Positions 1 to 64,000 of a DNA stretch of 64,000 bases are shown piece after piece. Numbering within the stretch: position 1 is the stretch's first letter; each line of letters opens with the position of its first letter. The translations under genes and the position numbers were made by a program. The notes under the pieces were generated by a model. The model saw only the letters and a program-made list of their open reading frames with translations. It was not told the origin of the DNA and searched no databases. The stretch is from Acetobacterium woodii (GTDB lineage: Bacteria; Bacillota; Clostridia; Eubacteriales; Eubacteriaceae): contig JACQZP010000026.1 of assembly GCA_016213825.1 (NCBI GenBank), positions 124,001 to 188,000 on the forward strand, read 5' to 3'.

Positions 1-54
1 AATAACTGCTTATGTTATGATAAATTTCTGTAAAACTAACTATTTTTGAAAATT

Positions 55-88
55 GGAGAAAGAATCATGAAAAGCAAATTATTTTAAT
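55..88 (+). pseudogene. Remnant of the 5' end of a ChW-type secreted protein gene
   Basis: GGAGAA at 55-60, six bases, then ATG at 67 opens a reading frame MKSKLF that stops at once. The ribosome site, spacing and first codons match the start of the ChW protein gene at 4113 (GGAGAA, six bases, ATG, MKSKF). I infer a leftover 5' end from a duplicated copy of that gene; the bases up to 180 show no recognisable coding sequence. The match is short, so chance cannot be excluded. Confidence 0.35.
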
Positions 89-219
89 CGATTGGCTTAG
101 ACTTTCAGACAGCCTATACAGCGGGCGGATTTGGAACATACTGTTTACAATCGGTTGGATCAAGTAGCATCCACTAAAAAAACCTCTTTTCCAGCTTGGT
201 ACCGGGATGGGGGGCTAGG

Positions 220-240
220 GCGGCCTTAGGCCGCTTTTTT
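220..240 (+). terminator. Rho-independent terminator
   Basis: GCGGCC, loop TTA, GGCCGC, then six T. It would end whatever is transcribed from the left edge, including the remnant at 55-88. From here to 375 I see nothing further. Confidence 0.75.
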
Positions 241-375
241 GCGTTCTGGAAAGAGTTTTTATTTACAAATTGATTATCGCTCTCTGTCAATACGTAAATA
301 CTTCCTTAAAAAGGCGGAAAAACCGATTATGAAAGCAAAACGAGTAATTTTGTAGATGAGAGGGAAATTAATATC

Positions 376-404
376 TTGACCTTGAGTAAAATAACACTTA
401 CTAT
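376..404 (+). promoter_or_regulatory. Sigma-A-type promoter of the first MCP gene
   Basis: TTGACC at 376-381, 17-base spacer, TACTAT at 399-404. The spacer contains TTGAGTAAA, which is also present in the spacer of the promoter of the MCP gene at 7528. The leader to the start codon is about 130 bases. The segment AATAACTGCTT...GATAAATT at 463 repeats bases 1-27. Confidence 0.5.
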
Positions 405-542
405 TATAAAAATATGCGTAATTTCAAGCGCTTGTTTCAAGGTTAGAAATAGGAAGTTAAAATAACTGCTTGATAAATTATAAATAATGCAAAGGAGAGA
501 AAGTTTGCAAACGGTTACACTAAATATAGGAGGAGATTTATT

Positions 543-3010
543 ATGAAATGGTTTTATAATATGAAGATCACAGCTAAGATTTTAAGCGGTTTTATAATTG
601 TCGCTCGATTGTCAGCATTGTGGGATATATGGGGATCACAAACCTTAAAGCAATGAGCAAATCGGACACGGTGCTTTTTGAAAACATGACTGTGCCGCTG
701 GCTCAGATTGGGGATATTTCTACTGCTTTTCAGCGCTTATGGGTAAATGCCCGGGACATGATTACGGCCAACGATGCCGAGACGATTAAAGTCAATGTCG
801 ATAAAATCAACGAGCGTAAAGCTGAAATTGACAGCCTTTCCAATGATTTTGAACAGCGCATTATTTCCGATGAGATGAAAACGGCCTTCCAGACATTTCA
901 AGATGCCCGTAAGGACTATGAGTCCCAACTTGACTCGATTATCACGCTGGCCACCGAAAATCGGGATGCCGAAGCCATTGCACTGATGGCTGAGACCCGT
1001 CCGGCGGGAATTGCTTCCCGGGCGGAACAGGATGCCATCACGAAAATCGTCGCCATGAAGGTAGATGGTGCCAAAGCCCAGGAAACTGCCAATAGCGACC
1101 TGGCCAATAGCGTCATTACTACCATGACAATGCTCATGATTGGCGGCACAGTTTTTGCCATCGCGCTGGGTCTTTTCCTGAGTATGGTCATCAGTCGGCC
1201 GCTTAAAAAAGCAGCCCATATGATTAAGGAAATCCGGTTGGGTCATCTGGGCGAACGTCTGAATATGGATACCCGGGATGAAATCGGCGAAATGTCCATT
1301 GCCATGGACGAGATGGCAGATGATCTGCAAAACAAAGTCATCGGAACGATGAATATGATCTCTGAAGGGGATGTTTCAGCCGACATCGAAATAGCCGATG
1401 ATCAAGATGAAATCACGCCAGCCATTAAAAAGACCATTGAAACCATCCAGAACTTAATTGCCGAAGCGACTATGCTGTCCCAGGCTGCTGTGGCCGGTCA
1501 ATTAGATGCCAGAGGTCATGCCGATGCCTTTAACGGCGGTTTTAAAGAAATTGTTCAGGGGGTTAATCAGACCCTGGATGCCGTCGTCGGACCGCTGAAT
1601 GTGGCGGCAGAATATGTGGAACGGATCAGCCAGGGGGATATCCCGGCAAAAATTACGGACAATTATAACGGCGATTTTAATGCGATCAAGAACAACCTCA
1701 ATACCTGTATCGACGCAGTGAATGCGCTGGTGGCCGATGCCGGGATGCTGGAACAGGCCGGGGTGGCAGGCCGATTAAGCACCCGGGCGGATGCCAGCCG
1801 CCACCATGGCGATTTTGCCCGGATCGTAAACGGGGTCAATGCCACTTTGGATGCCGTGGTCGCACCGGTGCAGGAAGCTTCAGCCACCTTAAATGAACTG
1901 GCGAAAGGGAACCTCAATACCGGGATGGTCAGTCAGTATCAGGGTGATTACACCGTCATCAAAGACGACATGAACCAGACAGTGGCCTTCCTTAAACGCT
2001 ACGTGGATGAAATTACCCATACGCTGGAAGAAATCGGCCGGGGGAACCTGGACCAGCATATTACCGACGACTATCTGGGCGATTTCCAGGCCATTAAAAC
2101 AGCCTTGAATGAGATCACCAGCAGTCTCAGCACCACCATGTCCGACATTAACATGGCCACCGGACAGGTTGAAATCGGCTCCCAGCAGATTTCTTCTGGC
2201 GGTCAGGCCTTATCCCAGGGAACTACTGAGCAGGCTTCGTCTATTCAGGAGCTGACGGCATCCATTGAAGAAGTCGCTGGTGAAACCAAGCGAAACGCCG
2301 TCAATGCCAATCAGGCCAACGAACTGGCGATGCGGGTACGCAGCAATGCCGAATTGGGGAACAGCCAGATGAATAAAATGGTCGCCGCCATGGTGGATAT
2401 CAATGAGTCGTCAAAGAGTATTTCCAAGATTATCAAAGTCATCGATGACATCGCTTTCCAGACCAATATTTTGGCTTTGAATGCGGCCGTTGAAGCCGCC
2501 CGGGCCGGGCAACATGGTAAGGGTTTTGCAGTCGTTGCTGAGGAGGTTAGAACTCTGGCAGCCCGGAGCGCCGAAGCAGCCAAGGAAACCACCGGCCTGA
2601 TTGAAGGCTCCATTGATAAAGTGGAAGCAGGCACGAAAATTGCCGATCAAACCGAAGAAAGCCTGAAAGAGATCTTGCATGAAATTGAGCAGGTAACCGA
2701 TCTGGTGGGCAACATTGCCCGGGCATTCAACGACCAGGCCTCGGAAATCGCTCAAATTAACCAGGGGATCGAACAAGTTTCTACTGTGGTTCAGACAAAC
2801 TCAGCCACCGCCGAAGAAAGTGCTGCCGCCAGTGAAGAACTGTCTGGACAGGCAGAAATGCTCAAACAGATGGTGGATGCCTTTAAAATTAAAAATACAA
2901 AAACACAAGGCAGCACAGCAAAACCAGTGGTTTCTAAACCGGAGCAACCGATCAGTCCGCCGCCAATGGCGCCAAGCATCGATTTAGATAATGATATGGA
3001 TAAATACTAA
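543..3010 (+). pseudogene. Methyl-accepting chemotaxis protein, poly-HAMP type, with a frameshift near codon 21
   Basis: This is a membrane chemoreceptor that controls the CheA kinase. AGGAGG at 530-535 precedes ATG 543, which reads MKWFYNMKI like its paralogues, but the frame runs into a stop. At about 603-607 one base appears to be missing: the next frame continues IVSIVGYMG and stays open to 3010. The restored protein is about 822 residues, with TM1, a four-helix-bundle (4HB_MCP) sensor domain, TM2 near residue 205, several HAMP units, then a methyl-accepting signalling domain with the hairpin tip [15 protein letters not shown]. The tail is proline-rich and ends DNDMDKY. There is no homopolymer at the shift. 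If the shift is real, translation could only restart at the internal GTG 620, without the first membrane helix. Otherwise it is a sequencing error. Confidence 0.85.
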
Positions 3011-3022
3011 CGTATCATCAAA

Positions 3023-3068
3023 AAATCTTCCAGATGGTTCTATCTAAGAACTGCTGGAAGATTTTTTA
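3023..3068. terminator. Bidirectional terminator
   Basis: AAATCTTCCAG and CTGGAAGATTTTTT form a stem with A-rich and T-rich flanks. It lies between the MCP gene on the plus strand and the gene ending at 3066 on the minus strand, and can serve both. Confidence 0.75.
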
Positions 3069-3902
3069 TTTTTGATTTGCCGGCAGCCATTTAATTGGTT
3101 TGAGATAATCCGTACTGGTGGCTTCAACCATCGCCGCATCTTTGCCGATCACAAAATAAATCATCGTCAGTTGCCGGGGCTGGTCATAGCGCAGATAGAG
3201 CCGGCCCACCATCGACACCACCGGAAAGTCCGGGCCGGCATAATAATCCGGGGGGTGGCCGTACTGGAGCGTGCCCAATTGGAAGTCCCGTTCCTGATAC
3301 AACGGGGCGTTCGTCTGAATGACGGCGTCAAGCTGAACCCAGTCGCTAAAACCGGCCATTGTCGGGCCGGGCTGAATGGCAGTGATCTGAGCGTCGAAAT
3401 GCTTTAAGGCAGCGGGACAGCCCAGTGAGGTCATCACCAGTTCCAGCTGATCAAAAGCCACCAGGTCGGTAATGGCTTTGACATCCACGGCACCGTTCTG
3501 GTAACCGAAAATCCTATCGGTCTGGTGAATCGCGTAAACCCCATAGTGAGCGTTGAAAGTATCAGACTCTGGATTGTAGAAGGCAGAACGACCATCATTA
3601 AAGGATCCAAAATTATAAAGGATACTCAGTTCGCCAGCTCCCTGGTGGGGAAAGTTTTCGCCGCAGTGATAGAGCTTTATGTGCTTACACCAGCGATTAT
3701 CTCCGGTTCGGGCGGAGGTGGGCACAGCCAGCTCCAGACCAGCTTGATGAAAGACACTGGTCGTTTCAAAGCTGGCTCCCTGAGCCTGGAGCACCCAGTC
3801 GCTGCGCAAGCCGGCCAGGGAGCTTGAAAAACATAGCAGAGCAACCAGGACGAGCACAAAAATTCCTGCCATGATACCGATAATGAACTTTTTTCGTTTC
3901 AT
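3066..3902 (-). CDS. Hypothetical membrane-anchored protein
   Basis: I do not recognise the family. From ATG 3902 (preceded by AGAAGG eight bases upstream) it encodes about 278 residues: a short basic start KRKK, one strong hydrophobic helix (about residues 6-28, with FVLVLVALLCF), then a soluble domain that would lie outside the membrane. The soluble part has two Cys near its start (WCKHIKLYHC), rich in aromatic residues, with no motif I can name. A GTG nine bases further upstream is less likely because it overlaps the ribosome site. It is the only minus-strand gene among the MCP/ChW cluster and shares its terminator with the MCP gene. Its divergent neighbour is the ChW gene at 4113. Confidence 0.7.
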   Translation of the reverse strand: MKRKKFIIGIMAGIFVLVLVALLCFSSSLAGLRSDWVLQAQGASFETTSVFHQAGLELAVPTSARTGDNRWCKHIKLYHCGENFPHQGAGELSILYNFGSFNDGRSAFYNPESDTFNAHYGVYAIHQTDRIFGYQNGAVDVKAITDLVAFDQLELVMTSLGCPAALKHFDAQITAIQPGPTMAGFSDWVQLDAVIQTNAPLYQERDFQLGTLQYGHPPDYYAGPDFPVVSMVGRLYLRYDQPRQLTMIYFVIGKDAAMVEATSTDYLKPIKWLPANQK

Positions 3903-4001
3903 GTCTTTCACCTTCTTTTAGGTCATGTTACGTTAACCAGATCCAAATTACAAGTAGAAAAGCATAAAATGGAGCTGTTGTGTCACCTTATAGAGAAAAA
4001 A

Positions 4002-4033
4002 TACGCCTTTTGCCTTTTAAAATACGCCTTTTG
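4002..4033 (+). promoter_or_regulatory. Two TACGCCTTTTG repeats, candidate operator
   Basis: TACGCCTTTTG occurs at 4002-4012 and 4023-4033, 21 bases apart, i.e. two helical turns on one face of the DNA. A third copy, with the same following bases (GAT.AT.GACA), is at 13766-13776 in front of the HTH regulator gene. The arrangement suggests binding sites for a dimeric activator or repressor; the regulator at 13911 is the obvious candidate. This is inference from position and repetition only. Confidence 0.45.
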
Positions 4034-4112
4034 ATAATGGACAAAGATTGCTTGCAATGGTAACATGAATTAACTGATTAAATATAGATTAAGATCGAAC
4101 GGAGAAACAATC

Positions 4113-6731
4113 ATGAAAAGTAAATTTATTTTCTGGTGTACCTTTGTCACAATGCTTTTGCTATGTTTGCCGGTAACTGCATTGGCGGCCGATAACCCGG
4201 TGGGAGTGGCCTATCGCGGACACATTCAGGATTTGGGCGATTATCCCGCCGATGGTAGTTGGGTAGATAGCCCGACAATTATCGGCACCGAGGGTCAGTC
4301 CAAACGGATTGAAGGGTTTGAAATTAAACTCACCGGGACGATTCCGGCTAATCTGCAAAATGATCTGGAATTACGCTACAACGTCCATGTCCAGAATAAG
4401 GGCTGGCTATATGATGAAAATGATACCACCAACTGGCCCAAAGATAGCAACTATGCCGGCACAAGGGGTGAAAGCCTGCGGATTGAAGCAACTAAAATTG
4501 TCCTGACTGACAGTGATGGAAAACCAGTTTCTGGCTTTAGTGTTCAGTACCGCGGCCATGTTCAGAATGTCGGGGATCTGCCGGCCGATGAAAGCCAGTG
4601 GATTGCCGATGGTGATCAGCTGGGCACGGTGGGGAGTTCATTACGGCTGGAAGCCTTGCTGGTGAAAGTCGTTAAAAATCAAACCGACTTAACCGCGTAT
4701 CAGGCGCTACTGACAGCCATCGGAAAGACCGTGGAATCTGATTATACGGCTGCGTCCTGGGAAACTTTGCAAAAAGCCCTGACCGACAATGCAGAGACAG
4801 CCAATAATAACCAGACAGAAGTAGATAAAGCTACGACTGCTATCCAGAAAGCTTACGACGGGCTGGTGAAAAAAGCAGCAGCGGTGGTGTATGACAAGGC
4901 TGGCACCTATGGCCCCGAAACGGGTACCGAGGTGATCAATGGCGACGTGATCGTTAAAGCTGATGGGATAACGCTCAGGAATCTTCACATCAATGGCGAC
5001 CTGTACGTCGGTGCAGAACAAGTCGCTGCAAAGACAGAAGAAAATACAGCCGAAACGACTAACGCCAGTCAAGTAGTTGTAAATAATACAGATTACAATA
5101 CGATAATCCAGAATCTTTATATTGCGTATTTTACCAGACTGGCGGCGGGGACGCATCTTACTATTACCGGAAGTCAGCCCCAAGCGTTCGCATTTTTCTT
5201 ACCCGGCGGCACCCAGTTCACGGTCACTACGCCGGGTGGGGGAATCGGAACGGGTGCACCGATGCAAATCACAGCCGGTGCCAGTGGTGGTCCTGCCGGT
5301 GGCATTAGTGTTGGTGGCACCATTGGCAGCCTTAGCTTACTGACACCTGGGACGCAAGTCTCTTTAGCACCAGGCTCCCAAGTGCAACAGCTCTCGGTTC
5401 AAACGGGGGCATCAAATTGCGGAGTCATAAGCTCATCGACGGCTTTAATCCAAAACTTGGTTGTTCAAGGACCGGGAGCGACCTTCACGGGTTCAGGAAC
5501 GATCCAAAACGTGGTTGTGCAAGGTACGGGAGCGACTTTCGCGGGTTCGGGAATGATCCAACACGCGGATATTCAGGCCGATGGCGCCAGCTTTGCAACC
5601 CGTCCGGGTGATTTTACCGTAGCACCAGGAGTTGCGACTCCGCCGAGCATGCCAGCCCCGCCATCAGGCGGGGGAGGGTATTATGCGCCCACTCAATCAC
5701 AGCCAGTCATCAGCTCGACCGGAGCAGTTGCCTTTCCGGCTACGGTGACCATTTCCTCACAAGGGGCGGACTGCATCTGCTACACCACCAATGGGTCAGA
5801 CCCAATGATGGCAACCGGTGCTCAGGACACAATATTAATAATCGGCGAAACGGCGTCGATTACCATTGATCATGATATGACCGTTAAAGCTATGGCGGTT
5901 CGGGCGGGTTACTATAACAGTACCATCACCAGTGCGACTTTCACCCAGGCGGCATCTGCCGACCTGACGGGTATTGCCCTCAGCCCGGCAGTAGGTAACT
6001 TTAACTTTTCAGCGAACACCTACAACTACCCCAACGTAACGGTGCCATATGATACCCCTAGCATTACCATTACGCCCAGTGGTAGTGGCAGTATCACTGT
6101 GAATGGCACGCCAGTAGACAGCGGAACGGAACTCGCCACCCCGGTTCCGGTCAGTTTTCAAGTCGAAACAACCATTACGATCGTCAATCAGGAACCGGGC
6201 AAAACGCCAAAAACCTATACCATTAAGGTGACGCCCAGCAGCGGCACCGTTACGCCACTTGTTTCGACGATAAAGACAGCCTTTACTGCCACCGCCACCT
6301 CTTTGGATGTAAATACCAGCGGTATTTTTGATATTAAACCCGGTACCAGCGGGGTATTATCCAAGGTAGAGTTTGCAAGTGCCGATGAGAGCATCATTGC
6401 CTCGGGGACCGTCGCCGATGGGAAGATCCCGATCTTAAAGGATGGCACCGTTACGCTGTTGTTTAAAAAAGCCAGCGTGACTCTGCTGCAAAGCGGGACC
6501 ACCTATGATAAGATCAGCCTGCCCAATGTGGAGATTACAATCATTTCAACGGCCTACCTGGCTAAAGTCAATACCGGCACCGGAACCGTAGATGATTATG
6601 ACAAAGCTGGCATTACCGGGGTGGTGGCCGACAATCTAAGCGGCATTAATCAGGCGGTTACAGCAGCAAGAAATGCCGCGAATGGGACGGAGCTGGACAA
6701 GGATACCATTCAGAATCTAGTAGACCTATAA
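4113..6731 (+). CDS. Secreted ChW-repeat surface protein (apparently frameshifted at its 3' end)
   Basis: This is an exported cell-surface protein. It starts at ATG 4113 after GGAGAA. Residues 1-25 are a signal peptide ending VTALA. Three ChW repeats follow (about 30-75, 85-133, 140-190) with the typical GHIQDLG, VHVQNKGW and GHVQNVG cores, and then a FIVAR-like helical segment (about 193-253). A Gly/Thr/Ser-rich, beta-helix-like stretch (about 260-505) comes next, then a chitobiase C-terminal-like domain (ITSATF end, about 530-600) and a cadherin-like beta-sandwich (about 610-705). The frame closes at 6731, but one base away the frame opens directly into a bacterial Ig-like repeat to 7251, so the gene is probably broken around 6720-6726. 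ChW proteins are thought to bind or assemble on the clostridial surface; the ligand is unknown. Confidence 0.85.
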   Translation: MKSKFIFWCTFVTMLLLCLPVTALAADNPVGVAYRGHIQDLGDYPADGSWVDSPTIIGTEGQSKRIEGFEIKLTGTIPANLQNDLELRYNVHVQNKGWLYDENDTTNWPKDSNYAGTRGESLRIEATKIVLTDSDGKPVSGFSVQYRGHVQNVGDLPADESQWIADGDQLGTVGSSLRLEALLVKVVKNQTDLTAYQALLTAIGKTVESDYTAASWETLQKALTDNAETANNNQTEVDKATTAIQKAYDGLVKKAAAVVYDKAGTYGPETGTEVINGDVIVKADGITLRNLHINGDLYVGAEQVAAKTEENTAETTNASQVVVNNTDYNTIIQNLYIAYFTRLAAGTHLTITGSQPQAFAFFLPGGTQFTVTTPGGGIGTGAPMQITAGASGGPAGGISVGGTIGSLSLLTPGTQVSLAPGSQVQQLSVQTGASNCGVISSSTALIQNLVVQGPGATFTGSGTIQNVVVQGTGATFAGSGMIQHADIQADGASFATRPGDFTVAPGVATPPSMPAPPSGGGGYYAPTQSQPVISSTGAVAFPATVTISSQGADCICYTTNGSDPMMATGAQDTILIIGETASITIDHDMTVKAMAVRAGYYNSTITSATFTQAASADLTGIALSPAVGNFNFSANTYNYPNVTVPYDTPSITITPSGSGSITVNGTPVDSGTELATPVPVSFQVETTITIVNQEPGKTPKTYTIKVTPSSGTVTPLVSTIKTAFTATATSLDVNTSGIFDIKPGTSGVLSKVEFASADESIIASGTVADGKIPILKDGTVTLLFKKASVTLLQSGTTYDKISLPNVEITIISTAYLAKVNTGTGTVDDYDKAGITGVVADNLSGINQAVTAARNAANGTELDKDTIQNLVDL

Positions 6732-7251
6732 TCCAGTTACAAACCTGACACTTAACGCAGTTAAGGTGCCGTTTAACGGTGAGACACCGGTGACTTCCTT
6801 TAGTGATGATCAGTATATCGGAACAGTGTTATCGAAAGATGGGAATAATACGGATCTGGTGGCGGGTGAAAAATTTGACGGCACAAAAGCCTATACTGCC
6901 ACCATTACTCTGTCTGCTATGCCAAATTATGGGTTTACCGATAGTCCAGTCTTTATAGTAGAGGGGGCAGATTCGATTATGCAAAATGTTGATAGTGACA
7001 ATAAAACTGCCACTATTACTGCTGTGTATAATGTCAAGGATCAGTTTAGAATAAATAATGGGATTGCTCACTGCCTAGTCTGGGCCCAGCGCGCCGCCAC
7101 CAGTGTGGCCGCCGAAATGCTGATGCGAGCTGATCTCAGCGTGCTGGCCCCGGGTAAAACAGCCGACATTATCGACGTTACCGGGAATCCTTTTGCAGAT
7201 ATCACCGTGATGGAACAGGAGGATTTTGTAATGAAGCCCGGGACGATTTAG
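6724..7251 (+). pseudogene. Out-of-frame 3' part of the ChW gene joined to an amidohydrolase C-terminus
   Basis: Reading from ACC 6724, one frame over from the preceding gene, gives TYNPVTNLTLNAVKVPF and a repeat domain of the kind that follows cadherin-like domains in surface proteins (YTATITLSAMPNYGFT). From about 7075 the sequence changes character: RAATSVAAE, APGKTADII and GNPFADI are hallmarks of the C-terminus of imidazolonepropionase-type amidohydrolases (…PGKxADLI…GNPLxDI…). No amidohydrolase catalytic domain is present. I read it as a deletion or recombination scar that fused the tail of a metal-dependent hydrolase gene to a surface-protein gene, followed by a frameshift. Confidence 0.6.
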
Positions 7252-7271
7252 CAATCGTCCCGATTGATTCA

Positions 7272-7306
7272 AAAAAAGCAGTGAGCCTTGAGCCGCTGCT
7301 TTTTTA
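7272..7306 (+). terminator. Rho-independent terminator
   Basis: AAAAAAGCAG and CTGCTTTTTT arms close after the amidohydrolase-like stop at 7251. The next 150 bases are AT-rich and hold only the promoter of the following MCP gene. Confidence 0.7.
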
Positions 7307-7461
7307 GTTGATGTTGTTTAATTACCAGAATATCCCCTAAGCATCAGTAAAATCAGCCCGCTGATGAGGTCTGATTATGATTGCTTTTATCTTTTGATCA
7401 GTAAATTTAAAATAAAAGAACGAAATTTACATGTTTTTTACATAAATATCAGGAAATCGAC

Positions 7462-7490
7462 TTGATTATTGAGTAAAGATAGATTAGAAT
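7462..7490 (+). promoter_or_regulatory. Promoter of the second MCP gene
   Basis: TTGATT at 7462, 17-base spacer with the TTGAGTAAA string shared with the promoter at 376, TAGAAT at 7485-7490. The leader before ATG 7528 is short. Confidence 0.5.
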
Positions 7491-7527
7491 AATTATAATT
7501 TAAATAATATGACAGGAGATTTTAAAA

Positions 7528-10260
7528 ATGGAATGGTTTTACAACATGAAGATCAGAACAAAGCTGTTAGCCGGGTTTATCCTGGTAACAGTTATCGTCG
7601 GTATTGTGGGCTATGTGGGAATCACAAATATTAAGGCATTGGATGCATCCAGCACGAAACTGTATGAACATGTGACGCTGCCAACCTCGGCTAGCGGAAA
7701 TATGGGCATTGAGTTTGGGAAGATCAATGGTTACATCAAAGACATGATCATTGCCGATGATCCCGCAATTATTCAGGCAAATGCAGATAAAATTGCTGCG
7801 AGCCGCAACAAAATATCCCAAATATCCGAGACCTTTGAACAGAATATTCTCGATGATGAGATGCAGCAATTGTATCAGCAATTTCTCGATTCCCGGAAGG
7901 CTTATGCGGCAGAGCTGGAAGCGGTGATGGCCCTGGCCAGCCAGAATCAGGATGAAGCTGCTCTGGCCCGCATCGCACCTACTGGGGCTGCCGGAATCGC
8001 TTCGCAGGCAGAACAGGATGCCCTGGAGAAAATTCACAATATGACGGTGGAGGATGGTAAAAACCTGTCCGAGGCCAATCACAGCCAGACGAACAGCGTC
8101 GTGACAACCATGACGGTCTTTATGGTTGTAGGCGTTTTGTTGGCCCTGTCCCTGGGTTTTTTCCTCAGTATGGTGATCAGCCGTCTGCTTAAAAAAGCCG
8201 AATATATGATTAAAGAAATTCGTCAGGGTCATTTGGGTGAGCGCCTGAATATGAATAGCCGCGACGAAATCGGCCAGATGTCCATCGCAATGGATGGACT
8301 GGCGGATGATCTGCAAAATGTGGTGATTGCTACCATGAACCAGATTTCCGAAGGGGATGTTTCGGCGATGATTGAAGTCAAGGATGATCGGGACGAAATC
8401 TCGCCAGCGCTTAAAAAGACGATCGAAACCATCCGAAACCTGATTAGCGAAGCGACCTTGCTGTCCCAGGCCGGGGTGGCCGGGAAACTTGACGCCCGTG
8501 GCAATGCGGCTACTTTTCATGGCGGGTATCGTGAAATTATTGAAGGGGTGAACGCAACCCTGGACGCCGTTGTTGGACCAGTCCATGTGGCGGCCGACTA
8601 TGTGGAAAAAATTGGTAAAGGCGAAATTCCGGATAAAATCACCGAGTCCTACGCTGGGGATTTCAATGTCCTGAAGAATAATATCAATGCCTGCATTGAT
8701 GGAATGGATGGACTGACCGAAGGAAGTCGGATTCTCGAAAAAATGAGTCTCAATGATTTTTCAGAAACAATCGAAACCAAATACTCTGGGATTTATGGCG
8801 AAATTGGCAATGCCATCAATACGGTTCACGATCGCTTTATCCGGATTGTGACGGTTTCAACCCACATTGCTGATGGCGACATGAGCGATCTGGAGACACT
8901 TAAACAAATCGGGAAAAGAAGCGCCAATGATACCTTAAACCCGAGCCTGATCCGAATGATTGAAAACATTCACAGTCTGGTCCAGGAAACCGAAAAAATG
9001 GCGACTATTGCAGTGGAAGGGGATCTTCACAACCGTGGCGATGTCGACAAATTCCAGGGCGAATATGCCAAGGTTATTAAGGGCTTTAATGAAACCCTGG
9101 ATGCCATCATCCAACCGGTAATTGAGGCCAGTGATACCCTGCGTGAACTCTCAACGGGAAACCTCAACACCGGAATGGTCGGCAATTATCGGGGTGATCA
9201 CGCCCAAATTAAAGAAGTGCTGAATCAAACCATTGCCTTCCTTAAAGCCTATGTGAGTGAGATCACCGACACTTTGGAAGCAATTGGTCATGGGAACCTG
9301 GATCAACACATCACTGCAGACTATCTGGGGGATTTCCAGGCCATCAAAACAGCCCTGAACGATATCACCTCCAATCTCAGCACCACGATGTCCGATATTA
9401 ACATCGCGGCCAGCCAGGTTGAAATGGGATCCCAGCAGATTTCAGATGGCGGTCAGGCCTTATCTCAAGGTACCACCGAACAGGCCAGCGCGATCCAGGA
9501 ATTGACCGCTTCCATTGAAGAAGTAGCTGCGGAAACGAAGCGAAACGCGATGAACGCCAATGAAGCCAATGACCTGGCCATGCAGGTTCGCAGTAATGCT
9601 GAAGTAGGCAATGATCAGATGAATAAGATGGTCGCCGCGATGGTTGACATTAATGAATCTTCAAAAAGCATTTCCAAGATCATCAAAGTCATCGATGACA
9701 TCGCCTTTCAGACCAATATTCTGGCTTTGAACGCCGCTGTTGAAGCGGCCCGAGCTGGTCAGCATGGCAAGGGATTTGCCGTGGTTGCCGAAGAAGTCCG
9801 AAGCCTGGCCGCCCGTAGCGCCGAAGCCGCCAAGGAAACGACCGGTTTGATTGAAGGCTCGATTGATAGGGTCAGTGTTGGTACGAAAATTGCTGATCAG
9901 ACCGAAGAAAGCCTTAAAGAGATTCTGAATCAAATCCAAAAAGTGACCGATCTGGTGGGTAGCATCGCTCAGGCCTCTAACTCCCAAGCCTCTGAAATCG
10001 CCCAGATCAACCGCGGGATTGAGCAGGTATCGGAGGTCGTTCAAACCAATTCCGCCACTGCTGAAGAAAGCGCCGCTGCCAGTGAAGAACTGTCCGGCCA
10101 GGCCGAAATGCTCAAACAGATGGTGGACGCCTTTAAAATCAAGAATTCGAAAACGCGAAGTTCAATCGGAAAAGAAACAGTTTCCAAACCAGTGAAAACA
10201 ACCAGTTCTCGTTCGTCCGAAGTTACCATCAATTTGGACGATGACATGGACAAATATTAG
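7528..10260 (+). CDS. Methyl-accepting chemotaxis protein, poly-HAMP type
   Basis: This is a membrane chemoreceptor of 910 residues. AGGAGA precedes ATG 7528. It has TM1 at about 10-31, a 4HB_MCP ligand or adaptor domain at about 32-190, TM2 at about 192-212 and a canonical HAMP. A chain of further HAMP-like units extends to about residue 620 (repeated pattern: G-L-x-R-G … F-x-G-x-Y … I-x-G-x-N-x-T-L-D-A). The signalling domain with [15 protein letters not shown] is at about 640-860. The C-terminus is a flexible linker ending NLDDDMDKY, shared with the MCPs ending at 3010 and 13608. One HAMP-type unit (about 400-490) is absent from the first MCP. It stands as a single transcription unit between its own promoter and terminator. 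The ligand cannot be read from the sequence. Confidence 0.92.
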   Translation: MEWFYNMKIRTKLLAGFILVTVIVGIVGYVGITNIKALDASSTKLYEHVTLPTSASGNMGIEFGKINGYIKDMIIADDPAIIQANADKIAASRNKISQISETFEQNILDDEMQQLYQQFLDSRKAYAAELEAVMALASQNQDEAALARIAPTGAAGIASQAEQDALEKIHNMTVEDGKNLSEANHSQTNSVVTTMTVFMVVGVLLALSLGFFLSMVISRLLKKAEYMIKEIRQGHLGERLNMNSRDEIGQMSIAMDGLADDLQNVVIATMNQISEGDVSAMIEVKDDRDEISPALKKTIETIRNLISEATLLSQAGVAGKLDARGNAATFHGGYREIIEGVNATLDAVVGPVHVAADYVEKIGKGEIPDKITESYAGDFNVLKNNINACIDGMDGLTEGSRILEKMSLNDFSETIETKYSGIYGEIGNAINTVHDRFIRIVTVSTHIADGDMSDLETLKQIGKRSANDTLNPSLIRMIENIHSLVQETEKMATIAVEGDLHNRGDVDKFQGEYAKVIKGFNETLDAIIQPVIEASDTLRELSTGNLNTGMVGNYRGDHAQIKEVLNQTIAFLKAYVSEITDTLEAIGHGNLDQHITADYLGDFQAIKTALNDITSNLSTTMSDINIAASQVEMGSQQISDGGQALSQGTTEQASAIQELTASIEEVAAETKRNAMNANEANDLAMQVRSNAEVGNDQMNKMVAAMVDINESSKSISKIIKVIDDIAFQTNILALNAAVEAARAGQHGKGFAVVAEEVRSLAARSAEAAKETTGLIEGSIDRVSVGTKIADQTEESLKEILNQIQKVTDLVGSIAQASNSQASEIAQINRGIEQVSEVVQTNSATAEESAAASEELSGQAEMLKQMVDAFKIKNSKTRSSIGKETVSKPVKTTSSRSSEVTINLDDDMDKY

Positions 10261-10366
10261 CCTTAAATTGTCTTGTGTCAAATAAAATAATGTTGATAGC
10301 TAAGCCAGCACGGAGTTTTCTACCAACGTAGCTGGAATTAGTATTTTGTTGTATGAGGATAATCCT

Positions 10367-10400
10367 AAAAAAACAGCGAGCCATGAGCCGCTGTTTTTTT
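10367..10400 (+). terminator. Rho-independent terminator
   Basis: AAAAAACAGCG, a ten-base loop and CGCTGTTTTTTT follow the MCP gene. Confidence 0.8.
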
Positions 10401-10591
10401 ATGGAATGTTTTTTCTTTATTACGGAAGGTTTTCAGGTGCGATCCAGTCTCTGTATTCGAATTGTTATATGTTTTAGAAGACGGAAGCAGCACCTTTGTT
10501 AAAAAATATCAAAATGAGAGTATGTAAACGATATATTCAATTTAAAAAGGGTATTAAACGTATCAACGATTGGCTTGATGCCATAATAGTG

Positions 10592-10627
10592 GGACCTAAT
10601 TATCTGTACAGATCAGGCATTAGGTCC
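10592..10627 (+). promoter_or_regulatory. Nested palindrome in the leader of the third MCP gene
   Basis: GGACCTAAT at 10592-10600 pairs with ATTAGGTCC at 10619-10627. Between them ATCTGTACAGAT (10602-10613) is a perfect palindrome. It lies 117 bases before ATG 10744, so it is either an operator or a leader RNA structure. The rest of 10401-10728 holds no convincing gene. Confidence 0.4.
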
Positions 10628-10743
10628 GGCAACTTGTTGATCAGAAGAAAAACCTCGAAAAAAATCAAAAATTATCAAGAGGAGGATTTAGAAAGAGACC
10701 CTACATAAAACGGAATCAAAAATAAATTAGGAGGACTTTGAAA

Positions 10744-13608
10744 ATGAAATGGTTTTATAACTTGAAAATCAGAACAAAGCTATTAACTGGCTTTGTTTTA
10801 GTGGCACTTGTGGTAGGTATTGTGGGTTACATCGGCATGAATAATATTAACAGCCTGGAGCAAGCCAGTCAGAATTCATATGAAAATATGACAGTTCCTG
10901 TTTCTGAACTTGGAGAAATCGGCATTGTATTTCAGAAGCTGCGTGTGAATGTACGAGACATGATTTTAGAAAATGATCCCAAAGAAAATCAGAAAAACAT
11001 CGATCTCTTTGATGCCAATAACAAAAGAATCGATGAACTCATTCTATCTTTTCAAGAAAAAAAACATTCTGACGTAGTTAAGGCCGCTTTTCAGGAATTT
11101 ATTGATGCTCGTGAAGCAATGAATCCCGAATTCGATAAGGTCAGAGCGCTTGGTGTGCAAAATAAGAATGATGAAGCGCTGGCCCTGATGCGAGAAGGCG
11201 GTTCAGCATATATCGCTTCTGCAAATGTACAGAATGCTTTGGAGAAAGTTATCGGTTTGAAAGTTGAAAAAGCTGGTCAAAATGCACAGGCCAATGCAGA
11301 TCTTGCCAATCAGGCAATAACAACCATGACAATTATTATCGTTGCGGCGATTATTTTTGCCATTGCTCTGGGTCTATTTCTGGGTACGGTCATTAGTCGG
11401 CCCCTAAAAAAAGCGGAGCAAATGATTAAAGAAATGCGCCGGGGGCATTTGAGCCAACGCTTAAACTTGGATACCCGGGACGAAATCGGGCAAATGGCTG
11501 TTTCCATGGATGGTTTGTCTGATGACCTTCAAAACGTCGTAATTGCGACGATGAATCAGATCGCCGAAGGGGATGTCTCGGTCAATATTGAACTCCGTGA
11601 TCCTGAGGATGAAATCGCACCGGCACTTAAAACGACTATTGAAACCATTAGGAGCCTGATTGCTGAGGCCACCATGCTGTCCCAGGCTGCCATTAACGGT
11701 AAATGGGATACCCGAGGCGATGCCGCGGCCTTTAACGGCGGTTATAAAGAAGTGGTTGAAGGGGTCAATGCCACTCTGGATACAGTGGTGGATAAAATGG
11801 TCTGGTACGAAGCAATTATTGATGCGGTGCCATTCCCCATTCATGTCACCGATAATAACATGAAATGGACCTTTATGAACAAACCTTTTGAAAAAAATAT
11901 GATCGATGGCAATGTCATTAAAGATCGAGATTCCGCCCGGGGCATGGATTGCTATAATGCTGGAGCGGATATCTGTCGAACCGAAGGGTGTGGGATTCGA
12001 CGATTGGTTGATCAAGGCTTAACCGAAAGCTTTTTTGAATGGTGTGGCAAAAGCAATAAGCAGGATACTGCCTATCTCAAGAATGCCAAAGGCGAAAATG
12101 TCGGTTTTGTTGAAGTGGTCACCGATCTGACGTCAATGATCCGGGTCAGCGACTATACCAAAAATGAAGTGACGCGATTGGAAAATAACCTGATACTGCT
12201 ATCTCAGGGGGATGTCGCTTTTGATATGGCTATCGGAGAAGGTGACGAATACACCACCGAGGTCAGTGCCCAATTTAATGAAATTGGCAAGAGTTTAGCT
12301 AATGTAAAAAGGGCCATTGGCAATCTGATTAATGATGCCACCATGCTGGCCCAGGCTGGTATTGACGGCAAGCTTGATACTCGGGCTGATGCCGGCAAGC
12401 ACCAGGGTGACTTTGCCCGGATTGTCGACGGGGTCAATGCGACGCTGGATGCTGTGGTTGCACCGGTTCAGGAAGCATCGGCTACTTTAAATGAACTGGC
12501 TCAGGGGAACCTGAACACTGGAATGGTAGGTCAGTATCAGGGCGATTACACCATTATCAAAGACAGTATGAACCAGACGGTGGCGTTCCTCAAACGCTAT
12601 GTGGATGAAATCACCCATACTCTGGAAGAAATTGGCCGGGGCAACCTGGATCAACACATCACCGATGACTATCTGGGCGATTTCCAGGCGATTAAAACAG
12701 CCCTGAATGATATCACCACCAGTCTCAGTGCCACCATGACAGATATCAACATTGCCGCCGGACAGGTTGAAATCGGTTCTCATCAGATCTCTGATGGCGG
12801 TCAGGCCTTGTCCCAGGGTACCACAGAGCAGGCCAGTGCGATCCAGCAGCTCACCGCCTCGATTGAAGAAGTAGCAGGAGAAACAAAGAAAAACGCCATG
12901 AATGCCAACGAAGCCAACGATCTGGCCATGCGGGTCCGATCCAATGCCGAAGTGGGAAATACTCAGATGAACAAGATGGTCACCGCCATGGTAGACATCA
13001 ATGAATCATCAAAAAGTATTTCTAAGATCATTAAAGTCATCGACGATATCGCTTTCCAGACGAATATTCTAGCTTTGAACGCTGCCGTTGAAGCAGCCCG
13101 GGCCGGTCAGCATGGCAAAGGTTTTGCCGTGGTTGCCGAAGAAGTCAGAAGCCTGGCAGCCCGAAGTGCCGAAGCCGCTAAAGAAACGACTGGTCTGATT
13201 GAAGGCTCGATTGACAGAGTGGAAGCCGGAACCGAGATTGCCAACCAAACCGAAGAAAGCCTAAAAGAAATCCTACATGAAATTGAAAAGGTAACCGATC
13301 TGGTAGGAAGTATTGCCCAGGCTTCCAACGATCAGGCTTCGGAAATCGCTCAGATCACCCAGGGGATCGAACAGGTATCCACGGTGGTTCAAACCAATTC
13401 CGCCACTGCCGAAGAAAGTGCTGCCGCCAGTGAACAGCTGTCCGGTCAGGCCGAAATGCTCAAACAAATGGTGGACGCCTTTAAAATTAAGGATGCCAAA
13501 ACACAAGGTGGCAAAACAAAACCAGTGGTTTCCAAACCAGAGAAACCGATCAGTCCACCGCCAGCCGAGCCAACAATTGATATGGATTTTGATATGGATA
13601 AATATTAA
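10744..13608 (+). CDS. Methyl-accepting chemotaxis protein with inserted Cys-rich PAS domain
   Basis: This is a chemoreceptor of 954 residues. ATG 10744 follows AGGAGG (10729-10734) by nine bases and gives the family start MKWFYNLKI; an upstream in-frame TTG at 10738 is too close to the ribosome site. It has TM1, 4HB_MCP, TM2 and HAMP units as in its paralogues. A PAS domain is inserted at about residues 343-480 with the invariant-looking triad C403-x7-C411-x4-C416 (…[10 protein letters not shown]…). HAMP-like units and the signalling domain follow (about 690-905). The tail ends DFDMDKY. Cys-containing PAS domains of this type occur in clostridial MCPs and suggest redox, metal or heme sensing inside the cell, which is inference here. 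Confidence 0.92.
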
Positions 13609-13622
13609 AGATAATTGAAGAA

Positions 13623-13734
13623 GTCTTCCAGATAGTATAAAAAGATAGTATAAAAACTACTGGAAGATTTTTTTGTAAAGCTACTCCTTAATAGAACAAA
13701 AAAAGCAGCGACTATTAAAGTTGCTGTTTTTTTG
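13623..13734 (+). terminator. Two consecutive terminators after the third MCP gene
   Basis: The first stem is GTCTTCCAG (13623) with CTGGAAGATTTTTTT (13660), similar to the stem after the first MCP gene. The second is GCAGCGAC with GTTGCTG plus seven T at about 13700-13734. Having two in series isolates the following regulator gene from MCP transcription. Confidence 0.75.
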
Positions 13735-13765
13735 GTCATTTTTGAGTATGTGATTTTTTAAAATC

Positions 13766-13776
13766 TACGCCTTTTG
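13766..13776 (+). promoter_or_regulatory. Third TACGCCTTTTG copy upstream of the regulator gene
   Basis: The TACGCCTTTTG motif and about 50 downstream bases resemble the region before the ChW gene at 4113 (both continue GAT.AT.GACA … ATGAATTAA). A shared promoter/operator is the simplest reading, perhaps an autoregulated regulator. Confidence 0.4.
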
Positions 13777-13910
13777 ATGATAGACAGAACATGCTTTAAA
13801 TGATAGGATGAATTAATGTTTTTTTGACTTGAGAATATTGAAAAACGAAACCTTACCTGCTAATGTCGTGCAAACGAACAGTTTTTTTCAGCTGAGAGGA
13901 GAGGAAAATA

Positions 13911-15089
13911 TTGGACGTTATAACAACAAAGCAAGCCTCTGAAAAATGGGACATACATATCCGGATCATCCAGCGGTATTGTATCGAAGGGCGCATCCCT
14001 GGTGCCGAAAAATACGGTAACAACTGGCTGATCCCGGGTGATGCCGAAAAGCCCGGCGATGGACGCCGGAAAAGGCTGCAGCCAGATAAATCAATATTGG
14101 CGGAGCTGTTATATATTATTGCATCCACCACCATGCCCATGCCAGCTGATAACCCCGATGCGATTTTAGATACGATCAGTGAAAAACGGCTGCGGCTTGC
14201 ATATGAAGGTGAGCTCGCCTATCTACGGGGCAATTTCAAGCGATCGATGGACTGCTTTTCCGAAGCCGGACGAGACGACGCGTTAAAAATACGCACCTGT
14301 CCGACGGCGATTGCAGCGGCAATCAGCACTGGGGATTACCATTTCTACACCGAGATCGACAACTATCTTAAAAAATACGTAATCGCTAATCAGGGCAATG
14401 ATATTGCAGCTTTTGCAGAGATATCAATTGCCGCTGCCGCCGTGGGTTCATTGGCTCCGAATATGGCTCCCGATTGGCTAAACAATGGTAATTTGAGTGT
14501 TTTTCCGGCAACAGTAAAGCCATACATTCTCTATTTGCGAGCAAAATATTTTCTGTGTCTGGGTAAATTTGAGTCCACGCTAGCGGTAGCTCAGACCGTT
14601 ATGACGCTCAGTACCTTTCAACAGGGAATTATGCTGACCGATATTTATCTGCGGTTGATGTGCGGAATTGGCTGCCACGCCCTGGAACGCGTCGATGAGG
14701 CCAAAAGCTATTTAATGGCGGCGATGACCATGGCGTTGCCGCATGGCTTTATCACGCCATTTGCAGAATTGGTGATGGCTTTTGGCGGGCTGCTGGAGCA
14801 ATGCCTGGAACAGGCATTCCCCGACTATTACGAGGCAGTGATCGCGCAATGGCAACGCACCTGGAAGAACCGGATATCCTTTCACAATCAGTTAACCAAA
14901 GATAACCTTACCGATATCCTGACCCTGCGGGAATACCATATCGCCGTGCTCGTCGCGCGCCGGGTTCCTTACGCCAAAATTGCCAGTCAGTATGGCATTT
15001 CAGTCGGCCGGCTTAAAAATATTATCCATGTAATTTATGGCAAACTGTTCATCTCCAGTCGGGATGAACTGGCAAAATACGTTTTATAA
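13911..15089 (+). CDS. Transcriptional regulator with N-terminal HTH and C-terminal LuxR-type HTH
   Basis: A 392-residue cytoplasmic regulator. TTG 13911 is used, with a strong GAGAGGAGAGG site just before it. Residues 1-45 (TTKQASEKWDIHIRIIQRYC … GNNWLIPGDAEKP) are an excisionase/MerR-like helix-turn-helix. The middle (about 55-310) is all-helical and looks like TPR-type repeats. The last 65 residues (LTLREYHIAVLVARRVPYAK … GISVGRLKNII) match a LuxR/GerE HTH. Two DNA-binding ends around a helical-repeat core resemble clostridial regulators of surface-protein genes. The ChW/GLUG gene follows 178 bases downstream, and the TACGCCTTTTG motif links it to the ChW gene at 4113, so regulation of these surface proteins is likely but inferred. 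Confidence 0.8.
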   Translation: MDVITTKQASEKWDIHIRIIQRYCIEGRIPGAEKYGNNWLIPGDAEKPGDGRRKRLQPDKSILAELLYIIASTTMPMPADNPDAILDTISEKRLRLAYEGELAYLRGNFKRSMDCFSEAGRDDALKIRTCPTAIAAAISTGDYHFYTEIDNYLKKYVIANQGNDIAAFAEISIAAAAVGSLAPNMAPDWLNNGNLSVFPATVKPYILYLRAKYFLCLGKFESTLAVAQTVMTLSTFQQGIMLTDIYLRLMCGIGCHALERVDEAKSYLMAAMTMALPHGFITPFAELVMAFGGLLEQCLEQAFPDYYEAVIAQWQRTWKNRISFHNQLTKDNLTDILTLREYHIAVLVARRVPYAKIASQYGISVGRLKNIIHVIYGKLFISSRDELAKYVL

Positions 15090-15267
15090 GCGACTAAAAA
15101 TGTGACTTTTTGAGGTTGAAAAGGTACTTCTCCAATTATCAATTTATCCATATAATTAGGAATGAAACACTTTTATCGGGGCTTTTTTATCGCCATGAAT
15201 AGCGTTAGGGGTATTGGAATTGACCCAAATGATGTACCGGCGTAGAGAATTACGAAAGAGGGACAAA

Positions 15268-18200
15268 TTGAAAAAAAGAATTGTGAGTCTATTTGTATTG
15301 TTGATGGTTGTCGGGCTGGCGGGTGCGATGCCGGTCACGGCGGATTCATACCCTTTTGTTTATGATACCGATAATTATATTAAAATTGCGTCGGCTGCAG
15401 ATTTAACGGCCTTTTCAGCAGCGATTAATGATGGTACATTACCAGCAACGACCAATGCCAGATTGGCGGCGGATATAGTGTTGCGAGCGGATGCTGATAA
15501 TTGGGCTAGCTGGGGAACAACTGCACCAGATACAACGGCAACTCCGGCTTGGGTACCGATCGGGAATGCTACTAATCAATACAACGGCACCTTTGACGGC
15601 GCCGGCCATACCGTCAGCGGCATCTATATCACCAATGCAGGATCCCAATACCTGGGTCTTTTTGGTGTTGCCGATTCTTCAGCAAAAATTAAAAACCTGG
15701 GAGTGATTAATTCCTGGATCAATGGTGATGGTAGCCTCGGCGGCGGCGGTGTTGTCGGGTTTAATTACGGCACGATCAGCAACTGTTATAATACCGGAAC
15801 TGTCAGCGGGAGCTTAATTGGTGGTGTTGCCGGGTTTAATTTTGGCACGATCAGCAACTGCTACAATACCGGAACTGTCAGCGGATCTGTATATGTTGGC
15901 GGTGCGGTCGGGTACAATGTCGGCACGATCAGCAATTGCTACAATACCGGAACTGTCAGTGGAGGCGCTTATATTGGAGGCGTGGCTGGTTATAACGAAA
16001 ATTCTAAAACAATCAGCAACAGCTACAACACCGGAACTGTCAGTGGAAATGCTCATGTTGGAGGCGTGACCGGGACTAATCTCGGTATAATCAGCAACTG
16101 CTACAATACCGGAGCTGTCAGTGGATATTCAGATGTTGGCGGTGTGGTTGGTGACGCAACAACGGGCGTGTCCAAGTGTTATTATGCTCAGGATTCAGTC
16201 GCAACCGGAATCTACGGAATTGGCAATAACCAAGATGTTTTGAATGTAACTGAAGCAAAAGCTACCACGGCTTTTGCCAGCGGAGAAGTGGCCTATCTGT
16301 TGAATAAGTATAACAGTCCAAATGGCTATCCAGTTGATTGGTTCGGCTGGACCCAGGAGAAGGATCGTACAACGCCAACATTTTCTTTTGATGGCATCAA
16401 GGTTATTAATCAGAAAATTACTTTTGTTTATGCCGACTCGGCGCCGGAAACATATGATTATGGTTATTTTGGTGGGACTATCTTGTCTCTGCCGAAACAG
16501 CCCGCTGCGTCTATTTATACCTATACACAGGCTAATGGCACAATTCTAAGCCAGACAGCAATGACAACCTATCAAATCCAAAAGGATGAAACATTCACCG
16601 TTAACAAATATCAGCTCACCGAAAATAGTGAGGGCGTTATTGAAATTGGCACGGCGGCTGAACTAACCGAGTTTTCGAGATACGTTAATAGCGGCAATAC
16701 CACGGCTAATGCGGTACTGACGGCAAATATAGTGTTGCGAGTGGATGCTGATAATTGGGCTAGCTGGGGAACAACTGCACCAAATACAACGGCAACCCCG
16801 GCTTGGGTACCGATCGGGAATGCTACTAATCAATACAGCGGCACCTTTGACGGCGCAAGCCATACTGTCAGCGGCATCTATATCACCAATGCAGGATACC
16901 AATTCCTGGGTCTTTTTGGTGTTGCCGATTCTTCAGCAAAAATTACAAACCTGGGAGTGATTAATTCCTGGATCAGTGGTGATAGTGGCATCGGTGGTGT
17001 TGTCGGAATGAATAAAGGCACGATCAGCAACTGTTATAATACCGGATATAATACCGGAACTGTCAGCGGTAGCTTTATTGGTGGTGTTACCGGGTTAAAT
17101 TACGGCAGCATCAGCAACTGTTATAATACCGGAACTGTCAGTGGAAATGCTCGTGTTGGAGGCGTGACCGGGACTAATCTCGGCATAATCAGCAACTGCT
17201 ATAATACCGGAGCTGTCAGTGGAAATTCAGATGTTGGAGGTGTGGTTGGTTACGCAACAACGGGCGTGTCCAAGTGTTATTATGCTCAGGACTCAGTCGC
17301 AAACGGAATCTACGGAATTGGCAATAACCAAGATGTTTTGGATATAACTGAGGCAAAATCCGCCGCCGCTTTTGCCAGCGGGGAGGTGGCCTATCTGCTG
17401 CAAAAAGGGCAGGCTAGTCAAACCCCTCAGGTCTGGGGGCAGAAGCTGACGGGTAGCGTGGATGCGTTACCGGTACTGAAAAGCACTGACCCGATCTGCA
17501 AAATCACTTACCTGAAAGGGGACGGGACAACCACCTATCAAGTCGGTTATACAAATCAGAATCAAACCACCACGCCGGTTGCATTGGCAACCGGTTATGT
17601 CTGGAAGGATGCCAATCAGGCACTTTTTACCGGGACTACTCTGGTTGGTACTGATTTAAGTGTCCATTGCTGCATCGCCACCCTGCCCACGGCTACTGCC
17701 AACTATGGTACAAAGCTGAGTGATATCCTTTTTTCAGGGGGCAGTGTTGATGTGACCAAGTGGAGCTGGAGTGATCCAGCCAACAATCAGGTACCTGCGC
17801 TGGGGAATAGTGCTGCCTACCAGGCTACCTATACCTCCACTGATGCCATCTTTGGAACCATGACATTTGCTATTACACCGACCATTGTTAACCCTGGCGG
17901 TGGCGGCGGAACTCCCATCATGAGCGGGATCATCGTCAATCCCGGTACTATCACCTTTGACCCCGCTGGCAATCTGGCGGTGGATATCACCGGGGCCCCG
18001 GCTGGTTCGGTAGTCTATTACAGCCTGGACGGGATTACTTTTACCACCACGCCACCAGCCATGGAAAACGCTGGTGAACATCAGGTGTATATTAAAATTA
18101 CCAGTCCGGGTTATCAGGATTACATTACCCAAACCACGGTTACGGTTGAGAAACACGAGGCTCCGGTCATCCCTGAGCTGAGAGTCCCGGTTCCCATCGG

Positions 18201-18927
18201 TCAGCAAACAGGCTCGACCGATTTGGGAGCTCTGTTGCCACCAAATCGAGGTCAAATCCATTATCAGTTGGTTGGGGTCAGCGATCCCGGAGCGATTTTA
18301 AACGGATCCCCCACCATCGATCAAAATGGGTGGATCACCTATGGTTTCGCCAGCCCGCTGTCGGCCAGTGGGGAGCAACTAACGGCAGCTGTGGAAGAAC
18401 GTGCGTCCTTAAGTGTCACCATTACGGTGCGGGTGACCATGGAAAATTATGCCGATACCACCATTACCCTAGTGGTGACCCAAGCCGAAGCCATCGGCGT
18501 CCAGTACCAGACCCATATCCAGGATATCGGCTGGGAAAATGACTGGAAAACCGACGGGACGCTGTCCGGTACCTTTGGCCAGTCCAAACGGCTGGAAGCC
18601 CTGAAAGTGAAATTAACAGGAGACTTTCCGGCCGGTGCAACGATTGACACTGAGGTCCATGTTCAGAATTACGGCAATTTGGGACCTTTTAACATGGGTA
18701 CCACCGCTGGCACCACCGGGGAAGGTCTGCGGTTGGAAAACATTTGCCTGACCTTAAAGAATTTACCTGGCTACACCCTTTTTTATGATGTTCACGTTCA
18801 GAATCAGGGCTGGTTAAGAGATGAAAATGACAGCAGTACCTGGTTTAAATCTGGAGAAACCGCCGGAACTGTCGCTCTTGGTCTACGGCTGGAAGGGATC
18901 CGGATTAAATTGGTGAAGACCGAGTAA
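15268..18927 (+). CDS. Secreted GLUG-repeat and ChW-repeat surface protein
   Basis: A large exported surface protein of 1219 residues. I choose TTG 15268, seven bases after AAGAGG, because it gives a compact signal peptide (KKRIVSLFVLLMVVGLAGA … VTADS); an in-frame TTG at 15214 would add 18 charged residues. Two internally duplicated blocks (about 40-350 and 457-720) each start with an AADLTAF-type segment and carry GLUG repeats (GGVVGFNYGTISNCYNTGTV pattern), seven in the first block and four in the second. Each block ends with an AYLL motif. Ig/MBG-like and CHB-like segments follow, and three ChW repeats close the protein (about 1075-1219), one of them VHVQNQGW. The ChW repeats are C-terminal here but N-terminal in the 4113 protein. 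It probably anchors or displays the GLUG module at the cell surface. Confidence 0.88.
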   Translation: MKKRIVSLFVLLMVVGLAGAMPVTADSYPFVYDTDNYIKIASAADLTAFSAAINDGTLPATTNARLAADIVLRADADNWASWGTTAPDTTATPAWVPIGNATNQYNGTFDGAGHTVSGIYITNAGSQYLGLFGVADSSAKIKNLGVINSWINGDGSLGGGGVVGFNYGTISNCYNTGTVSGSLIGGVAGFNFGTISNCYNTGTVSGSVYVGGAVGYNVGTISNCYNTGTVSGGAYIGGVAGYNENSKTISNSYNTGTVSGNAHVGGVTGTNLGIISNCYNTGAVSGYSDVGGVVGDATTGVSKCYYAQDSVATGIYGIGNNQDVLNVTEAKATTAFASGEVAYLLNKYNSPNGYPVDWFGWTQEKDRTTPTFSFDGIKVINQKITFVYADSAPETYDYGYFGGTILSLPKQPAASIYTYTQANGTILSQTAMTTYQIQKDETFTVNKYQLTENSEGVIEIGTAAELTEFSRYVNSGNTTANAVLTANIVLRVDADNWASWGTTAPNTTATPAWVPIGNATNQYSGTFDGASHTVSGIYITNAGYQFLGLFGVADSSAKITNLGVINSWISGDSGIGGVVGMNKGTISNCYNTGYNTGTVSGSFIGGVTGLNYGSISNCYNTGTVSGNARVGGVTGTNLGIISNCYNTGAVSGNSDVGGVVGYATTGVSKCYYAQDSVANGIYGIGNNQDVLDITEAKSAAAFASGEVAYLLQKGQASQTPQVWGQKLTGSVDALPVLKSTDPICKITYLKGDGTTTYQVGYTNQNQTTTPVALATGYVWKDANQALFTGTTLVGTDLSVHCCIATLPTATANYGTKLSDILFSGGSVDVTKWSWSDPANNQVPALGNSAAYQATYTSTDAIFGTMTFAITPTIVNPGGGGGTPIMSGIIVNPGTITFDPAGNLAVDITGAPAGSVVYYSLDGITFTTTPPAMENAGEHQVYIKITSPGYQDYITQTTVTVEKHEAPVIPELRVPVPIGQQTGSTDLGALLPPNRGQIHYQLVGVSDPGAILNGSPTIDQNGWITYGFASPLSASGEQLTAAVEERASLSVTITVRVTMENYADTTITLVVTQAEAIGVQYQTHIQDIGWENDWKTDGTLSGTFGQSKRLEALKVKLTGDFPAGATIDTEVHVQNYGNLGPFNMGTTAGTTGEGLRLENICLTLKNLPGYTLFYDVHVQNQGWLRDENDSSTWFKSGETAGTVALGLRLEGIRIKLVKTE

Positions 18928-19048
18928 CGAGACAGAGTCAGCTAGTTGTTCAACATTATGGGCGAAAGTCATGAGTTGTCCTTAATTGTAAAGATCATAT
19001 AACGCATCAACATCAAAAACAGCCATATGAAGACGTCAGCAAAGGCGA

Positions 19049-19081
19049 ATTGATATGGACTTTGATATGGATAAATACTAG
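19049..19081 (+). pseudogene. Orphan 3' end of an MCP gene
   Basis: Eleven codons read [10 protein letters not shown] and stop, matching the last residues of the MCP that ends at 13608. A stop lies seven codons upstream in frame, and no MCP body precedes it. A strong terminator follows at 19118, as after the intact MCPs. It is the scar of a deleted or recombined MCP gene. Confidence 0.75.
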
Positions 19082-19117
19082 ACCTCTCTCGACCCGAATA
19101 TAACCGGTAAAAGCTTA

Positions 19118-19163
19118 AAGTGCTCCTTGAATTGCTTAATGCAATCCAAGGAGCACTTTTTTT
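19118..19163 (+). terminator. Rho-independent terminator
   Basis: AGTGCTCCTTG…ATTGC and GCAAT…CAAGGAGCACT form a long stem followed by seven T. It sits 36 bases after the orphan MCP tail. The rest of 18928-19409 has an AT-rich palindrome AAAATTTA-TAG-TAAATTTT at 19220-19238 and a TATAAT at about 19276. Confidence 0.8.
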
Positions 19164-19409
19164 ATGTGCGACGAAGACCGGGAGCGGTTGTTTTAATGTC
19201 TCAGCCGAATTTTATGGTAAAAATTTATAGTAAATTTTAGTTGTTAAACAGTAGATGTTTGCAGTGAAAAGGGATATAATAATACCGCTTGTATATTTTT
19301 TAACACAGGTAATCATTGATATTTTATTAAAAGACCCCGAATAGAAGTTTTGAATTTTAGTGAATTTTTTTCAGGGCAAAGCAAAGGATTACAGTTGAAA
19401 GGGGTTATT

Positions 19410-22085
19410 ATGAACGAAAATCAAAAACCGATTTTAGAACCGAAAACCGAACCTGTTATTGGAGCTGCCCAGGAAATTGTTGCCCATCCGGCTGAACGCA
19501 TTCCGGCTAGTGCTCACCGCAAATCGCGGATAACCACAAAACTGCTGCTGTTTACTGTTTCGCTAATTGTATTGGCGGTGTTAGCGCTAGGGATGATTAC
19601 CATCAATCTGAGCGCATCAGCGTTAACAAACCCGGCCAATACCGATGTTATGGCTTCAATCACGAATCTGAGAAATCAGATCCTGTTAAGTTCAGTGGTT
19701 ATTATCTTAATTGGCGGCATCGCTGCTTATGCCATGGCACAAAAGTTTGCCAAACCGATTATCAGGCTCAAAGCTGTGGCCGATCAGGTTGCAGTGGGCA
19801 AGGTTGATGTCGACATTGACATGACCACCGATGACGAAATTGGTGATTTAATGCGGTCGTTTGAAACCATGATTCAAAACAATATAAGCTTGGATGATGC
19901 GGCGCAGCGGATGGCTCAGGGTGATTTTGACGTTGCCATCATTCCTCGATCCGAAGATGATGTGATCAGCTATTCAATGATTGCGGTGCTGAAAGAAATG
20001 AACAGAATTCATGATGCCATCGTAAAATTTGGCAATACCGCTTCAGAAGGTCAACTTAACTATCGTGGTAACACCAATGAATACACTGGATCTTACAAAG
20101 ATATGATTCTATCGTTAAACAATGTCATCAATACCTTTGTTAAACCCCTCAAGGTTGCCAATAAGGCCATTGAACGCATCGGCAACGGTGTGATTCCACC
20201 AAAAATCACCACTGAATATAAAGGTGATTTCAATGATCTTAAAAGTAATATTAACGCCTGCATTGACGGCCTGGGTGCTTTAACTGAAACCGGGGAAGTC
20301 GTCCATCGCCTTTACATCAATGATTTTTCAGCCAAAGTGGAGGGGAACTATTTAGGTATCTATGGCGATCTGGCCGCATCGGTTAATAACATCCATGGGA
20401 AGCTCAACTATATTCATGCCATTGTCAACAATGTCTCCAATGGTGTGATGAGTGACTATGATGAGTTAATGACGACCGGAAAACGCTGTGACGAGGATGA
20501 GTTCATTCCCAGTCTGATTCAAATGATTGAAAACATCCATGCCCTGGTTAGCGAAGCCGATGAAATGACCCGGCTGGCGGTTGAAGGTGATCTCGATCAT
20601 CGGGGCGACCCAGCCAAGTTCCGGGGCGAATATGCCAAAGTTGTTTCCGGGTTCAACCAGACTCTGGATGCAATTATCGAACCAATCCAGGCGACTTCGG
20701 TAGCTTTGGATGAACTGTCAAAAGGTAATTTGAACTTTATCATGGAAGGTGATTTTAAAGGACAGCATGGCAAAATTAAAGAAACCATGAACCGCACCAT
20801 CAACTTCCTGAAAAATTATGTGACCGACATTACTGCTTTACTTAAACTGATTGGCGAAGGTGATCTCACGCAGGAAATCAAAGTCTATTATCATGGGGAT
20901 TATAATGCCGCTAAACTGGTCATTAATAATATTACCACCCATTTAAGTGAAGTGATGAAGGAAATTGATGATTCCTCCGAACAGGTTAATGCTGGTGCCG
21001 TCCAAATCTCTGACGGCGGCCAGGCATTAGCCCAAGGGACAACCGAACAAGCCAGTTCCATCCAGGAACTCACCGCTTCGATTGAAGAGGTGGCCGCGGA
21101 AACCAAACGAAACGCCATGAATGCCAACGAGGCCAACCAGCGGGCCCTTGAGGTTCGCAACAACGCCGAAGTGGGCAATTCACAAATGTCAAAAATGGTC
21201 TCGGCGATGGTCGAAATCAACGAAGCATCCAAAAATATTTCTAAGATTATCAAGGTGATCGATGATATCGCCTTCCAGACCAATATTCTGGCGCTAAACG
21301 CTGCCGTCGAGGCCGCCCGGGCCGGACAGCATGGCAAAGGTTTTGCCGTAGTTGCCGAAGAAGTACGAACCCTGGCAGCCCGCAGTGCCGAAGCGGCTAA
21401 GGAAACCACGGGTCTGATCGAAGGCTCCATCGACAAGGTGGCGGTGGGCACCAAGATTGCCGATGAAACTGCCGAAAGTCTGGTTGAAATTTTGAATGAA
21501 ATTGAAAAGGTGACCGGTCTGGTCGGCAACATTGCCCGGGCCTCCAATGATCAGGCTTCAGAGATCGCGCAAATTACGAAGGGCATCGAGCAGGTTTCTA
21601 TAGTTGTTCAAACCAACTCGGCCACCGCCGAAGAAAGTGCCGCATCCGCCGAAGAACTTTCAGGCCAAGCCGAAATGCTTAAACAGATGATTAGTACCTT
21701 CAAACTTAAAACCAAAAAGCAGGCCCGTACCGAGGATGATAACAAAGCGCTTATTTTACTAAGTGAAATGGCTAAACAAGCCCCCGTTGCCACGATGGAC
21801 TGGCAAACCCAGGTGGCTGCGATTGCTGATCAGGTGGCCAAAATGGGGTACCAGGATATCGCCGTGATGAACCTTGCCGGTCATGCCAAGTACATCAAGG
21901 GTAACGGCGAGTTCGATGCCTGGGGCGAATTCTGGTATGAAGCTGGCTTCAAGGGCGAAACGGCCATTTCGGATGAGACGATTAGTAAAGTTACCAATGA
22001 AGCGGTAGTCTTTGACGTGGCGCCGATTAACAACAATGGTCAGGTCGTTGGTTTGCTGGTGGGGAGACGGGTCCCAGCTCAATAG
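19410..22085 (+). CDS. Methyl-accepting chemotaxis protein with C-terminal Cache-like domain
   Basis: An 891-residue receptor. ATG 19410 follows GAAAGGGG; an in-frame TTG 60 bases upstream lacks a good site. The N-terminal cytoplasmic stretch is about 45 residues. TM1 is about 50-72, the periplasmic loop is very short (about 25 residues, no ligand domain), and TM2 is about 92-112. HAMP and poly-HAMP units run to about residue 530, and the signalling domain with [15 protein letters not shown] to about 765. After that, instead of the DMDKY tail, about 120 residues form a small alpha/beta domain. Its features ([18 protein letters not shown], a [17 protein letters not shown] stretch and [14 protein letters not shown]) are typical of a Cache/sensor fold. 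Sensing would then be cytoplasmic and downstream of the signalling hairpin, an unusual order. Confidence 0.9.
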
Positions 22086-22126
22086 CAAGCTGCCGGATTA
22101 AAACGAGACTAATAAATAACGCAACC

Positions 22127-22170
22127 ATCCTGAAGACAATGACGGTTCATTGTCTTCAGGATTTTTTTAT
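22127..22170 (+). terminator. Rho-independent terminator
   Basis: ATCCTGAAGACAATGA pairs perfectly with TCATTGTCTTCAGGAT, loop CGGT, then seven T. Confidence 0.85.
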
Positions 22171-22286
22171 AAGTAAGTGTAACGGATTAAAACCCCGATT
22201 GATTGAAATTTTTGTTATAATAAGATAATAGATTACAAATCCTGCTCAGGTTAATAAATAAGCCGGTCGACCACCAGATAAACTAA

Positions 22287-22332
22287 AAAAGACGATTAAC
22301 AATCAGATTAGGCTGACTGTTAATCGTCTTTT
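22287..22332. terminator. Terminator of the minus-strand beta-lactamase-fold gene
   Basis: AAAAGACGATTAACA and TGTTAATCGTCTTTT form a 15-bp stem with A and T tracts at both ends. It lies downstream of the minus-strand gene, about 55 bases past the reading frame's likely true stop at 22388. Confidence 0.7.
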
Positions 22333-22421
22333 ACATTAGGTGGACCAGATCATCGATCTGTTTTTCGGACAATCATCAGCAACCGCGCTACACCTGATAA
22401 TCATAGCTAACGGTATCGCCA

Positions 22422-24347
22422 TCATTGCCAATAAAGACCACATAAGAGCCGGCTGTCATAGAGGGGAGTAAGCGTTGGCGACAGTACCACCAGGCGGCCG
22501 TCAACCGGTTTGATCAAGCCGTCTCCAGGCAATTTTCGGGCCACATTCTGAGTGCCGATGGTGATTTTTTCACCGCTTTGCAGCAGTGGTACATCCGCCG
22601 TATTGATCAGTTTAAAACTGCCGACCTGGAGCATCGTTTGCCCCTGTTCATCAATGAGTTTAAAGCCCATAGTATCCCGGGTGTATTTAAGGTTTGGCAG
22701 GGTCGTCCGTTCATCAATCAGCTGATTAAGCAGATAGTAACCACCGCCGCCAAACAGCACCGAACCGGGGAATTCATTCATCACCCAGGTTGAACCGGCC
22801 AGGAAAATGGTATCCTCGGGCAGGGTATTCACGGTGATCCATTGCTTGCCGACAAACTGGGCCGGACTGATCGTACTGGTCCGGGCCGGAAGCATCGTGG
22901 CATTAATTGAGCCATTGACATCGGTCAGGGTATGGGACATCAAAAATTTGGTGCCGAAGTTTTCTTCCAGAGTCAGCCGTTTATCGGTACCGTAAAAATA
23001 ACCGTCATCCTTATACTCAACCTTGTCAACCAGGGTAAAACCAGTGTCGGAATTGCTGTAAAGATTCATTTCACCGGCGGCCTGATTAAAGTCAATTTTT
23101 AGAATATTCCCGGACAGGGTATAATAACCGGCGTATGCCATCAGATTATCAGGCACCGGGGCGGGCTTGGCGGTTGTCACCGGAGCGGCTGTTTCGGTTG
23201 AGATCACGCCTTTTTCGGCCAGCAGGGTTTTGGCGATGACATCGGTCACTTCAGTGGTATTAACCGGCCCGGAAAAAGTCACAGCGATGGTAATGTTCTG
23301 ATCCGGTAGTAGATACAGCATCGAGTGGTATTCGCTGGTATCACCGCTTTTATAAATTAGGCGTACCCCCATCTGTTCGTAGGCTTCATCGTTGACACTA
23401 TCCCAACCCAGCCCAAAGGCCATTTTAGGTGTCCCGGAGGGAACCGTCTGACTGCCATATTGGGGGGTGAAGGATTCATCCAGCAGTTGCGCATCAATTA
23501 TTTTCCCGGCCAGAATGGCGTCCCCAAATTTGACTAAATCGTGGGCATTAGAGGCAATCCCACCGGCGCCGAGACTGTTGACATACTCCAGATCGGCAGC
23601 ACTGCCGTCGCTCTTATAAGACAACGCCAGATTGGGATTATCCGCTTTAAAATAACAGCTGGTATTATTCATACCGGCTTTGGTTAAAATATTTTTGCTC
23701 AGATAATCAGCATAGCTCAGCCCGGAGACCTTTTCAACCAGGACCTGAGCCAGGGTAAAGGCGTCGTTACAGTAAATACTGATAATGCCAGGGTCGCCTT
23801 TTAAGGACGAATCGCTTAAATTTTTGAGGAAATAGCCCATATAATCGGCGTCCGGAGCGGTCGTAATGGTGTCATAACTGTAGGTGCCGTCAAGTTCTGA
23901 GGTGTGATTGAGCAGCATCCGCACGGTAATCTGTTGGTAGCGCGGATCGGTCATGGTGAATTCCGGCAGATAGGTGGCCACCGGCTGATCCAGTTCCAGT
24001 TTGCCGTCCTGGCAAAGTTTAAGCACTGCCATGGTGACAAACATTTTACTGACTGAGCCAATGTTAAATTGGGTGCTGCTATTAACGGGAAGGGCTTTTG
24101 TACGGTTGGCCATGCCAAAACCTTCCTCATAAACAATTTTGCCGTTGTCGCTAATCGCCACCGAGGCACTGGCAGCGCCACCGCCGCTGATGGCTTTCCA
24201 GATTTCAGTCCGGGTGGCGGCAATGGTTTTTTCATAGCCGGCTGATGATTTTGATGTCGCTGTTGAGGAGGCGGTGCAGGCGGCCGTTGTCAGGGCCAGA
24301 CCGGCCATCAACAGGCAGCAACAGAGAAGGGTTAATTTTCTTTTCAT
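22422..24347 (-). CDS. Serine hydrolase of the beta-lactamase / penicillin-binding family, lipoprotein
   Basis: A class C beta-lactamase-like (Pfam Beta-lactamase) enzyme, 641 residues as read. The signal peptide ends LTTAAC with lipidation Cys24. The nucleophile motif is S98-V-S-K101 (GSVSK), and the second motif is Y192-C-N194. The catalytic domain spans about 40-385; the C-terminal 250 residues are a beta-rich extension. Such proteins act as D,D-peptidases, esterases or D-aminopeptidases outside the membrane; the substrate cannot be read here. The reading frame stops at 22422, but one frame over a clean 23-codon tail (MTAGSYVVFIGNDGDTVSYD…) runs to a stop at 22388. The switch point is a run of four C on the coding strand (22463-22466), so one extra base is likely. 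Confidence 0.85.
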   Translation of the reverse strand: MKRKLTLLCCCLLMAGLALTTAACTASSTATSKSSAGYEKTIAATRTEIWKAISGGGAASASVAISDNGKIVYEEGFGMANRTKALPVNSSTQFNIGSVSKMFVTMAVLKLCQDGKLELDQPVATYLPEFTMTDPRYQQITVRMLLNHTSELDGTYSYDTITTAPDADYMGYFLKNLSDSSLKGDPGIISIYCNDAFTLAQVLVEKVSGLSYADYLSKNILTKAGMNNTSCYFKADNPNLALSYKSDGSAADLEYVNSLGAGGIASNAHDLVKFGDAILAGKIIDAQLLDESFTPQYGSQTVPSGTPKMAFGLGWDSVNDEAYEQMGVRLIYKSGDTSEYHSMLYLLPDQNITIAVTFSGPVNTTEVTDVIAKTLLAEKGVISTETAAPVTTAKPAPVPDNLMAYAGYYTLSGNILKIDFNQAAGEMNLYSNSDTGFTLVDKVEYKDDGYFYGTDKRLTLEENFGTKFLMSHTLTDVNGSINATMLPARTSTISPAQFVGKQWITVNTLPEDTIFLAGSTWVMNEFPGSVLFGGGGYYLLNQLIDERTTLPNLKYTRDTMGFKLIDEQGQTMLQVGSFKLINTADVPLLQSGEKITIGTQNVARKLPGDGLIKPVDGRLVVLSPTLTPLYDSRLLCGLYWQ

Positions 24348-24642
24348 TTCTGGTATCCTTTCAGTTTTTTATTGAATTAGGCGTTTGCGAAACTAAACGC
24401 AAAGCTTTCAACACGTTCGCAAGGGCTTATTTTAATTGGGTAGAGAAATCATGGTTGGCAGTTAAATTAACGACCACTTCATTGATAGACAATAATTCGA
24501 AGAATTAACAAAGTCGGAGCGCTTTCTTTTAATCGACCCGCATAAAAACCATTCAATTAAACCAATGATGATTGATAAACCATAAAATGGGTAAAAAAAG
24601 AATTAGTCTGTCAATCCTTAATAAAAGAGGAGGAAAACGCCT

Positions 24643-25269
24643 ATGTTTAAATTGAAATATAATCACTACCGCTTGGGGGCGGCTTTATTGGTGGGGGTGA
24701 TGCTGACGATCAGCGGCTGCACCACGGCTCAAACAAAAACCACCGATACGGCAAGTGCTCCGGCGGAATCGAAGGCCACTACCACCCTTAATCCGGCCAT
24801 CAACGCCGCCGCCCAGAAAGCCCTCAAATTTTATGATACCGTCAGCCTGGATCAGACCAGAGCCCAGTTGGAAACCCTGCTGGGGGTTCCCGGAACCGTC
24901 CAGGCCGATGGCCGGGTCGCCTATCTGGATCCGGACAGCGGTTATGGGGTCATGATCCAATACGGAGAAGATGATACGGTCTTCGCCAAACGGCTGATTC
25001 CCACCGCCAAGTCGCCGGAACTGGCGGCGCTTAGTCCCGCGCCAGTCACCGATAGGCAGACCTACCGGCTGGCCGCCGGGATGCCCTATTATGAGGTTCA
25101 GGACATCATGGGGTGCGACGGCATTGAAATCAGCCTGAGCAAGCCCGAACCCGGCAGTCCCCAACAAATCTACGGTCTGGCCTGGTTCAACCCGGACGGC
25201 TCCACGGCCATTGTTTATCTCAACCTGCCCAAAGGGGAGGTCATCTCTTCCGAATTTATCCCTGGCTAG
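24643..25269 (+). CDS. Lipoprotein with two SmpA/BLIP-like repeats
   Basis: A 208-residue lipoprotein: signal peptide with lipobox ISGC (Cys26), a Thr/Ala-rich linker, then two similar units. The first (about 65-120) has TRAQLETLLGVPGTV … YGVMIQYGEDDTV; the second (about 140-205) has AGMPYYEVQDIMG … YGLAWFNPDGSTAIVYL. The pattern of a helix with LLG-x-PG and a strand ending in an aromatic-D/G-x-x is that of SmpA/OmlA and beta-lactamase-inhibitor-like repeats. The family name is my inference. It is divergent from the beta-lactamase-fold gene with 295 bases between them and has a good AAGAGGAGG site. The terminator downstream is shared with the convergent gene. Confidence 0.7.
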   Translation: MFKLKYNHYRLGAALLVGVMLTISGCTTAQTKTTDTASAPAESKATTTLNPAINAAAQKALKFYDTVSLDQTRAQLETLLGVPGTVQADGRVAYLDPDSGYGVMIQYGEDDTVFAKRLIPTAKSPELAALSPAPVTDRQTYRLAAGMPYYEVQDIMGCDGIEISLSKPEPGSPQQIYGLAWFNPDGSTAIVYLNLPKGEVISSEFIPG

Positions 25270-25289
25270 CCAAATAGGGCTAATAAATT

Positions 25290-25330
25290 AGGATTAACGA
25301 CCAGCATCGTCTGAGCGTTAATCCTTTTTA
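25290..25330. terminator. Bidirectional terminator between convergent genes
   Basis: AGGATTAACG and CGTTAATCCT arms followed by TTTTT. It separates the lipoprotein gene (plus) from the GDPD-like gene (minus). Confidence 0.75.
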
Positions 25331-25335
25331 GGTTG

Positions 25336-27153
25336 TTACAAAACAATGTCATTAAACAAAAAATCATTGATCTGTTCAATCAGCTCCCGGGGTTCGGTCA
25401 TCTGATCGATGACTTTTTTGGCCTGACTGACATCCTGCGTAATCAGATTGTCAACCCCTAAATGGACCATCTCGGTGATGGACTCTTCCGAATTTACCGT
25501 CCAGGCAAAAACTTCCTTATGTTCCCCATGAATGGCAGTTACCTTTTTAGGGGTGATAAAAGAAGCTTCAATACTGAGGGCATCAACTGGAATGGTCTGA
25601 ATCTCACCCAGGGCTACTCCGGTAACGTAAGCTCGTCTAATCTGGGGATCAACCCGAGCGGCCTGTTCCAAGCTGGGATAATCTAGCGACGCCAGAATAC
25701 ACCAAGCGCTGCTATTGGTCTGCTGGATGACCGCAATGGTGGAAGCCACCAGGCTGGATTCATTCCCGCTGGGGTTGATCTGGATACTCAGCTTTATTTT
25801 GTCCTGACAAAACAGCAAGGCTTCGGATAAAGTAGGAATATTTGAATTTTTGAGTTCATCAGCAGTCATTTCCCAGACATTAATGGGCTGATCGGTTGTT
25901 TTTTTAATCGTCGGTTTGGAAACCACAATCACCCCATCTTTGCTCTGGGCGACATCAATTTCGGCATAATCGGCCCCTTCATCGATGGCTTGCTGCAAAA
26001 AGGCCAGGGTGTTTTCCGGGGTCGACGATAACGGACTGTTTTGAGCGGAGATTTTTGGCCCTTCTATAAAATGGGAATTAAAGGTCTCATGAAAGGTAGT
26101 AAAAATGACATAACTGTTAAGGACGACAATCACAAAAATAGACACCATACTGACGCCAATAAATAATTTTTTCCGCTCGCTGACAGCTTCATCACTGTTA
26201 TTTTTATTGACAATCAAGGCCGTTGAAGGAATCTCGATCTTGGCCATTTGGGAATAATCGTAGTAGAACATTGACACCAGGGCGAAGGTGATTGATGTCT
26301 CAATGAGTTGAAAGGTGGTAAAGAACGCCGCAACAAAAAATCCGAAGCTGCCAATAAAAATTGATACCGCCAGCGTATCTTCCAGGATCTGAGTGAGCAC
26401 AAAGTAGGCAACCACCTCAAGCAGCCCAAGCAGCAGCATCAGTACCAGTAGAATCGCGGTATTCCAGAAAGCAACCCAGAAGGTGGTATGCCAGAAATGA
26501 CCTTTTAACAGCGCCCGGCTTTTTTTGATGGCTTCAAAAAAGTTATTATCTTCCAGGGTGAAATAATGGATCGAAAAAATCCAGAAGATCACCAGTAAAA
26601 ACAACATCACGATGACCACAAAGTAGATCAGGGACAGCATCGGGCTGGCCAGTATATGGGACATCACAAAGTCCGGTATCGAAACTTCGGAAATAAAACT
26701 GGATGCCATTGAAAATTCAGTAAAGGGGATGATGATCAGGACCAGAATCAGCAGTGGGAAATTACGCAGTTTAGCAATCCGGAGCGCCCGTTCAAACCCT
26801 TTTTGACATAGCGGCAGCAGTCGGACATGGCGCTGAAAATGGCTTTCATTAAACAGGACGATCAGCGTCGTTAATTCAAAAAGCCCGTAAAAACCAAGCA
26901 CCAGCAAAAAAAACAGCATCGTCAGCAGGCAAAGGGGATTGCTAAACACCTGGAAAATATTGGCGTCGCTGATAATCGGAAACCCCAACACGTTCATCAC
27001 CTGATCAAAGAGAAAAAGGCTGCCGGGATAAACAATTTGGGTACCAACCAGGGTATAGATGGCTTCGAAGAGGAGGAGGGTTAAAAAATTAAATTGAACA
27101 AGCTTGAACTTCACTTTGCCATGCTGGAAAACGTCAGCTAGAAATGCTTTCAT
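25336..27153 (-). CDS. Membrane glycerophosphodiesterase-like protein lacking catalytic histidines
   Basis: A 605-residue protein. Residues 1-330 are a multi-helix membrane domain of the type fused to glycerophosphoryl diester phosphodiesterases (GPDPase_memb). After one more helix (about 330-350) a GDPD TIM-barrel lies outside the membrane (about 370-590). The family signature is HRG…PENT…AF…GAD…E-x-DV…DG…HD. Here PENTLAFLQQAIDEGADYAEIDV and the KDG are kept, but HRG is replaced by AQN (…KISAQNSPLSS…) and the HD after the second strand by SK (VVSKPTI). Both histidines are the general acid/base of the enzyme, so hydrolysis is unlikely. A role as a binding protein or pseudoenzyme is inferred. 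It stands alone on the minus strand. Confidence 0.85.
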   Translation of the reverse strand: MKAFLADVFQHGKVKFKLVQFNFLTLLLFEAIYTLVGTQIVYPGSLFLFDQVMNVLGFPIISDANIFQVFSNPLCLLTMLFFLLVLGFYGLFELTTLIVLFNESHFQRHVRLLPLCQKGFERALRIAKLRNFPLLILVLIIIPFTEFSMASSFISEVSIPDFVMSHILASPMLSLIYFVVIVMLFLLVIFWIFSIHYFTLEDNNFFEAIKKSRALLKGHFWHTTFWVAFWNTAILLVLMLLLGLLEVVAYFVLTQILEDTLAVSIFIGSFGFFVAAFFTTFQLIETSITFALVSMFYYDYSQMAKIEIPSTALIVNKNNSDEAVSERKKLFIGVSMVSIFVIVVLNSYVIFTTFHETFNSHFIEGPKISAQNSPLSSTPENTLAFLQQAIDEGADYAEIDVAQSKDGVIVVSKPTIKKTTDQPINVWEMTADELKNSNIPTLSEALLFCQDKIKLSIQINPSGNESSLVASTIAVIQQTNSSAWCILASLDYPSLEQAARVDPQIRRAYVTGVALGEIQTIPVDALSIEASFITPKKVTAIHGEHKEVFAWTVNSEESITEMVHLGVDNLITQDVSQAKKVIDQMTEPRELIEQINDFLFNDIVL

Positions 27154-27339
27154 TTAGGACTCCTTTCGGCGTGGATTCGTTGCGTTATTGTTATCCAAAG
27201 TATAACAGAAAGTTGATAACCATGCATAGCATTAAATTGTCGAAAGAGGGAAAGTATGAGACGTAAGAAAACACTGATGTTTTTAAATTAATCCTCACTA
27301 TGCTATACTAATAGTAATTTTAGAAATGAGGGCTGAAAT

Positions 27340-28176
27340 TTGACCGAGATGTTAAAAGAGATGAAGTATCGCTATTTGTTCCTGGGGGTTATCCTGACCT
27401 GTGCATTAAGTCTGATTGTCAGCGCCCTGTTGAAGCTACCCAGTCTTTACGCCACCACCCTCAGCGGCACCCTGGCGCTTTACGGCTTCCCGCTAGTCTG
27501 GATGGGCTATTATTTCAGAAAATACCAACTATCTTTCCGGGTCTGGTTAAAACCAGTGCGGCTGAAAATCAGCGAAACCATGGCGGCGGCCTTTTTCCCC
27601 GAACTGCTGGGGATGGGGATTCTGCTGCTGATTACGGTGGGAATCACTGCCATCCTACCAGCTGGGGGACTCAATGAGCTGCCTGAAACCAATACCAACT
27701 GGGTGCTTCATTTTATTTCTGCCGTGATCCTGGCGCCGATCTGTGAAGAACTGATCTTCCGGGGCTTTGTCCTCAATAAAATGCTGATCCGGTTTTCGCC
27801 GGCCAAGGCGGTGATTTTTTCTTCGGTGATTTTCGGTGCCCTGCATCTGACCACCGGCATCAGCCCGACCATCGTCGGGGTGGTGTTGTGTATTATCTAT
27901 GTGAAATACCAGAGTATCATCCCCGGCATGGTGATCCACTGCATCCACAACCTGGCGGTGGTGTTGATCAAATATCTGGCCTCATCCGGCGTTGATACCA
28001 CAGCCCAGATGACCCCGGCGGACTTTCAGCCGCTGATCATCCTGTCCGGTGTTTTTATTGCTTTGGGTCTGGTCTGGCTGGTACTGTTCATCCGCAGAAA
28101 CTGGCATTATGCCACCGAATTTGCTGCTCTGCACCGCCCAAAACAGGAAGTTCTTTCTGTTTTGGGTGGGGAATAA
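27340..28176 (+). CDS. CPBP-family intramembrane metalloprotease
   Basis: A 278-residue integral membrane protein of the CAAX protease/bacteriocin-processing (CPBP, ABI) family. About eight hydrophobic helices. Metal-binding and catalytic motifs are E136-E137-x3-R141 (CEELIFRGF), H169 (GALHLTTG) and the third-motif H203-N204 (HCIHN). TTG 27340 is chosen because GAGGG lies seven bases upstream; ATG 27349 is an alternative. In other bacteria members process prenylated-type or bacteriocin peptides or act in immunity; no bacteriocin gene is adjacent. No operon partner is evident. The next gene starts 145 bases downstream under its own control. Confidence 0.85.
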   Translation: MTEMLKEMKYRYLFLGVILTCALSLIVSALLKLPSLYATTLSGTLALYGFPLVWMGYYFRKYQLSFRVWLKPVRLKISETMAAAFFPELLGMGILLLITVGITAILPAGGLNELPETNTNWVLHFISAVILAPICEELIFRGFVLNKMLIRFSPAKAVIFSSVIFGALHLTTGISPTIVGVVLCIIYVKYQSIIPGMVIHCIHNLAVVLIKYLASSGVDTTAQMTPADFQPLIILSGVFIALGLVWLVLFIRRNWHYATEFAALHRPKQEVLSVLGGE

Positions 28177-28272
28177 ACGTCTTCCAGCCCCCCATAAAAA
28201 AACGGGATGGAATAAAAAAAAAGCGCTAAAGCCTTGATTTTTCAGCAGAAAGGATTATAATGAAGGTGAAAA

Positions 28273-28299
28273 ACAGCACGCACATTGCGAGCGTGCTAA
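28273..28299 (+). promoter_or_regulatory. CIRCE-like HrcA operator before the Hsp20 gene
   Basis: AGCACGC, nine bases, GCGTGCT, followed by AA. The CIRCE consensus core is AGCACTC-N9-GAGTGCT; each arm differs by one symmetrical base and the N9 spacing is exact. It lies 25 bases before the start codon of the small heat-shock gene, so heat induction through HrcA is likely. Confidence 0.6.
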
Positions 28300-28321
28300 A
28301 TACTAAAAGGAGGCGTTTTTA

Positions 28322-28765
28322 ATGTTTGGTTTAACTCCCGTAAAAAAACACGAAGTGGCTCAAACCGGCGATGTGATCGACTTTTATAACATGGTCGACA
28401 GTTTCTTCAATGACCGGCAATTTCCAATGGCTAGCCTTAAAAATGACACTTTTAAAGTTGACGTAAAAGAAAATGACAACGAATACCTGGTGGATGCCGA
28501 AGTGGCTGGCTATGACAAAAAGGATATCCACATCAACTATGACGACGGCAATCTTCTGATTTCAGTTGAGAAAAAGGAAGAAAAAGAAGAAAAAAATGAA
28601 AAATTTATTCACCGCGAACGTTCTTTCTCTTCCATGCAGCGTGGCATTTACCTGCCCAATGTGATAGAAAGTGACATAAAAGCGAACTTTGAAAATGGTG
28701 TGTTAAAAATTATCGCGCCAAAATCAAAAGAAGCTGTGAAGAAAACCGAAATAACCATTGAATAA
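28322..28765 (+). CDS. Small heat-shock protein, Hsp20/alpha-crystallin family
   Basis: A 147-residue ATP-independent holdase chaperone. ATG 28322 after AAGGAGG. The alpha-crystallin domain occupies about 40-140: FKVDVKENDNEYLVDAEV, the GYDKKDI turn, and the conserved strand pair ending FENGVLKIIAPK (the family's G-x-L motif). The N-terminal arm is short and the C-terminal I-x-I-type motif is EITIE. A charged loop (KKEEKEEKNEK) sits between strands, as usual for class members of Clostridia. It is monocistronic, with an operator upstream and a terminator just downstream. Confidence 0.93.
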   Translation: MFGLTPVKKHEVAQTGDVIDFYNMVDSFFNDRQFPMASLKNDTFKVDVKENDNEYLVDAEVAGYDKKDIHINYDDGNLLISVEKKEEKEEKNEKFIHRERSFSSMQRGIYLPNVIESDIKANFENGVLKIIAPKSKEAVKKTEITIE

Positions 28766-28785
28766 TTGGCAACGATCACAAATTA

Positions 28786-28814
28786 AGGCAACCTCGCAAG
28801 GGGTTGCTTTTTTG
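28786..28814 (+). terminator. Rho-independent terminator
   Basis: GCAACC and GGTTGC arms around a short loop, then six T, about 20 bases after the Hsp20 stop. Confidence 0.75.
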
Positions 28815-29047
28815 ATAAAAATGATTGGTTCAGTTGATTGCTGCCCAGATTTCAGAAACACTGACCCGATTTGACCGGGAAGCCAGGCCTAAAGCGATCA
28901 ATCTTTAATCAGTATAAAAAAACGAATCCTTACAGATTTCTTTACGAAAGGGATAGATATTGCTTAGATCAAACAGTTTTGATAAAATCAGAGAAACACA
29001 GCTGGAGTATCTTCCAGTTGCAGCACATATGGAAAGAAGTGAAAAAA

Positions 29048-29410
29048 ATGTATAACAATGATTATATCATGCGGATGATTGAAGATTTATCGGCTTTTTT
29101 AGCTAATGTGGTGTTTCACAAAGATGCCGCCGCAATTGAAATATTTGATGAACAGGGAAATATTTCAGAAAGCAATTTATTGCATGTGCAGATGTTGGCC
29201 ATGATCGGCGAAGGCCGGCTCAATGAAGCCGAAAACCTGCTGTTTGAAAAAATCGAAGGTGATCCCAACCCGGCCTATTTACAGGTTGCCCTGGATTTTT
29301 ATACCAATCTGGATAACCTCAGCGAAGAGACCCTTAATAACGCCGGCTTTCCCAGAGTCGAGATTGTCGAAGGTTTGGGAGATATTAAAAAGATTTATCA
29401 GGCGATGTAG
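29048..29410 (+). CDS. DUF6483-like hypothetical protein
   Basis: A 120-residue acidic cytoplasmic protein. ATG 29048 follows GGAAAGAAG; a longer reading frame to 28871 has no ribosome site and a basic, non-family-like extension, so I exclude it. The sequence begins MYNNDYIMRMIEDLSAFLA, contains a two-helix tetratricopeptide-like segment (LLHVQMLAMIGEGRLNEAEN) and ends with EGLGDIKKIYQAM. I recall this pattern from DUF6483 proteins of Firmicutes; no function is known. It precedes the RadC gene by 60 bases, probably in one transcript. Confidence 0.7.
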   Translation: MYNNDYIMRMIEDLSAFLANVVFHKDAAAIEIFDEQGNISESNLLHVQMLAMIGEGRLNEAENLLFEKIEGDPNPAYLQVALDFYTNLDNLSEETLNNAGFPRVEIVEGLGDIKKIYQAM

Positions 29411-29470
29411 AAACAGATTAAGTATTATTTGTACCAAGATAAACTATCAGAGCAGAGAAAGGATCGTAAC

Positions 29471-30148
29471 ATGGATAAAAATCCCCACAAAGGCCATCGA
29501 CAACGGGTTAAAAACCGGGTCATCAACGAAGGTATCGACAGTTTTGAGGATCATCAGATTCTCGAGCTGCTGCTATTTTACTGCATTCCGATGAAGGACA
29601 CCAACGAACTGGCGCATCTGCTGATTAAGCATTATGGCTCGCTGTCTGGGGTGTTTGATGCCGATCCCAGAGATCTTTGCGACCAGATCGGTATTACCGA
29701 AAATACCGCCGTGCTGCTGTCCCTGATCCCAGCCTTAGCGCGGCGTTATCAGCAGGGTAAGTTCCGGGAAAAGGCGGTGTTAAACAGTACCACCAAAGCG
29801 GGCGAGTACACCATGGCGCTGTTTACCGGGCGACTCAATGAGGCCTTTTATGTGATCTGCCTGGATAGCCAGAACAAGGTCAACCAGGCCACGCTGCTTC
29901 ACGAAGGCACCATCAACGAAGCGCCGGTTTACCCCCGGCTGATTGTCGAAACGGCCCTGCGCCATCAGGCCGCCAGCATCATCCTGGCCCACAACCACCC
30001 CGGCGGCAGCCAGAAACCCTCCCAGGCCGATCTCGATGTCACCCGCAAGATCAAACTGGCCACCGAAGCCATTGCCATCCCGGTGGTGGATCACATTATT
30101 GTTGCCGGAGAAAGGTATTACAGTTTTGCCGAGAACCGGGTGCTGTGA
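29471..30148 (+). CDS. radC: RadC family JAB-domain protein
   Basis: A 225-residue protein of the RadC (JAMM/MPN metalloprotease-fold) family. ATG 29471 after GAAAGG; an in-frame start at 29429 has no ribosome site. The N-terminal helix-hairpin-helix region (about 1-95) precedes the JAB domain (about 105-225) with the zinc motif H-N-H-P-G-G-S…D (HNHPGGSQKPSQAD). The name suggests DNA repair, but the role in repair is disputed; RadC proteins are common beside mobile elements. It is the last gene before the GC-rich phage-like module, which may use this boundary. Confidence 0.9.
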   Translation: MDKNPHKGHRQRVKNRVINEGIDSFEDHQILELLLFYCIPMKDTNELAHLLIKHYGSLSGVFDADPRDLCDQIGITENTAVLLSLIPALARRYQQGKFREKAVLNSTTKAGEYTMALFTGRLNEAFYVICLDSQNKVNQATLLHEGTINEAPVYPRLIVETALRHQAASIILAHNHPGGSQKPSQADLDVTRKIKLATEAIAIPVVDHIIVAGERYYSFAENRVL

Positions 30149-30272
30149 ACGAAGCGAGCAAAAAGCAGTAGGGTGATGAAAATTTGCCAACAATTAGCGG
30201 GGTAAACGCGCTAGAGGTTGTTTTTATGACAAATATATATCATCAAAAGTTGCTGAAAACGATTGATTGTTT

Positions 30273-30281
30273 TGATATAAT
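30273..30281 (+). promoter_or_regulatory. Extended -10 promoter element at the left edge of the phage-like module
   Basis: TGATATAAT is an extended -10 (TGnTATAAT). No good -35 is seen. A leader of about 125 bases follows with AGGAGG at 30326 not followed by a start codon, and an inverted repeat CCGATGGT (30355) / ACCATCGG (30392). Confidence 0.4.
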
Positions 30282-30414
30282 AATTGTATTCAATGCACTT
30301 GGCATTGCTGGTTTAGAGAAGTAAAGGAGGATAACGGTAGTCTGTGGAAAAAAACCGATGGTCAGTAATCGATTCGGTAAAGAAAATTTCAACCATCGGT
30401 GCAGTAAGAAAGAG

Positions 30415-30858
30415 ATGGTAATGAAAATGCACGTCAACAGAAATAGACACATAAAAAAGCAAGCTAAGCATTCAGATCTGGGTGAAAATGGGCCGGGAAT
30501 CACGGTTGTCCGATGTCCGCACGCACGAACCTGCCGATTTAGCGGGGCACAATCAAAACAAGTCCGAACGCGCTGTCGTGGTGTTCTGTGCCGGGTCAAT
30601 CACTGGGAAGCCTGTCTGATAATTGGTTTTAAATGCCAGTGGTTGCGCAAGCAGATCCTGGTTGAAGTCAAAGGCAATGAGATCCGCTATATTTCCCGTC
30701 ATTCAAGCGAGCACCAGGAAGTGCTGCCCCGGCTCAAGCAGTTGTCCTGCCAGGTCTGTGAGCACCGGGTACTGGATTATCATGTCATCTATGGGGATGC
30801 CATCATCGATGTGAAGTGCAGTCGCGACGGGCATTTGAGTTCCTATTCGATCAAATAA
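30415..30858 (+). CDS. Cys-rich hypothetical protein of the phage-like module
   Basis: About 147 residues from ATG 30415 (30421 and 30427 are possible). Not recognised. It is basic and rich in Cys: VRCPHARTCRFSG, RCRGVLC and the C-terminal pair CQVC … VKC. Such spaced Cys pairs suggest zinc binding. The second half (QILVEVKGNEIRYI … VIYGDAIIDVKC) looks like a small beta-rich domain. It opens the phage-like module and precedes a terminator-like hairpin and the first structured element. Function unknown; a DNA- or RNA-binding role is only a guess. Confidence 0.55.
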   Translation: MVMKMHVNRNRHIKKQAKHSDLGENGPGITVVRCPHARTCRFSGAQSKQVRTRCRGVLCRVNHWEACLIIGFKCQWLRKQILVEVKGNEIRYISRHSSEHQEVLPRLKQLSCQVCEHRVLDYHVIYGDAIIDVKCSRDGHLSSYSIK

Positions 30859-30969
30859 TTAAAAAGGGAGGACGGTTTGGCGGGAAAGCCAGACCAACGA
30901 AAAAAGACAATTAAAGAGTGCCGATGTGAAATGATACTGAGTTAAGATGCGCCTGTTAAACAGAGTGAC

Positions 30970-31037
30970 TAAGATACCGGATGTTCACAAATTTAGGGAA
31001 GTGGCCCAAAAATTTGTGTACATGCGGTATTTTTTTG
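30970..31037 (+). terminator. Large terminator-like hairpin, possible attenuator
   Basis: ATACCGGATGTTCACAAATTT pairs (about 19 of 21) with AAATTTGTGTACATGCGGTAT, then seven T. Its loop contains AAGTGGCCC, which can instead pair with GGGCCCACT just downstream (31048-31056). The two structures would exclude each other only partly, so regulation by attenuation is possible but unproven. Confidence 0.6.
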
Positions 31038-31068
31038 CGTGGAAATGGGCCCACTATGGTGTGTGGTC

Positions 31069-31168
31069 GGGACCGACCATTTATCAATCTGTTGTTCGCT
31101 GCGGAATCGGACAGGCGATGCCGTGTCCGCTCCGATGCGAACAACATGATGTGATAAATGTCGGTCCC
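31069..31168 (+). ncRNA. Structured element A: nested ~100-nt stem-loop upstream of the polymerase gene
   Basis: Outer stem: 31069-31086 with 31152-31168 (17 bp, one bulged C). Middle stem: GTTGTTCGC 31091-31099 with GCGAACAAC 31137-31145. Inner: CGGA 31102-31105 with TCCG 31131-31134, then CGGACA 31108-31113 with TGTCCG 31124-31129, and a GGC-GAT-GCC tip. A paralogous element lies after the polymerase gene (33309-33423) with different stem sequences that still pair. It is either a non-coding or cis-regulatory RNA or a cruciform-forming DNA site. It is not protein coding. Confidence 0.65.
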
Positions 31169-31309
31169 TGTATCAAGGATGGTTTCGGGCCCGGTTATGG
31201 GTTGAGTTTCGGCCCCTGATATAACTAATTATCTGTACTGGTTGATGTTGGTATGGGGGTGTTGCCTCACTGAAATGTCGGCTCCTGCATCAAGGTTGGT
31301 TTCGGGCCC
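31166..31309 (+). repeat. Two copies of a CCTG-ATCAAGG-TGGTTTCGGGCCC tail motif
   Basis: The motif follows structured element A at 31166-31192 and occurs again at 31283-31309. Related copies lie at 33421-33448 and 33491-33518 beyond the polymerase gene. The segment around 31251-31290 (GTATGGGGGTGTTGCCTCAC) also recurs at about 33459-33480. So the whole 31069-31309 block is duplicated on the other side of the gene. Confidence 0.6.
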
Positions 31310-31358
31310 TGTATACAGGTTTCTTGTGGTCACTTCCCCGCAATGAGAAAGGAATAAA

Positions 31359-33296
31359 ATGAAAACAAATTATTGGATGACAACGGACTTGCAGGTGGTG
31401 GCGGATTATTTGGGTGATGCCGTGATCATTGCCTTTGATTTTGAAACGGCCCCGATGGCTGGCTGGCGGGAGGATCGGCAGGCGGCTCTGGACCCACACC
31501 GGGGGGAGATTGTTGGGGTGTCGCTGGCGGTGGCAGCGGGCACCGGGGTGTATCTGCCGCTTAACCACCGGGGTTTTGACAATGCCGAGGCCGCGGCGGT
31601 GTTTGATTTTTTGCGCCGCCGGGTTTTTGAAAACTCCGGGGTCATTAAAATTGCCCATAACCTGGCCTTTGAGGCCAAGTTTCTGCTGGCCCGGGGGATT
31701 GCGCTGGTGGCGCCGGTGTATGACACCATGGCCGGGGCGCAGCTAATTTATAAAGAGGACGGGCATTTTCGCCGGCTGGCTGATGTGGGTTTGAAAACCC
31801 TGGCCTGGGACTGGTTGGCTCTGGCGCTGCCCCGTTTTGTGGCGGTGGTCGGGCTGGGCAGCTTTGCCGATCTTGACCCCAGGGATCAGCAGACCATCGA
31901 CTATGCCTGCAGTGATGCCGATCTGGCGCGGCGCCTCTATTTTCTGGAAAACGACTGGTTTCAGGCCAATATCCCGGCGCACGAAGACCTGATCAAGGCG
32001 ATCGAAAGTCCGGTGGCGCTGTTTACCGCGCGGATGGAGTACCGCGGCTTCCGGATCGATGCGGCTGACATTGCGGCGGCGGCCGTGGTCTGTCAGGACC
32101 AGCTGGGGATTTACCGGAATGATCTGGAAAGGGGTGGCAGTCGACCGGTGCGGGTGGGCAAAAATGCCGCCACCAATGATCTCAAGGCTTATCTCTTTGA
32201 CGATCTCGGTCTGCCGGTGCAAAAACGCACCGACAGCGGCAAAGCGGCGCTGGATGAGGATGCCATCCAGCAGTTAAGCGCCTATTGCCGGGCGCAGGGG
32301 TTGTCGGCAATTGGCTATCTGGAAGCGATCAGTGCCTATCGGGGTCTGGCCAAGCTCTATCAAACCTATGTGCTGGGGCTGGGGGAGCAGATCAATCCGG
32401 TCACCGGGGCGATCCATACCCGGTTGTTTCCGCTGGGAACGGCCACCGGGCGGTTTTCTTCGGCCGAGCCCAATTGTCAGAACCTGCCGGCGGGGCCGGC
32501 CTATGGCATCCCGGTTCGGGATTTCTTTATGGCCCGGCCGGGTACCACCCTGGTGGCGGTGGATTACAGCCAGATCGAGCTGCGGATCGGGGCCTGGTTT
32601 ACCGGCGATGCCAACCTGCTGGCGGTGTACCGGGAGGGTGGCGATATCCACGCCGTCACCACTGCGGCGGTGTATGGAATCACGCTGGCCGAAGCCGGGG
32701 ACAAGGGCCATCCGGAGTATAAGGCCCGGCGGACGGTGGCCAAGAATATCAATTTTGGGATTTTCTACGGCCTCTATCCCCGCGGGCTTCAGGATATTCT
32801 GCGGGTCAAAACCGGTCAGCAACTCAGTCTGGAAGCCTGTCAGGCAATGATTTTCAATCTCCGGCTGGCCTATCCGGGACTTACGCCTTGGCAGGAAGCG
32901 ACCCGTCAGGCGGCCCACTATCACGAAACGGTTGACACGGCGTTGGGCCGGCGCCGCGCTCTGCCGGGGATCAACGCCCCGGAACCGGGGCTCCAGAGTC
33001 ATTTTGAGCGGGCTGCCCTGAACCACCCGATTCAAGGCACGGCGGCGGATATCTTAAAGCTGGCAATGGTCCGGCTGGAGGTGGGACTGGGGGAGCGGCC
33101 ATTCATTTGGCCGCTGCTGACGGTCCATGATGAGATCGTTTTTGAGGTGGAGACCCCTCGGCTGGCAGAGGCCATTGCCTGGATCACCACGGTGATGACG
33201 GCACCGCCCTTCCCGGGTTTTGACGTCCCCCTGGCCGTGGAAGTCACCGTCGGCGACCGCTATGGTTCGCTGGTGGGGTGGCAGTCGGGCGAATAA
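31359..33296 (+). CDS. Family A DNA polymerase, phage type, with 3'-5' exonuclease
   Basis: A 645-residue DNA polymerase with no 5'-3' exonuclease domain, as in phage replicases. ATG 31359 follows GAGAAAGGA. Proofreading domain: Exo I FDFETAP (D27, E29), Exo II NLAFEAKFL, Exo III YACSDADLARR (about 183-195). Polymerase domain: TATGRFSS…NLPAG, motif A DYSQIELRI (about 402), motif B RRTVAKNINFGIFYG (about 457-471), motif C VHDEIVFEV (about 589). All catalytic acids are present. The gene is clearly more GC-rich than regions 1 and 5. It is bracketed by the two structured elements, and downstream comes the primase-helicase, so it is the replicase of a mobile or formerly mobile element. Confidence 0.95.
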   Translation: MKTNYWMTTDLQVVADYLGDAVIIAFDFETAPMAGWREDRQAALDPHRGEIVGVSLAVAAGTGVYLPLNHRGFDNAEAAAVFDFLRRRVFENSGVIKIAHNLAFEAKFLLARGIALVAPVYDTMAGAQLIYKEDGHFRRLADVGLKTLAWDWLALALPRFVAVVGLGSFADLDPRDQQTIDYACSDADLARRLYFLENDWFQANIPAHEDLIKAIESPVALFTARMEYRGFRIDAADIAAAAVVCQDQLGIYRNDLERGGSRPVRVGKNAATNDLKAYLFDDLGLPVQKRTDSGKAALDEDAIQQLSAYCRAQGLSAIGYLEAISAYRGLAKLYQTYVLGLGEQINPVTGAIHTRLFPLGTATGRFSSAEPNCQNLPAGPAYGIPVRDFFMARPGTTLVAVDYSQIELRIGAWFTGDANLLAVYREGGDIHAVTTAAVYGITLAEAGDKGHPEYKARRTVAKNINFGIFYGLYPRGLQDILRVKTGQQLSLEACQAMIFNLRLAYPGLTPWQEATRQAAHYHETVDTALGRRRALPGINAPEPGLQSHFERAALNHPIQGTAADILKLAMVRLEVGLGERPFIWPLLTVHDEIVFEVETPRLAEAIAWITTVMTAPPFPGFDVPLAVEVTVGDRYGSLVGWQSGE

Positions 33297-33308
33297 GAGG
33301 TAGTGGTC

Positions 33309-33423
33309 GGCCAGACAATGGTTAATCCATTGTCGGCTGCGGGATCGGACAGACTATCGCCGTGTCCGCCCCGATGCCGAGGGTCTGCTCTTTGGGTACA
33401 ACCGGGTTAACGATTGTCTGTCC
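33309..33423 (+). ncRNA. Structured element B: paralogue of element A downstream of the polymerase gene
   Basis: Outer stem: 33309-33328 with 33404-33423 (about 17 of 20 paired, sequence different from element A). Middle stem: TCGGC 33333-33337 with GCCGA 33376-33380. Inner: CGGG 33340-33343 with CCCG 33370-33373, and CGGACA 33346-33351 with TGTCCG 33363-33368. Relative to element A, CGGA/TCCG has become CGGG/CCCG on both sides and the other stems have changed with pairing kept, while the CGGACA/TGTCCG stem is identical. That is the signature of selection on structure. Confidence 0.65.
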
Positions 33424-33514
33424 TGTAATTAATGGTTGGTTTCGCCCCTTGGTGGCTGGTATGGGGATGTTGTCTCACGTAAATGTTGGCCCCTGAATCA
33501 AGGTTGCATGTTGG

Positions 33515-33602
33515 CCCGGAGGATGAAAGGGGGACGTTACGGCGTGTCAGCCCTTAGGATGACATCCCGAAATGTCCCCCTGTCATACGGAGGAAACGCA
33601 AC
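33515..33602 (+). repeat. Hairpin element, copy 1
   Basis: An ~85-base element with near-palindromic arms: GGGGGACGTTACGG at 33529 and a CCGAAATGTCCCCC arm ending at 33580, around a GCCCTTAGGA loop. It ends with GGAGGAAACG. It lies just before the primase-helicase gene. Further copies are at 34053, 36373 and 37495. MITE/REP-like. Confidence 0.75.
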
Positions 33603-33642
33603 CTCCGATGGCCGAGATAAATAATATAAATGGAGAAAAGCA

Positions 33643-36096
33643 ATGAACACGAACGCATATGAAAACATCATCCCCCTGACGATTGACCCGGCGGCCTTTC
33701 TGGCCGCCTTTCATGGCGGGCCCTATGGCTTGCGCAGCTTTGCCGACCGACCCGAGGGTCGCGGCGGCCGGGGGCGCAACCGGACGGTGACGGCGGCCCA
33801 ACTGGCGGATCAGGACGGGGCGCTGCTGGCGGCGCTCCGGGCGGAGAATGACGGCGAACAGCGGGGGATCTTTTTTGTAGTTAACCCCGGCGGCCATAAG
33901 GATGCCGAGATCACTGCGGTGGCAGCCCAGTTTGTCGAAGCCGACGATCTGCCGCTCACTCAGCAATGGGACAACCTAATGGCCTTTCCGCTACCGCCCT
34001 CAATTATTGTGCGGACCCGGAAATCCCTCCACGGCTATTGGCTGCTGGCATTACCGGAGGATGAAAGGGGGACGTTACGGGTGTCAGCCCCAAGGATGAC
34101 ATCCCGAAATGTCCCCCTGTCATGCGAAGGAAACGTAACCCCTGATCAAACCGCTTCCGACCTGGCCCGGTTCACCCTGATCCAGAAACAACTGGCGGCT
34201 CATTTTTCCGGCGATCCGGTGATTGCCAACCTCAGCCGGGTGATGCGGCTGCCGGGGTTTGACCACCACAAGGGGGAACCGGTGGCGGTGCGCTGTCTGC
34301 TGTTTGAACCCCAGCGGCGCTATCGCCAGACCGAACTGGCAGCCGTGCTTTGCGAACTGCATCCCGATGATCCTTGCTTCGGGGTACGTGTCGCGGCCGG
34401 AAAAAAAGCCTCTACCACAACGGTCAACACAACCGCCACCACCAGCGCCAAAAACCGGTCGACGGTGGCGCTGGATCTGCCCCGGGGGGATTTTGATCTG
34501 GAGCAGCTGCTGAGCACCTGCGACTTTATCCGGTATTGTCAGGAACAGGCCGCCACCCTGCCGGAACCGTTGTGGTATCCGATGATCACCAATCTGGCCG
34601 ATGTCCCCGGCGGCGAGGCGGCCATCCATCAGCTGTCGGCAGCCCATCCCGGTTATAGTTTCGCGGCTACGGCGGCCAAAATCGAGCAGTTTCGCCGCTC
34701 CAATACCGGGCCCTTCAGCTGTGAAACGATTTCCGCCTGGGGCTTTAACTGTCCCCAGTTGGGCCGCTGTTCGGCCCGGCAGCCCCGGGACCGGGGTCAG
34801 GTCCCGCCGCCGCCCTGGTATCGGCAAACCAGAACCGGGCTGCGGCTGATCCCCGGGGTGCTGGCCAACGCCCTGGCGGCTCACAAGAACATCTTTTATT
34901 CCCGGCAATGCTATTATCAGTATCTGGATGGGGTCTATAAAAAGGTGGAGGAGCTCCATTGCAAGCATATCGTCCGTAAATACCTGCGCACCGATGACGT
35001 CGAGATGCATCAGATCAACGACGTCATTGGCCAGTGGACGATGGAAATTCTGCGCAGCCCCGAAAACTTAAATGTCAATAAAGAGCTGATCAATTTAAAA
35101 AACGGTCTCTATCAACGGTCGACCCGGACGCTTAAACCCCATGATCCCCAGCTGCTCTCAACCATTCAACTGGCGGTGAGCTATGATCCTCAGGCGGCGG
35201 CGCCGATCTTTGCGGCCTTTTTAAACGACTGTCTGGACCCGGAAACCCAGCTGCTGGTTCAGGAGCTGTGCGGTTATCTGCTGGTGCCGGTTACCCGGGC
35301 GCAGAAGGCTTTTGTTCTGGTGGGGGAAGGGGGCGCCGGTAAATCGACGCTGCTTTCCGTGATCCAGGAGCTGTTGCTGGGTTCGGCCAATGTCTCCAAT
35401 ATTTCCTGGCAGAATCTCGGCGAGACCTTTCTGACCGCCGAGCTGGACGGTCGGCTGGCCAATATCTTTGCCGATCTGCCGTCTAAAAATATTGACGACA
35501 GCTCGCTGTTTAAGAGCATCACCGGGGAGGACTGGCTCACTGCCCAGCGTAAAAACAAGGACCCCCACGGCTTTAAGAGTACCGCCCGGCTGGTTTTTTC
35601 CTGCAACAGCATCCCTAAAAATCTCGGCGACCGCAGTGAGGCCTTTTACCGGCGGCTGGTGATCATCCCTTTTGGGCCACCCAAACCGCCTCAGCAGCGG
35701 GACCTTCATTTAAAAGAAAAGCTGGCCCGGGAGGCGCCGGGAATCCTGAACTGGGCCCTGGTGGGCCTTGCGCGCCTCGATCACAATGGCTATCGTTTCA
35801 GCACCTCGGCCGTCAGCCAGGCCGCTCTGGAAAGCTATCGGGTGGCTGGCAGCTCGGTGCTGTCTTTTGTGGCGGATTGCTGCGTAGTCGAGGCCCAGCG
35901 GCAGGTTTCGGCGGCCCAGCTCTACCACGCCTACCAGCAGTACAGCGGGTCATCGGGGCTACGGCCAGTGAGTCAGAAACGCTTCTGGATGGAGTTAAAA
36001 GAAAGTTTTGGGATGGTCGAAAAAACGAAGGATTCGCTGACAAGAAGAGCGATTTACCATGGTGTTGATCTGGAGAATTTTGAAGACTTGGTATGA
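33643..36096 (+). CDS. Primase-helicase (archaeo-eukaryotic-type primase plus D5/SF3 helicase)
   Basis: An 817-residue replication protein. Residues 1-260 resemble a RepB/PrimPol-type primase, with GIFFVVNPGG and the HGYW motif (about 131-134, in RKSLHGYWLL). A poxvirus D5 N-like region (about 395-530) precedes an SF3 helicase: Walker A GEGGAGKS (about 561-568), Walker B NIFADLPSK, and motif C VFSCNSIP. Codons at about 138-166 (LPEDERG … EGNVTP) are a copy of the hairpin element inserted in frame, right after the HGYW motif. ATG 33643 is preceded only by GGAGAAAAGC. Together with the polymerase gene it forms a complete phage/plasmid-type replication set. Confidence 0.88.
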   Translation: MNTNAYENIIPLTIDPAAFLAAFHGGPYGLRSFADRPEGRGGRGRNRTVTAAQLADQDGALLAALRAENDGEQRGIFFVVNPGGHKDAEITAVAAQFVEADDLPLTQQWDNLMAFPLPPSIIVRTRKSLHGYWLLALPEDERGTLRVSAPRMTSRNVPLSCEGNVTPDQTASDLARFTLIQKQLAAHFSGDPVIANLSRVMRLPGFDHHKGEPVAVRCLLFEPQRRYRQTELAAVLCELHPDDPCFGVRVAAGKKASTTTVNTTATTSAKNRSTVALDLPRGDFDLEQLLSTCDFIRYCQEQAATLPEPLWYPMITNLADVPGGEAAIHQLSAAHPGYSFAATAAKIEQFRRSNTGPFSCETISAWGFNCPQLGRCSARQPRDRGQVPPPPWYRQTRTGLRLIPGVLANALAAHKNIFYSRQCYYQYLDGVYKKVEELHCKHIVRKYLRTDDVEMHQINDVIGQWTMEILRSPENLNVNKELINLKNGLYQRSTRTLKPHDPQLLSTIQLAVSYDPQAAAPIFAAFLNDCLDPETQLLVQELCGYLLVPVTRAQKAFVLVGEGGAGKSTLLSVIQELLLGSANVSNISWQNLGETFLTAELDGRLANIFADLPSKNIDDSSLFKSITGEDWLTAQRKNKDPHGFKSTARLVFSCNSIPKNLGDRSEAFYRRLVIIPFGPPKPPQQRDLHLKEKLAREAPGILNWALVGLARLDHNGYRFSTSAVSQAALESYRVAGSSVLSFVADCCVVEAQRQVSAAQLYHAYQQYSGSSGLRPVSQKRFWMELKESFGMVEKTKDSLTRRAIYHGVDLENFEDLV
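34053..34140 (+). repeat. Hairpin element, copy 2, inside the primase-helicase coding region
   Basis: The sequence from CCGGAGGATGAAAGG to CGAAGGAAACGTAACC matches copies 1, 3 and 4 and keeps the reading frame open. The GGGGGAC/GTCCCCC arms are intact, and the loop differs by two bases (GCCCCAAGGA). Confidence 0.75.
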
Positions 36097-36149
36097 AGTT
36101 GAATCATACGAAAAGAAAAGGCGAAATCGATATCGTCAATCGCACCAAA

Positions 36150-36228
36150 ACGAAGCGGTTTCGAAGCCTTTCGAAGCCGTTGCGAAGGGTTTGAACGGCT
36201 TTAATAAGGGATTCGAAGGGATCGAAGG
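36150..36228 (+). repeat. Iteron-like CGAAG repeats after the helicase gene
   Basis: CGAAG occurs at 36151, 36162, 36172, 36183, 36213 and 36222, the first four spaced 10-11 bases, with TTCGAAG cores. A reading frame through this stretch (36059-36253, ending GFEGIEGFFSKLSA) overlaps the helicase gene end and may be only a by-product of the repeats. Phased short repeats beside a primase-helicase gene suggest a replication origin. I see no other content to 36372. Confidence 0.4.
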
Positions 36229-36372
36229 CTTTTTTTCCAAACTCAGCGCCTAAGAACAAAAAAAATAAAATAAACAAACGGGTTATTTTACCCTGCCAAC
36301 CCCTTCGACCCATTCGGAAAGCCCGGAACCGGGTGAAAAGAAACCAGTGGAAAAGTAGCGTGAAAAGCATGC

Positions 36373-36453
36373 CAGAGGATGACAGGGGGACGTTACGGGT
36401 GTCAGCCCTTAGGATGACATCCCGAAATGTCCCCCTGTCATGCGGAGGAAACG
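36373..36453 (+). repeat. Hairpin element, copy 3 (longest palindrome)
   Basis: In this copy the outer arms ATGACAGGGGGAC and GTCCCCCTGTCAT are fully complementary, giving about 26-base arms with few mismatches. Copies 1, 2 and 4 have A instead of C in the left arm. It lies upstream of the sigma-region-4-like gene. Confidence 0.75.
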
Positions 36454-36513
36454 GCACTCTTCACGCAGCAACCCGGCGGTGCCACCACTACCGATAAAAG
36501 AAAGGAGCTTCTC

Positions 36514-36912
36514 ATGAGTAACAAAACCATCAAAACCATCAAAGCCAATATCACCGACCTTAAGGCGCGGATCTGGCGCAATACCCAATTTCTTGAGCAT
36601 GCTCAGAAACAGCTGGCGCTGATCTATCGGGCGACATCGGCGACCAATCGCCGCAGTCGAGCGCAGATCGGCCAGCTCCGAGCCGCCATTGACCGGGACA
36701 GCCGTCAGCTGGAAGCCGCCAATCAGGCCCTGGTGGCCGCCATTGACAACCAGGCCAGCCCCCAGATCCAGGAGCTGCTGACCCGCCGCTATATCAATGA
36801 CCAGCCCTTTGCCGACATCGCGGATGCCATGGGGTATGATCTGCGCTGGGTCTACCGGCTCCATGCCCGGGGGCTGGGGGCGGAAAAAAAGCCGGGTACG
36901 CGAAACCATTAA
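36514..36912 (+). CDS. Phage-type transcription regulator with sigma region 4-like HTH
   Basis: A 132-residue protein; ATG 36514 after AAAGGAGC. The N-terminal two thirds are a charged coiled coil (IKANITDLKARIWRNTQF … IDRDSRQLEAANQALVAAI). The C-terminal end LLTRRYINDQPFADIADAMGYDLRWVYRLHARGL is the helix-turn-helix of sigma-70 region 4 as found in DUF1492/ArpU-like late-gene regulators of Gram-positive phages. It probably activates the downstream lysis genes. A longer frame to 36427 would start inside the hairpin element and is rejected. Confidence 0.75.
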   Translation: MSNKTIKTIKANITDLKARIWRNTQFLEHAQKQLALIYRATSATNRRSRAQIGQLRAAIDRDSRQLEAANQALVAAIDNQASPQIQELLTRRYINDQPFADIADAMGYDLRWVYRLHARGLGAEKKPGTRNH

Positions 36913-37002
36913 CGGTCCGACTCTGCTCAGTCAACACGCCATTTAAAGCCATCTGCCGATCATGATAAACTGAAAACAAATCTAGGAAGGGAGGACATCC
37001 AA

Positions 37003-37224
37003 ATGGCAGTAACCACTGATTTTCTGGAACAGAAGATCCAGATCCGCTCCAACCATGGCCTTGTCGATGGTAAAGAGAAAATCACCAGCCGTACCTATGG
37101 CGATGTGAAAGCCGCGGCCACCGATGCCGACATCTACGATGTGGCGACGATCATTGCCGGGCTTCAGGAGCCGGTACTGGAAGAAGTCATCAAACACGAA
37201 GTAAGCCTGATCGTACCGGTCTAA
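37003..37224 (+). CDS. DUF1659 protein
   Basis: A 73-residue protein from ATG 37003 after GGGAGGAC. The sequence (KITSRTYGDVKAAATDADIYDVATIIAGL) matches the DUF1659 family, small proteins found in Firmicutes beside DUF2922 and YvrJ genes and in phage lysis regions. Function unknown. The next gene starts 33 bases downstream in the same transcript. Codon use is like the rest of the module. Confidence 0.8.
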   Translation: MAVTTDFLEQKIQIRSNHGLVDGKEKITSRTYGDVKAAATDADIYDVATIIAGLQEPVLEEVIKHEVSLIVPV

Positions 37225-37257
37225 AGCTGATTCAAATCTAACGAAAGGAGGAACTCA

Positions 37258-37482
37258 ATGGCAGCAAATACCATCTTGCAACTGACCTTTAAACGGTCAG
37301 ATCTGAAAACTACCACCATGTCGATTACCAATCCCAAGACGGGACTGACAGTGGATGCAGTCAACACCGCCATGGCGGCCATTATTGCCAAAAACATTTT
37401 TGCCCCGGATGGCATGAACCTGATCGCCAAAGCCAAGGCCGAACTGGTCGTCACCGACACCACCGCCTTTTCGATGAGCTAG
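37258..37482 (+). CDS. DUF2922 protein
   Basis: A 74-residue protein from ATG 37258 after AAAGGAGG. LQLTFKRSDLKTTTMSITNPK and the C-terminal KAKAELVVTDTTAF fit DUF2922. These usually form a DUF1659-DUF2922-YvrJ trio; no YvrJ gene follows, and its usual place holds hairpin element copy 4. Confidence 0.8.
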   Translation: MAANTILQLTFKRSDLKTTTMSITNPKTGLTVDAVNTAMAAIIAKNIFAPDGMNLIAKAKAELVVTDTTAFSMS

Positions 37483-37494
37483 GCAGGGCATAGT

Positions 37495-37582
37495 CCCGGA
37501 GGATGAAAGGGGGACGTTACGGCGTGTCAGCCCTTAGGATGACATCCCGAAATGTCCCACTGTCATGCGCAGGAAACGCAAC
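37495..37582 (+). repeat. Hairpin element, copy 4
   Basis: Nearly identical to copy 1, including GGCGTGTCAGCCCTTAGG; one change in the right arm (TGTCCCAC) weakens the stem. It sits between the DUF2922 and endolysin genes. Confidence 0.75.
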
Positions 37583-37611
37583 TCAAAAATAAATCACTGA
37601 AAGGATAAACG

Positions 37612-38157
37612 ATGAACCCATTTATTAAAAAAGTCCAGGAAGCCCTGGCGGCCCGGGGCTATGCTCCCGGGCCAATTGACGGCCGGGATGGACCCAAAAC
37701 CCAGAAGGCGGTTAAGGCCTTCCAGCAGGACTCGGGACTTAGCCCCGATGGCCAGGTGGGGTGCCTCACGGAGAACCGGCTCTTTACCGAGCAGCTTAGC
37801 GTCATTTCCTTTGATGGCGATGGCTCGACTCCGCATTTTGCCCGGGCGGAATTTGCCTGCGATTGTGGCGGCGTCTATTGTGACGGCTTTCCGGCGGAGA
37901 TGAATCTGGAGCTGCTGCTGAAGCTGGAAGCCCTGCGCAACGCCTTAAACGTTCCGGTGATCATCACCTCAGGAGTCCGTTGCCCCACACGCAACGCCGA
38001 AGTGGGGGGCGTCGACAATTCCCAGCACCTCTTTGGTCAGGCCGCCGATCTCTATGCCCCCGGCATCCCGATTGAAACCGTCGCCGCCATCGCCGAAAGT
38101 CTGGGGCTGGCAGCCATTCTTTATGCTGACCGGGGCTTTGTCCATCTGGCGGTATAG
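37612..38157 (+). CDS. Endolysin: peptidoglycan-binding domain plus M15 peptidase
   Basis: A 181-residue lysis enzyme. Start ATG 37612 after GAAAGG. PG_binding_1 domain at about 4-62 (AARGYAPGPIDGRDGPKT … FQQDSGLSPDGQVG). The peptidase M15A domain is about 72-181, with zinc ligands in S-Q-H-L-F-G-Q-A-A-D (the family's S-x-H-x-x-G-x-A-x-D) and the final FVHLAV. It would cut D-Ala-containing cross-links (VanY/carboxypeptidase fold). It lacks a signal peptide, so export needs the holin encoded next, whose start overlaps this gene's end. Confidence 0.88.
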   Translation: MNPFIKKVQEALAARGYAPGPIDGRDGPKTQKAVKAFQQDSGLSPDGQVGCLTENRLFTEQLSVISFDGDGSTPHFARAEFACDCGGVYCDGFPAEMNLELLLKLEALRNALNVPVIITSGVRCPTRNAEVGGVDNSQHLFGQAADLYAPGIPIETVAAIAESLGLAAILYADRGFVHLAV

Positions 38158-38542
38158 CTGGGCCCTGGTCGGTGGCCTGATTGGCCAGCTCCTGGGCGGC
38201 TGGGACGGCTTTCTCCTCTGTCTTACCGCCTTTGTGGTGATCGACTACCTGACCGGGGTATTGGCCGCGGCCCAGCAGCAGCGTCTCTCCAGCGCCCAGG
38301 GCTTTCGCGGCATCCTCAGAAAAATCCTGATCTTTACCGTCGTCGCCATGGGGCACCTGCTGGACACCACTCTGTTAGGCGGGTCCGGCGCCCCGCTGCG
38401 GTCGGCGATGATCTTTTTCTACATCGCCAACGAGGGCCTGAGCATTACAGAAAATCTGGCCGCCCTGGGGGTGCCGATCCCCAAACGCCTCAAGCAGGTG
38501 GTGGCTGAGCTGGGGGAGGAGGATGAACCACCTCCGGGCTAA
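38123..38542 (+). CDS. Phage holin, Phage_holin_4 (toxin secretion/lysis) family
   Basis: About 139 residues. ATG 38123 overlaps the endolysin gene by 35 bases, suggesting translational coupling; TTG 38138 is an alternative. Three or four hydrophobic segments. The family core is LVGGLIGQLLGGWDGFLLCLTAFVVIDYLTGVLAA, then LRKILIFTVVAMGHLLD, and a tail with IANEGLSITENLAALGVPIPKRL, typical of the family. It forms lesions that release the endolysin. It is the last gene of the module, and a terminator follows. Confidence 0.88.
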   Translation: MLTGALSIWRYSWALVGGLIGQLLGGWDGFLLCLTAFVVIDYLTGVLAAAQQQRLSSAQGFRGILRKILIFTVVAMGHLLDTTLLGGSGAPLRSAMIFFYIANEGLSITENLAALGVPIPKRLKQVVAELGEEDEPPPG

Positions 38543-38577
38543 GTCGCCAACCCCGATTAAATAATAACCTGATTAAA

Positions 38578-38606
38578 GAGCAGTTCCCAAAGGGGCTGCT
38601 TTTTTG
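38578..38606 (+). terminator. Rho-independent terminator ending the phage-like module
   Basis: AGCAG and CTGCT arms with CCC/GGG in the stem, then six T. To 38920 the sequence is AT-rich with no gene; an inverted repeat CGATAAT…ATTATCG lies at about 38842-38875. Confidence 0.7.
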
Positions 38607-38923
38607 ATGTTTAGAAACAAAACAATAAAATACCTTTTTGAACAATGCCAAATAACCGACAAGAAAGTGAAGTAACCATGGCAGTGGCTGGGGTGGCGCA
38701 CCGGATTTTTAGCAGATGTCAGAGTTTTCAGTAAAAGCAGAAAAAGGCGATAATTTACACTTGATATATTTTGAAAACTGGCGAGAATAGCGTATAATAA
38801 AATAATGAGTTTAACGCGATAAATAATCAAAAATTATGCCTCGATAATAGCATTGGGGCCGGGAAAGGGCATTATCGCTTTGTGGTTAATCGGATACTGT
38901 GAATAAACTGCCATTTGCTTAGC

Positions 38924-38997
38924 TGTCAGTTTACTCAACCGTTTATGAAACTGACAACATGCGCCAATTTGTTTGCCTTTTAAGATAAACAATTGGC
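38924..38997 (+). promoter_or_regulatory. Two consecutive inverted repeats before the PLD-helicase gene
   Basis: TGTCAGTTT (38924) with AAACTGACA (38948), then GCCAATTTGTTT (38963) with AAACAATTGGC (38987). They end 31 bases before ATG 39029 and do not have a T-tract, so operators or a leader RNA are more likely than terminators. Confidence 0.45.
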
Positions 38998-39028
38998 ATA
39001 TCAGCAACTAAGTCAGAAAGAGGAAGAC

Positions 39029-41578
39029 ATGGGAACCTACCAGATAATTGGCGCCAATGCCACCAATCAGAATTGCATCACCGGGGAGACGGTTCATCTT
39101 TATCCGAACCTCAAGGAAGCCATCTTCCGGGCCGAAAAAATTGACATGAACGTGTCTTTTTTAATGGTGTCGGGAATCAGACTCATTCTCGATGATCTCA
39201 AAGACGCTGTGGATAAGGGCGTCGCCATTCGGATTCTCTGCGGCAATTATCTCAACATCACCCAGCCCGAAGCCCTGTATCTGCTTAAAGATGCCCTGGG
39301 GGAGCGGCTGGAGTTGCGCTTTTACAACGTTCCCAATCATTCCTTCCACGCCAAGGCCTATTTTTTTAAATATCCGGATTATGAAGAAGTCTTTGTCGGT
39401 TCCTCCAACCTGTCCAAATCAGCCCTGACCAATGGCATCGAGTGGAATTACCGGCTTAATTCCCGGGAGCATCCCGCCGATTGCGACACTTTCCGGCAGA
39501 TCTTTGAAGCGCTGCTGGTCAATCATTCCCTGATCATTGATGATACTGAACTGAAAAAATACGCCAAACAATGGATTCGCCCCAGGATTATTCAGCAAAT
39601 CGAAGAACTTGAGGAGGCGTGCCCAGCGGTTGCCGATTCGGTCGAAACTCCTGATCGGGTGGCCCAGGGACAGGCGGCATTTATCGTTGAACCGGTTGTT
39701 CCAGAGCTAGCCCCGCTGATAGCCTTTCCGCAACCCACCGGCGCGCAGGTGGAAGCCCTCTATGCCCTTAAAAACTTCCGCCGAGAACAGCTCGACAAGG
39801 GCCTGATTGTGGCTGCCACCGGCATCGGCAAAACCTTTCTGGCCGCCTTTGATTCCAGAGACTTCAACCGGATTCTGTTTGTGGCGCATCGCGACGAAAT
39901 CCTCAGCCAGGCGGTATATACTTTCAAATGCGTGCGCCGGGAGCTGTCCGCCGGCCATTTCAACGGCACCCGGAAAGATACCGATGCCGATATTATTTTT
40001 GCCTCGGTCCAGACCCTGGGCAATCCCGCCTATCTGGCGAATGGCCCCTTTGCTGCGGATGCTTTTGACTACATTATTATCGATGAATTCCATCACGCCG
40101 TGTCCAACTATTATCAGAACATCATCGATTATTTCCATCCAAAATTTCTGCTGGGTCTCACGGCCACCCCGGAGCGGCTGGATAATCAGGATGTTTTTGC
40201 CCTCTGTGACTACAACGTGGTTTACGAGGTGCGGCTCAAAGAAGCGATCAACAAAGGCTGGCTGGTACCCTTTCGCTATTATGGTATTTATGATGATCTG
40301 GATTATGACCACGTGGACTTCCGCAATGGCCAGTACGACAGCGAGCAGCTGGGCCAACTGGCCAGCGTCAACAAACGGGGCAACCTGATTTTTAAACACT
40401 ATGCCAAATATGGCAGTCGCCGGGCGCTGGGCTTCTGCATCAACCGTCGTCATGCCCTGTATATGACCAATTATTTCCGGGAACAGGGAATCGCCTGTTG
40501 CGCTGTCATCAGCGGCGCCGTCAATGAGGAACAGCGGGAACTGATCCGGGATCGGGAGTCAGCCATCGGCGAGCTGAAAACCGGAAAGCTTGCGGTGATT
40601 TTTTCGGTGGACATGTTTAACGAAGGGCTGGATATCCCTGAACTGGACATGGTGCTGTTTCTCAGACCGACCCAATCGCCGATTGTCTTTTTACAGCAAC
40701 TGGGCCGGGGCCTGCGCAAGACCCAGGGGAAAAATTATGTCAACGTGCTGGATTTTATGGGCAACTATAAAAAAGCCAATCTGGTGCCCTTTCTGCTGAC
40801 CAGTGAACCCCAGCCGGAACCATCCGGCCGATCCGGCTTCCGGCTGCCGAATGAAGACGACTACCCGGTGGACTGTCTGGTCGATTTTGATTTTAAACTG
40901 ATTGATCTGTTTAAAAAGATGGCTCGGGATCAGAAGAAAATGAAAGATCGGCTGCTTGATGAATTTGACCGCATCAGCGATGAACTGGGGCGACGGCCGT
41001 TGCGACTGGATCTCTATGTCCATCTGGATGAATCCATTTATCAGACCGTCCGGAGTAAAAAAGACCTCAATCCGTTTCGGGATTATCTGTCCTTTCTTGA
41101 TGCGATCGGCCAGATCACAGCAGCCGAACACGAACTGCTGGGAACGCCGGGTCACGCCTTTCTTAAAAACATCGAAAACACTGCCATGTCAAAAACCTAT
41201 AAAATGCCGGTGCTGCTGGCGTTTTATAACGGCGGCAAGATGAAGCAGGAAATCGATGACGAAGATCTTTACCGGAGTTTTAAGTCTTTCTATGAAAAGG
41301 CCTCCAACCGGGTTGATCTGCTCCGGGACAAAAGCACCGCCAATGCGATGAACTGGGGTAAAAAAGAATATGTCAGCCTGGCTAACCGTAACCCGGTTCA
41401 TTTTCTGGCCCAATCGGCCGGGGAATTCTTTTATCAGAATGGTGACCGCTTCTGCCTGGCACCTGAACTGGAAAGTTATCTTGCCAACCCGGTTTTTGTT
41501 AAACAGTTTAAAGATATCATTGATTACCGCACCAAGCGCTTTTATAAAGAACGGCTGGAAAAACTGCAACAACTATAA
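39029..41578 (+). CDS. PLD-domain DEAD/DEAH helicase, restriction-like
   Basis: An 849-residue protein of the SSL2-like helicases with N-terminal phospholipase-D-type nuclease domain. ATG 39029 after AAAGAGGAAG. The PLD motif is H-A-K (about 107, in FHAKAYFF) with GSSNLSKSAL 14 residues on; the usual D of HxK(x4)D is not in place. The helicase has Walker A AATGIGKT (about 260-267), DEFHH (about 351), TATPER and a C-terminal RecA lobe (QLGRGLRKTQGKNYV). The last 250 residues are helical, in the position of DUF3427-type tails. Proteins with this order are found in defence and restriction islands, cutting or unwinding foreign DNA. The methyltransferase gene follows 21 bases later. Confidence 0.85.
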   Translation: MGTYQIIGANATNQNCITGETVHLYPNLKEAIFRAEKIDMNVSFLMVSGIRLILDDLKDAVDKGVAIRILCGNYLNITQPEALYLLKDALGERLELRFYNVPNHSFHAKAYFFKYPDYEEVFVGSSNLSKSALTNGIEWNYRLNSREHPADCDTFRQIFEALLVNHSLIIDDTELKKYAKQWIRPRIIQQIEELEEACPAVADSVETPDRVAQGQAAFIVEPVVPELAPLIAFPQPTGAQVEALYALKNFRREQLDKGLIVAATGIGKTFLAAFDSRDFNRILFVAHRDEILSQAVYTFKCVRRELSAGHFNGTRKDTDADIIFASVQTLGNPAYLANGPFAADAFDYIIIDEFHHAVSNYYQNIIDYFHPKFLLGLTATPERLDNQDVFALCDYNVVYEVRLKEAINKGWLVPFRYYGIYDDLDYDHVDFRNGQYDSEQLGQLASVNKRGNLIFKHYAKYGSRRALGFCINRRHALYMTNYFREQGIACCAVISGAVNEEQRELIRDRESAIGELKTGKLAVIFSVDMFNEGLDIPELDMVLFLRPTQSPIVFLQQLGRGLRKTQGKNYVNVLDFMGNYKKANLVPFLLTSEPQPEPSGRSGFRLPNEDDYPVDCLVDFDFKLIDLFKKMARDQKKMKDRLLDEFDRISDELGRRPLRLDLYVHLDESIYQTVRSKKDLNPFRDYLSFLDAIGQITAAEHELLGTPGHAFLKNIENTAMSKTYKMPVLLAFYNGGKMKQEIDDEDLYRSFKSFYEKASNRVDLLRDKSTANAMNWGKKEYVSLANRNPVHFLAQSAGEFFYQNGDRFCLAPELESYLANPVFVKQFKDIIDYRTKRFYKERLEKLQQL

Positions 41579-41599
41579 GATTTTTTACAGGAGACCACC

Positions 41600-42187
41600 A
41601 TGAATAAAACCCTGCAATACTATAACCAAGCTGCCCATACTTTTGTCCAGGGCACCATCGATGCCGACCTCAGCAAACTGCACCGTCGCTTTCTAAAGCT
41701 GTTGCCGTTGCAGGCACACATCCTCGATCTGGGCTGTGGTTCCGGCCGGGATGCCAAAGCGTTTCTGGATGCCGGTTATCAAGTCACCGCCATGGACGGC
41801 TCCCAGGCCTGCTGCAAACTGGCCGGAGACTACATCGGCCAGCCGGTGCGCTGCCAGACTTTTGATGAACTGGATTTCGACCAGGCCTTTGACGGCATCT
41901 GGGCCTGTGCCTCGTTGCTGCATGTACCTTATGCCGAACTGACCGGCATCTTCAGGAAAGTCGCCCGGGCCTTAAGACCCGGCGGATTTTTATATGCTTC
42001 CTTTAAATATGGGGATTTTGAAGGGGAACGGAACGACCGGTATTTTACCGATTTGACGGAGGAACGGCTGGCGGTGCTGATTGAGCCGGTGGCGGGGCTG
42101 GAGATAGTGGAGACCTTTGTGACCGGGGATGTGCGAGATGGACGGGGCGGGGAGATTTGGTTGAATGTGATTGGGAGGAAGAAATAA
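41600..42187 (+). CDS. Class I SAM-dependent methyltransferase
   Basis: A 195-residue enzyme. ATG 41600 after CAGGAG. Rossmann-fold motif I DLGCGSGRD (about 40-48), acidic motif II end AMDGSQ, post-motif segment GIWACASLLHV, and ALRPGGFLYASFKYG, as in Methyltransf_11/25 families. There is no target-recognition domain or (N/D)PPY motif, so it is a small-molecule or protein methylase rather than a DNA methylase. Its closeness to the helicase suggests one transcript; whether the two cooperate is unknown. Confidence 0.88.
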   Translation: MNKTLQYYNQAAHTFVQGTIDADLSKLHRRFLKLLPLQAHILDLGCGSGRDAKAFLDAGYQVTAMDGSQACCKLAGDYIGQPVRCQTFDELDFDQAFDGIWACASLLHVPYAELTGIFRKVARALRPGGFLYASFKYGDFEGERNDRYFTDLTEERLAVLIEPVAGLEIVETFVTGDVRDGRGGEIWLNVIGRKK

Positions 42188-42259
42188 GACAACAAATAAG
42201 CATTAATAGTTAGTTGAGATGATTATTGAATGAAATTGAAAGGGTAAGTAAATGCTATT

Positions 42260-43153
42260 ATGGGAAACTTGGAAAATGACAAAGAAGATTCGATTGAAAG
42301 TAATGGTTTTGATTGGTTGTCAGAATTTAGAATTAATCAAAATGCGGCTTTGAACAACAATTACATAAAAGATCTAATAAACAATATTAGTGTGACACAA
42401 ATTTTCATGGTAGATTTAGGATACTTATCTTTTGGAAGAGATTTTACTTGCATTCGTTTCGATAAAATAATACCAACAAATTTAATTTTAGATTCTACAG
42501 CACATACATTAGAAAGTATTAAGAAGTGTTGTGAAAATACTAATTTTGCAGATGCCTATACGTTACTTAGAAAATATAGGGATGACTTGTTCTATTATTT
42601 GTTTGTTCACGTAATTTCAAAAGATATCGACTTGTTGAAAAATTCGGGGAAAGAGAATTTAAGCAAACATGAAAAATTTATATTAGATTGGACGGAAGAC
42701 AAATTATCGAAATTAAACAGTTCAGAAGTTCTAAAAGCAATTGGAGAATCAGAATATTTATCTTCAGCAATAAAAAAATATGATTTGCAAAGATCATTCA
42801 ATAAAATTGGTGATAAGCTTAATAATTTTGTTCATTCGAATGGAAAAAGTTTTTACAATGAACCGCTTCATAGAATGGGTGTGAAAGTTGAAAAATGTTG
42901 CAAGGAATTTACTCAAGAGTTGAATTATATTACTGTAGTATTTCTATTTTTGTTAGTACTTATAAAACCACTTTGCGTAATGGCATATGATTATGTCGAT
43001 TATTTGGATTGTGGAGATAAGCCCCCTAAAGGTAGTGAATATTGGGTGGCACCCTTTGTACAAGAATATCTAAAAAAGCGCAAATTACTGTTGGATGAAA
43101 ATTGTGATTTGTATTTAAAAGAAAAGACAGGGATGGAATTTGTTAAAAGTTGA
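42260..43153 (+). CDS. Hypothetical protein of the AT-rich island
   Basis: 297 residues from ATG 42260; not recognised. Base composition is strikingly AT-rich compared with the preceding methyltransferase gene, so recent transfer is likely. Mostly helical, with one strongly hydrophobic segment at about 228-246 (ITVVFLFLLVLIKPLCVMA), perhaps a membrane helix. The motif NNFVHSNG at about 190-197 recalls the R/N-x-x-x-H pockets of HEPN-like proteins (LN-x-[FY]-V-H), but the match is weak. Position between restriction-like genes makes a defence role plausible; no function can be assigned. Confidence 0.6.
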   Translation: MGNLENDKEDSIESNGFDWLSEFRINQNAALNNNYIKDLINNISVTQIFMVDLGYLSFGRDFTCIRFDKIIPTNLILDSTAHTLESIKKCCENTNFADAYTLLRKYRDDLFYYLFVHVISKDIDLLKNSGKENLSKHEKFILDWTEDKLSKLNSSEVLKAIGESEYLSSAIKKYDLQRSFNKIGDKLNNFVHSNGKSFYNEPLHRMGVKVEKCCKEFTQELNYITVVFLFLLVLIKPLCVMAYDYVDYLDCGDKPPKGSEYWVAPFVQEYLKKRKLLLDENCDLYLKEKTGMEFVKS

Positions 43154-43230
43154 AATACTAAATAGTGTTATTTAATTGAAAATTTAATTTGAAAGAATAT
43201 AGAAGGTTAGAATAAAAACCTAATACTGGT

Positions 43231-43324
43231 CATGTGGAGACGGTGGTGTTGATAACGAGGGTTTTAGCGCCTGTGTAAAATGCAACTATTGAAAGATTAA
43301 CCTACTGTATGAAACGTCCACATG
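43231..43324. other. Paired segment in the intergenic region between the two AT-rich genes
   Basis: CATGTGGA (43231-43238) pairs with TCCACATG (43317-43324), extended by CG/CG. The enclosed 76 bases (GGTGGTGTTGATAACG…) are less AT-rich than their surroundings. The interval 43154-43448 has no gene. It may hold a small RNA or be the leader of the next gene. Confidence 0.35.
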
Positions 43325-43448
43325 TCATATGGTTTGGTTTAAAAGCTTTATTTTTTTCTGGTTTTTAGGGGGTACTATAAATAAAATTACAGAGAGCGAT
43401 TTGTTTTATAAGTAAAGCTAGTTAATATATTAAGAGGGAGAATGAAAT

Positions 43449-45548
43449 ATGGGACTTCAGCCAACTAACGCGGGTATCGATTTTCAGTCACGGATTGCAG
43501 CATGCTTTATGACCAATATGCTTTTTGACATTGACTTAGATTCTGTAATAACTACTAATACTCAGTCGAAAATTAGTGAATTAAGATTTGAAACAAAAGA
43601 TAAAATTGATGACTTAGTTATTATTACATCTAATTCAAAGAAAATATATATGCAAATTAAGAGAAGCATTAATCTCAGTGAAAATAAAAATAGTGATTTT
43701 TTTGGCGTTTGTAAACAATTTGTGAAACAGTTTGTATGCAACAATTCAGAAGACTTTGCGTATATTTTGGTAACTAGTAATAATGCGTCAAAACTTGTAA
43801 CAGAAAAGTTGAGACGAATTCTTGATAGTATAAGAACGGCGCAAAGTCTTTCAGTATTAGAAGATTTTAATGATAAAGAAAAAGATGTTTTTGATAAAAT
43901 AAGAAATAATATTACAAACATATATTTAAATATTGTTGGGAAGCCAATTTTGAAGAGTGATTTGCAAAAATTACTTAAGAGAGTTTATATTGAAGTTTTT
44001 GATATTGAAAAAGGACAAAGTTATGAAAAAACTATAAAGACTATTTTATATAGCAACACTGATGTGAAATTTGATTTATTTTGGTCGAATTTGATAAGTT
44101 TGGCGCTCTCATATGCTTCGAATAGACAAATTATTACACGTGACAAATTGCATGAAAATCTTCAAATTTATTTAACCGATAATCGTAGTTTTAATAAGCA
44201 GAATATAGAGGATGAAACAAATGTTCAAAATGTAGTGTTTCAAGGTAATTTTTTCGAAAGTGAAATGGATTATGTTGTTACCTCTTATAATGAAGAATTG
44301 TTAAAACTATTAATTGATAGTGAGAAAGAAATAAAAGATAATAATGTGATATTTATTATAGCGTTGTATAGATTTGATGATTTCGGGAAAAGAACATATA
44401 AGTATATTTCGCCTGATGGTTTATTATTAACAAATGGAATTCGTCTTGAAGTTATCTATAGGAGTGCTACTCTAAAAGGCGTGTATCGTTATATAGAAAG
44501 CAATGAATTTAAAGAGGTGTACTCAGATTATCAACTCGTTGTTTTAGATGCTAATGATTGCGAGGAAGGAAAAAGTTTTATCGAAATACATTCTCAATTT
44601 CTGAAAAAGTGTGTAACCACGAACACGAATAGTAGAAGGAATTGTCTGAATTGTGGGAAGGCGGTTTATCAAGAAGAAACATATATTTGTGAGCTAGACG
44701 ACGATTCTGTGAAAAATGATGCAGGACTGATACATAAAGAGTGTATTATACCTGTTAATAGAGTAATTGGTATTGTCCAAAGGTCAGATGAGGAGGATTT
44801 CAGGCATCTAAAATATTTCGATAGTTCTCTATGGGTTAGGCTTTTAAAAGATGGTCAGTTTTTTTTGGGCGGTATCCAGAAGATAAACCAAAGAATTTCT
44901 CGAATAGCAGTTCAAACAGATAGAACATCTTTGATTGGAAATTACTGTGTTAAAGTGATTCTTGAAAATGGCTCTTATCAGATTGTAATGCAGAGAGGGA
45001 AGACGCATAGGTTTAGTAAAAAAAATGCTGAGAAATTTGTGTTAGAACTAAATAAAGAGTTCAAGAAAGGAAATGAACAGAATAACCCATTATGTTATTC
45101 AAGTGAGAGCTTAACTTTTTCTAATTATGACAACTTAGTTAGTTTGCTTGGTGATCAAGAAGAATTTATAGCTTGCGTACGAGCTGAAATTATAAAGTAC
45201 AATGAAAGCTCTGCAAAGTTATATGAAAAATGCAAGAATTATTATGCGCCTTTAATTTATCTGAGTATTGATGAAGAACCATTAATAATTAAAGGATTAT
45301 TTCCGATCTTTACAGATCCATTGGATGTTCATAAAATTTTAAACACTTGGTTACAGGCTGACATATGTATTAAAGATTATGAAATTGTTATTATAAAAGA
45401 TGATAATGAGTTTAATCTAATAGTCATTGAAATGATAACTCGTGGGATTAGACCTATGATAGATGTAAGAATAGGTAGAAATGGTGAATTGATAAGCGGT
45501 TATCTTGTGCACACTATGTCTGAATTGGAGCTGTCTCATAAACGGTAA
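43449..45548 (+). CDS. Putative defence nuclease, PD-(D/E)XK-like N-terminus plus zinc-finger-like motif
   Basis: 699 residues from ATG 43449 after AGAGGGAG. The first 100 residues read G-x-DFQSRIAACFMTNML … D54-D55-L-V-I … Q69-I-K71 … DFFGVCKQFVKQF. This is the layout of Cap4/DUF4297-like PD-(D/E)XK nuclease domains (DD-h-h … Q-x-K). I infer DNA cleavage. A helical middle follows. C399-x2-C402 and H429-x2-C432 (NCLNCGK … LIHKEC) look like a zinc-binding pair. The C-terminal 250 residues are unrecognised. Very AT-rich, like its upstream neighbour. No NTPase domain is visible, so it might act alone or with the 42260 product. Family assignment is tentative. Confidence 0.6.
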   Translation: MGLQPTNAGIDFQSRIAACFMTNMLFDIDLDSVITTNTQSKISELRFETKDKIDDLVIITSNSKKIYMQIKRSINLSENKNSDFFGVCKQFVKQFVCNNSEDFAYILVTSNNASKLVTEKLRRILDSIRTAQSLSVLEDFNDKEKDVFDKIRNNITNIYLNIVGKPILKSDLQKLLKRVYIEVFDIEKGQSYEKTIKTILYSNTDVKFDLFWSNLISLALSYASNRQIITRDKLHENLQIYLTDNRSFNKQNIEDETNVQNVVFQGNFFESEMDYVVTSYNEELLKLLIDSEKEIKDNNVIFIIALYRFDDFGKRTYKYISPDGLLLTNGIRLEVIYRSATLKGVYRYIESNEFKEVYSDYQLVVLDANDCEEGKSFIEIHSQFLKKCVTTNTNSRRNCLNCGKAVYQEETYICELDDDSVKNDAGLIHKECIIPVNRVIGIVQRSDEEDFRHLKYFDSSLWVRLLKDGQFFLGGIQKINQRISRIAVQTDRTSLIGNYCVKVILENGSYQIVMQRGKTHRFSKKNAEKFVLELNKEFKKGNEQNNPLCYSSESLTFSNYDNLVSLLGDQEEFIACVRAEIIKYNESSAKLYEKCKNYYAPLIYLSIDEEPLIIKGLFPIFTDPLDVHKILNTWLQADICIKDYEIVIIKDDNEFNLIVIEMITRGIRPMIDVRIGRNGELISGYLVHTMSELELSHKR

Positions 45549-45786
45549 AGCAAATGAATATGAAGCTCAAACTACAGTGCCTGATAGCGAGGCCGAGCCA
45601 GGCTGTATAATATAGCAAGTAGCTAATCCCGCTGCGTAAGGTAGACCAGCCACCCATAGTTAGCCTTGGAGCTTAGGGTAACTGATAAGTTTAAGAGTAG
45701 GCTGAAAACTGAAAAGTTGCAAAGAAGCTAGTGCCTGACACCAACATATAAACATATTTCAGTTAAGAGTTGAAAGGAATTATAAT
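45549..45786. other. Non-coding interval with GC-richer, possibly structured core
   Basis: No open gene. The segment 45575-45715 is richer in GC than the gene before it and has short complementary pieces (CAGCC 45648 / GGCTG 45701; GCTAA 45627 / TTAGC 45660). GTGCCTGATA at 45572 and GTGCCTGACA at 45731 repeat a motif also seen at 52451. It may be a mobile-element end or a decayed structured RNA. Confidence 0.25.
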
Positions 45787-46854
45787 ATGGCATTATTCAA
45801 CAAACTCAACACCCCGATCTTCCTCAAAGAAGAGTCCACCACCGCTGAGCAAATCGCTCGCCTCAAAGAACTCCAGGAAAAAGCCACCGGCAAAGTCAAA
45901 GATGATATCGCTCGGGAGATCAATCTGGCCAGTTATGGCGAAATTGGCGAAAAGAACATTGCCTTTGAGCTGAAAAATTCTGGGATGCCGATGTACATCA
46001 TCCATGATCTCCACCTCCAATTTGAAGACCTGTCGGCTCAAATTGATTATGTGGTGGTCACCCGGAAGATGGTCTTTTTCATTGAATGTAAAAACCTCTA
46101 TGGCAATATCGACATCGATAACCAGGGGAATTTTGTCAGGAGTTATCCCTGGAACGGCAGAACTGTCAAGGAAGGGATCTATTCGCCGATTACCCAGAAT
46201 CAGCGGCATCTAGAAGTATATAAACAGCTAAACAGATCAAATAAGAAAAATATTATCATGCGTATTGGTTTTGAAAAAGGTTTTGATAGTTTTCATAAAT
46301 CCATTGTTGTGCTCTCCAATCCCAAGACGGTACTCAATGCCAAATATGCAAAAAAGGAAGTCAAGGACAAAGTGATCCGGGCGGATCAGCTTATTACATA
46401 CATCAAAAATGCGGAAAAACAAAGCAAAGAATTGGCGAGCAATGAGAAACACATGAAAGAATGGGCGGAAGGATTTTTAGCTTACCACACTCCTATTACA
46501 ACAAACTACTTAAAAAAATATGAGGAACTCATCAACAGCCAATCCGAAACCTTGGTCAAGCAAGCGCCAACTCAACCCATCATTGTCGAAAAGCCGCCAG
46601 AGCCAATCCCGGTAGCTGAAACGGCAGCACCACCACTGCCCCAGAGCGAGGAGCTGGTCAGCAAACTCAAAGACTTTCGTCTCAAACAAAGCCGGGTAGA
46701 AAATATCAAAGCCTATTGTGTATTTACCGACAAACAAATGCAGGATTTACTCAGCAAGATGCCAAAGACCGCGGATGAACTGTTGGGGGTAACTGGCTTT
46801 GGTCCGGTAAAGGTCGAAAAATACGGGGCTGCGATTATCGATTTATTGAAATAG
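45787..46854 (+). CDS. NERD-domain protein with C-terminal HRDC domain
   Basis: 355 residues from ATG 45787 after GAAAGGA. The NERD (nuclease-related) domain spans about 45-160: YGEIGEKNIAFEL, Q-I-D-Y-V-V-V (about 83-89) and F-I-E-C-K-N (about 97-102), i.e. D…E-x-K of a PD-(D/E)XK fold. A Pro-rich linker at about 262-290 leads to an HRDC domain (LKDFRLKQSRVENIKAYCVF … ELLGVTGFGPVKVEKYG), a nucleic-acid-binding module of RecQ helicases. The pair suggests a DNA-processing enzyme. A second NERD gene follows 39 bases downstream. Confidence 0.88.
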   Translation: MALFNKLNTPIFLKEESTTAEQIARLKELQEKATGKVKDDIAREINLASYGEIGEKNIAFELKNSGMPMYIIHDLHLQFEDLSAQIDYVVVTRKMVFFIECKNLYGNIDIDNQGNFVRSYPWNGRTVKEGIYSPITQNQRHLEVYKQLNRSNKKNIIMRIGFEKGFDSFHKSIVVLSNPKTVLNAKYAKKEVKDKVIRADQLITYIKNAEKQSKELASNEKHMKEWAEGFLAYHTPITTNYLKKYEELINSQSETLVKQAPTQPIIVEKPPEPIPVAETAAPPLPQSEELVSKLKDFRLKQSRVENIKAYCVFTDKQMQDLLSKMPKTADELLGVTGFGPVKVEKYGAAIIDLLK

Positions 46855-46893
46855 AGGATGCGTTTATCCTAAGCCGTTACTTTGGGGAGGGTT

Positions 46894-47637
46894 ATGTTTT
46901 ATATATTACTCACGCTGTTATTAATTGGTGGTTTAGTTGCATTATTAATTCATCAAGTCAGGCTGAAGGGGTATCTTGGTGAAAAGGCTGTCGAAAAAAT
47001 CCTGGCAGCTTTACCAAAAGAACAGTATCGTGTTTACAATAATATTTTGCTAAAAACCGACTATGGGACGACTCAAATTGATCATATCGTTCTTTCCGTA
47101 TTTGGTGTATTTGTCATTGAAACCAAAAACTATCAAGGCTGGATTTTCGGAAATGAAAGAGATGTCTATTGGACACAGAATATCTATGGAAAAAAGACCC
47201 GGTTTAAGAATCCGATTCTGCAAAATTATGGTCATGTCAAAGCTGTTGAGTGCGTTTTCTCGGATTTTGAGGCATTAAAAATCATTCCGATCGTCGCTTT
47301 TTCAGGAAGAAGTGAGCTGAAGGTGACTGTGAATTCAGAAAATGTGATCAAATTTTCGCAATTAAAAGATCGAATCGGATCATATGCATTAAAGAGGATG
47401 AATTTTGAAACAGTTCTGAAGATGGGTGAAGTCTTAGTCCAAAACAATATTGACAGTAAAGAAAACCGGATTGAACACAACACAAAAATCAAAAGTAATT
47501 TAAAAAATAATAATATGATAATAGTCAATAATAGTTGTCCCAGATGTGGGGGAAACTTAGTCAATCGCAATGGTAAATATGGTCCTTTTATTGGTTGTAG
47601 TAATTACCCGAAATGCCGATTTACAAAGAAAATTTAA
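46894..47637 (+). CDS. Membrane-anchored NERD-domain protein with topoisomerase-type zinc finger
   Basis: 247 residues; ATG 46894 follows GGGGAGGG directly, so the upstream in-frame TTG is rejected. An N-terminal hydrophobic helix (FYILLTLLLIGGLVALLI) anchors it. NERD domain at about 30-140: YLGEKAVEKIL, T-Q-I-D-H-I-V-L and V-I-E-T-K-N-Y-x-G-W, the classic form of the family. A C4 finger of topoisomerase I type ends the protein (CPRCGG … GPFIGCSNYPKC). The finger binds DNA in relatives. It probably cleaves or binds DNA near the membrane; its relation to the preceding NERD gene is only inferred. Confidence 0.88.
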   Translation: MFYILLTLLLIGGLVALLIHQVRLKGYLGEKAVEKILAALPKEQYRVYNNILLKTDYGTTQIDHIVLSVFGVFVIETKNYQGWIFGNERDVYWTQNIYGKKTRFKNPILQNYGHVKAVECVFSDFEALKIIPIVAFSGRSELKVTVNSENVIKFSQLKDRIGSYALKRMNFETVLKMGEVLVQNNIDSKENRIEHNTKIKSNLKNNNMIIVNNSCPRCGGNLVNRNGKYGPFIGCSNYPKCRFTKKI

Positions 47638-47695
47638 GCACATGTTTGTCTTGTAAGTTTTATTACGATATGATTTCGAATGAAAGAGGTGAACC

Positions 47696-48118
47696 ATGAA
47701 ACCTATCATCGCAGCTTGCGGAAATGATTGTAGCGTCTGTCCCCGCTTTATGCCAAAAACAGCCGCTGAATTAAAAGCCACGGCAGAATTGTGGTACAAA
47801 ATCGGATTTCGGGACCGTGTTGTGTCCAATGATGAGATTAAATGTTGGGGGTGTACCCCGGCTAATTGGTGCCGCCATGAAATTATTACCTGCACCGCTA
47901 ACCGAAAAATTAAAAACTGCGGGGAATGCGCGGATTACCCTTGTCAAAAAATAAAACAGGCGTTTGAAAACACGGCGCACTTTGTTCCGGATTACCGGAA
48001 ACACTGTACGGAAGCAGACTTTGCAGTGATGGAAAAAGCTTTTTTAGAAAAACAAATCAATCTGGACCGGCAAGCGGAAGCGTGCAAGTTGTCTCTAAGT
48101 CGTGAAGAAAATGACTAA
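47696..48118 (+). CDS. DUF3795 Cys-rich protein
   Basis: 140 residues from ATG 47696 after AAAGAGG. AACGNDCSVCPRF, KCWGC, WCRHEIITC and NCGECADYPC follow the DUF3795 pattern of about ten conserved Cys, presumably binding zinc. No activity is known. Its end overlaps the next gene, so the two are co-translated. Confidence 0.85.
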   Translation: MKPIIAACGNDCSVCPRFMPKTAAELKATAELWYKIGFRDRVVSNDEIKCWGCTPANWCRHEIITCTANRKIKNCGECADYPCQKIKQAFENTAHFVPDYRKHCTEADFAVMEKAFLEKQINLDRQAEACKLSLSREEND

Positions 48119-48779
48119 ACAGATCATCGAAATTGGCAAGCGACGAATTACTATTTTTTCTGATGATGATGTCAGCAACGGCGCCATTCTTTACCTCCAC
48201 ATGGCTTCGGCAGACATGGAGCAACTCGCAAAAAAACTGGACGGGGTGGCAGCGGTTCTGGTTGCCATTGACCAGGTCGATTGGAATCGGGAGCTGTCCC
48301 CCTGGCCGGCTAAACGCGCCTTTCGGGGTGGTGAGGATTTCGGCGGCGGTGCCGATGCCTATTTAAAGGAACTGACCGAAACCATTGTGCCGGCAGTGGA
48401 AGCAGACCTTGGGTTTGCGCCATCTTGTCGGATTCTGGCCGGGTATTCGCTGGCGGGCCTGTTTGCCTTGTATGCCCTTTACCGCACCGATTTCTTTACC
48501 CGGGTGGGGTCGATTTCCGGCTCGCTCTGGTACGATGGTTTTTGGGAATTTATGTTAGCAAACCAGCCGCTAGTGATCCCGGAACGCGTCTATTTTTCGC
48601 TGGGCGACCGGGAGAAAATCACCCGCAACCAGCGCCTGGGCGTGGTGGAGGAACACACCATCCAGGCCGAGCAGCAGCTGCGCAGGCTGGGAGCTGAGAC
48701 CATCTTTGAGCTAAACCCCGGCAACCATTTTGATGATGCCCCGGGACGCCTTGCCAAGGGGCTGAAATGGCTCGTTTAA
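48111..48779 (+). CDS. Alpha/beta hydrolase, esterase family
   Basis: 222 residues from ATG 48111, overlapping the DUF3795 gene by 8 bases (GTG 48102 is an alternative). The nucleophile elbow is G-Y-S-L-A-G (about 111-116), as in putative esterase/IroE-like enzymes. GSISGSLWYDGFWEF follows, a likely acid is in YFSLGDREK, and the His is in NPGNHFDD. There is no signal peptide. The substrate is unknown; siderophore or acyl-ester hydrolysis is what relatives do. Confidence 0.85.
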   Translation: MTKQIIEIGKRRITIFSDDDVSNGAILYLHMASADMEQLAKKLDGVAAVLVAIDQVDWNRELSPWPAKRAFRGGEDFGGGADAYLKELTETIVPAVEADLGFAPSCRILAGYSLAGLFALYALYRTDFFTRVGSISGSLWYDGFWEFMLANQPLVIPERVYFSLGDREKITRNQRLGVVEEHTIQAEQQLRRLGAETIFELNPGNHFDDAPGRLAKGLKWLV

Positions 48780-48903
48780 ATCGAATCCGTTAAATAAGCA
48801 ATACAGTCGAATAAAATACCGTGTCTGACATGAATTTATTGACTGATAACAAAGCACCATTTCGGTGGATTTGTCGATATCAGGGATGCCGAGCGCTAAA
48901 TGG

Positions 48904-49281
48904 CTATACTCGCTTTAGCCCGTCGGGATCAATATAAACCTGTCGAGCCTTGAATGGCCCGGGGACGGTGTACTGGAGCTTGACCTTTTCAAAGTCACCG
49001 AGTCTTTTGGAATGAAAATAGGGCTCATCAAAACAAAAAGCGCGATCTCTGATCCAGTTGGGCACCGCGATCTGACTGAGCTGGAGCTGATGATCAATGA
49101 TCGCAAAAATGATGGTCAGATAATGCCGTTCGGCCTCGTCCAGGGCGGCAATTTCCAATGGCACGGTCAGGCTTTCAAGAAAAGCCGGGTCATTAGATGC
49201 CAGCAATTCCAGCAGTTGGTTGATACTGGTATCAACATCGGGATAAGCGTATAAGTTATTCAGAAATTTATTGCCAATCAT
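48904..49281 (-). CDS. Hypothetical partner of the nucleotidyltransferase gene
   Basis: 125 residues on the minus strand. ATG 49281 overlaps the end of the upstream gene by 14 bases (TATGATTGGCAATAA), so the pair is translationally coupled. The protein is mostly helical and acidic, with INQLLELLASNDPAFLESL and a C-terminal KARQVYIDPDGLKRV. I do not recognise a family. The layout (small gene coupled to a nucleotidyltransferase-like gene) is that of a toxin-antitoxin pair. Confidence 0.6.
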   Translation of the reverse strand: MIGNKFLNNLYAYPDVDTSINQLLELLASNDPAFLESLTVPLEIAALDEAERHYLTIIFAIIDHQLQLSQIAVPNWIRDRAFCFDEPYFHSKRLGDFEKVKLQYTVPGPFKARQVYIDPDGLKRV

Positions 49282-49834
49282 AGCCGAGATCCTCCCCCAG
49301 GTATTTAATAAAATTGATTTGACGTTCCCCCAGCAGTCGTAAGGGTACAAATCCTTTAATGATCGCCAACAGCTGTGCTTTAGTTGCGATATTCAGGGTT
49401 TTGCATAACAGGGCGGCATCGGTAAAATCTTTGGCCGGTTCTGGGCGCGCGGCCAGCACTTTCATGGCCAGCAGTTGTTCGGCTTTGGGTTTAAGGATTT
49501 TAAGGTTGGAATAGGTTTTGAAGGTTTCCAGTTCTTCGGCGATAATTGACTTTAAAGGCTCTTTAATTTCGTCATTGATCCAGCCGTCAGAAAGGTCGAA
49601 AACAAACTGGGTATTTTTTAGAATGTGCTCCAGAAGTTTGTCATTGGCCAGACTGAACACGCAGTCGATATCTTTGGTGGCCGGACGATTGTCATAGATC
49701 ATGGTCATAATACAACCACCATATATGGTCAGTTCCAGCTGCATAGCATTTTCTTTAAGCTGCTGATTCAGGTAGTCAAATATTTCCAGCAGTTTATTTT
49801 TATCCAGCAGTCCAATATCATTATAAGCTTCCAT
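49268..49834 (-). CDS. Nucleotidyltransferase-like protein (DUF6036/AbiEii type)
   Basis: 188 residues on the minus strand. ATG 49834 is preceded by GGAGG six bases upstream; the in-frame ATG 49864 would place that site inside the gene. The core is I-Y-G-G-C-I-M-T … R-P-A-T-K-D-I-D, the GG … T-x-DID pattern of nucleotidyltransferases such as AbiEii and DUF6036 proteins. The second half (AEQLLAMKVLAARPEPAKDFTDAALL) matches the K-x-x-A-x-R…KD-x-x-D region of the same families. AbiEii members are toxins that add nucleotides to tRNA; here the partner is the coupled downstream gene. A TATAAT (minus strand, 49880-49885) lies upstream. Confidence 0.75.
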   Translation of the reverse strand: MEAYNDIGLLDKNKLLEIFDYLNQQLKENAMQLELTIYGGCIMTMIYDNRPATKDIDCVFSLANDKLLEHILKNTQFVFDLSDGWINDEIKEPLKSIIAEELETFKTYSNLKILKPKAEQLLAMKVLAARPEPAKDFTDAALLCKTLNIATKAQLLAIIKGFVPLRLLGERQINFIKYLGEDLGYDWQ

Positions 49835-49965
49835 CAGATCCTCCGTTTCGATGCGGGTACGCATTTATTTCTTGCGTATATTATACCATATGAAGGTGGT
49901 AAAAAACTTGATTATTAAGGGTTGATTAACAGGTACTGCTGGTATTTAACAGGCATACTGTGCAA

Positions 49966-50055
49966 GTGATTGATTACCTCCGGCAGAAATATCCTCTGAA
50001 AGCCGTGGGCACCAAAGCCGCCTTGGCGGTGATCACCGGCAACATGAGTAGTTGA
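49966..50055 (+). pseudogene. Coding-like remnant
   Basis: The frame VIDYLRQKYPLKAVGTKAAL then AVITGN to a stop at 50055 has coding-like composition but no start signal and no upstream body. It looks like the C-terminus of a lost gene. I cannot name the family. Confidence 0.3.
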
Positions 50056-50150
50056 TATCCCAAAACGATAAAAACCTGTAAACCGGGGTATAAACTGTCA
50101 CATAAGAATCATCTGAATCTAAATACAGTTTTGGAGAAAGAGGAACAACT

Positions 50151-52430
50151 ATGAAACAGAGTGACCGGAACTTTTTGTTAAAACGCATCGTCAAAAATAA
50201 AAACACCACGACTGAAAGTGGGGAATTAACCATGGCGCCGAAAGTCAGGAAACCCTGGCGGGGACGGCTGGGCGAGACTGATTTTCTGCGGATGATGATG
50301 GAGGATATTCCCGAGGCCATGGCGCTGCTGGTTAAAACCCCAGGCGGCTGGGTCTACTGTTATAACAACTGGGAGCACGAAAAACTGACCGGGTTCAACC
50401 AGAAAGCGATTCGTAATCAGGATTTAAAAACCGTTCTGGGAGAAGCCTATTATCAGGTCTATGAAAAAAACGCCGACTGGTGCCAGGAAAGCGGGGAGAC
50501 CATCTTTTTTAAGGGCACCGCTTGCTGGAATGGTCAAATCAAGGACAAAATGTGCCGCATGTCCCCGGTAAAGAGTGATGGTCAGGACTTTATTGTGGTC
50601 GCAGAGCTGAACACCAAAGCGCTGCTGAACTGGATGAGAAAAAACCATCTTTCTGCGACCCGCTTTGATCAGATGTTTCAGACCCACACCGCCACCATGC
50701 TGCTAATTGAACCGGAGACGGGGCTCATCGTCGATGCTAATCCGGCGGCCCAGGCCTTTTACGGGTATTCATTGGAGGAGCTCAAGGCAATGACCATTCA
50801 GCAGATCAACACCTTGTCCCAGGAGGCGGTTCAAGATCTGCGGCAGCAGGCGCTGGCGGGGCGGCAGGAGTATTTTCTGTTTCCCCACCGTCTGAAAAAT
50901 GGCGAGATCCGGCAGGTGGATGTCCACTCCAGTCCCCTTGAGATGGACGACCATCAGTATCTCTTTTCGGTCATAACCGATGCCACCGAACGGGAACAGA
51001 ATGCCGCTGCCCTCTATCGGGAAAAGGAACTCCAGAAAACCACCATGGATGCCATCCATGACGGGGTGATTACCACTGATGCCCAGGGGAACATCACCTA
51101 CCTCAATCCGGCGGCCGAGCAGGCCAGCGGCTGGCAGATCGACGAAGTACAGGGCAGACCCTTTGATGCGGTCTTTTCGATGTGCCACGAATATACCCGG
51201 GAGCCTCTGGCGGGGCTGGTGATCCGGGTTCTTGAGTGCGGCCAGACCCAGGAGATTACCGAGCCGACCCTGCTGTTTAAAAAGGATGGCACGATGATTC
51301 CCATCGAAAACAGCGTCGCCCCGATCCGCAACAAAGACGGCGCGATCGGCGGGGTGGTCGTGGTATTTCGGGATATTACCGTGACCCGGGAAAAGAAACG
51401 CAAAATTGAATATCTAAGCTACCACGATGCCCTGACCGGCCTTTACAACCGGCGCTTTTATGAGCAGCTTTTCAGTCTGAAGGAAAGCGAGCTGGCGCAT
51501 CCGATGGCTTTTGTCATGGGCGACGTCAACGGCCTGAAGATGACCAATGACGTTTTTGGCCATACCATTGGGGATCTGCTGCTTAAGTCAATTGGCCAAA
51601 CTCTTAAGGACAACGCTGACTCCCGCAATCAGGTGATCCGCTGGGGCGGCGATGAATTCATGATTGTAATGCCTGGGTCGGATCTGAAAGATGCTGAAAG
51701 GCTGGTCAAACGGATCAAGGAGCAGCTGAAGGACATTTGCATTAACGGCACCATTGAAGCCAGTGTTTCTTTTGGGATGGCGCTGAAAAAAAGCCGTGAT
51801 GATGAACCCGGGGCGGTGCTTAAAAAAGCCGAAGAAATGATGTACCAGATCAAGCTGTTAGAAAGCAAAAGCATGCGGGGAACAACCATTAACGCCCTGC
51901 TGGCAGCCCTGGATGAAAATAAGGCCGAAACCAAGGCTCATGCCATGCGCTTATCCGATCACGTCATGAAGCTGGCGGATCTGTTGGCCCTGAACGTTGA
52001 AGCAAAGAACCGCCTGACCCTTCTGTCGATGCTGCATGATATCGGCAAAGTGGGCATCCCCGATCACATTCTCGGCAAGCCCGGGAGCCTCACCGAGGCG
52101 GAATGGCTGATCATGAAAACCCATCCCGAAATCGGCTATCGGATCGCCGCCAATGTGCCGGAACTCCACGTGGTGGCCGAGGAAATCCTCCATCATCATG
52201 AAAAATGGGACGGCACTGGCTACCCATCGGGGCTAAGCGGCGATAAGATCCCGCTTAACAGCCGGATTCTGGCAGTGGCTGATGCCTATGACGCGATGAC
52301 CCATGATCAGGTTTACCGGCCAGCCCGTTCCCATGAAGAAGCTGTCGGGGAATTAAGGGCTCAGGCCGGAACACAGTTTGATCCCCGGCTGGTGGAGCGC
52401 TTCATTAACCAGGTTTCCCACTGGTTATGA
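50151..52430 (+). CDS. PAS-GGDEF-HD-GYP signalling protein
   Basis: 759 residues from ATG 50151 after AAAGAGGA. Three PAS-type sensor domains at about 45-165, 175-285 and 295-415. GGDEF domain at about 420-585: HDALTGLYNRRFYEQ and R-W-GGDEF; no RxxD inhibitory site is seen before it. HD-GYP domain at about 590-755: LHDIGKVGIPD, THPEIGYRI, HHHEKWDGTGYPSGL and DAYDAMT, all metal-site residues present. It has no transmembrane helix, so it is a cytoplasmic sensor that can both make and degrade cyclic di-GMP, or one of the two. It may couple to the motility genes downstream. Confidence 0.92.
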   Translation: MKQSDRNFLLKRIVKNKNTTTESGELTMAPKVRKPWRGRLGETDFLRMMMEDIPEAMALLVKTPGGWVYCYNNWEHEKLTGFNQKAIRNQDLKTVLGEAYYQVYEKNADWCQESGETIFFKGTACWNGQIKDKMCRMSPVKSDGQDFIVVAELNTKALLNWMRKNHLSATRFDQMFQTHTATMLLIEPETGLIVDANPAAQAFYGYSLEELKAMTIQQINTLSQEAVQDLRQQALAGRQEYFLFPHRLKNGEIRQVDVHSSPLEMDDHQYLFSVITDATEREQNAAALYREKELQKTTMDAIHDGVITTDAQGNITYLNPAAEQASGWQIDEVQGRPFDAVFSMCHEYTREPLAGLVIRVLECGQTQEITEPTLLFKKDGTMIPIENSVAPIRNKDGAIGGVVVVFRDITVTREKKRKIEYLSYHDALTGLYNRRFYEQLFSLKESELAHPMAFVMGDVNGLKMTNDVFGHTIGDLLLKSIGQTLKDNADSRNQVIRWGGDEFMIVMPGSDLKDAERLVKRIKEQLKDICINGTIEASVSFGMALKKSRDDEPGAVLKKAEEMMYQIKLLESKSMRGTTINALLAALDENKAETKAHAMRLSDHVMKLADLLALNVEAKNRLTLLSMLHDIGKVGIPDHILGKPGSLTEAEWLIMKTHPEIGYRIAANVPELHVVAEEILHHHEKWDGTGYPSGLSGDKIPLNSRILAVADAYDAMTHDQVYRPARSHEEAVGELRAQAGTQFDPRLVERFINQVSHWL

Positions 52431-52542
52431 TAACCGTAACGTCATGGCTAGTGCCTGACATGAATTCCATATTCCCGAACCGATTGACTCAAACCAATTG
52501 AACCGATGATCTGAATTAAAAAAATGAAAAGGAGATCTGGTG

Positions 52543-53232
52543 ATGCGACGAAAAATTATTTTGGTAGGTGCGGTTATTGCAGTTGGGATCGCCATTTACC
52601 TGGTCAGTACGCTGAACCTGTTTTCAGAGACTAGTAATGGCGGGCAAGATGCGGTTTCTCAAGCGACTGCCAACCGCTATCAGGAAAAAGAAATTCGTGA
52701 ATATCAGGGGGTTCAGCTGGACCCGGCCATCGGCCCTCGGGATAATTCAATCTCTGGGATTCAACAGGTGGATCTTAACAGCTATCAGCTGCAACTGACT
52801 GGACTGGTCGAGAAGCCCGTAAATTACAGTTATGAACAGGTCCTGGCAAAAGAACCGGCGCAGCGCCTGATCACGCTGTATTGTGTTGAAGGCTGGCAAG
52901 CCACGGTGCTCTGGGAAGGCGTGCGCATCACTGATCTGCTGGCGGATGCCGGGATTAAAGACGATGCTGCCGTTGTGATCTTTCACTGTGTTGATGGTTA
53001 TACCACCTCGATGCCCTTGGCAACCATTAAAGACAAAGATATGTTATTGGCCTATTCGGCCAATGGCTTGCCATTGCCAGCGTCAATGGGCTTCCCTTTT
53101 ATCGTTGTGGCAGAAGATAAACTGGGGTATAAGTGGGCCCGGTGGGTGAATCAAATCGAACTGTCCAGTGATGAAAACTACCAGGGTTACTGGGAAAAGC
53201 GGGGCTATGCCAACGACGCCACCGTGAATTAA
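52543..53232 (+). CDS. Exported molybdopterin-dependent oxidoreductase-fold protein
   Basis: 229 residues; ATG 52543 follows AAGGAGA by a few bases. An N-terminal helix (ILVGAVIAVGIAIYLV) works as signal or anchor. The rest is the sulfite-oxidase/oxidored_molyb fold: ISGIQQVDLNSYQLQLTGLVEKP, the ligand Cys in YCVEGW, then GVRITDLLADAGI, MPLATIKDKDMLLAYSANGLPLP, FPFIVVAEDKLGYKWARWVNQIEL. The Cys that ligates molybdenum is present. Substrate unknown; the protein has no dimer domain, as in YedY-type proteins. Confidence 0.85.
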   Translation: MRRKIILVGAVIAVGIAIYLVSTLNLFSETSNGGQDAVSQATANRYQEKEIREYQGVQLDPAIGPRDNSISGIQQVDLNSYQLQLTGLVEKPVNYSYEQVLAKEPAQRLITLYCVEGWQATVLWEGVRITDLLADAGIKDDAAVVIFHCVDGYTTSMPLATIKDKDMLLAYSANGLPLPASMGFPFIVVAEDKLGYKWARWVNQIELSSDENYQGYWEKRGYANDATVN

Positions 53233-53315
53233 AGACAACCTGCCGGATCTTAACTAAATATCAGACCGAGGCGCTGCCGTTGCTGACTGATGCTGTAAAA
53301 AAAGTGGCTGGCGCA

Positions 53316-53344
53316 TTGTAGATCAATCAATAGTTTGTTATAAT
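53316..53344 (+). promoter_or_regulatory. Promoter of the chemotaxis operon leader
   Basis: TTGTAG, exactly 17 bases, TATAAT. Transcription would start near 53351, about 190 bases before cheA. Confidence 0.6.
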
Positions 53345-53359
53345 AAGTGCATCAGGTAA

Positions 53360-53410
53360 CCTCGTCGAACGCGAGCCCTTAGAAGATAAGATTCTAGAGG
53401 GCTTTCTTTT
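53360..53410 (+). terminator. Leader hairpin and terminator-like stem before cheA
   Basis: A small stem CTCG…CGAG is followed by AGCCCT-x-AGAA pairing with TTCT-xx-AGGGCT and then TTTCTTTTT. As it lies between the promoter and cheA, it would end transcription after about 60 bases unless suppressed, so it may be an attenuator or a short RNA. Confidence 0.5.
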
Positions 53411-53540
53411 TGCTGTGATGAAAACCGCAGACAGCCCCAAAAGGACACGCAAACCGGCGTATTAAGGCCGTTTTAGCCGTCAAAAATAAAATAACGCGAC
53501 CGTTTCAGTAGAAACACGCAGTTAAAAGGGAGGGATTAAT

Positions 53541-56078
53541 TTGCTTAAAAACGAAGATTTTATCCAGGAGTTTGTTGAAGAAGCCCGGGAACATCTCGAA
53601 AATTTCGAACGGATATTGTTGTCTGATCTGGCCGATATCAGTGCCGCACAGATCAATGATGCGTTTCGCGCGGTTCATAGTATTAAGGGCACCGCCGGTT
53701 TTTTTGGGTTAGCCAAGATCGTTGAAATCGCCCATGCAATGGAAACAATTCTGGACTTCGTTAATCGCAAAAAGGTCGCTTTTAGTGACGCTGAGATTGA
53801 CTTATTGCTGGAAGCAAGAGATCGCTTAAACGTGCTGGTTAATGATGTCAAGCGCAGTGACACCTATCCCATCGATGATATCCTCGCTAAATTGCAGCTG
53901 GCCGAGGCTGATTTTGTCAATCAGGTTGGACAAAAAGATTATCCGGTTGCGATCGAACTGCCTCAAGATACCAGTCAATTTTTCGCTGTTTTTGATTTTG
54001 ATCAGGATACCCAGGCAAAAATAGCAGCATTTAGAAAAACGGGATATCATATTTATGGCATCGAAATGGCACTAACCGATCAATATCTCAGCAGCAGTGG
54101 TGGGATTGCGGCAATCGCCGATAATTTAACGTCAGTCGCAAAGGTAGTTGTGATGATCAGCCAGGCTGGCGAACCGCTTAACTGGGATGATCTAAAAGCG
54201 GGAAAATATAACAATGACAGTATCCTGATCCTGGCTGCCAGTATCTTAGAAGCAAGCCTTTTTATCCAGGTGATCGGACTGCCGGCGAACTGTGTTAATG
54301 TCCTGGCCGAAGATTGGCAAAGTGCCTCGGCGGCTCAAGCGAATGTGGCGGGCAGTGATCGTGAGGCCCAGGATGCCATGCTAATGGAGCGGTGCCAAAC
54401 GGACACATATGAGGGCGCAGAGAGTCTCCGTGTCAACATTAAGCTGCTTGATGATTTGATGAATATGGCCAGCGAACTGGTCTTAGGGCGAAACCGGCTG
54501 CTGACCCTGTTGGAACCCGAAAAAAAGAAGATTACAGGGCTGCCCCAGGTGCTGCAAAATGTTGATCGCTTAACGAGCAGTATTCAGGAAAAAATTATGC
54601 TGACCCGGATGCAACCGGTGGGAACCCTCTTTAATCGCTATCCGCGGTTAATCAGAGACCTGTCCAAGAAGCTGAATAAGAAACTTGAGCTGAAAATTGA
54701 AGGCGGTGACGTTGAACTTGATAAGTCGATTCTGGAAGGGTTAAGTGATCCTCTGGTTCATCTCGTCAGAAATGCTGCCGATCATGGCATTGAAAGTGCA
54801 GCGTTGCGAAAACAAAAAGGCAAAAATGAAATCGGCACGATTACCCTCAAGGCGAGTTATGAAGGAAGTGTTGTCAACATTGAGATTGGTGATGATGGCA
54901 GCGGCATTGATTTTTCTAGAATCTCAAAAATCGCCCTCGAAAAAAAGCTCTATACCGAAAACGAACTCAGCAGCTTTACCGAAAAAGAGCTTGTCAAGGT
55001 GCTATTCAATCCCGGCTTTTCGACGGCGGATCGCTTAAGTGAGGTATCCGGTCGCGGGGTCGGCATGGATGTGGTCAGGACTAATCTTGACAAAATGGGC
55101 GGCAGTATTGAAATTACGTCGAAGTCCGGCTGTGGTACCAACGTCAAACTGACGATGCCCTTAACGGTTTCCATTATCCAGTCATTGGTGGTATCTTCAA
55201 ACAAGATCAAAATGGTGATTCCGCAGGCGGATGTGCAAGAGACCATCAAGCTGAAAAAAGCCTCCCGGGATCAACCAATCGAGGCGATCAATGGAAAATA
55301 TTTCTATCGACTCCGGAATGAACTGCTCCCGGTTATCTACCTGAGTGACTTATGGAATCCTGACCAGGTGGGCCGGGTAGCGCAAGATCATAAGATTGTC
55401 GTTCTCAAACTCGGGCAGATTCGCTTTGGCTTACTCGTTGAAGTGTTAATCGGCAACGAAGAAACGCTGATCAAGCCGTTGCCGGTGATCCTCAAGGAAT
55501 GTGGCATTTATTCCGGCTTGACGATTATGGGTGATGGGAAGGTGGCACCGATTCTGGACATCGCTGGGATTGCCAGAAAAATGGCGATCATCAGTGATGC
55601 CGAGCAACAAACGCCGCTTCATCATCCGGAACAAAAAGCGATGGCTCATGATGATCGCGAAGATTTTATTTTATTTAGAGGCTCCGGAGCTGAAATTCTG
55701 GCGTTAAATATCGCCCGGATCAAACGCATCGATAAAATCAAGAAAACCGAAATTGAGCGCGTTGGCGATCGCTATTACATTCATCGCGGCAACCAACCAT
55801 TACGGGTGATAAGGCCAGAGGATTATCTGGCCATTAATCGCAACCCATACGACGGCGGCGACTATTATGTCATCACGCCAAAACTGACGTCCCTGCCGAT
55901 CGGCATTTTAGCGACCGAAATTATCGAAAATGTTAACTTTGCGCCAGTCCTGGATTCGCGTCAATTTAAAATAAAGGGAATGTTTGGGGCGGCTGTATTT
56001 GACGAAAAAATGATCTTAATCATTAATCTTGATGCGTTATTGGAAACCGTTGAACCAGATTCCCCAAGAGGTGTATAA
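53541..56078 (+). CDS. cheA: Chemotaxis histidine kinase CheA with two CheW-like domains
   Basis: 845 residues from TTG 53541 after GGGAGGGA. The Hpt domain has the phospho-site H46 (VHSIKGTAGFFG). The middle (about 130-290) is a divergent, P2-like region. Dimerisation helices at about 295-360 (MNMASELVLGRNR) lead to the kinase domain at about 360-545 with N box HLVRNAADHGIE, G1 DDGSGID and G2 GRGVGMDVV. A first CheW-like domain is at about 550-680, and a second, separate beta-barrel of the same kind at about 690-840 (FILFRGSGAEILALNIARIKRI). Most CheA have only one. It phosphorylates CheY and couples to MCPs through CheW, encoded next, with 1 base between. Confidence 0.93.
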   Translation: MLKNEDFIQEFVEEAREHLENFERILLSDLADISAAQINDAFRAVHSIKGTAGFFGLAKIVEIAHAMETILDFVNRKKVAFSDAEIDLLLEARDRLNVLVNDVKRSDTYPIDDILAKLQLAEADFVNQVGQKDYPVAIELPQDTSQFFAVFDFDQDTQAKIAAFRKTGYHIYGIEMALTDQYLSSSGGIAAIADNLTSVAKVVVMISQAGEPLNWDDLKAGKYNNDSILILAASILEASLFIQVIGLPANCVNVLAEDWQSASAAQANVAGSDREAQDAMLMERCQTDTYEGAESLRVNIKLLDDLMNMASELVLGRNRLLTLLEPEKKKITGLPQVLQNVDRLTSSIQEKIMLTRMQPVGTLFNRYPRLIRDLSKKLNKKLELKIEGGDVELDKSILEGLSDPLVHLVRNAADHGIESAALRKQKGKNEIGTITLKASYEGSVVNIEIGDDGSGIDFSRISKIALEKKLYTENELSSFTEKELVKVLFNPGFSTADRLSEVSGRGVGMDVVRTNLDKMGGSIEITSKSGCGTNVKLTMPLTVSIIQSLVVSSNKIKMVIPQADVQETIKLKKASRDQPIEAINGKYFYRLRNELLPVIYLSDLWNPDQVGRVAQDHKIVVLKLGQIRFGLLVEVLIGNEETLIKPLPVILKECGIYSGLTIMGDGKVAPILDIAGIARKMAIISDAEQQTPLHHPEQKAMAHDDREDFILFRGSGAEILALNIARIKRIDKIKKTEIERVGDRYYIHRGNQPLRVIRPEDYLAINRNPYDGGDYYVITPKLTSLPIGILATEIIENVNFAPVLDSRQFKIKGMFGAAVFDEKMILIINLDALLETVEPDSPRGV

Positions 56079-56079
56079 G

Positions 56080-56493
56080 ATGTTGAAAATTCTCTGTTTT
56101 AAATCAGGAAATAATCTTTATGGCATTGAAACCAGATATGTCAAAGAAATCAATCGCCATCCCGAAATAACCGCCATTCCGTTAGCGCCGCCAATGGTCG
56201 CGGGGATGATGAATCTGCGTGGTCAAGTCGTCAGTTTGCTGGATTTTGAGAAGCTTTTAGGGTGCCCGACAGAGCAGCCTAAAAAACATTCGATTGTGCT
56301 TAAAAAGGAACCGGGCGAAGCGGATGTGATGGCGTTATTGGTTGAACAAGCAGCGGATGTGATCGACGTTGCTGAAGCCCTGTGTGAGCGCCCGATGCCA
56401 TATTTAGAAAATGAATACGGCACGATCATTAAATTTATTGCCAAACTGGAGCAAGAATTACTGATCATTATTGATAGAGAGAAGCTATTTTAA
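56080..56493 (+). CDS. cheW: Chemotaxis coupling protein CheW
   Basis: 137 residues from ATG 56080, starting 1 base after the cheA stop. The protein is a single CheW barrel: KILCFKSGNNLYGIETRYV, the V-x-G-M-M-N-L-R-G-Q motif, LLDFEKLLG and a DVIDV strand. It bridges CheA to receptor signalling tips at the membrane. It lacks extensions. Confidence 0.93.
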   Translation: MLKILCFKSGNNLYGIETRYVKEINRHPEITAIPLAPPMVAGMMNLRGQVVSLLDFEKLLGCPTEQPKKHSIVLKKEPGEADVMALLVEQAADVIDVAEALCERPMPYLENEYGTIIKFIAKLEQELLIIIDREKLF

Positions 56494-56538
56494 AGTATTT
56501 ATTTTTAATTATTTATATTAAATAAGACGAGGTGTTAA

Positions 56539-58917
56539 ATGTTAAGATTTTTTGATAATGCAAAAATGCGGACCAAGTTAATCATTTTTTTTATCCTGAC
56601 TGGGTTAATCCCGATTGCGATTATTTCCGGGCTTGCCTATACCCAGGCTTGCAATAGTCTGGTCGAGATGAAACTCCAGGAAATGGAGCTATATTCCAAA
56701 GTAACCCAAAACCGATTTACGAAAGATTTTGCTGATAAGGCATTTTATACCAGCAATGTGTTATCAAATTTAGCGACTGTCGAAAATCTGATTACTGCCT
56801 ATCAGGCCGGCGATGGCAATGGGGAACTGCGGAAAACATCTTATGCCCGGGTTGAAGCAGGGCTGACGCCCCAACAAGAGGCCAATCAAATCGAAAGCAT
56901 TTATATTACAGATACGGCAGGCAATGTCATTTATGCTTCGGGCCAATTAAAGACGACGTTAGAAGGGTCTAATCTGGCGTCAAGAGATTACTTCAAGGCG
57001 GCCATGCAAGGACAAAGCAGCATTACCCCGGTACAATATTCGGATATTATCAAAAAATATTATGTAACCCTATCGGCACCCTTTTACAGTTCTCAAAATG
57101 GCGCCATTATTGGAACGGTTAATTCACTGGTGTTAATGGACAGTATTGAAGCAATCCTCAATGACGGGATAGGCGATATCGGGGCGACTGGCAATATTTA
57201 TCTGGTTGATCAGGCCGGGTTGCTCAACACAAGTCCCACTCTCGACGGCGATACCGAGGCGACCGCCTTTTCAACGACGATTACCACGGAAGCGCTTGAG
57301 CAACTCCACACCGGTTTTGACAGCGACAATAGTGATTTTCGGTACGCCGGGATGTACCCGGATTATCGGGGTGAAAACGTCTTAGGAACGGCGACATTTG
57401 TCAATATTGGGGCAACTAAACTGGGCATGATTATTGAGGTCGAAGAAGCCGAAGCGTTAGCGCCGGTTAAAAATTTGCAAGTGATGATGGTGATTGTGTT
57501 ATTACTGGCCATCGCCGCCAGTGCCGTGATCGTTACGATTTTATCCAAGCGCATTACCAAACCGCTGCAGACGGTCTCAACGCTGATGAACGAAGCTGGA
57601 CAGGGAAACCTGGCGGTGCGCGGCGAGTTTGACAGCCGCGATGAAATTGGTAAACTCTGTGTTGATTTCAATCAGCTGGTCGAAAAAATCGGCGGTTCAT
57701 TAAAAGAGATCGTCCACGCCACGGAAGTATTAAATGAATCCGCTGATGCGATGGATCTGGTTGCCAGCAGTATTGCCGTCGGTTCTGAGGAAACAAGTGC
57801 GAAAATTAATGTTGTCAGCGCCGCCGTTGAAGAAATCTCGGCGAGTATGGAACAGTCAAATGCGACCCTCCTGACAACGGCCGATAATACCAGTCAAATT
57901 GCCTCGGCCATCGAAGAAATCAGCGGCACCACCAGAAATTTGGCAGCTGCCTCTGAAGAAACAGCATTAAGCGTTAATCAGACCATTATCCTGATGGGGC
58001 AAATTTTTGAAAGCATCCGGGAGGTGTCAACATCGGCAGAAAACGTCAATGCTGAAGTTAATACGGTCGTTGAAGCGGTCAAAGAAGTTAATCTATCGGT
58101 GAATGAAATCAATAAGAACTGCGAAAAATCATTGACGATCACCCAGGTGGCTGACAGTGAAGCCAAAAATACCGGCGAAATCATTCGCACCCTGAATCTG
58201 TCTTCCAAAAAAATCAATAAAATCATTAAGATCATTGATGACATTGCCGACCAGACCAACATGTTAGCCCTGAATGCCGCCATTGAAGCGGCCGGAGCCG
58301 GCGAAGCGGGTAAGGGTTTTGCCGTGGTTGCCAATGAGGTTAAGGAGCTGGCCAAGCAAACATCAGAAGCAACCGATGAAATTGCCGATCAAATTGAAGG
58401 AATGCAGGAGAATATGGAACAGGCGGTTTCGGCCGTTGCGCGAATCAATCACGTCGTTGAAGAAGTGACCACGATAACGACCTTAATTGCAACGGCAATA
58501 ACCGAACAAAGTGCCTCAACCCAAGGCATTTCAGAAGCGGCGATCAGGGCTTCAGAGCGGTTAGATACGATTACTGACGAAATAAAAGAAATCGATCAAA
58601 AAGCCGGAGAAGTAAAACGTGGCGCTGAAGAATCGGGAGCAGCTGTCAGTGAAATTGCTAAAAGCACCGCCGAGCTGGCCCGAGCCGCCGATGATGCCGC
58701 CGTGAACACCGAAAGAGCTTCTGTCAGTATGACCCAATTAAGTCGCGCCACCGAAGAAACCTCCAAAGGCGCAGTCGAAATCTCCAGGAGTATCCAGGAA
58801 ATTAATCAGGCCTCGGAAGAAATCAGCGAAGGTGCTTCAAAGACGTCAATTGCGGCCAATCGCCTGGTCGATCTGTCGCTGAAGCTGGGCGACTCGGTTT
58901 CGCAGTTTAAATTCTAA
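56539..58917 (+). CDS. Methyl-accepting chemotaxis protein with dCache sensor domain
   Basis: 792 residues from ATG 56539 after ACGAGG. TM1 at about 13-32. A double-Cache extracellular domain at about 40-300 ([46 protein letters not shown]) binds a small ligand such as an amino acid in relatives. TM2 at about 312-335, one HAMP, and a signalling domain with tip [19 protein letters not shown]. It differs from the poly-HAMP MCPs at 543-22085 in architecture and has no DMDKY tail. It sits inside the che operon between cheW and cheB. Confidence 0.93.
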
Positions 58918-58930
58918 GTGAGTCAGGCGC

Positions 58931-59542
58931 ATGAGCAGAAACAAACCAGCACCTGATTTTGTGCCGGAACTCGTAGTTCTGGCGGCATCGACGGGGGGGC
59001 CAGTCGCATTAGAAAAGATCATCACAGCCTTAAAAAAAGATTTTTCAATCCCGATTGTGGTCGTCCAGCACATGCCCAGTCACTTCACCGCCGCCTTTGC
59101 GAAAGCCTTAGACAAAAAAAGTGAACTGCATGTTAAAGAAGCCCAGGATGGTGACGTGCTGGCAGCCGGAAGCGTCTATATTGCCCCCGGCGGCTGCCAC
59201 TTGAAGCTGACCCAGGAACTAAAATGTGCCCTGGCGCTTTCTGATGATGCCCTGGTCAATGGCATTCGGCCGGCCGTCGATGTGTTGCTGGGGTCGATTG
59301 CCACGAGTCGCTTTATCGATGGCATTGTCGTGGTTATTTTAACGGGGATGGGCGCAGATGGATTAGCCGGCTTGCAAAATTTAAGTCCCCAAAAGCAGGT
59401 CTACTGCATTGTCCAGGATGAGATGACCAGTACTGTCTATGGGATGCCCCGGCGGATCGTCGAAGCAAAGCTGGCCGATGAAGTGCTGCCGCTGCCAGCG
59501 ATTGCTGCGCGGCTTTCAGTGCTAGTCAGAAAGGAGTCATAA
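58931..59542 (+). CDS. cheB: Chemotaxis methylesterase CheB, catalytic domain only
   Basis: 203 residues. The catalytic triad of CheB is present: S20 (AASTGGP), H47 (VQHMP), D143 (GMGADG). The usual N-terminal receiver domain is absent, so it cannot be activated by CheA phosphorylation in the standard way. It removes methyl groups from, and deamidates, MCPs. ATG 58931 lies 13 bases after the MCP stop; the next gene starts 1 base after its stop. Confidence 0.9.
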   Translation: MSRNKPAPDFVPELVVLAASTGGPVALEKIITALKKDFSIPIVVVQHMPSHFTAAFAKALDKKSELHVKEAQDGDVLAAGSVYIAPGGCHLKLTQELKCALALSDDALVNGIRPAVDVLLGSIATSRFIDGIVVVILTGMGADGLAGLQNLSPQKQVYCIVQDEMTSTVYGMPRRIVEAKLADEVLPLPAIAARLSVLVRKES

Positions 59543-59543
59543 G

Positions 59544-60398
59544 ATGGTCGCTTTATCAGAACAAGAATATCAATTGTTTCAGCGCTATATCGCCGAGAAA
59601 TGCGGGATTGCTCTTGATGAGTCCAAGGCTTATCTGGTCGAATCAAGACTGGCAAAGCTTTTGATTGACTCCCAGTGTGATAGTTTTTCCGAACTTTTTG
59701 CGCTGCTGGAAAGCCATTCCGATGCTAATATTGAAACCCGGGTCATCGACGCCATTACCACCAATGAAACCTATTGGTTTCGCGATCCGGGCTCGTGGCA
59801 GATGATTACGACGGAATGGCTGCCCCAAAAAATAGCCGCAATGCAAGCCCGAAAAAATCAAAAAATTCGGGTCTGGAGTGCCGCGGCATCAACTGGTCAG
59901 GAAATCTATTCGCTGATTATCCTGATTAGTGAGTATCTCAAGAACAATCACATTACCGCTGTTACGATCGATGATTTTGAGTTTTTGGCGACCGATATTT
60001 CAACCAATGTCTTAACGATTGCCAGACGGGGTTATTATGACCCGATTACCATCATGCGCGGCTTAAAACCGGATCTCCGCGATGCCTATTTTAATCGCGA
60101 GGGAACCTCATGGGTACTAAAAGAAGCGTATCGAAAACGGGTTCGCTTTGAGCCCTTTAACCTGCAAAACAGTTTTATGCTATTGGGTAAATTTGACCTG
60201 GTGTTCTGCCGGAATGTGCTGATTTATTTTACCGAAGCACTGCGCAGCGACGTTTTCAAAAAGACCACCCAGGTGTTAAAACCGGAAGGCGTCCTGCTAA
60301 TCGGTGCCGCCGAGATTTATTATTCGATGGATGCTTATTTTCAAAAAAACATCACCAGTGATGGTACGTATTTTACGGTTAAGGAGACAACAAAATGA
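59544..60398 (+). CDS. cheR: Chemotaxis methyltransferase CheR
   Basis: 284 residues from ATG 59544. An N-terminal helical CheR_N domain (about 1-60) and the SAM-binding CheR domain with TTNETYWFRD (the conserved T-x-F/W-F-R), the motif I variant WSAAASTGQEIYS, ATDIS and FDLVFCRNVLIYF. It methylates receptor glutamates. There is no TPR extension. The stop overlaps the start of cheY (ATGA). Confidence 0.93.
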   Translation: MVALSEQEYQLFQRYIAEKCGIALDESKAYLVESRLAKLLIDSQCDSFSELFALLESHSDANIETRVIDAITTNETYWFRDPGSWQMITTEWLPQKIAAMQARKNQKIRVWSAAASTGQEIYSLIILISEYLKNNHITAVTIDDFEFLATDISTNVLTIARRGYYDPITIMRGLKPDLRDAYFNREGTSWVLKEAYRKRVRFEPFNLQNSFMLLGKFDLVFCRNVLIYFTEALRSDVFKKTTQVLKPEGVLLIGAAEIYYSMDAYFQKNITSDGTYFTVKETTK

Positions 60399-60769
60399 AG
60401 ATGTTGACGATTGATGATTCGGCCGTTGTCAGAAAGATTATTGCGGCGGCGGTGGTGGCACTCGGGCATGAATGTCTGGAGGCGGAGTCCGCCCAGGATG
60501 CTCTAAGTCTGCTTGAGGGGCCAGAAAAAATTGAATTGATCTTTCTGGATTGGAATATGCCGGGCATGAATGGTCTGGAATTTCTCAAAACGATCAAAAA
60601 AAATGATCAATTCAAACATATTCCGGTCGTGATGGTGACCACCGAAAATATGCCGGAGAGTGTTATTGAAGCGGTTAAAGCGGGGGTGACCCACTATATC
60701 ACAAAGCCCTTTTCGATTGAAGAACTGATGAAAAAGATTATCGAGAGTTTGGGCGGGGAGGTCAATTAA
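60395..60769 (+). CDS. cheY: Chemotaxis response regulator CheY
   Basis: 124 residues, a single receiver domain: acidic pair D7-D8, phospho-acceptor D52 (LDWNMPG), the Thr switch in VVMVTTEN, and Lys in YITKPF. It carries the signal from CheA to the motor or another target. It overlaps cheR by 4 bases and the next gene by 1 base (TAATG). Confidence 0.93.
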   Translation: MKMLTIDDSAVVRKIIAAAVVALGHECLEAESAQDALSLLEGPEKIELIFLDWNMPGMNGLEFLKTIKKNDQFKHIPVVMVTTENMPESVIEAVKAGVTHYITKPFSIEELMKKIIESLGGEVN

Positions 60770-61251
60770 TGAATGCTGAACACGAGATCAAGAAATATGA
60801 AGTACTTCCCGGGCATGTTTTTGTCGCCGCGTTATTGGAAACGGTCGAGCAGATGAGTGGTTTTGTTTTGAATGAAGTTAAAAATGATCCAGAAGCCGAT
60901 CAGGCGCATGAAATTATTGGCGCCATGGTGCTACAAGGCGAGAACACGATGTTACTGACCCTGGAAACCAATAAAAAGAGTGCCGCCCCGCTGGTTTCAT
61001 TTATGACTGGCATTGAAACCGCCGCCTTAGATGCGGAGCTGTTAAATGATGGGATTACAGAATTGATTAACATGGTCGGCGGTTCGGCCCGGGCACGTTT
61101 GGAAACGACGAATTATAAATTTGTGTTATCAGTTCCCTTCACCCTTGTCGGTAACGGTGTCAAAGTCGTGGTCAAAAAGAGAACAGACAGCTTTATTGCC
61201 AGACTGGTTTGTGACGAGATTGAGCTGCTGTTAAGGGTCTATAAATTATAA
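60769..61251 (+). CDS. cheX: CheX-type CheY-phosphatase
   Basis: 160 residues from ATG 60769, overlapping the cheY stop. The fold of CheC/CheX/FliY is indicated by the E-x2-N signature in DGITELINMVGGSARARLE and by the paired domain pattern. It dephosphorylates CheY-P in relatives. It resembles CheX rather than CheC because only one E-x2-N site is seen. Confidence 0.85.
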   Translation: MNAEHEIKKYEVLPGHVFVAALLETVEQMSGFVLNEVKNDPEADQAHEIIGAMVLQGENTMLLTLETNKKSAAPLVSFMTGIETAALDAELLNDGITELINMVGGSARARLETTNYKFVLSVPFTLVGNGVKVVVKKRTDSFIARLVCDEIELLLRVYKL

Positions 61252-61265
61252 CGAGTACGGAGCAA

Positions 61266-62939
61266 ATGATGAGAATTAAAGAACATAGCACATTAGTAGT
61301 ATTGAATCAAATCGAAAAGCAGCTCAATAAAGCACTACAAAATTTAGTGATGTTTAGTATGGAACCCAAAGCCAGCCAGCATCAGTTCATGTTAGCTTTT
61401 TTTTCGGAAGTCAAGGCCGTGGCGGTCAAGCATCATTTCCGCGAATTGGGATACCTGTGTATGAAAAATGAAGAATTTATCAAGCAAAATAAACACGCGC
61501 TGTTAAATGACGGGACATCCTTTATCAAGTTGGCTAAAGGATTTGGCGAGGTAACGCAGTGTTTGGAAAACCTTCTGGCCGTGGCTACGTGTCAAGAAGG
61601 TGGACGGGGAAGTTTAGTCTGTCATCAGACTTGTGAGATGATTAATCGAAATGCTCAAAACGATGAAATCAGCAGTCTGGCGTTAGGCCGAGTTTTGGTG
61701 CTTGATGATGAAATGTTGGTATTAAATGTTATCGAAAGCGTTTTACGTAATCGTGGTTACGATGTCCGGATTACGAACGATTCAAGTCAGGCTCTGGAGA
61801 TATTAAGAGCCAATGAAGCAGATATTCTGATTCTTGATTTAATCATGCCAGGCAAAAGTGGGATCGAATTTTACCGGGAACTAAAACTAGAAAAAATAGT
61901 TATTCCAACAATCGTCTTGACGGCCTCCGCAAACAAGGAAGATCATGTATTAGCGCTGAAGGAAGGGATTGATGATTATCTGAGAAAGCCCTTTGAAGCA
62001 GATGTGTTAGTTGCTAATGTCGAGAAATTGATAAAAAAAGAGAAAAAATACAAAAACGCCTATTTGAAAGATGTATTAACCGCTTCCTATACCAGACGTT
62101 TTTTTGTAGAGCGATTTGCCCAGGAAAAAGCTCGGTTTCAACGTGACGGCATCGTTTTTTCAGTCGTGTTTATCGACTTGGACTATTTCAAGGAGATCAA
62201 TGACAGCTTCGGGCATGTCTTTGGAGACGTTGTGTTAAAAAGTTTCGTGGCGGAATTTAAGACGAATTATCGGCCAACTGATCAAATTTTTCGATATGGA
62301 GGGGATGAGTTCTTATTGCTTTTACCGGAAACCTCTGCGGTCGAAGCATTTAGGCTTGTCGAAAGAATCCGCCAAAAATTTCAACGCAAAGCATTTAATC
62401 CGACAACCAATTCGCGCAAGGTTTTTATAACCTTTTGTGCCGGCATTACTGAATTTAATGGCGAAGACAAAACCCTTGAAGATGTCCTGGATGAAGCCGA
62501 CCGCCAGTTGTATCGCTCCAAAGAACGGGGCCGCGCGTGTACCAGTTTTGTTGGTGATGCGATTGAAATCAGCAATGAAAAGAAAAGAGTGTTGATTTGC
62601 GATGACTCGTCAACCGTCAGCAAGCTCATTAAAGCCCGACTCTGCCGTTTAGGTCTGGAGACTCAAGCTGTTGTGACCGGGAAAGATGCCCTGACCCTTT
62701 TTCCTGATTTTAAACCGCATTTATTAATATTGGATATTATTCTACCGGATTTAAATGGTGTCGAGGTGCTAAAAGAAATCCGCCGCATCGCGAAGGAAAA
62801 ACAGGTCAAGGTGATCCTGATCAGCGTTAAAAGTTTAGGGGCAAAGGAGCAGGTGCTCAGCGAATTAGGCTATGATGACTATATCAAAAAACCGATCTCC
62901 CTGCAACGGCTTGAGCAAAGTGTGAAGCGATTGCTTTAG
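61266..62939 (+). CDS. Response regulator with REC-GGDEF-REC architecture
   Basis: 557 residues from ATG 61266 (ATG 61269 possible). Residues 1-135 are helical and unrecognised. REC1 at about 140-260 (VLVLDDEML, phospho-D in LILDLIMPG, LRKPFE), GGDEF at about 275-435, REC2 at about 440-557 (VLICDDSS, LLILDIILPD, IKKPIS). The GGDEF is complete at its motif (R-Y-GGDEF) and has an RPTD inhibitory I-site five residues before, but the usual D-x-LTGLYNRRF reads DVLTASYTRRFF. It ends the che operon and may link chemotaxis phosphorylation to cyclic di-GMP. Confidence 0.9.
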   Translation: MMRIKEHSTLVVLNQIEKQLNKALQNLVMFSMEPKASQHQFMLAFFSEVKAVAVKHHFRELGYLCMKNEEFIKQNKHALLNDGTSFIKLAKGFGEVTQCLENLLAVATCQEGGRGSLVCHQTCEMINRNAQNDEISSLALGRVLVLDDEMLVLNVIESVLRNRGYDVRITNDSSQALEILRANEADILILDLIMPGKSGIEFYRELKLEKIVIPTIVLTASANKEDHVLALKEGIDDYLRKPFEADVLVANVEKLIKKEKKYKNAYLKDVLTASYTRRFFVERFAQEKARFQRDGIVFSVVFIDLDYFKEINDSFGHVFGDVVLKSFVAEFKTNYRPTDQIFRYGGDEFLLLLPETSAVEAFRLVERIRQKFQRKAFNPTTNSRKVFITFCAGITEFNGEDKTLEDVLDEADRQLYRSKERGRACTSFVGDAIEISNEKKRVLICDDSSTVSKLIKARLCRLGLETQAVVTGKDALTLFPDFKPHLLILDIILPDLNGVEVLKEIRRIAKEKQVKVILISVKSLGAKEQVLSELGYDDYIKKPISLQRLEQSVKRLL

Positions 62940-63091
62940 ATCGAGATTAAGCCCCCGCTGGTGATGATCAAGTGAGCGGAACCGGCATTTTTAAACAGTC
63001 GGTAAGCGGAGGGAAACTGCACCCAAAGCAACGATTGTTCGATGTTTTTTGATTTCGTAAATGTCTATAAAATTTAAAATAAGGAGCTAAT

Positions 63092-63898
63092 ATGAAATTT
63101 TCAACCTTCTACTTTAGCGGCACCGGTAACACCAAATGGGCGGTGGAAGCTTTTAATGCCATCATCCGTGAAAAAGGCCACCAGGCAGAGCTGTTTTCGA
63201 TTGATCTGGGTGAAAATCTCACCGATGATCGGATCATCGCAATGGTCCGGGATTCCGACTGCATCGGCCTGGCCAATCCCATTTACGGCGGGGGCATACC
63301 ACCCATTATGAGTGATTTCCTCAACCGGCTAGTCACGATTCTCGGACCGCTCCAGACCCAAAAGAAAGCCTTTGTAATCAATACCTTTGGTTATGTCAAC
63401 GCCTTTGGCCCGAAAGAGATGGGAAAACTGCTGGCCGGTTCCGGCCTGGTGATGACTGCCTACGTCAACATTCAGCTATGCAACAATGTGAATACGACCA
63501 ATGCGGTTGACCGGGAGATGTTAAACAAACGGATGACCAAGGGGCAAATGGAGCTGACCCGGCTGGCGGACCGCCTGCTGTCTAATCGCAAGATGATCAA
63601 AGGGCATGGACCCCAGCTGATGATTGGTGCCATAATCCGAAAAAAAGTACCGGATGCGATTGGCCGACATTATCAGACTTTAAGTGTGAATGCGGAAACC
63701 TGTACTCAATGCATGGATTGCGTCAATCATTGCCCGACCCAGAGCATCCGCTTTGAAGAAGGGCAGGGGTTTACTTTTCTGCCAGGGTGTACGGCCTGCA
63801 TGCGTTGTTACAATTTCTGCCCAACCGGCTCCATCACCATGAATGGCAGCTACGCTGATCCTCTTGAGGTGCCCCGCTATCAGGGACCGGTGGAATGA
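63092..63898 (+). CDS. EFR1-type flavodoxin-ferredoxin protein
   Basis: 268 residues from ATG 63092 after AAGGAG. The N-terminal flavodoxin-like domain (about 1-165) has the FMN loop FYFSGTGNTKW and NPIYGGGIPP. The C-terminus carries two 4Fe-4S ferredoxin motifs, CTQCMDCVNHCP and CTACMRCYNFCP. It matches EFRO1/EFR1 proteins of anaerobes, soluble electron carriers of unknown partner. The gap of 152 bases before it holds no gene. Confidence 0.92.
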   Translation: MKFSTFYFSGTGNTKWAVEAFNAIIREKGHQAELFSIDLGENLTDDRIIAMVRDSDCIGLANPIYGGGIPPIMSDFLNRLVTILGPLQTQKKAFVINTFGYVNAFGPKEMGKLLAGSGLVMTAYVNIQLCNNVNTTNAVDREMLNKRMTKGQMELTRLADRLLSNRKMIKGHGPQLMIGAIIRKKVPDAIGRHYQTLSVNAETCTQCMDCVNHCPTQSIRFEEGQGFTFLPGCTACMRCYNFCPTGSITMNGSYADPLEVPRYQGPVE

Positions 63899-64000
63899 AT
63901 TAAGTCGGGATTCGGCCCTCGGACAAGCCCTTTAATCGAGGTTGCTATTCCCGAAATTTTATTTTTTATCTGATAATGAAAAAATAAAAATCAGATTGAA

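Follow-up and report, generated by a model that had tools for sequence, protein, structure and literature searches.

Two nested stem-loops flank a phage-type DNA polymerase gene in Acetobacterium woodii, which raises the question whether they serve that gene or only happen to lie beside it. The stretch of DNA analysed here, hereafter the window, comprises 64,000 nucleotides (C15:124001-188000 of genome G000). A sequence-only reading of the window had seen in the two elements, A and B, selection for structure and had offered as roles a regulatory RNA of the replicase, a replication origin or primer RNA, or the ends of an element. The features concerned are listed below in window coordinates.

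30971..31033, no strand assigned: terminator-like inverted repeat just upstream of A; its arms of 24 nt are 88% complementary and lead into TTTTTTT
31068..31170, plus strand: copy A, 103-nt hairpin core; the outer 18 and 22 nt of the element are decayed here
31249..31309, plus strand: downstream flank of A, 80% identity to the downstream flank of B
31359..33296, plus strand: family A DNA polymerase with 3'-5' exonuclease domain, a neighbour outside the element
33303..33427, plus strand: copy B, diverged; one arm carries an insert at about 33378-33402
33457..33517, plus strand: downstream flank of B, partner of 31249-31309
33643..36096, plus strand: D5/DUF5906 primase-helicase, a neighbour outside the element

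The surrounding phage-like module (28871-38157) encodes RadC, the polymerase, the primase-helicase, a regulator and endolysin-like genes, and its polymerase-primase part is about 80% conserved in two other Acetobacterium genomes. The module also contains four copies, at 94-97% identity, of another palindromic repeat (GGGGGACGTTACGGCG..CCGAAATGTCCCCC) that has no relation to A and B (33516-33600, 34054-34135, 36372-36453 and 37495-37580); weaker matches lie elsewhere in the genome.

A and B fold as the same nested stem-loop at the places first described, far better than shuffled sequences and on either strand. Copy A reaches -64.7 kcal/mol (z -8.4) and copy B -54 kcal/mol (z -3.6), with 0 shuffles as good in both cases. 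The apical CGGACA/TGTCCG stem is common to the two, and CGGA/TCCG in A against CGGG/CCCG in B is indeed a paired change. Since the minus strand folds equally well or better (z -11.7 for A and -5.2 for B), the fold gives no pointer to an RNA strand. Rfam contains no match to the A/B hairpin at gathering score and nothing credible at either threshold used, in accordance with the earlier reading, which did not recognise it as a named RNA class. In its right arm B has an insert of about 20 nt, AGGGTCTGCTCTTTGGGTA (33380-33398), with further occurrences at other places in the genome. A 19-nt motif, AGGGTCTGCYCTTTGGGTA, occurs 13 times in the genome with up to two mismatches (at 33380-33398 and at 12 other places; reversed control 0), sometimes within the hairpin, in either arm, and sometimes alone.

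Both members of the pair are thus real, but where they lie is nothing unusual: they are part of a dispersed family with at least 20 full or partial copies, A and B included, in the window's own genome. The repeat unit is a 103-nt hairpin inside an element of about 143 nt and is restricted to the genus Acetobacterium: the exact apical pattern is present in 7 to 55 copies each in 13 of the 19 Acetobacterium genomes (reversed pattern 0), while consensus matches at lenient identity extend to all 19 but one. Among named records, matches fall in Acetobacterium dehalogenans, A. wieringae and A. fimetarium, with others in related MAGs. Outside the genus, the exact apex is missing from all 101 genomes tried, which represent other genera of the same family, order and class; for so short a pattern, the few matches to Rhodococcus, Streptomyces and a MAG of Eremiobacterota are probably fortuitous and were disregarded. 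As expected of a MITE, the repeat is short, non-coding, multi-copy and intergenic, overlapping an open reading frame of at least 200 aa at 5 of 121 copies compared with 898 of 1210 random positions (74%). Some long variants (L128:5180-5370, L210, L136 and others) have about 70-90 extra nt in one arm, partly common between copies.

The paired changes hold across the family. In an alignment of 65 non-redundant short-form copies (A2) the 37 pairs form in 99.0% of cells, and 8 of them show double changes, for example C-G in 42 and U-A in 23 copies, or G-C in 36 and A-U in 25. Double-change cells number 88, compared with 27.6 in shuffles, none of which reached the observed value, and structures slid along the alignment pair in 24-43% of cells. 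Because the 65 copies descend from mobile parents, these cells are not independent events. The pairing-preserving variation that had been read as selection for structure is genuine. In mobile palindromic DNA whose two strands fold about equally well, however, paired changes by themselves are no proof of selection at the RNA level. Covariation in a dispersed palindrome, in other words, need not signal a regulatory RNA.

The ends of the copies bear on how they came to be dispersed. The element of about 143 nt consists of a left end, GAGGTTGTCGATAAACTA, the 103-nt imperfect palindrome and a right end, GGTTATCTTTTTTGACAGTCTG; beyond the core, weaker conservation extends for about 18 nt on the upstream side and for 12-22 nt on the downstream side. 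Among 121 loci, partly sampled via the exact apical pattern, 25% have a direct repeat (score of at least 11) in their matched left and right flanks, compared with 0.7% of mismatched flank pairs. These repeats typically stop 16-18 nt before the core and resume about 22 nt after it, abutting the inferred element ends. Folding against shuffles showed that 19 of the 22 strong repeats are significant hairpins of 19-46 nt, and in the best-preserved copies they are whole intrinsic-terminator hairpins of variable length. Hairpins and A- or T-runs are enriched beside the element relative to sequence some 80 nt farther away. Intact ends are scarce (12 of 121 with GACAGTCTG, 25 of 121 with AGGTTGTC), and about three quarters of the copies display no clear duplication.

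Orthologous loci with and without the element reveal the same duplication. L087 carries AAGCCATCACTTAACGTGGTGGCTT on both sides of the element, whereas the corresponding site has one hairpin and no element in G011 and likewise in G018. Two copies of a 38-nt hairpin enclose the element at L112; in G007, G010, G012 and G018 this site shows a single hairpin without the element, and in G001, G002 and G003 the element is present in the opposite orientation. This inversion at one site in three genomes (L208, L210, L211) perhaps arose through recombination between the two flanking hairpin copies. In the comparisons L133/L073, L153/L006 and L053/L155 the occupied site again has two hairpins and the empty site one, and L107/L171 is similar. 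A counter-case is L048/L046, where the target hairpin was split and not duplicated. Target-site duplications and empty sites, both characteristic of MITEs, are hence found in this family, although they are not visible in most of the decayed copies.

At copy A itself a recognisable duplication is absent, and the inverted repeat at 30971..31033 is a plausible target of the insertion. A. dehalogenans (L128) has this repeat together with the polymerase-primase module, yet its A site is empty; the HGW-Firmicutes-4 MAG (L156) contains A in canonical form, and B is found in both relatives. As the A and B sites resemble each other in flank and hairpin, they may be linked through local duplication, and in that case their position around the polymerase gene would be incidental. 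A replication-linked element, whether origin, primer RNA or regulator of the phage-type polymerase, would account for A and B flanking polA next to the primase-helicase and for B in two relatives. It is nevertheless very improbable, given at least 20 copies at unrelated places of the genome, an A site that is empty where the module is retained, and copies across the genus that lie mostly beside terminators and outside genes. Of the roles initially offered, it is the ends of an element that agree with what we found.

A potential source of the mobilising enzyme is an insertion sequence (IS) of about 1.48 kb with the ends CAGACTGTCAAAAAAG...CTTTGACAGTCTG, present in three Acetobacterium genomes. 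Its end CAGACTGTCAAAAAAG matches the right end of the MITE at 16 of 16 positions, while the degenerate left end matches the IS repeat at 7 of 11, so that the terminal repeats expected to be common to a MITE and its autonomous element are clear on the right and weak on the left. The transposase has DUF772 and DDE domains; the L236 copy is an open frame of 476 aa and scores 362.5 bits on NF033551 (NCBIfam, IS1182 family), above the cut-off of 270. Duplicated hairpins border the ISs at L235 and L236, and two different hairpins border that at L233; palindromic targets, which have been reported for certain IS1182-family members, thus occur at both ends of all three. We found no intact IS1182 transposase in the window's own genome and no IS with MITE-matching ends in MITE-rich genomes such as G001 and G003. 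The sole PF13751 gene of the window's genome was rejected as partner because it is degraded and belongs to a different IS whose ends do not match, and the ends of several further IS1182-like elements in the genus are different.

Taken from sequence, the dispersal, the ends, the hairpin duplications, the empty sites and an IS that agrees with the MITE at one end and has hairpin duplications of the same kind make it very likely that A and B are decayed copies of a MITE of about 143 nt, moved by an IS1182-family transposase in trans, that targets terminator hairpins and duplicates them whole. We infer that the transposase mobilises the element in trans, would select an intrinsic-terminator hairpin by its structure and would attach the ends of the element to both 5' feet of that hairpin. 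Gap repair would then duplicate the entire stem-loop, so the length of the duplication would be set by the hairpin. The A-run would stay with the left hairpin copy and the T-run with the right, which is why both neighbouring genes can keep a terminator and probably retain their stop signals after insertion. Terminators that are duplicated and not broken suggest a low-harm mode of spread.

The hairpin appears to change slowly after insertion. Across nine orthologous insertions, 37 of 702 core positions that lie outside the sampling pattern differ (5.3%); changes are rarer at stem than at unpaired positions and four are compensated pairs. A doubtful tenth pair, L143/L156, was left out of this per-position comparison. 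Over all ten pairs the outer 40 nt of the element differ by 19%, the farther flanks by 9% and the whole core by 5.6%. These differences suggest, within the limits of small numbers and biased sampling, that the hairpin is maintained, whether by selection or through conversion among copies. As the core diverges more slowly than the element ends, it may have some maintained role. That selection retains the hairpin once it has landed at terminators, and that the host uses it, for instance as RNA or DNA structure between duplicated terminators, we consider possible though rather unlikely; if true, a structure-targeting MITE would have turned into a genus-wide transcript-end element.

The same figures, a core at about 5% compared with about 19% for the outer 40 nt and stems that change less, together with the strong paired changes, would also fit a hairpin that is cotranscribed with the upstream gene, works as a cis-acting or small RNA, is selected at the RNA level for 3'-end protection or termination, and was spread by recombination. 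This is improbable in view of the terminal repeat common with an IS, the hairpin target duplications and the empty sites, and of strands that fold about equally and opposite orientations at one orthologous site. Tens of intergenic palindromic copies also recall REP/BIME repeats spread by a RAYT (Y1) transposase. REP sequences are, however, hairpins of 20-40 bp with a GTAG/GGAG tag, which is not seen at the foot of the Acetobacterium hairpin, and both the structure of the ends and the duplicated targets indicate a DDE-type process; we consider a RAYT origin very improbable. An integron attC site was dropped, as matching boxes were absent by eye.

The MITE reading places the family among known small mobile elements. 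Like the bacterial MITEs RUP and ERIC it is short, palindromic, intergenic and non-coding, and mobilised in trans or presumed so (PMC10969869), but these target a short sequence motif, whereas the Acetobacterium element targets a hairpin that sets a variable duplication length; the same review does not mention IS1182. SPRITE of S. pneumoniae is likewise a small dispersed repeat tied to rho-independent terminator-like sequence (PMC10969869), except that there the repeat itself is described as terminator-like, while here the terminator is the target. Closest in mechanism are IS1272 and TnSha1, which share with the partner IS a DDE transposase of the IS1182 family and structure-based targeting of inverted repeats, often terminator hairpins (PMC5678879, PMC4923244). 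IS1272 targets hairpins but removes or replaces them without duplication (PMC4923244, PMC5678879); the Acetobacterium element usually duplicates the whole hairpin where the target is readable. According to a 2025 paper, IS1182 relatives can act either with a duplication or without one, and a DNA structure may be what they recognise (PMC12056078). Wan et al. 2017 noted that attack at the 5' feet would duplicate the whole stem-loop and drew this as theoretical pathway b (PMC5678879). The Acetobacterium family looks like a natural instance of that pathway and appears to provide natural evidence, from several independent sites, for a transposition outcome previously drawn as a theoretical alternative.
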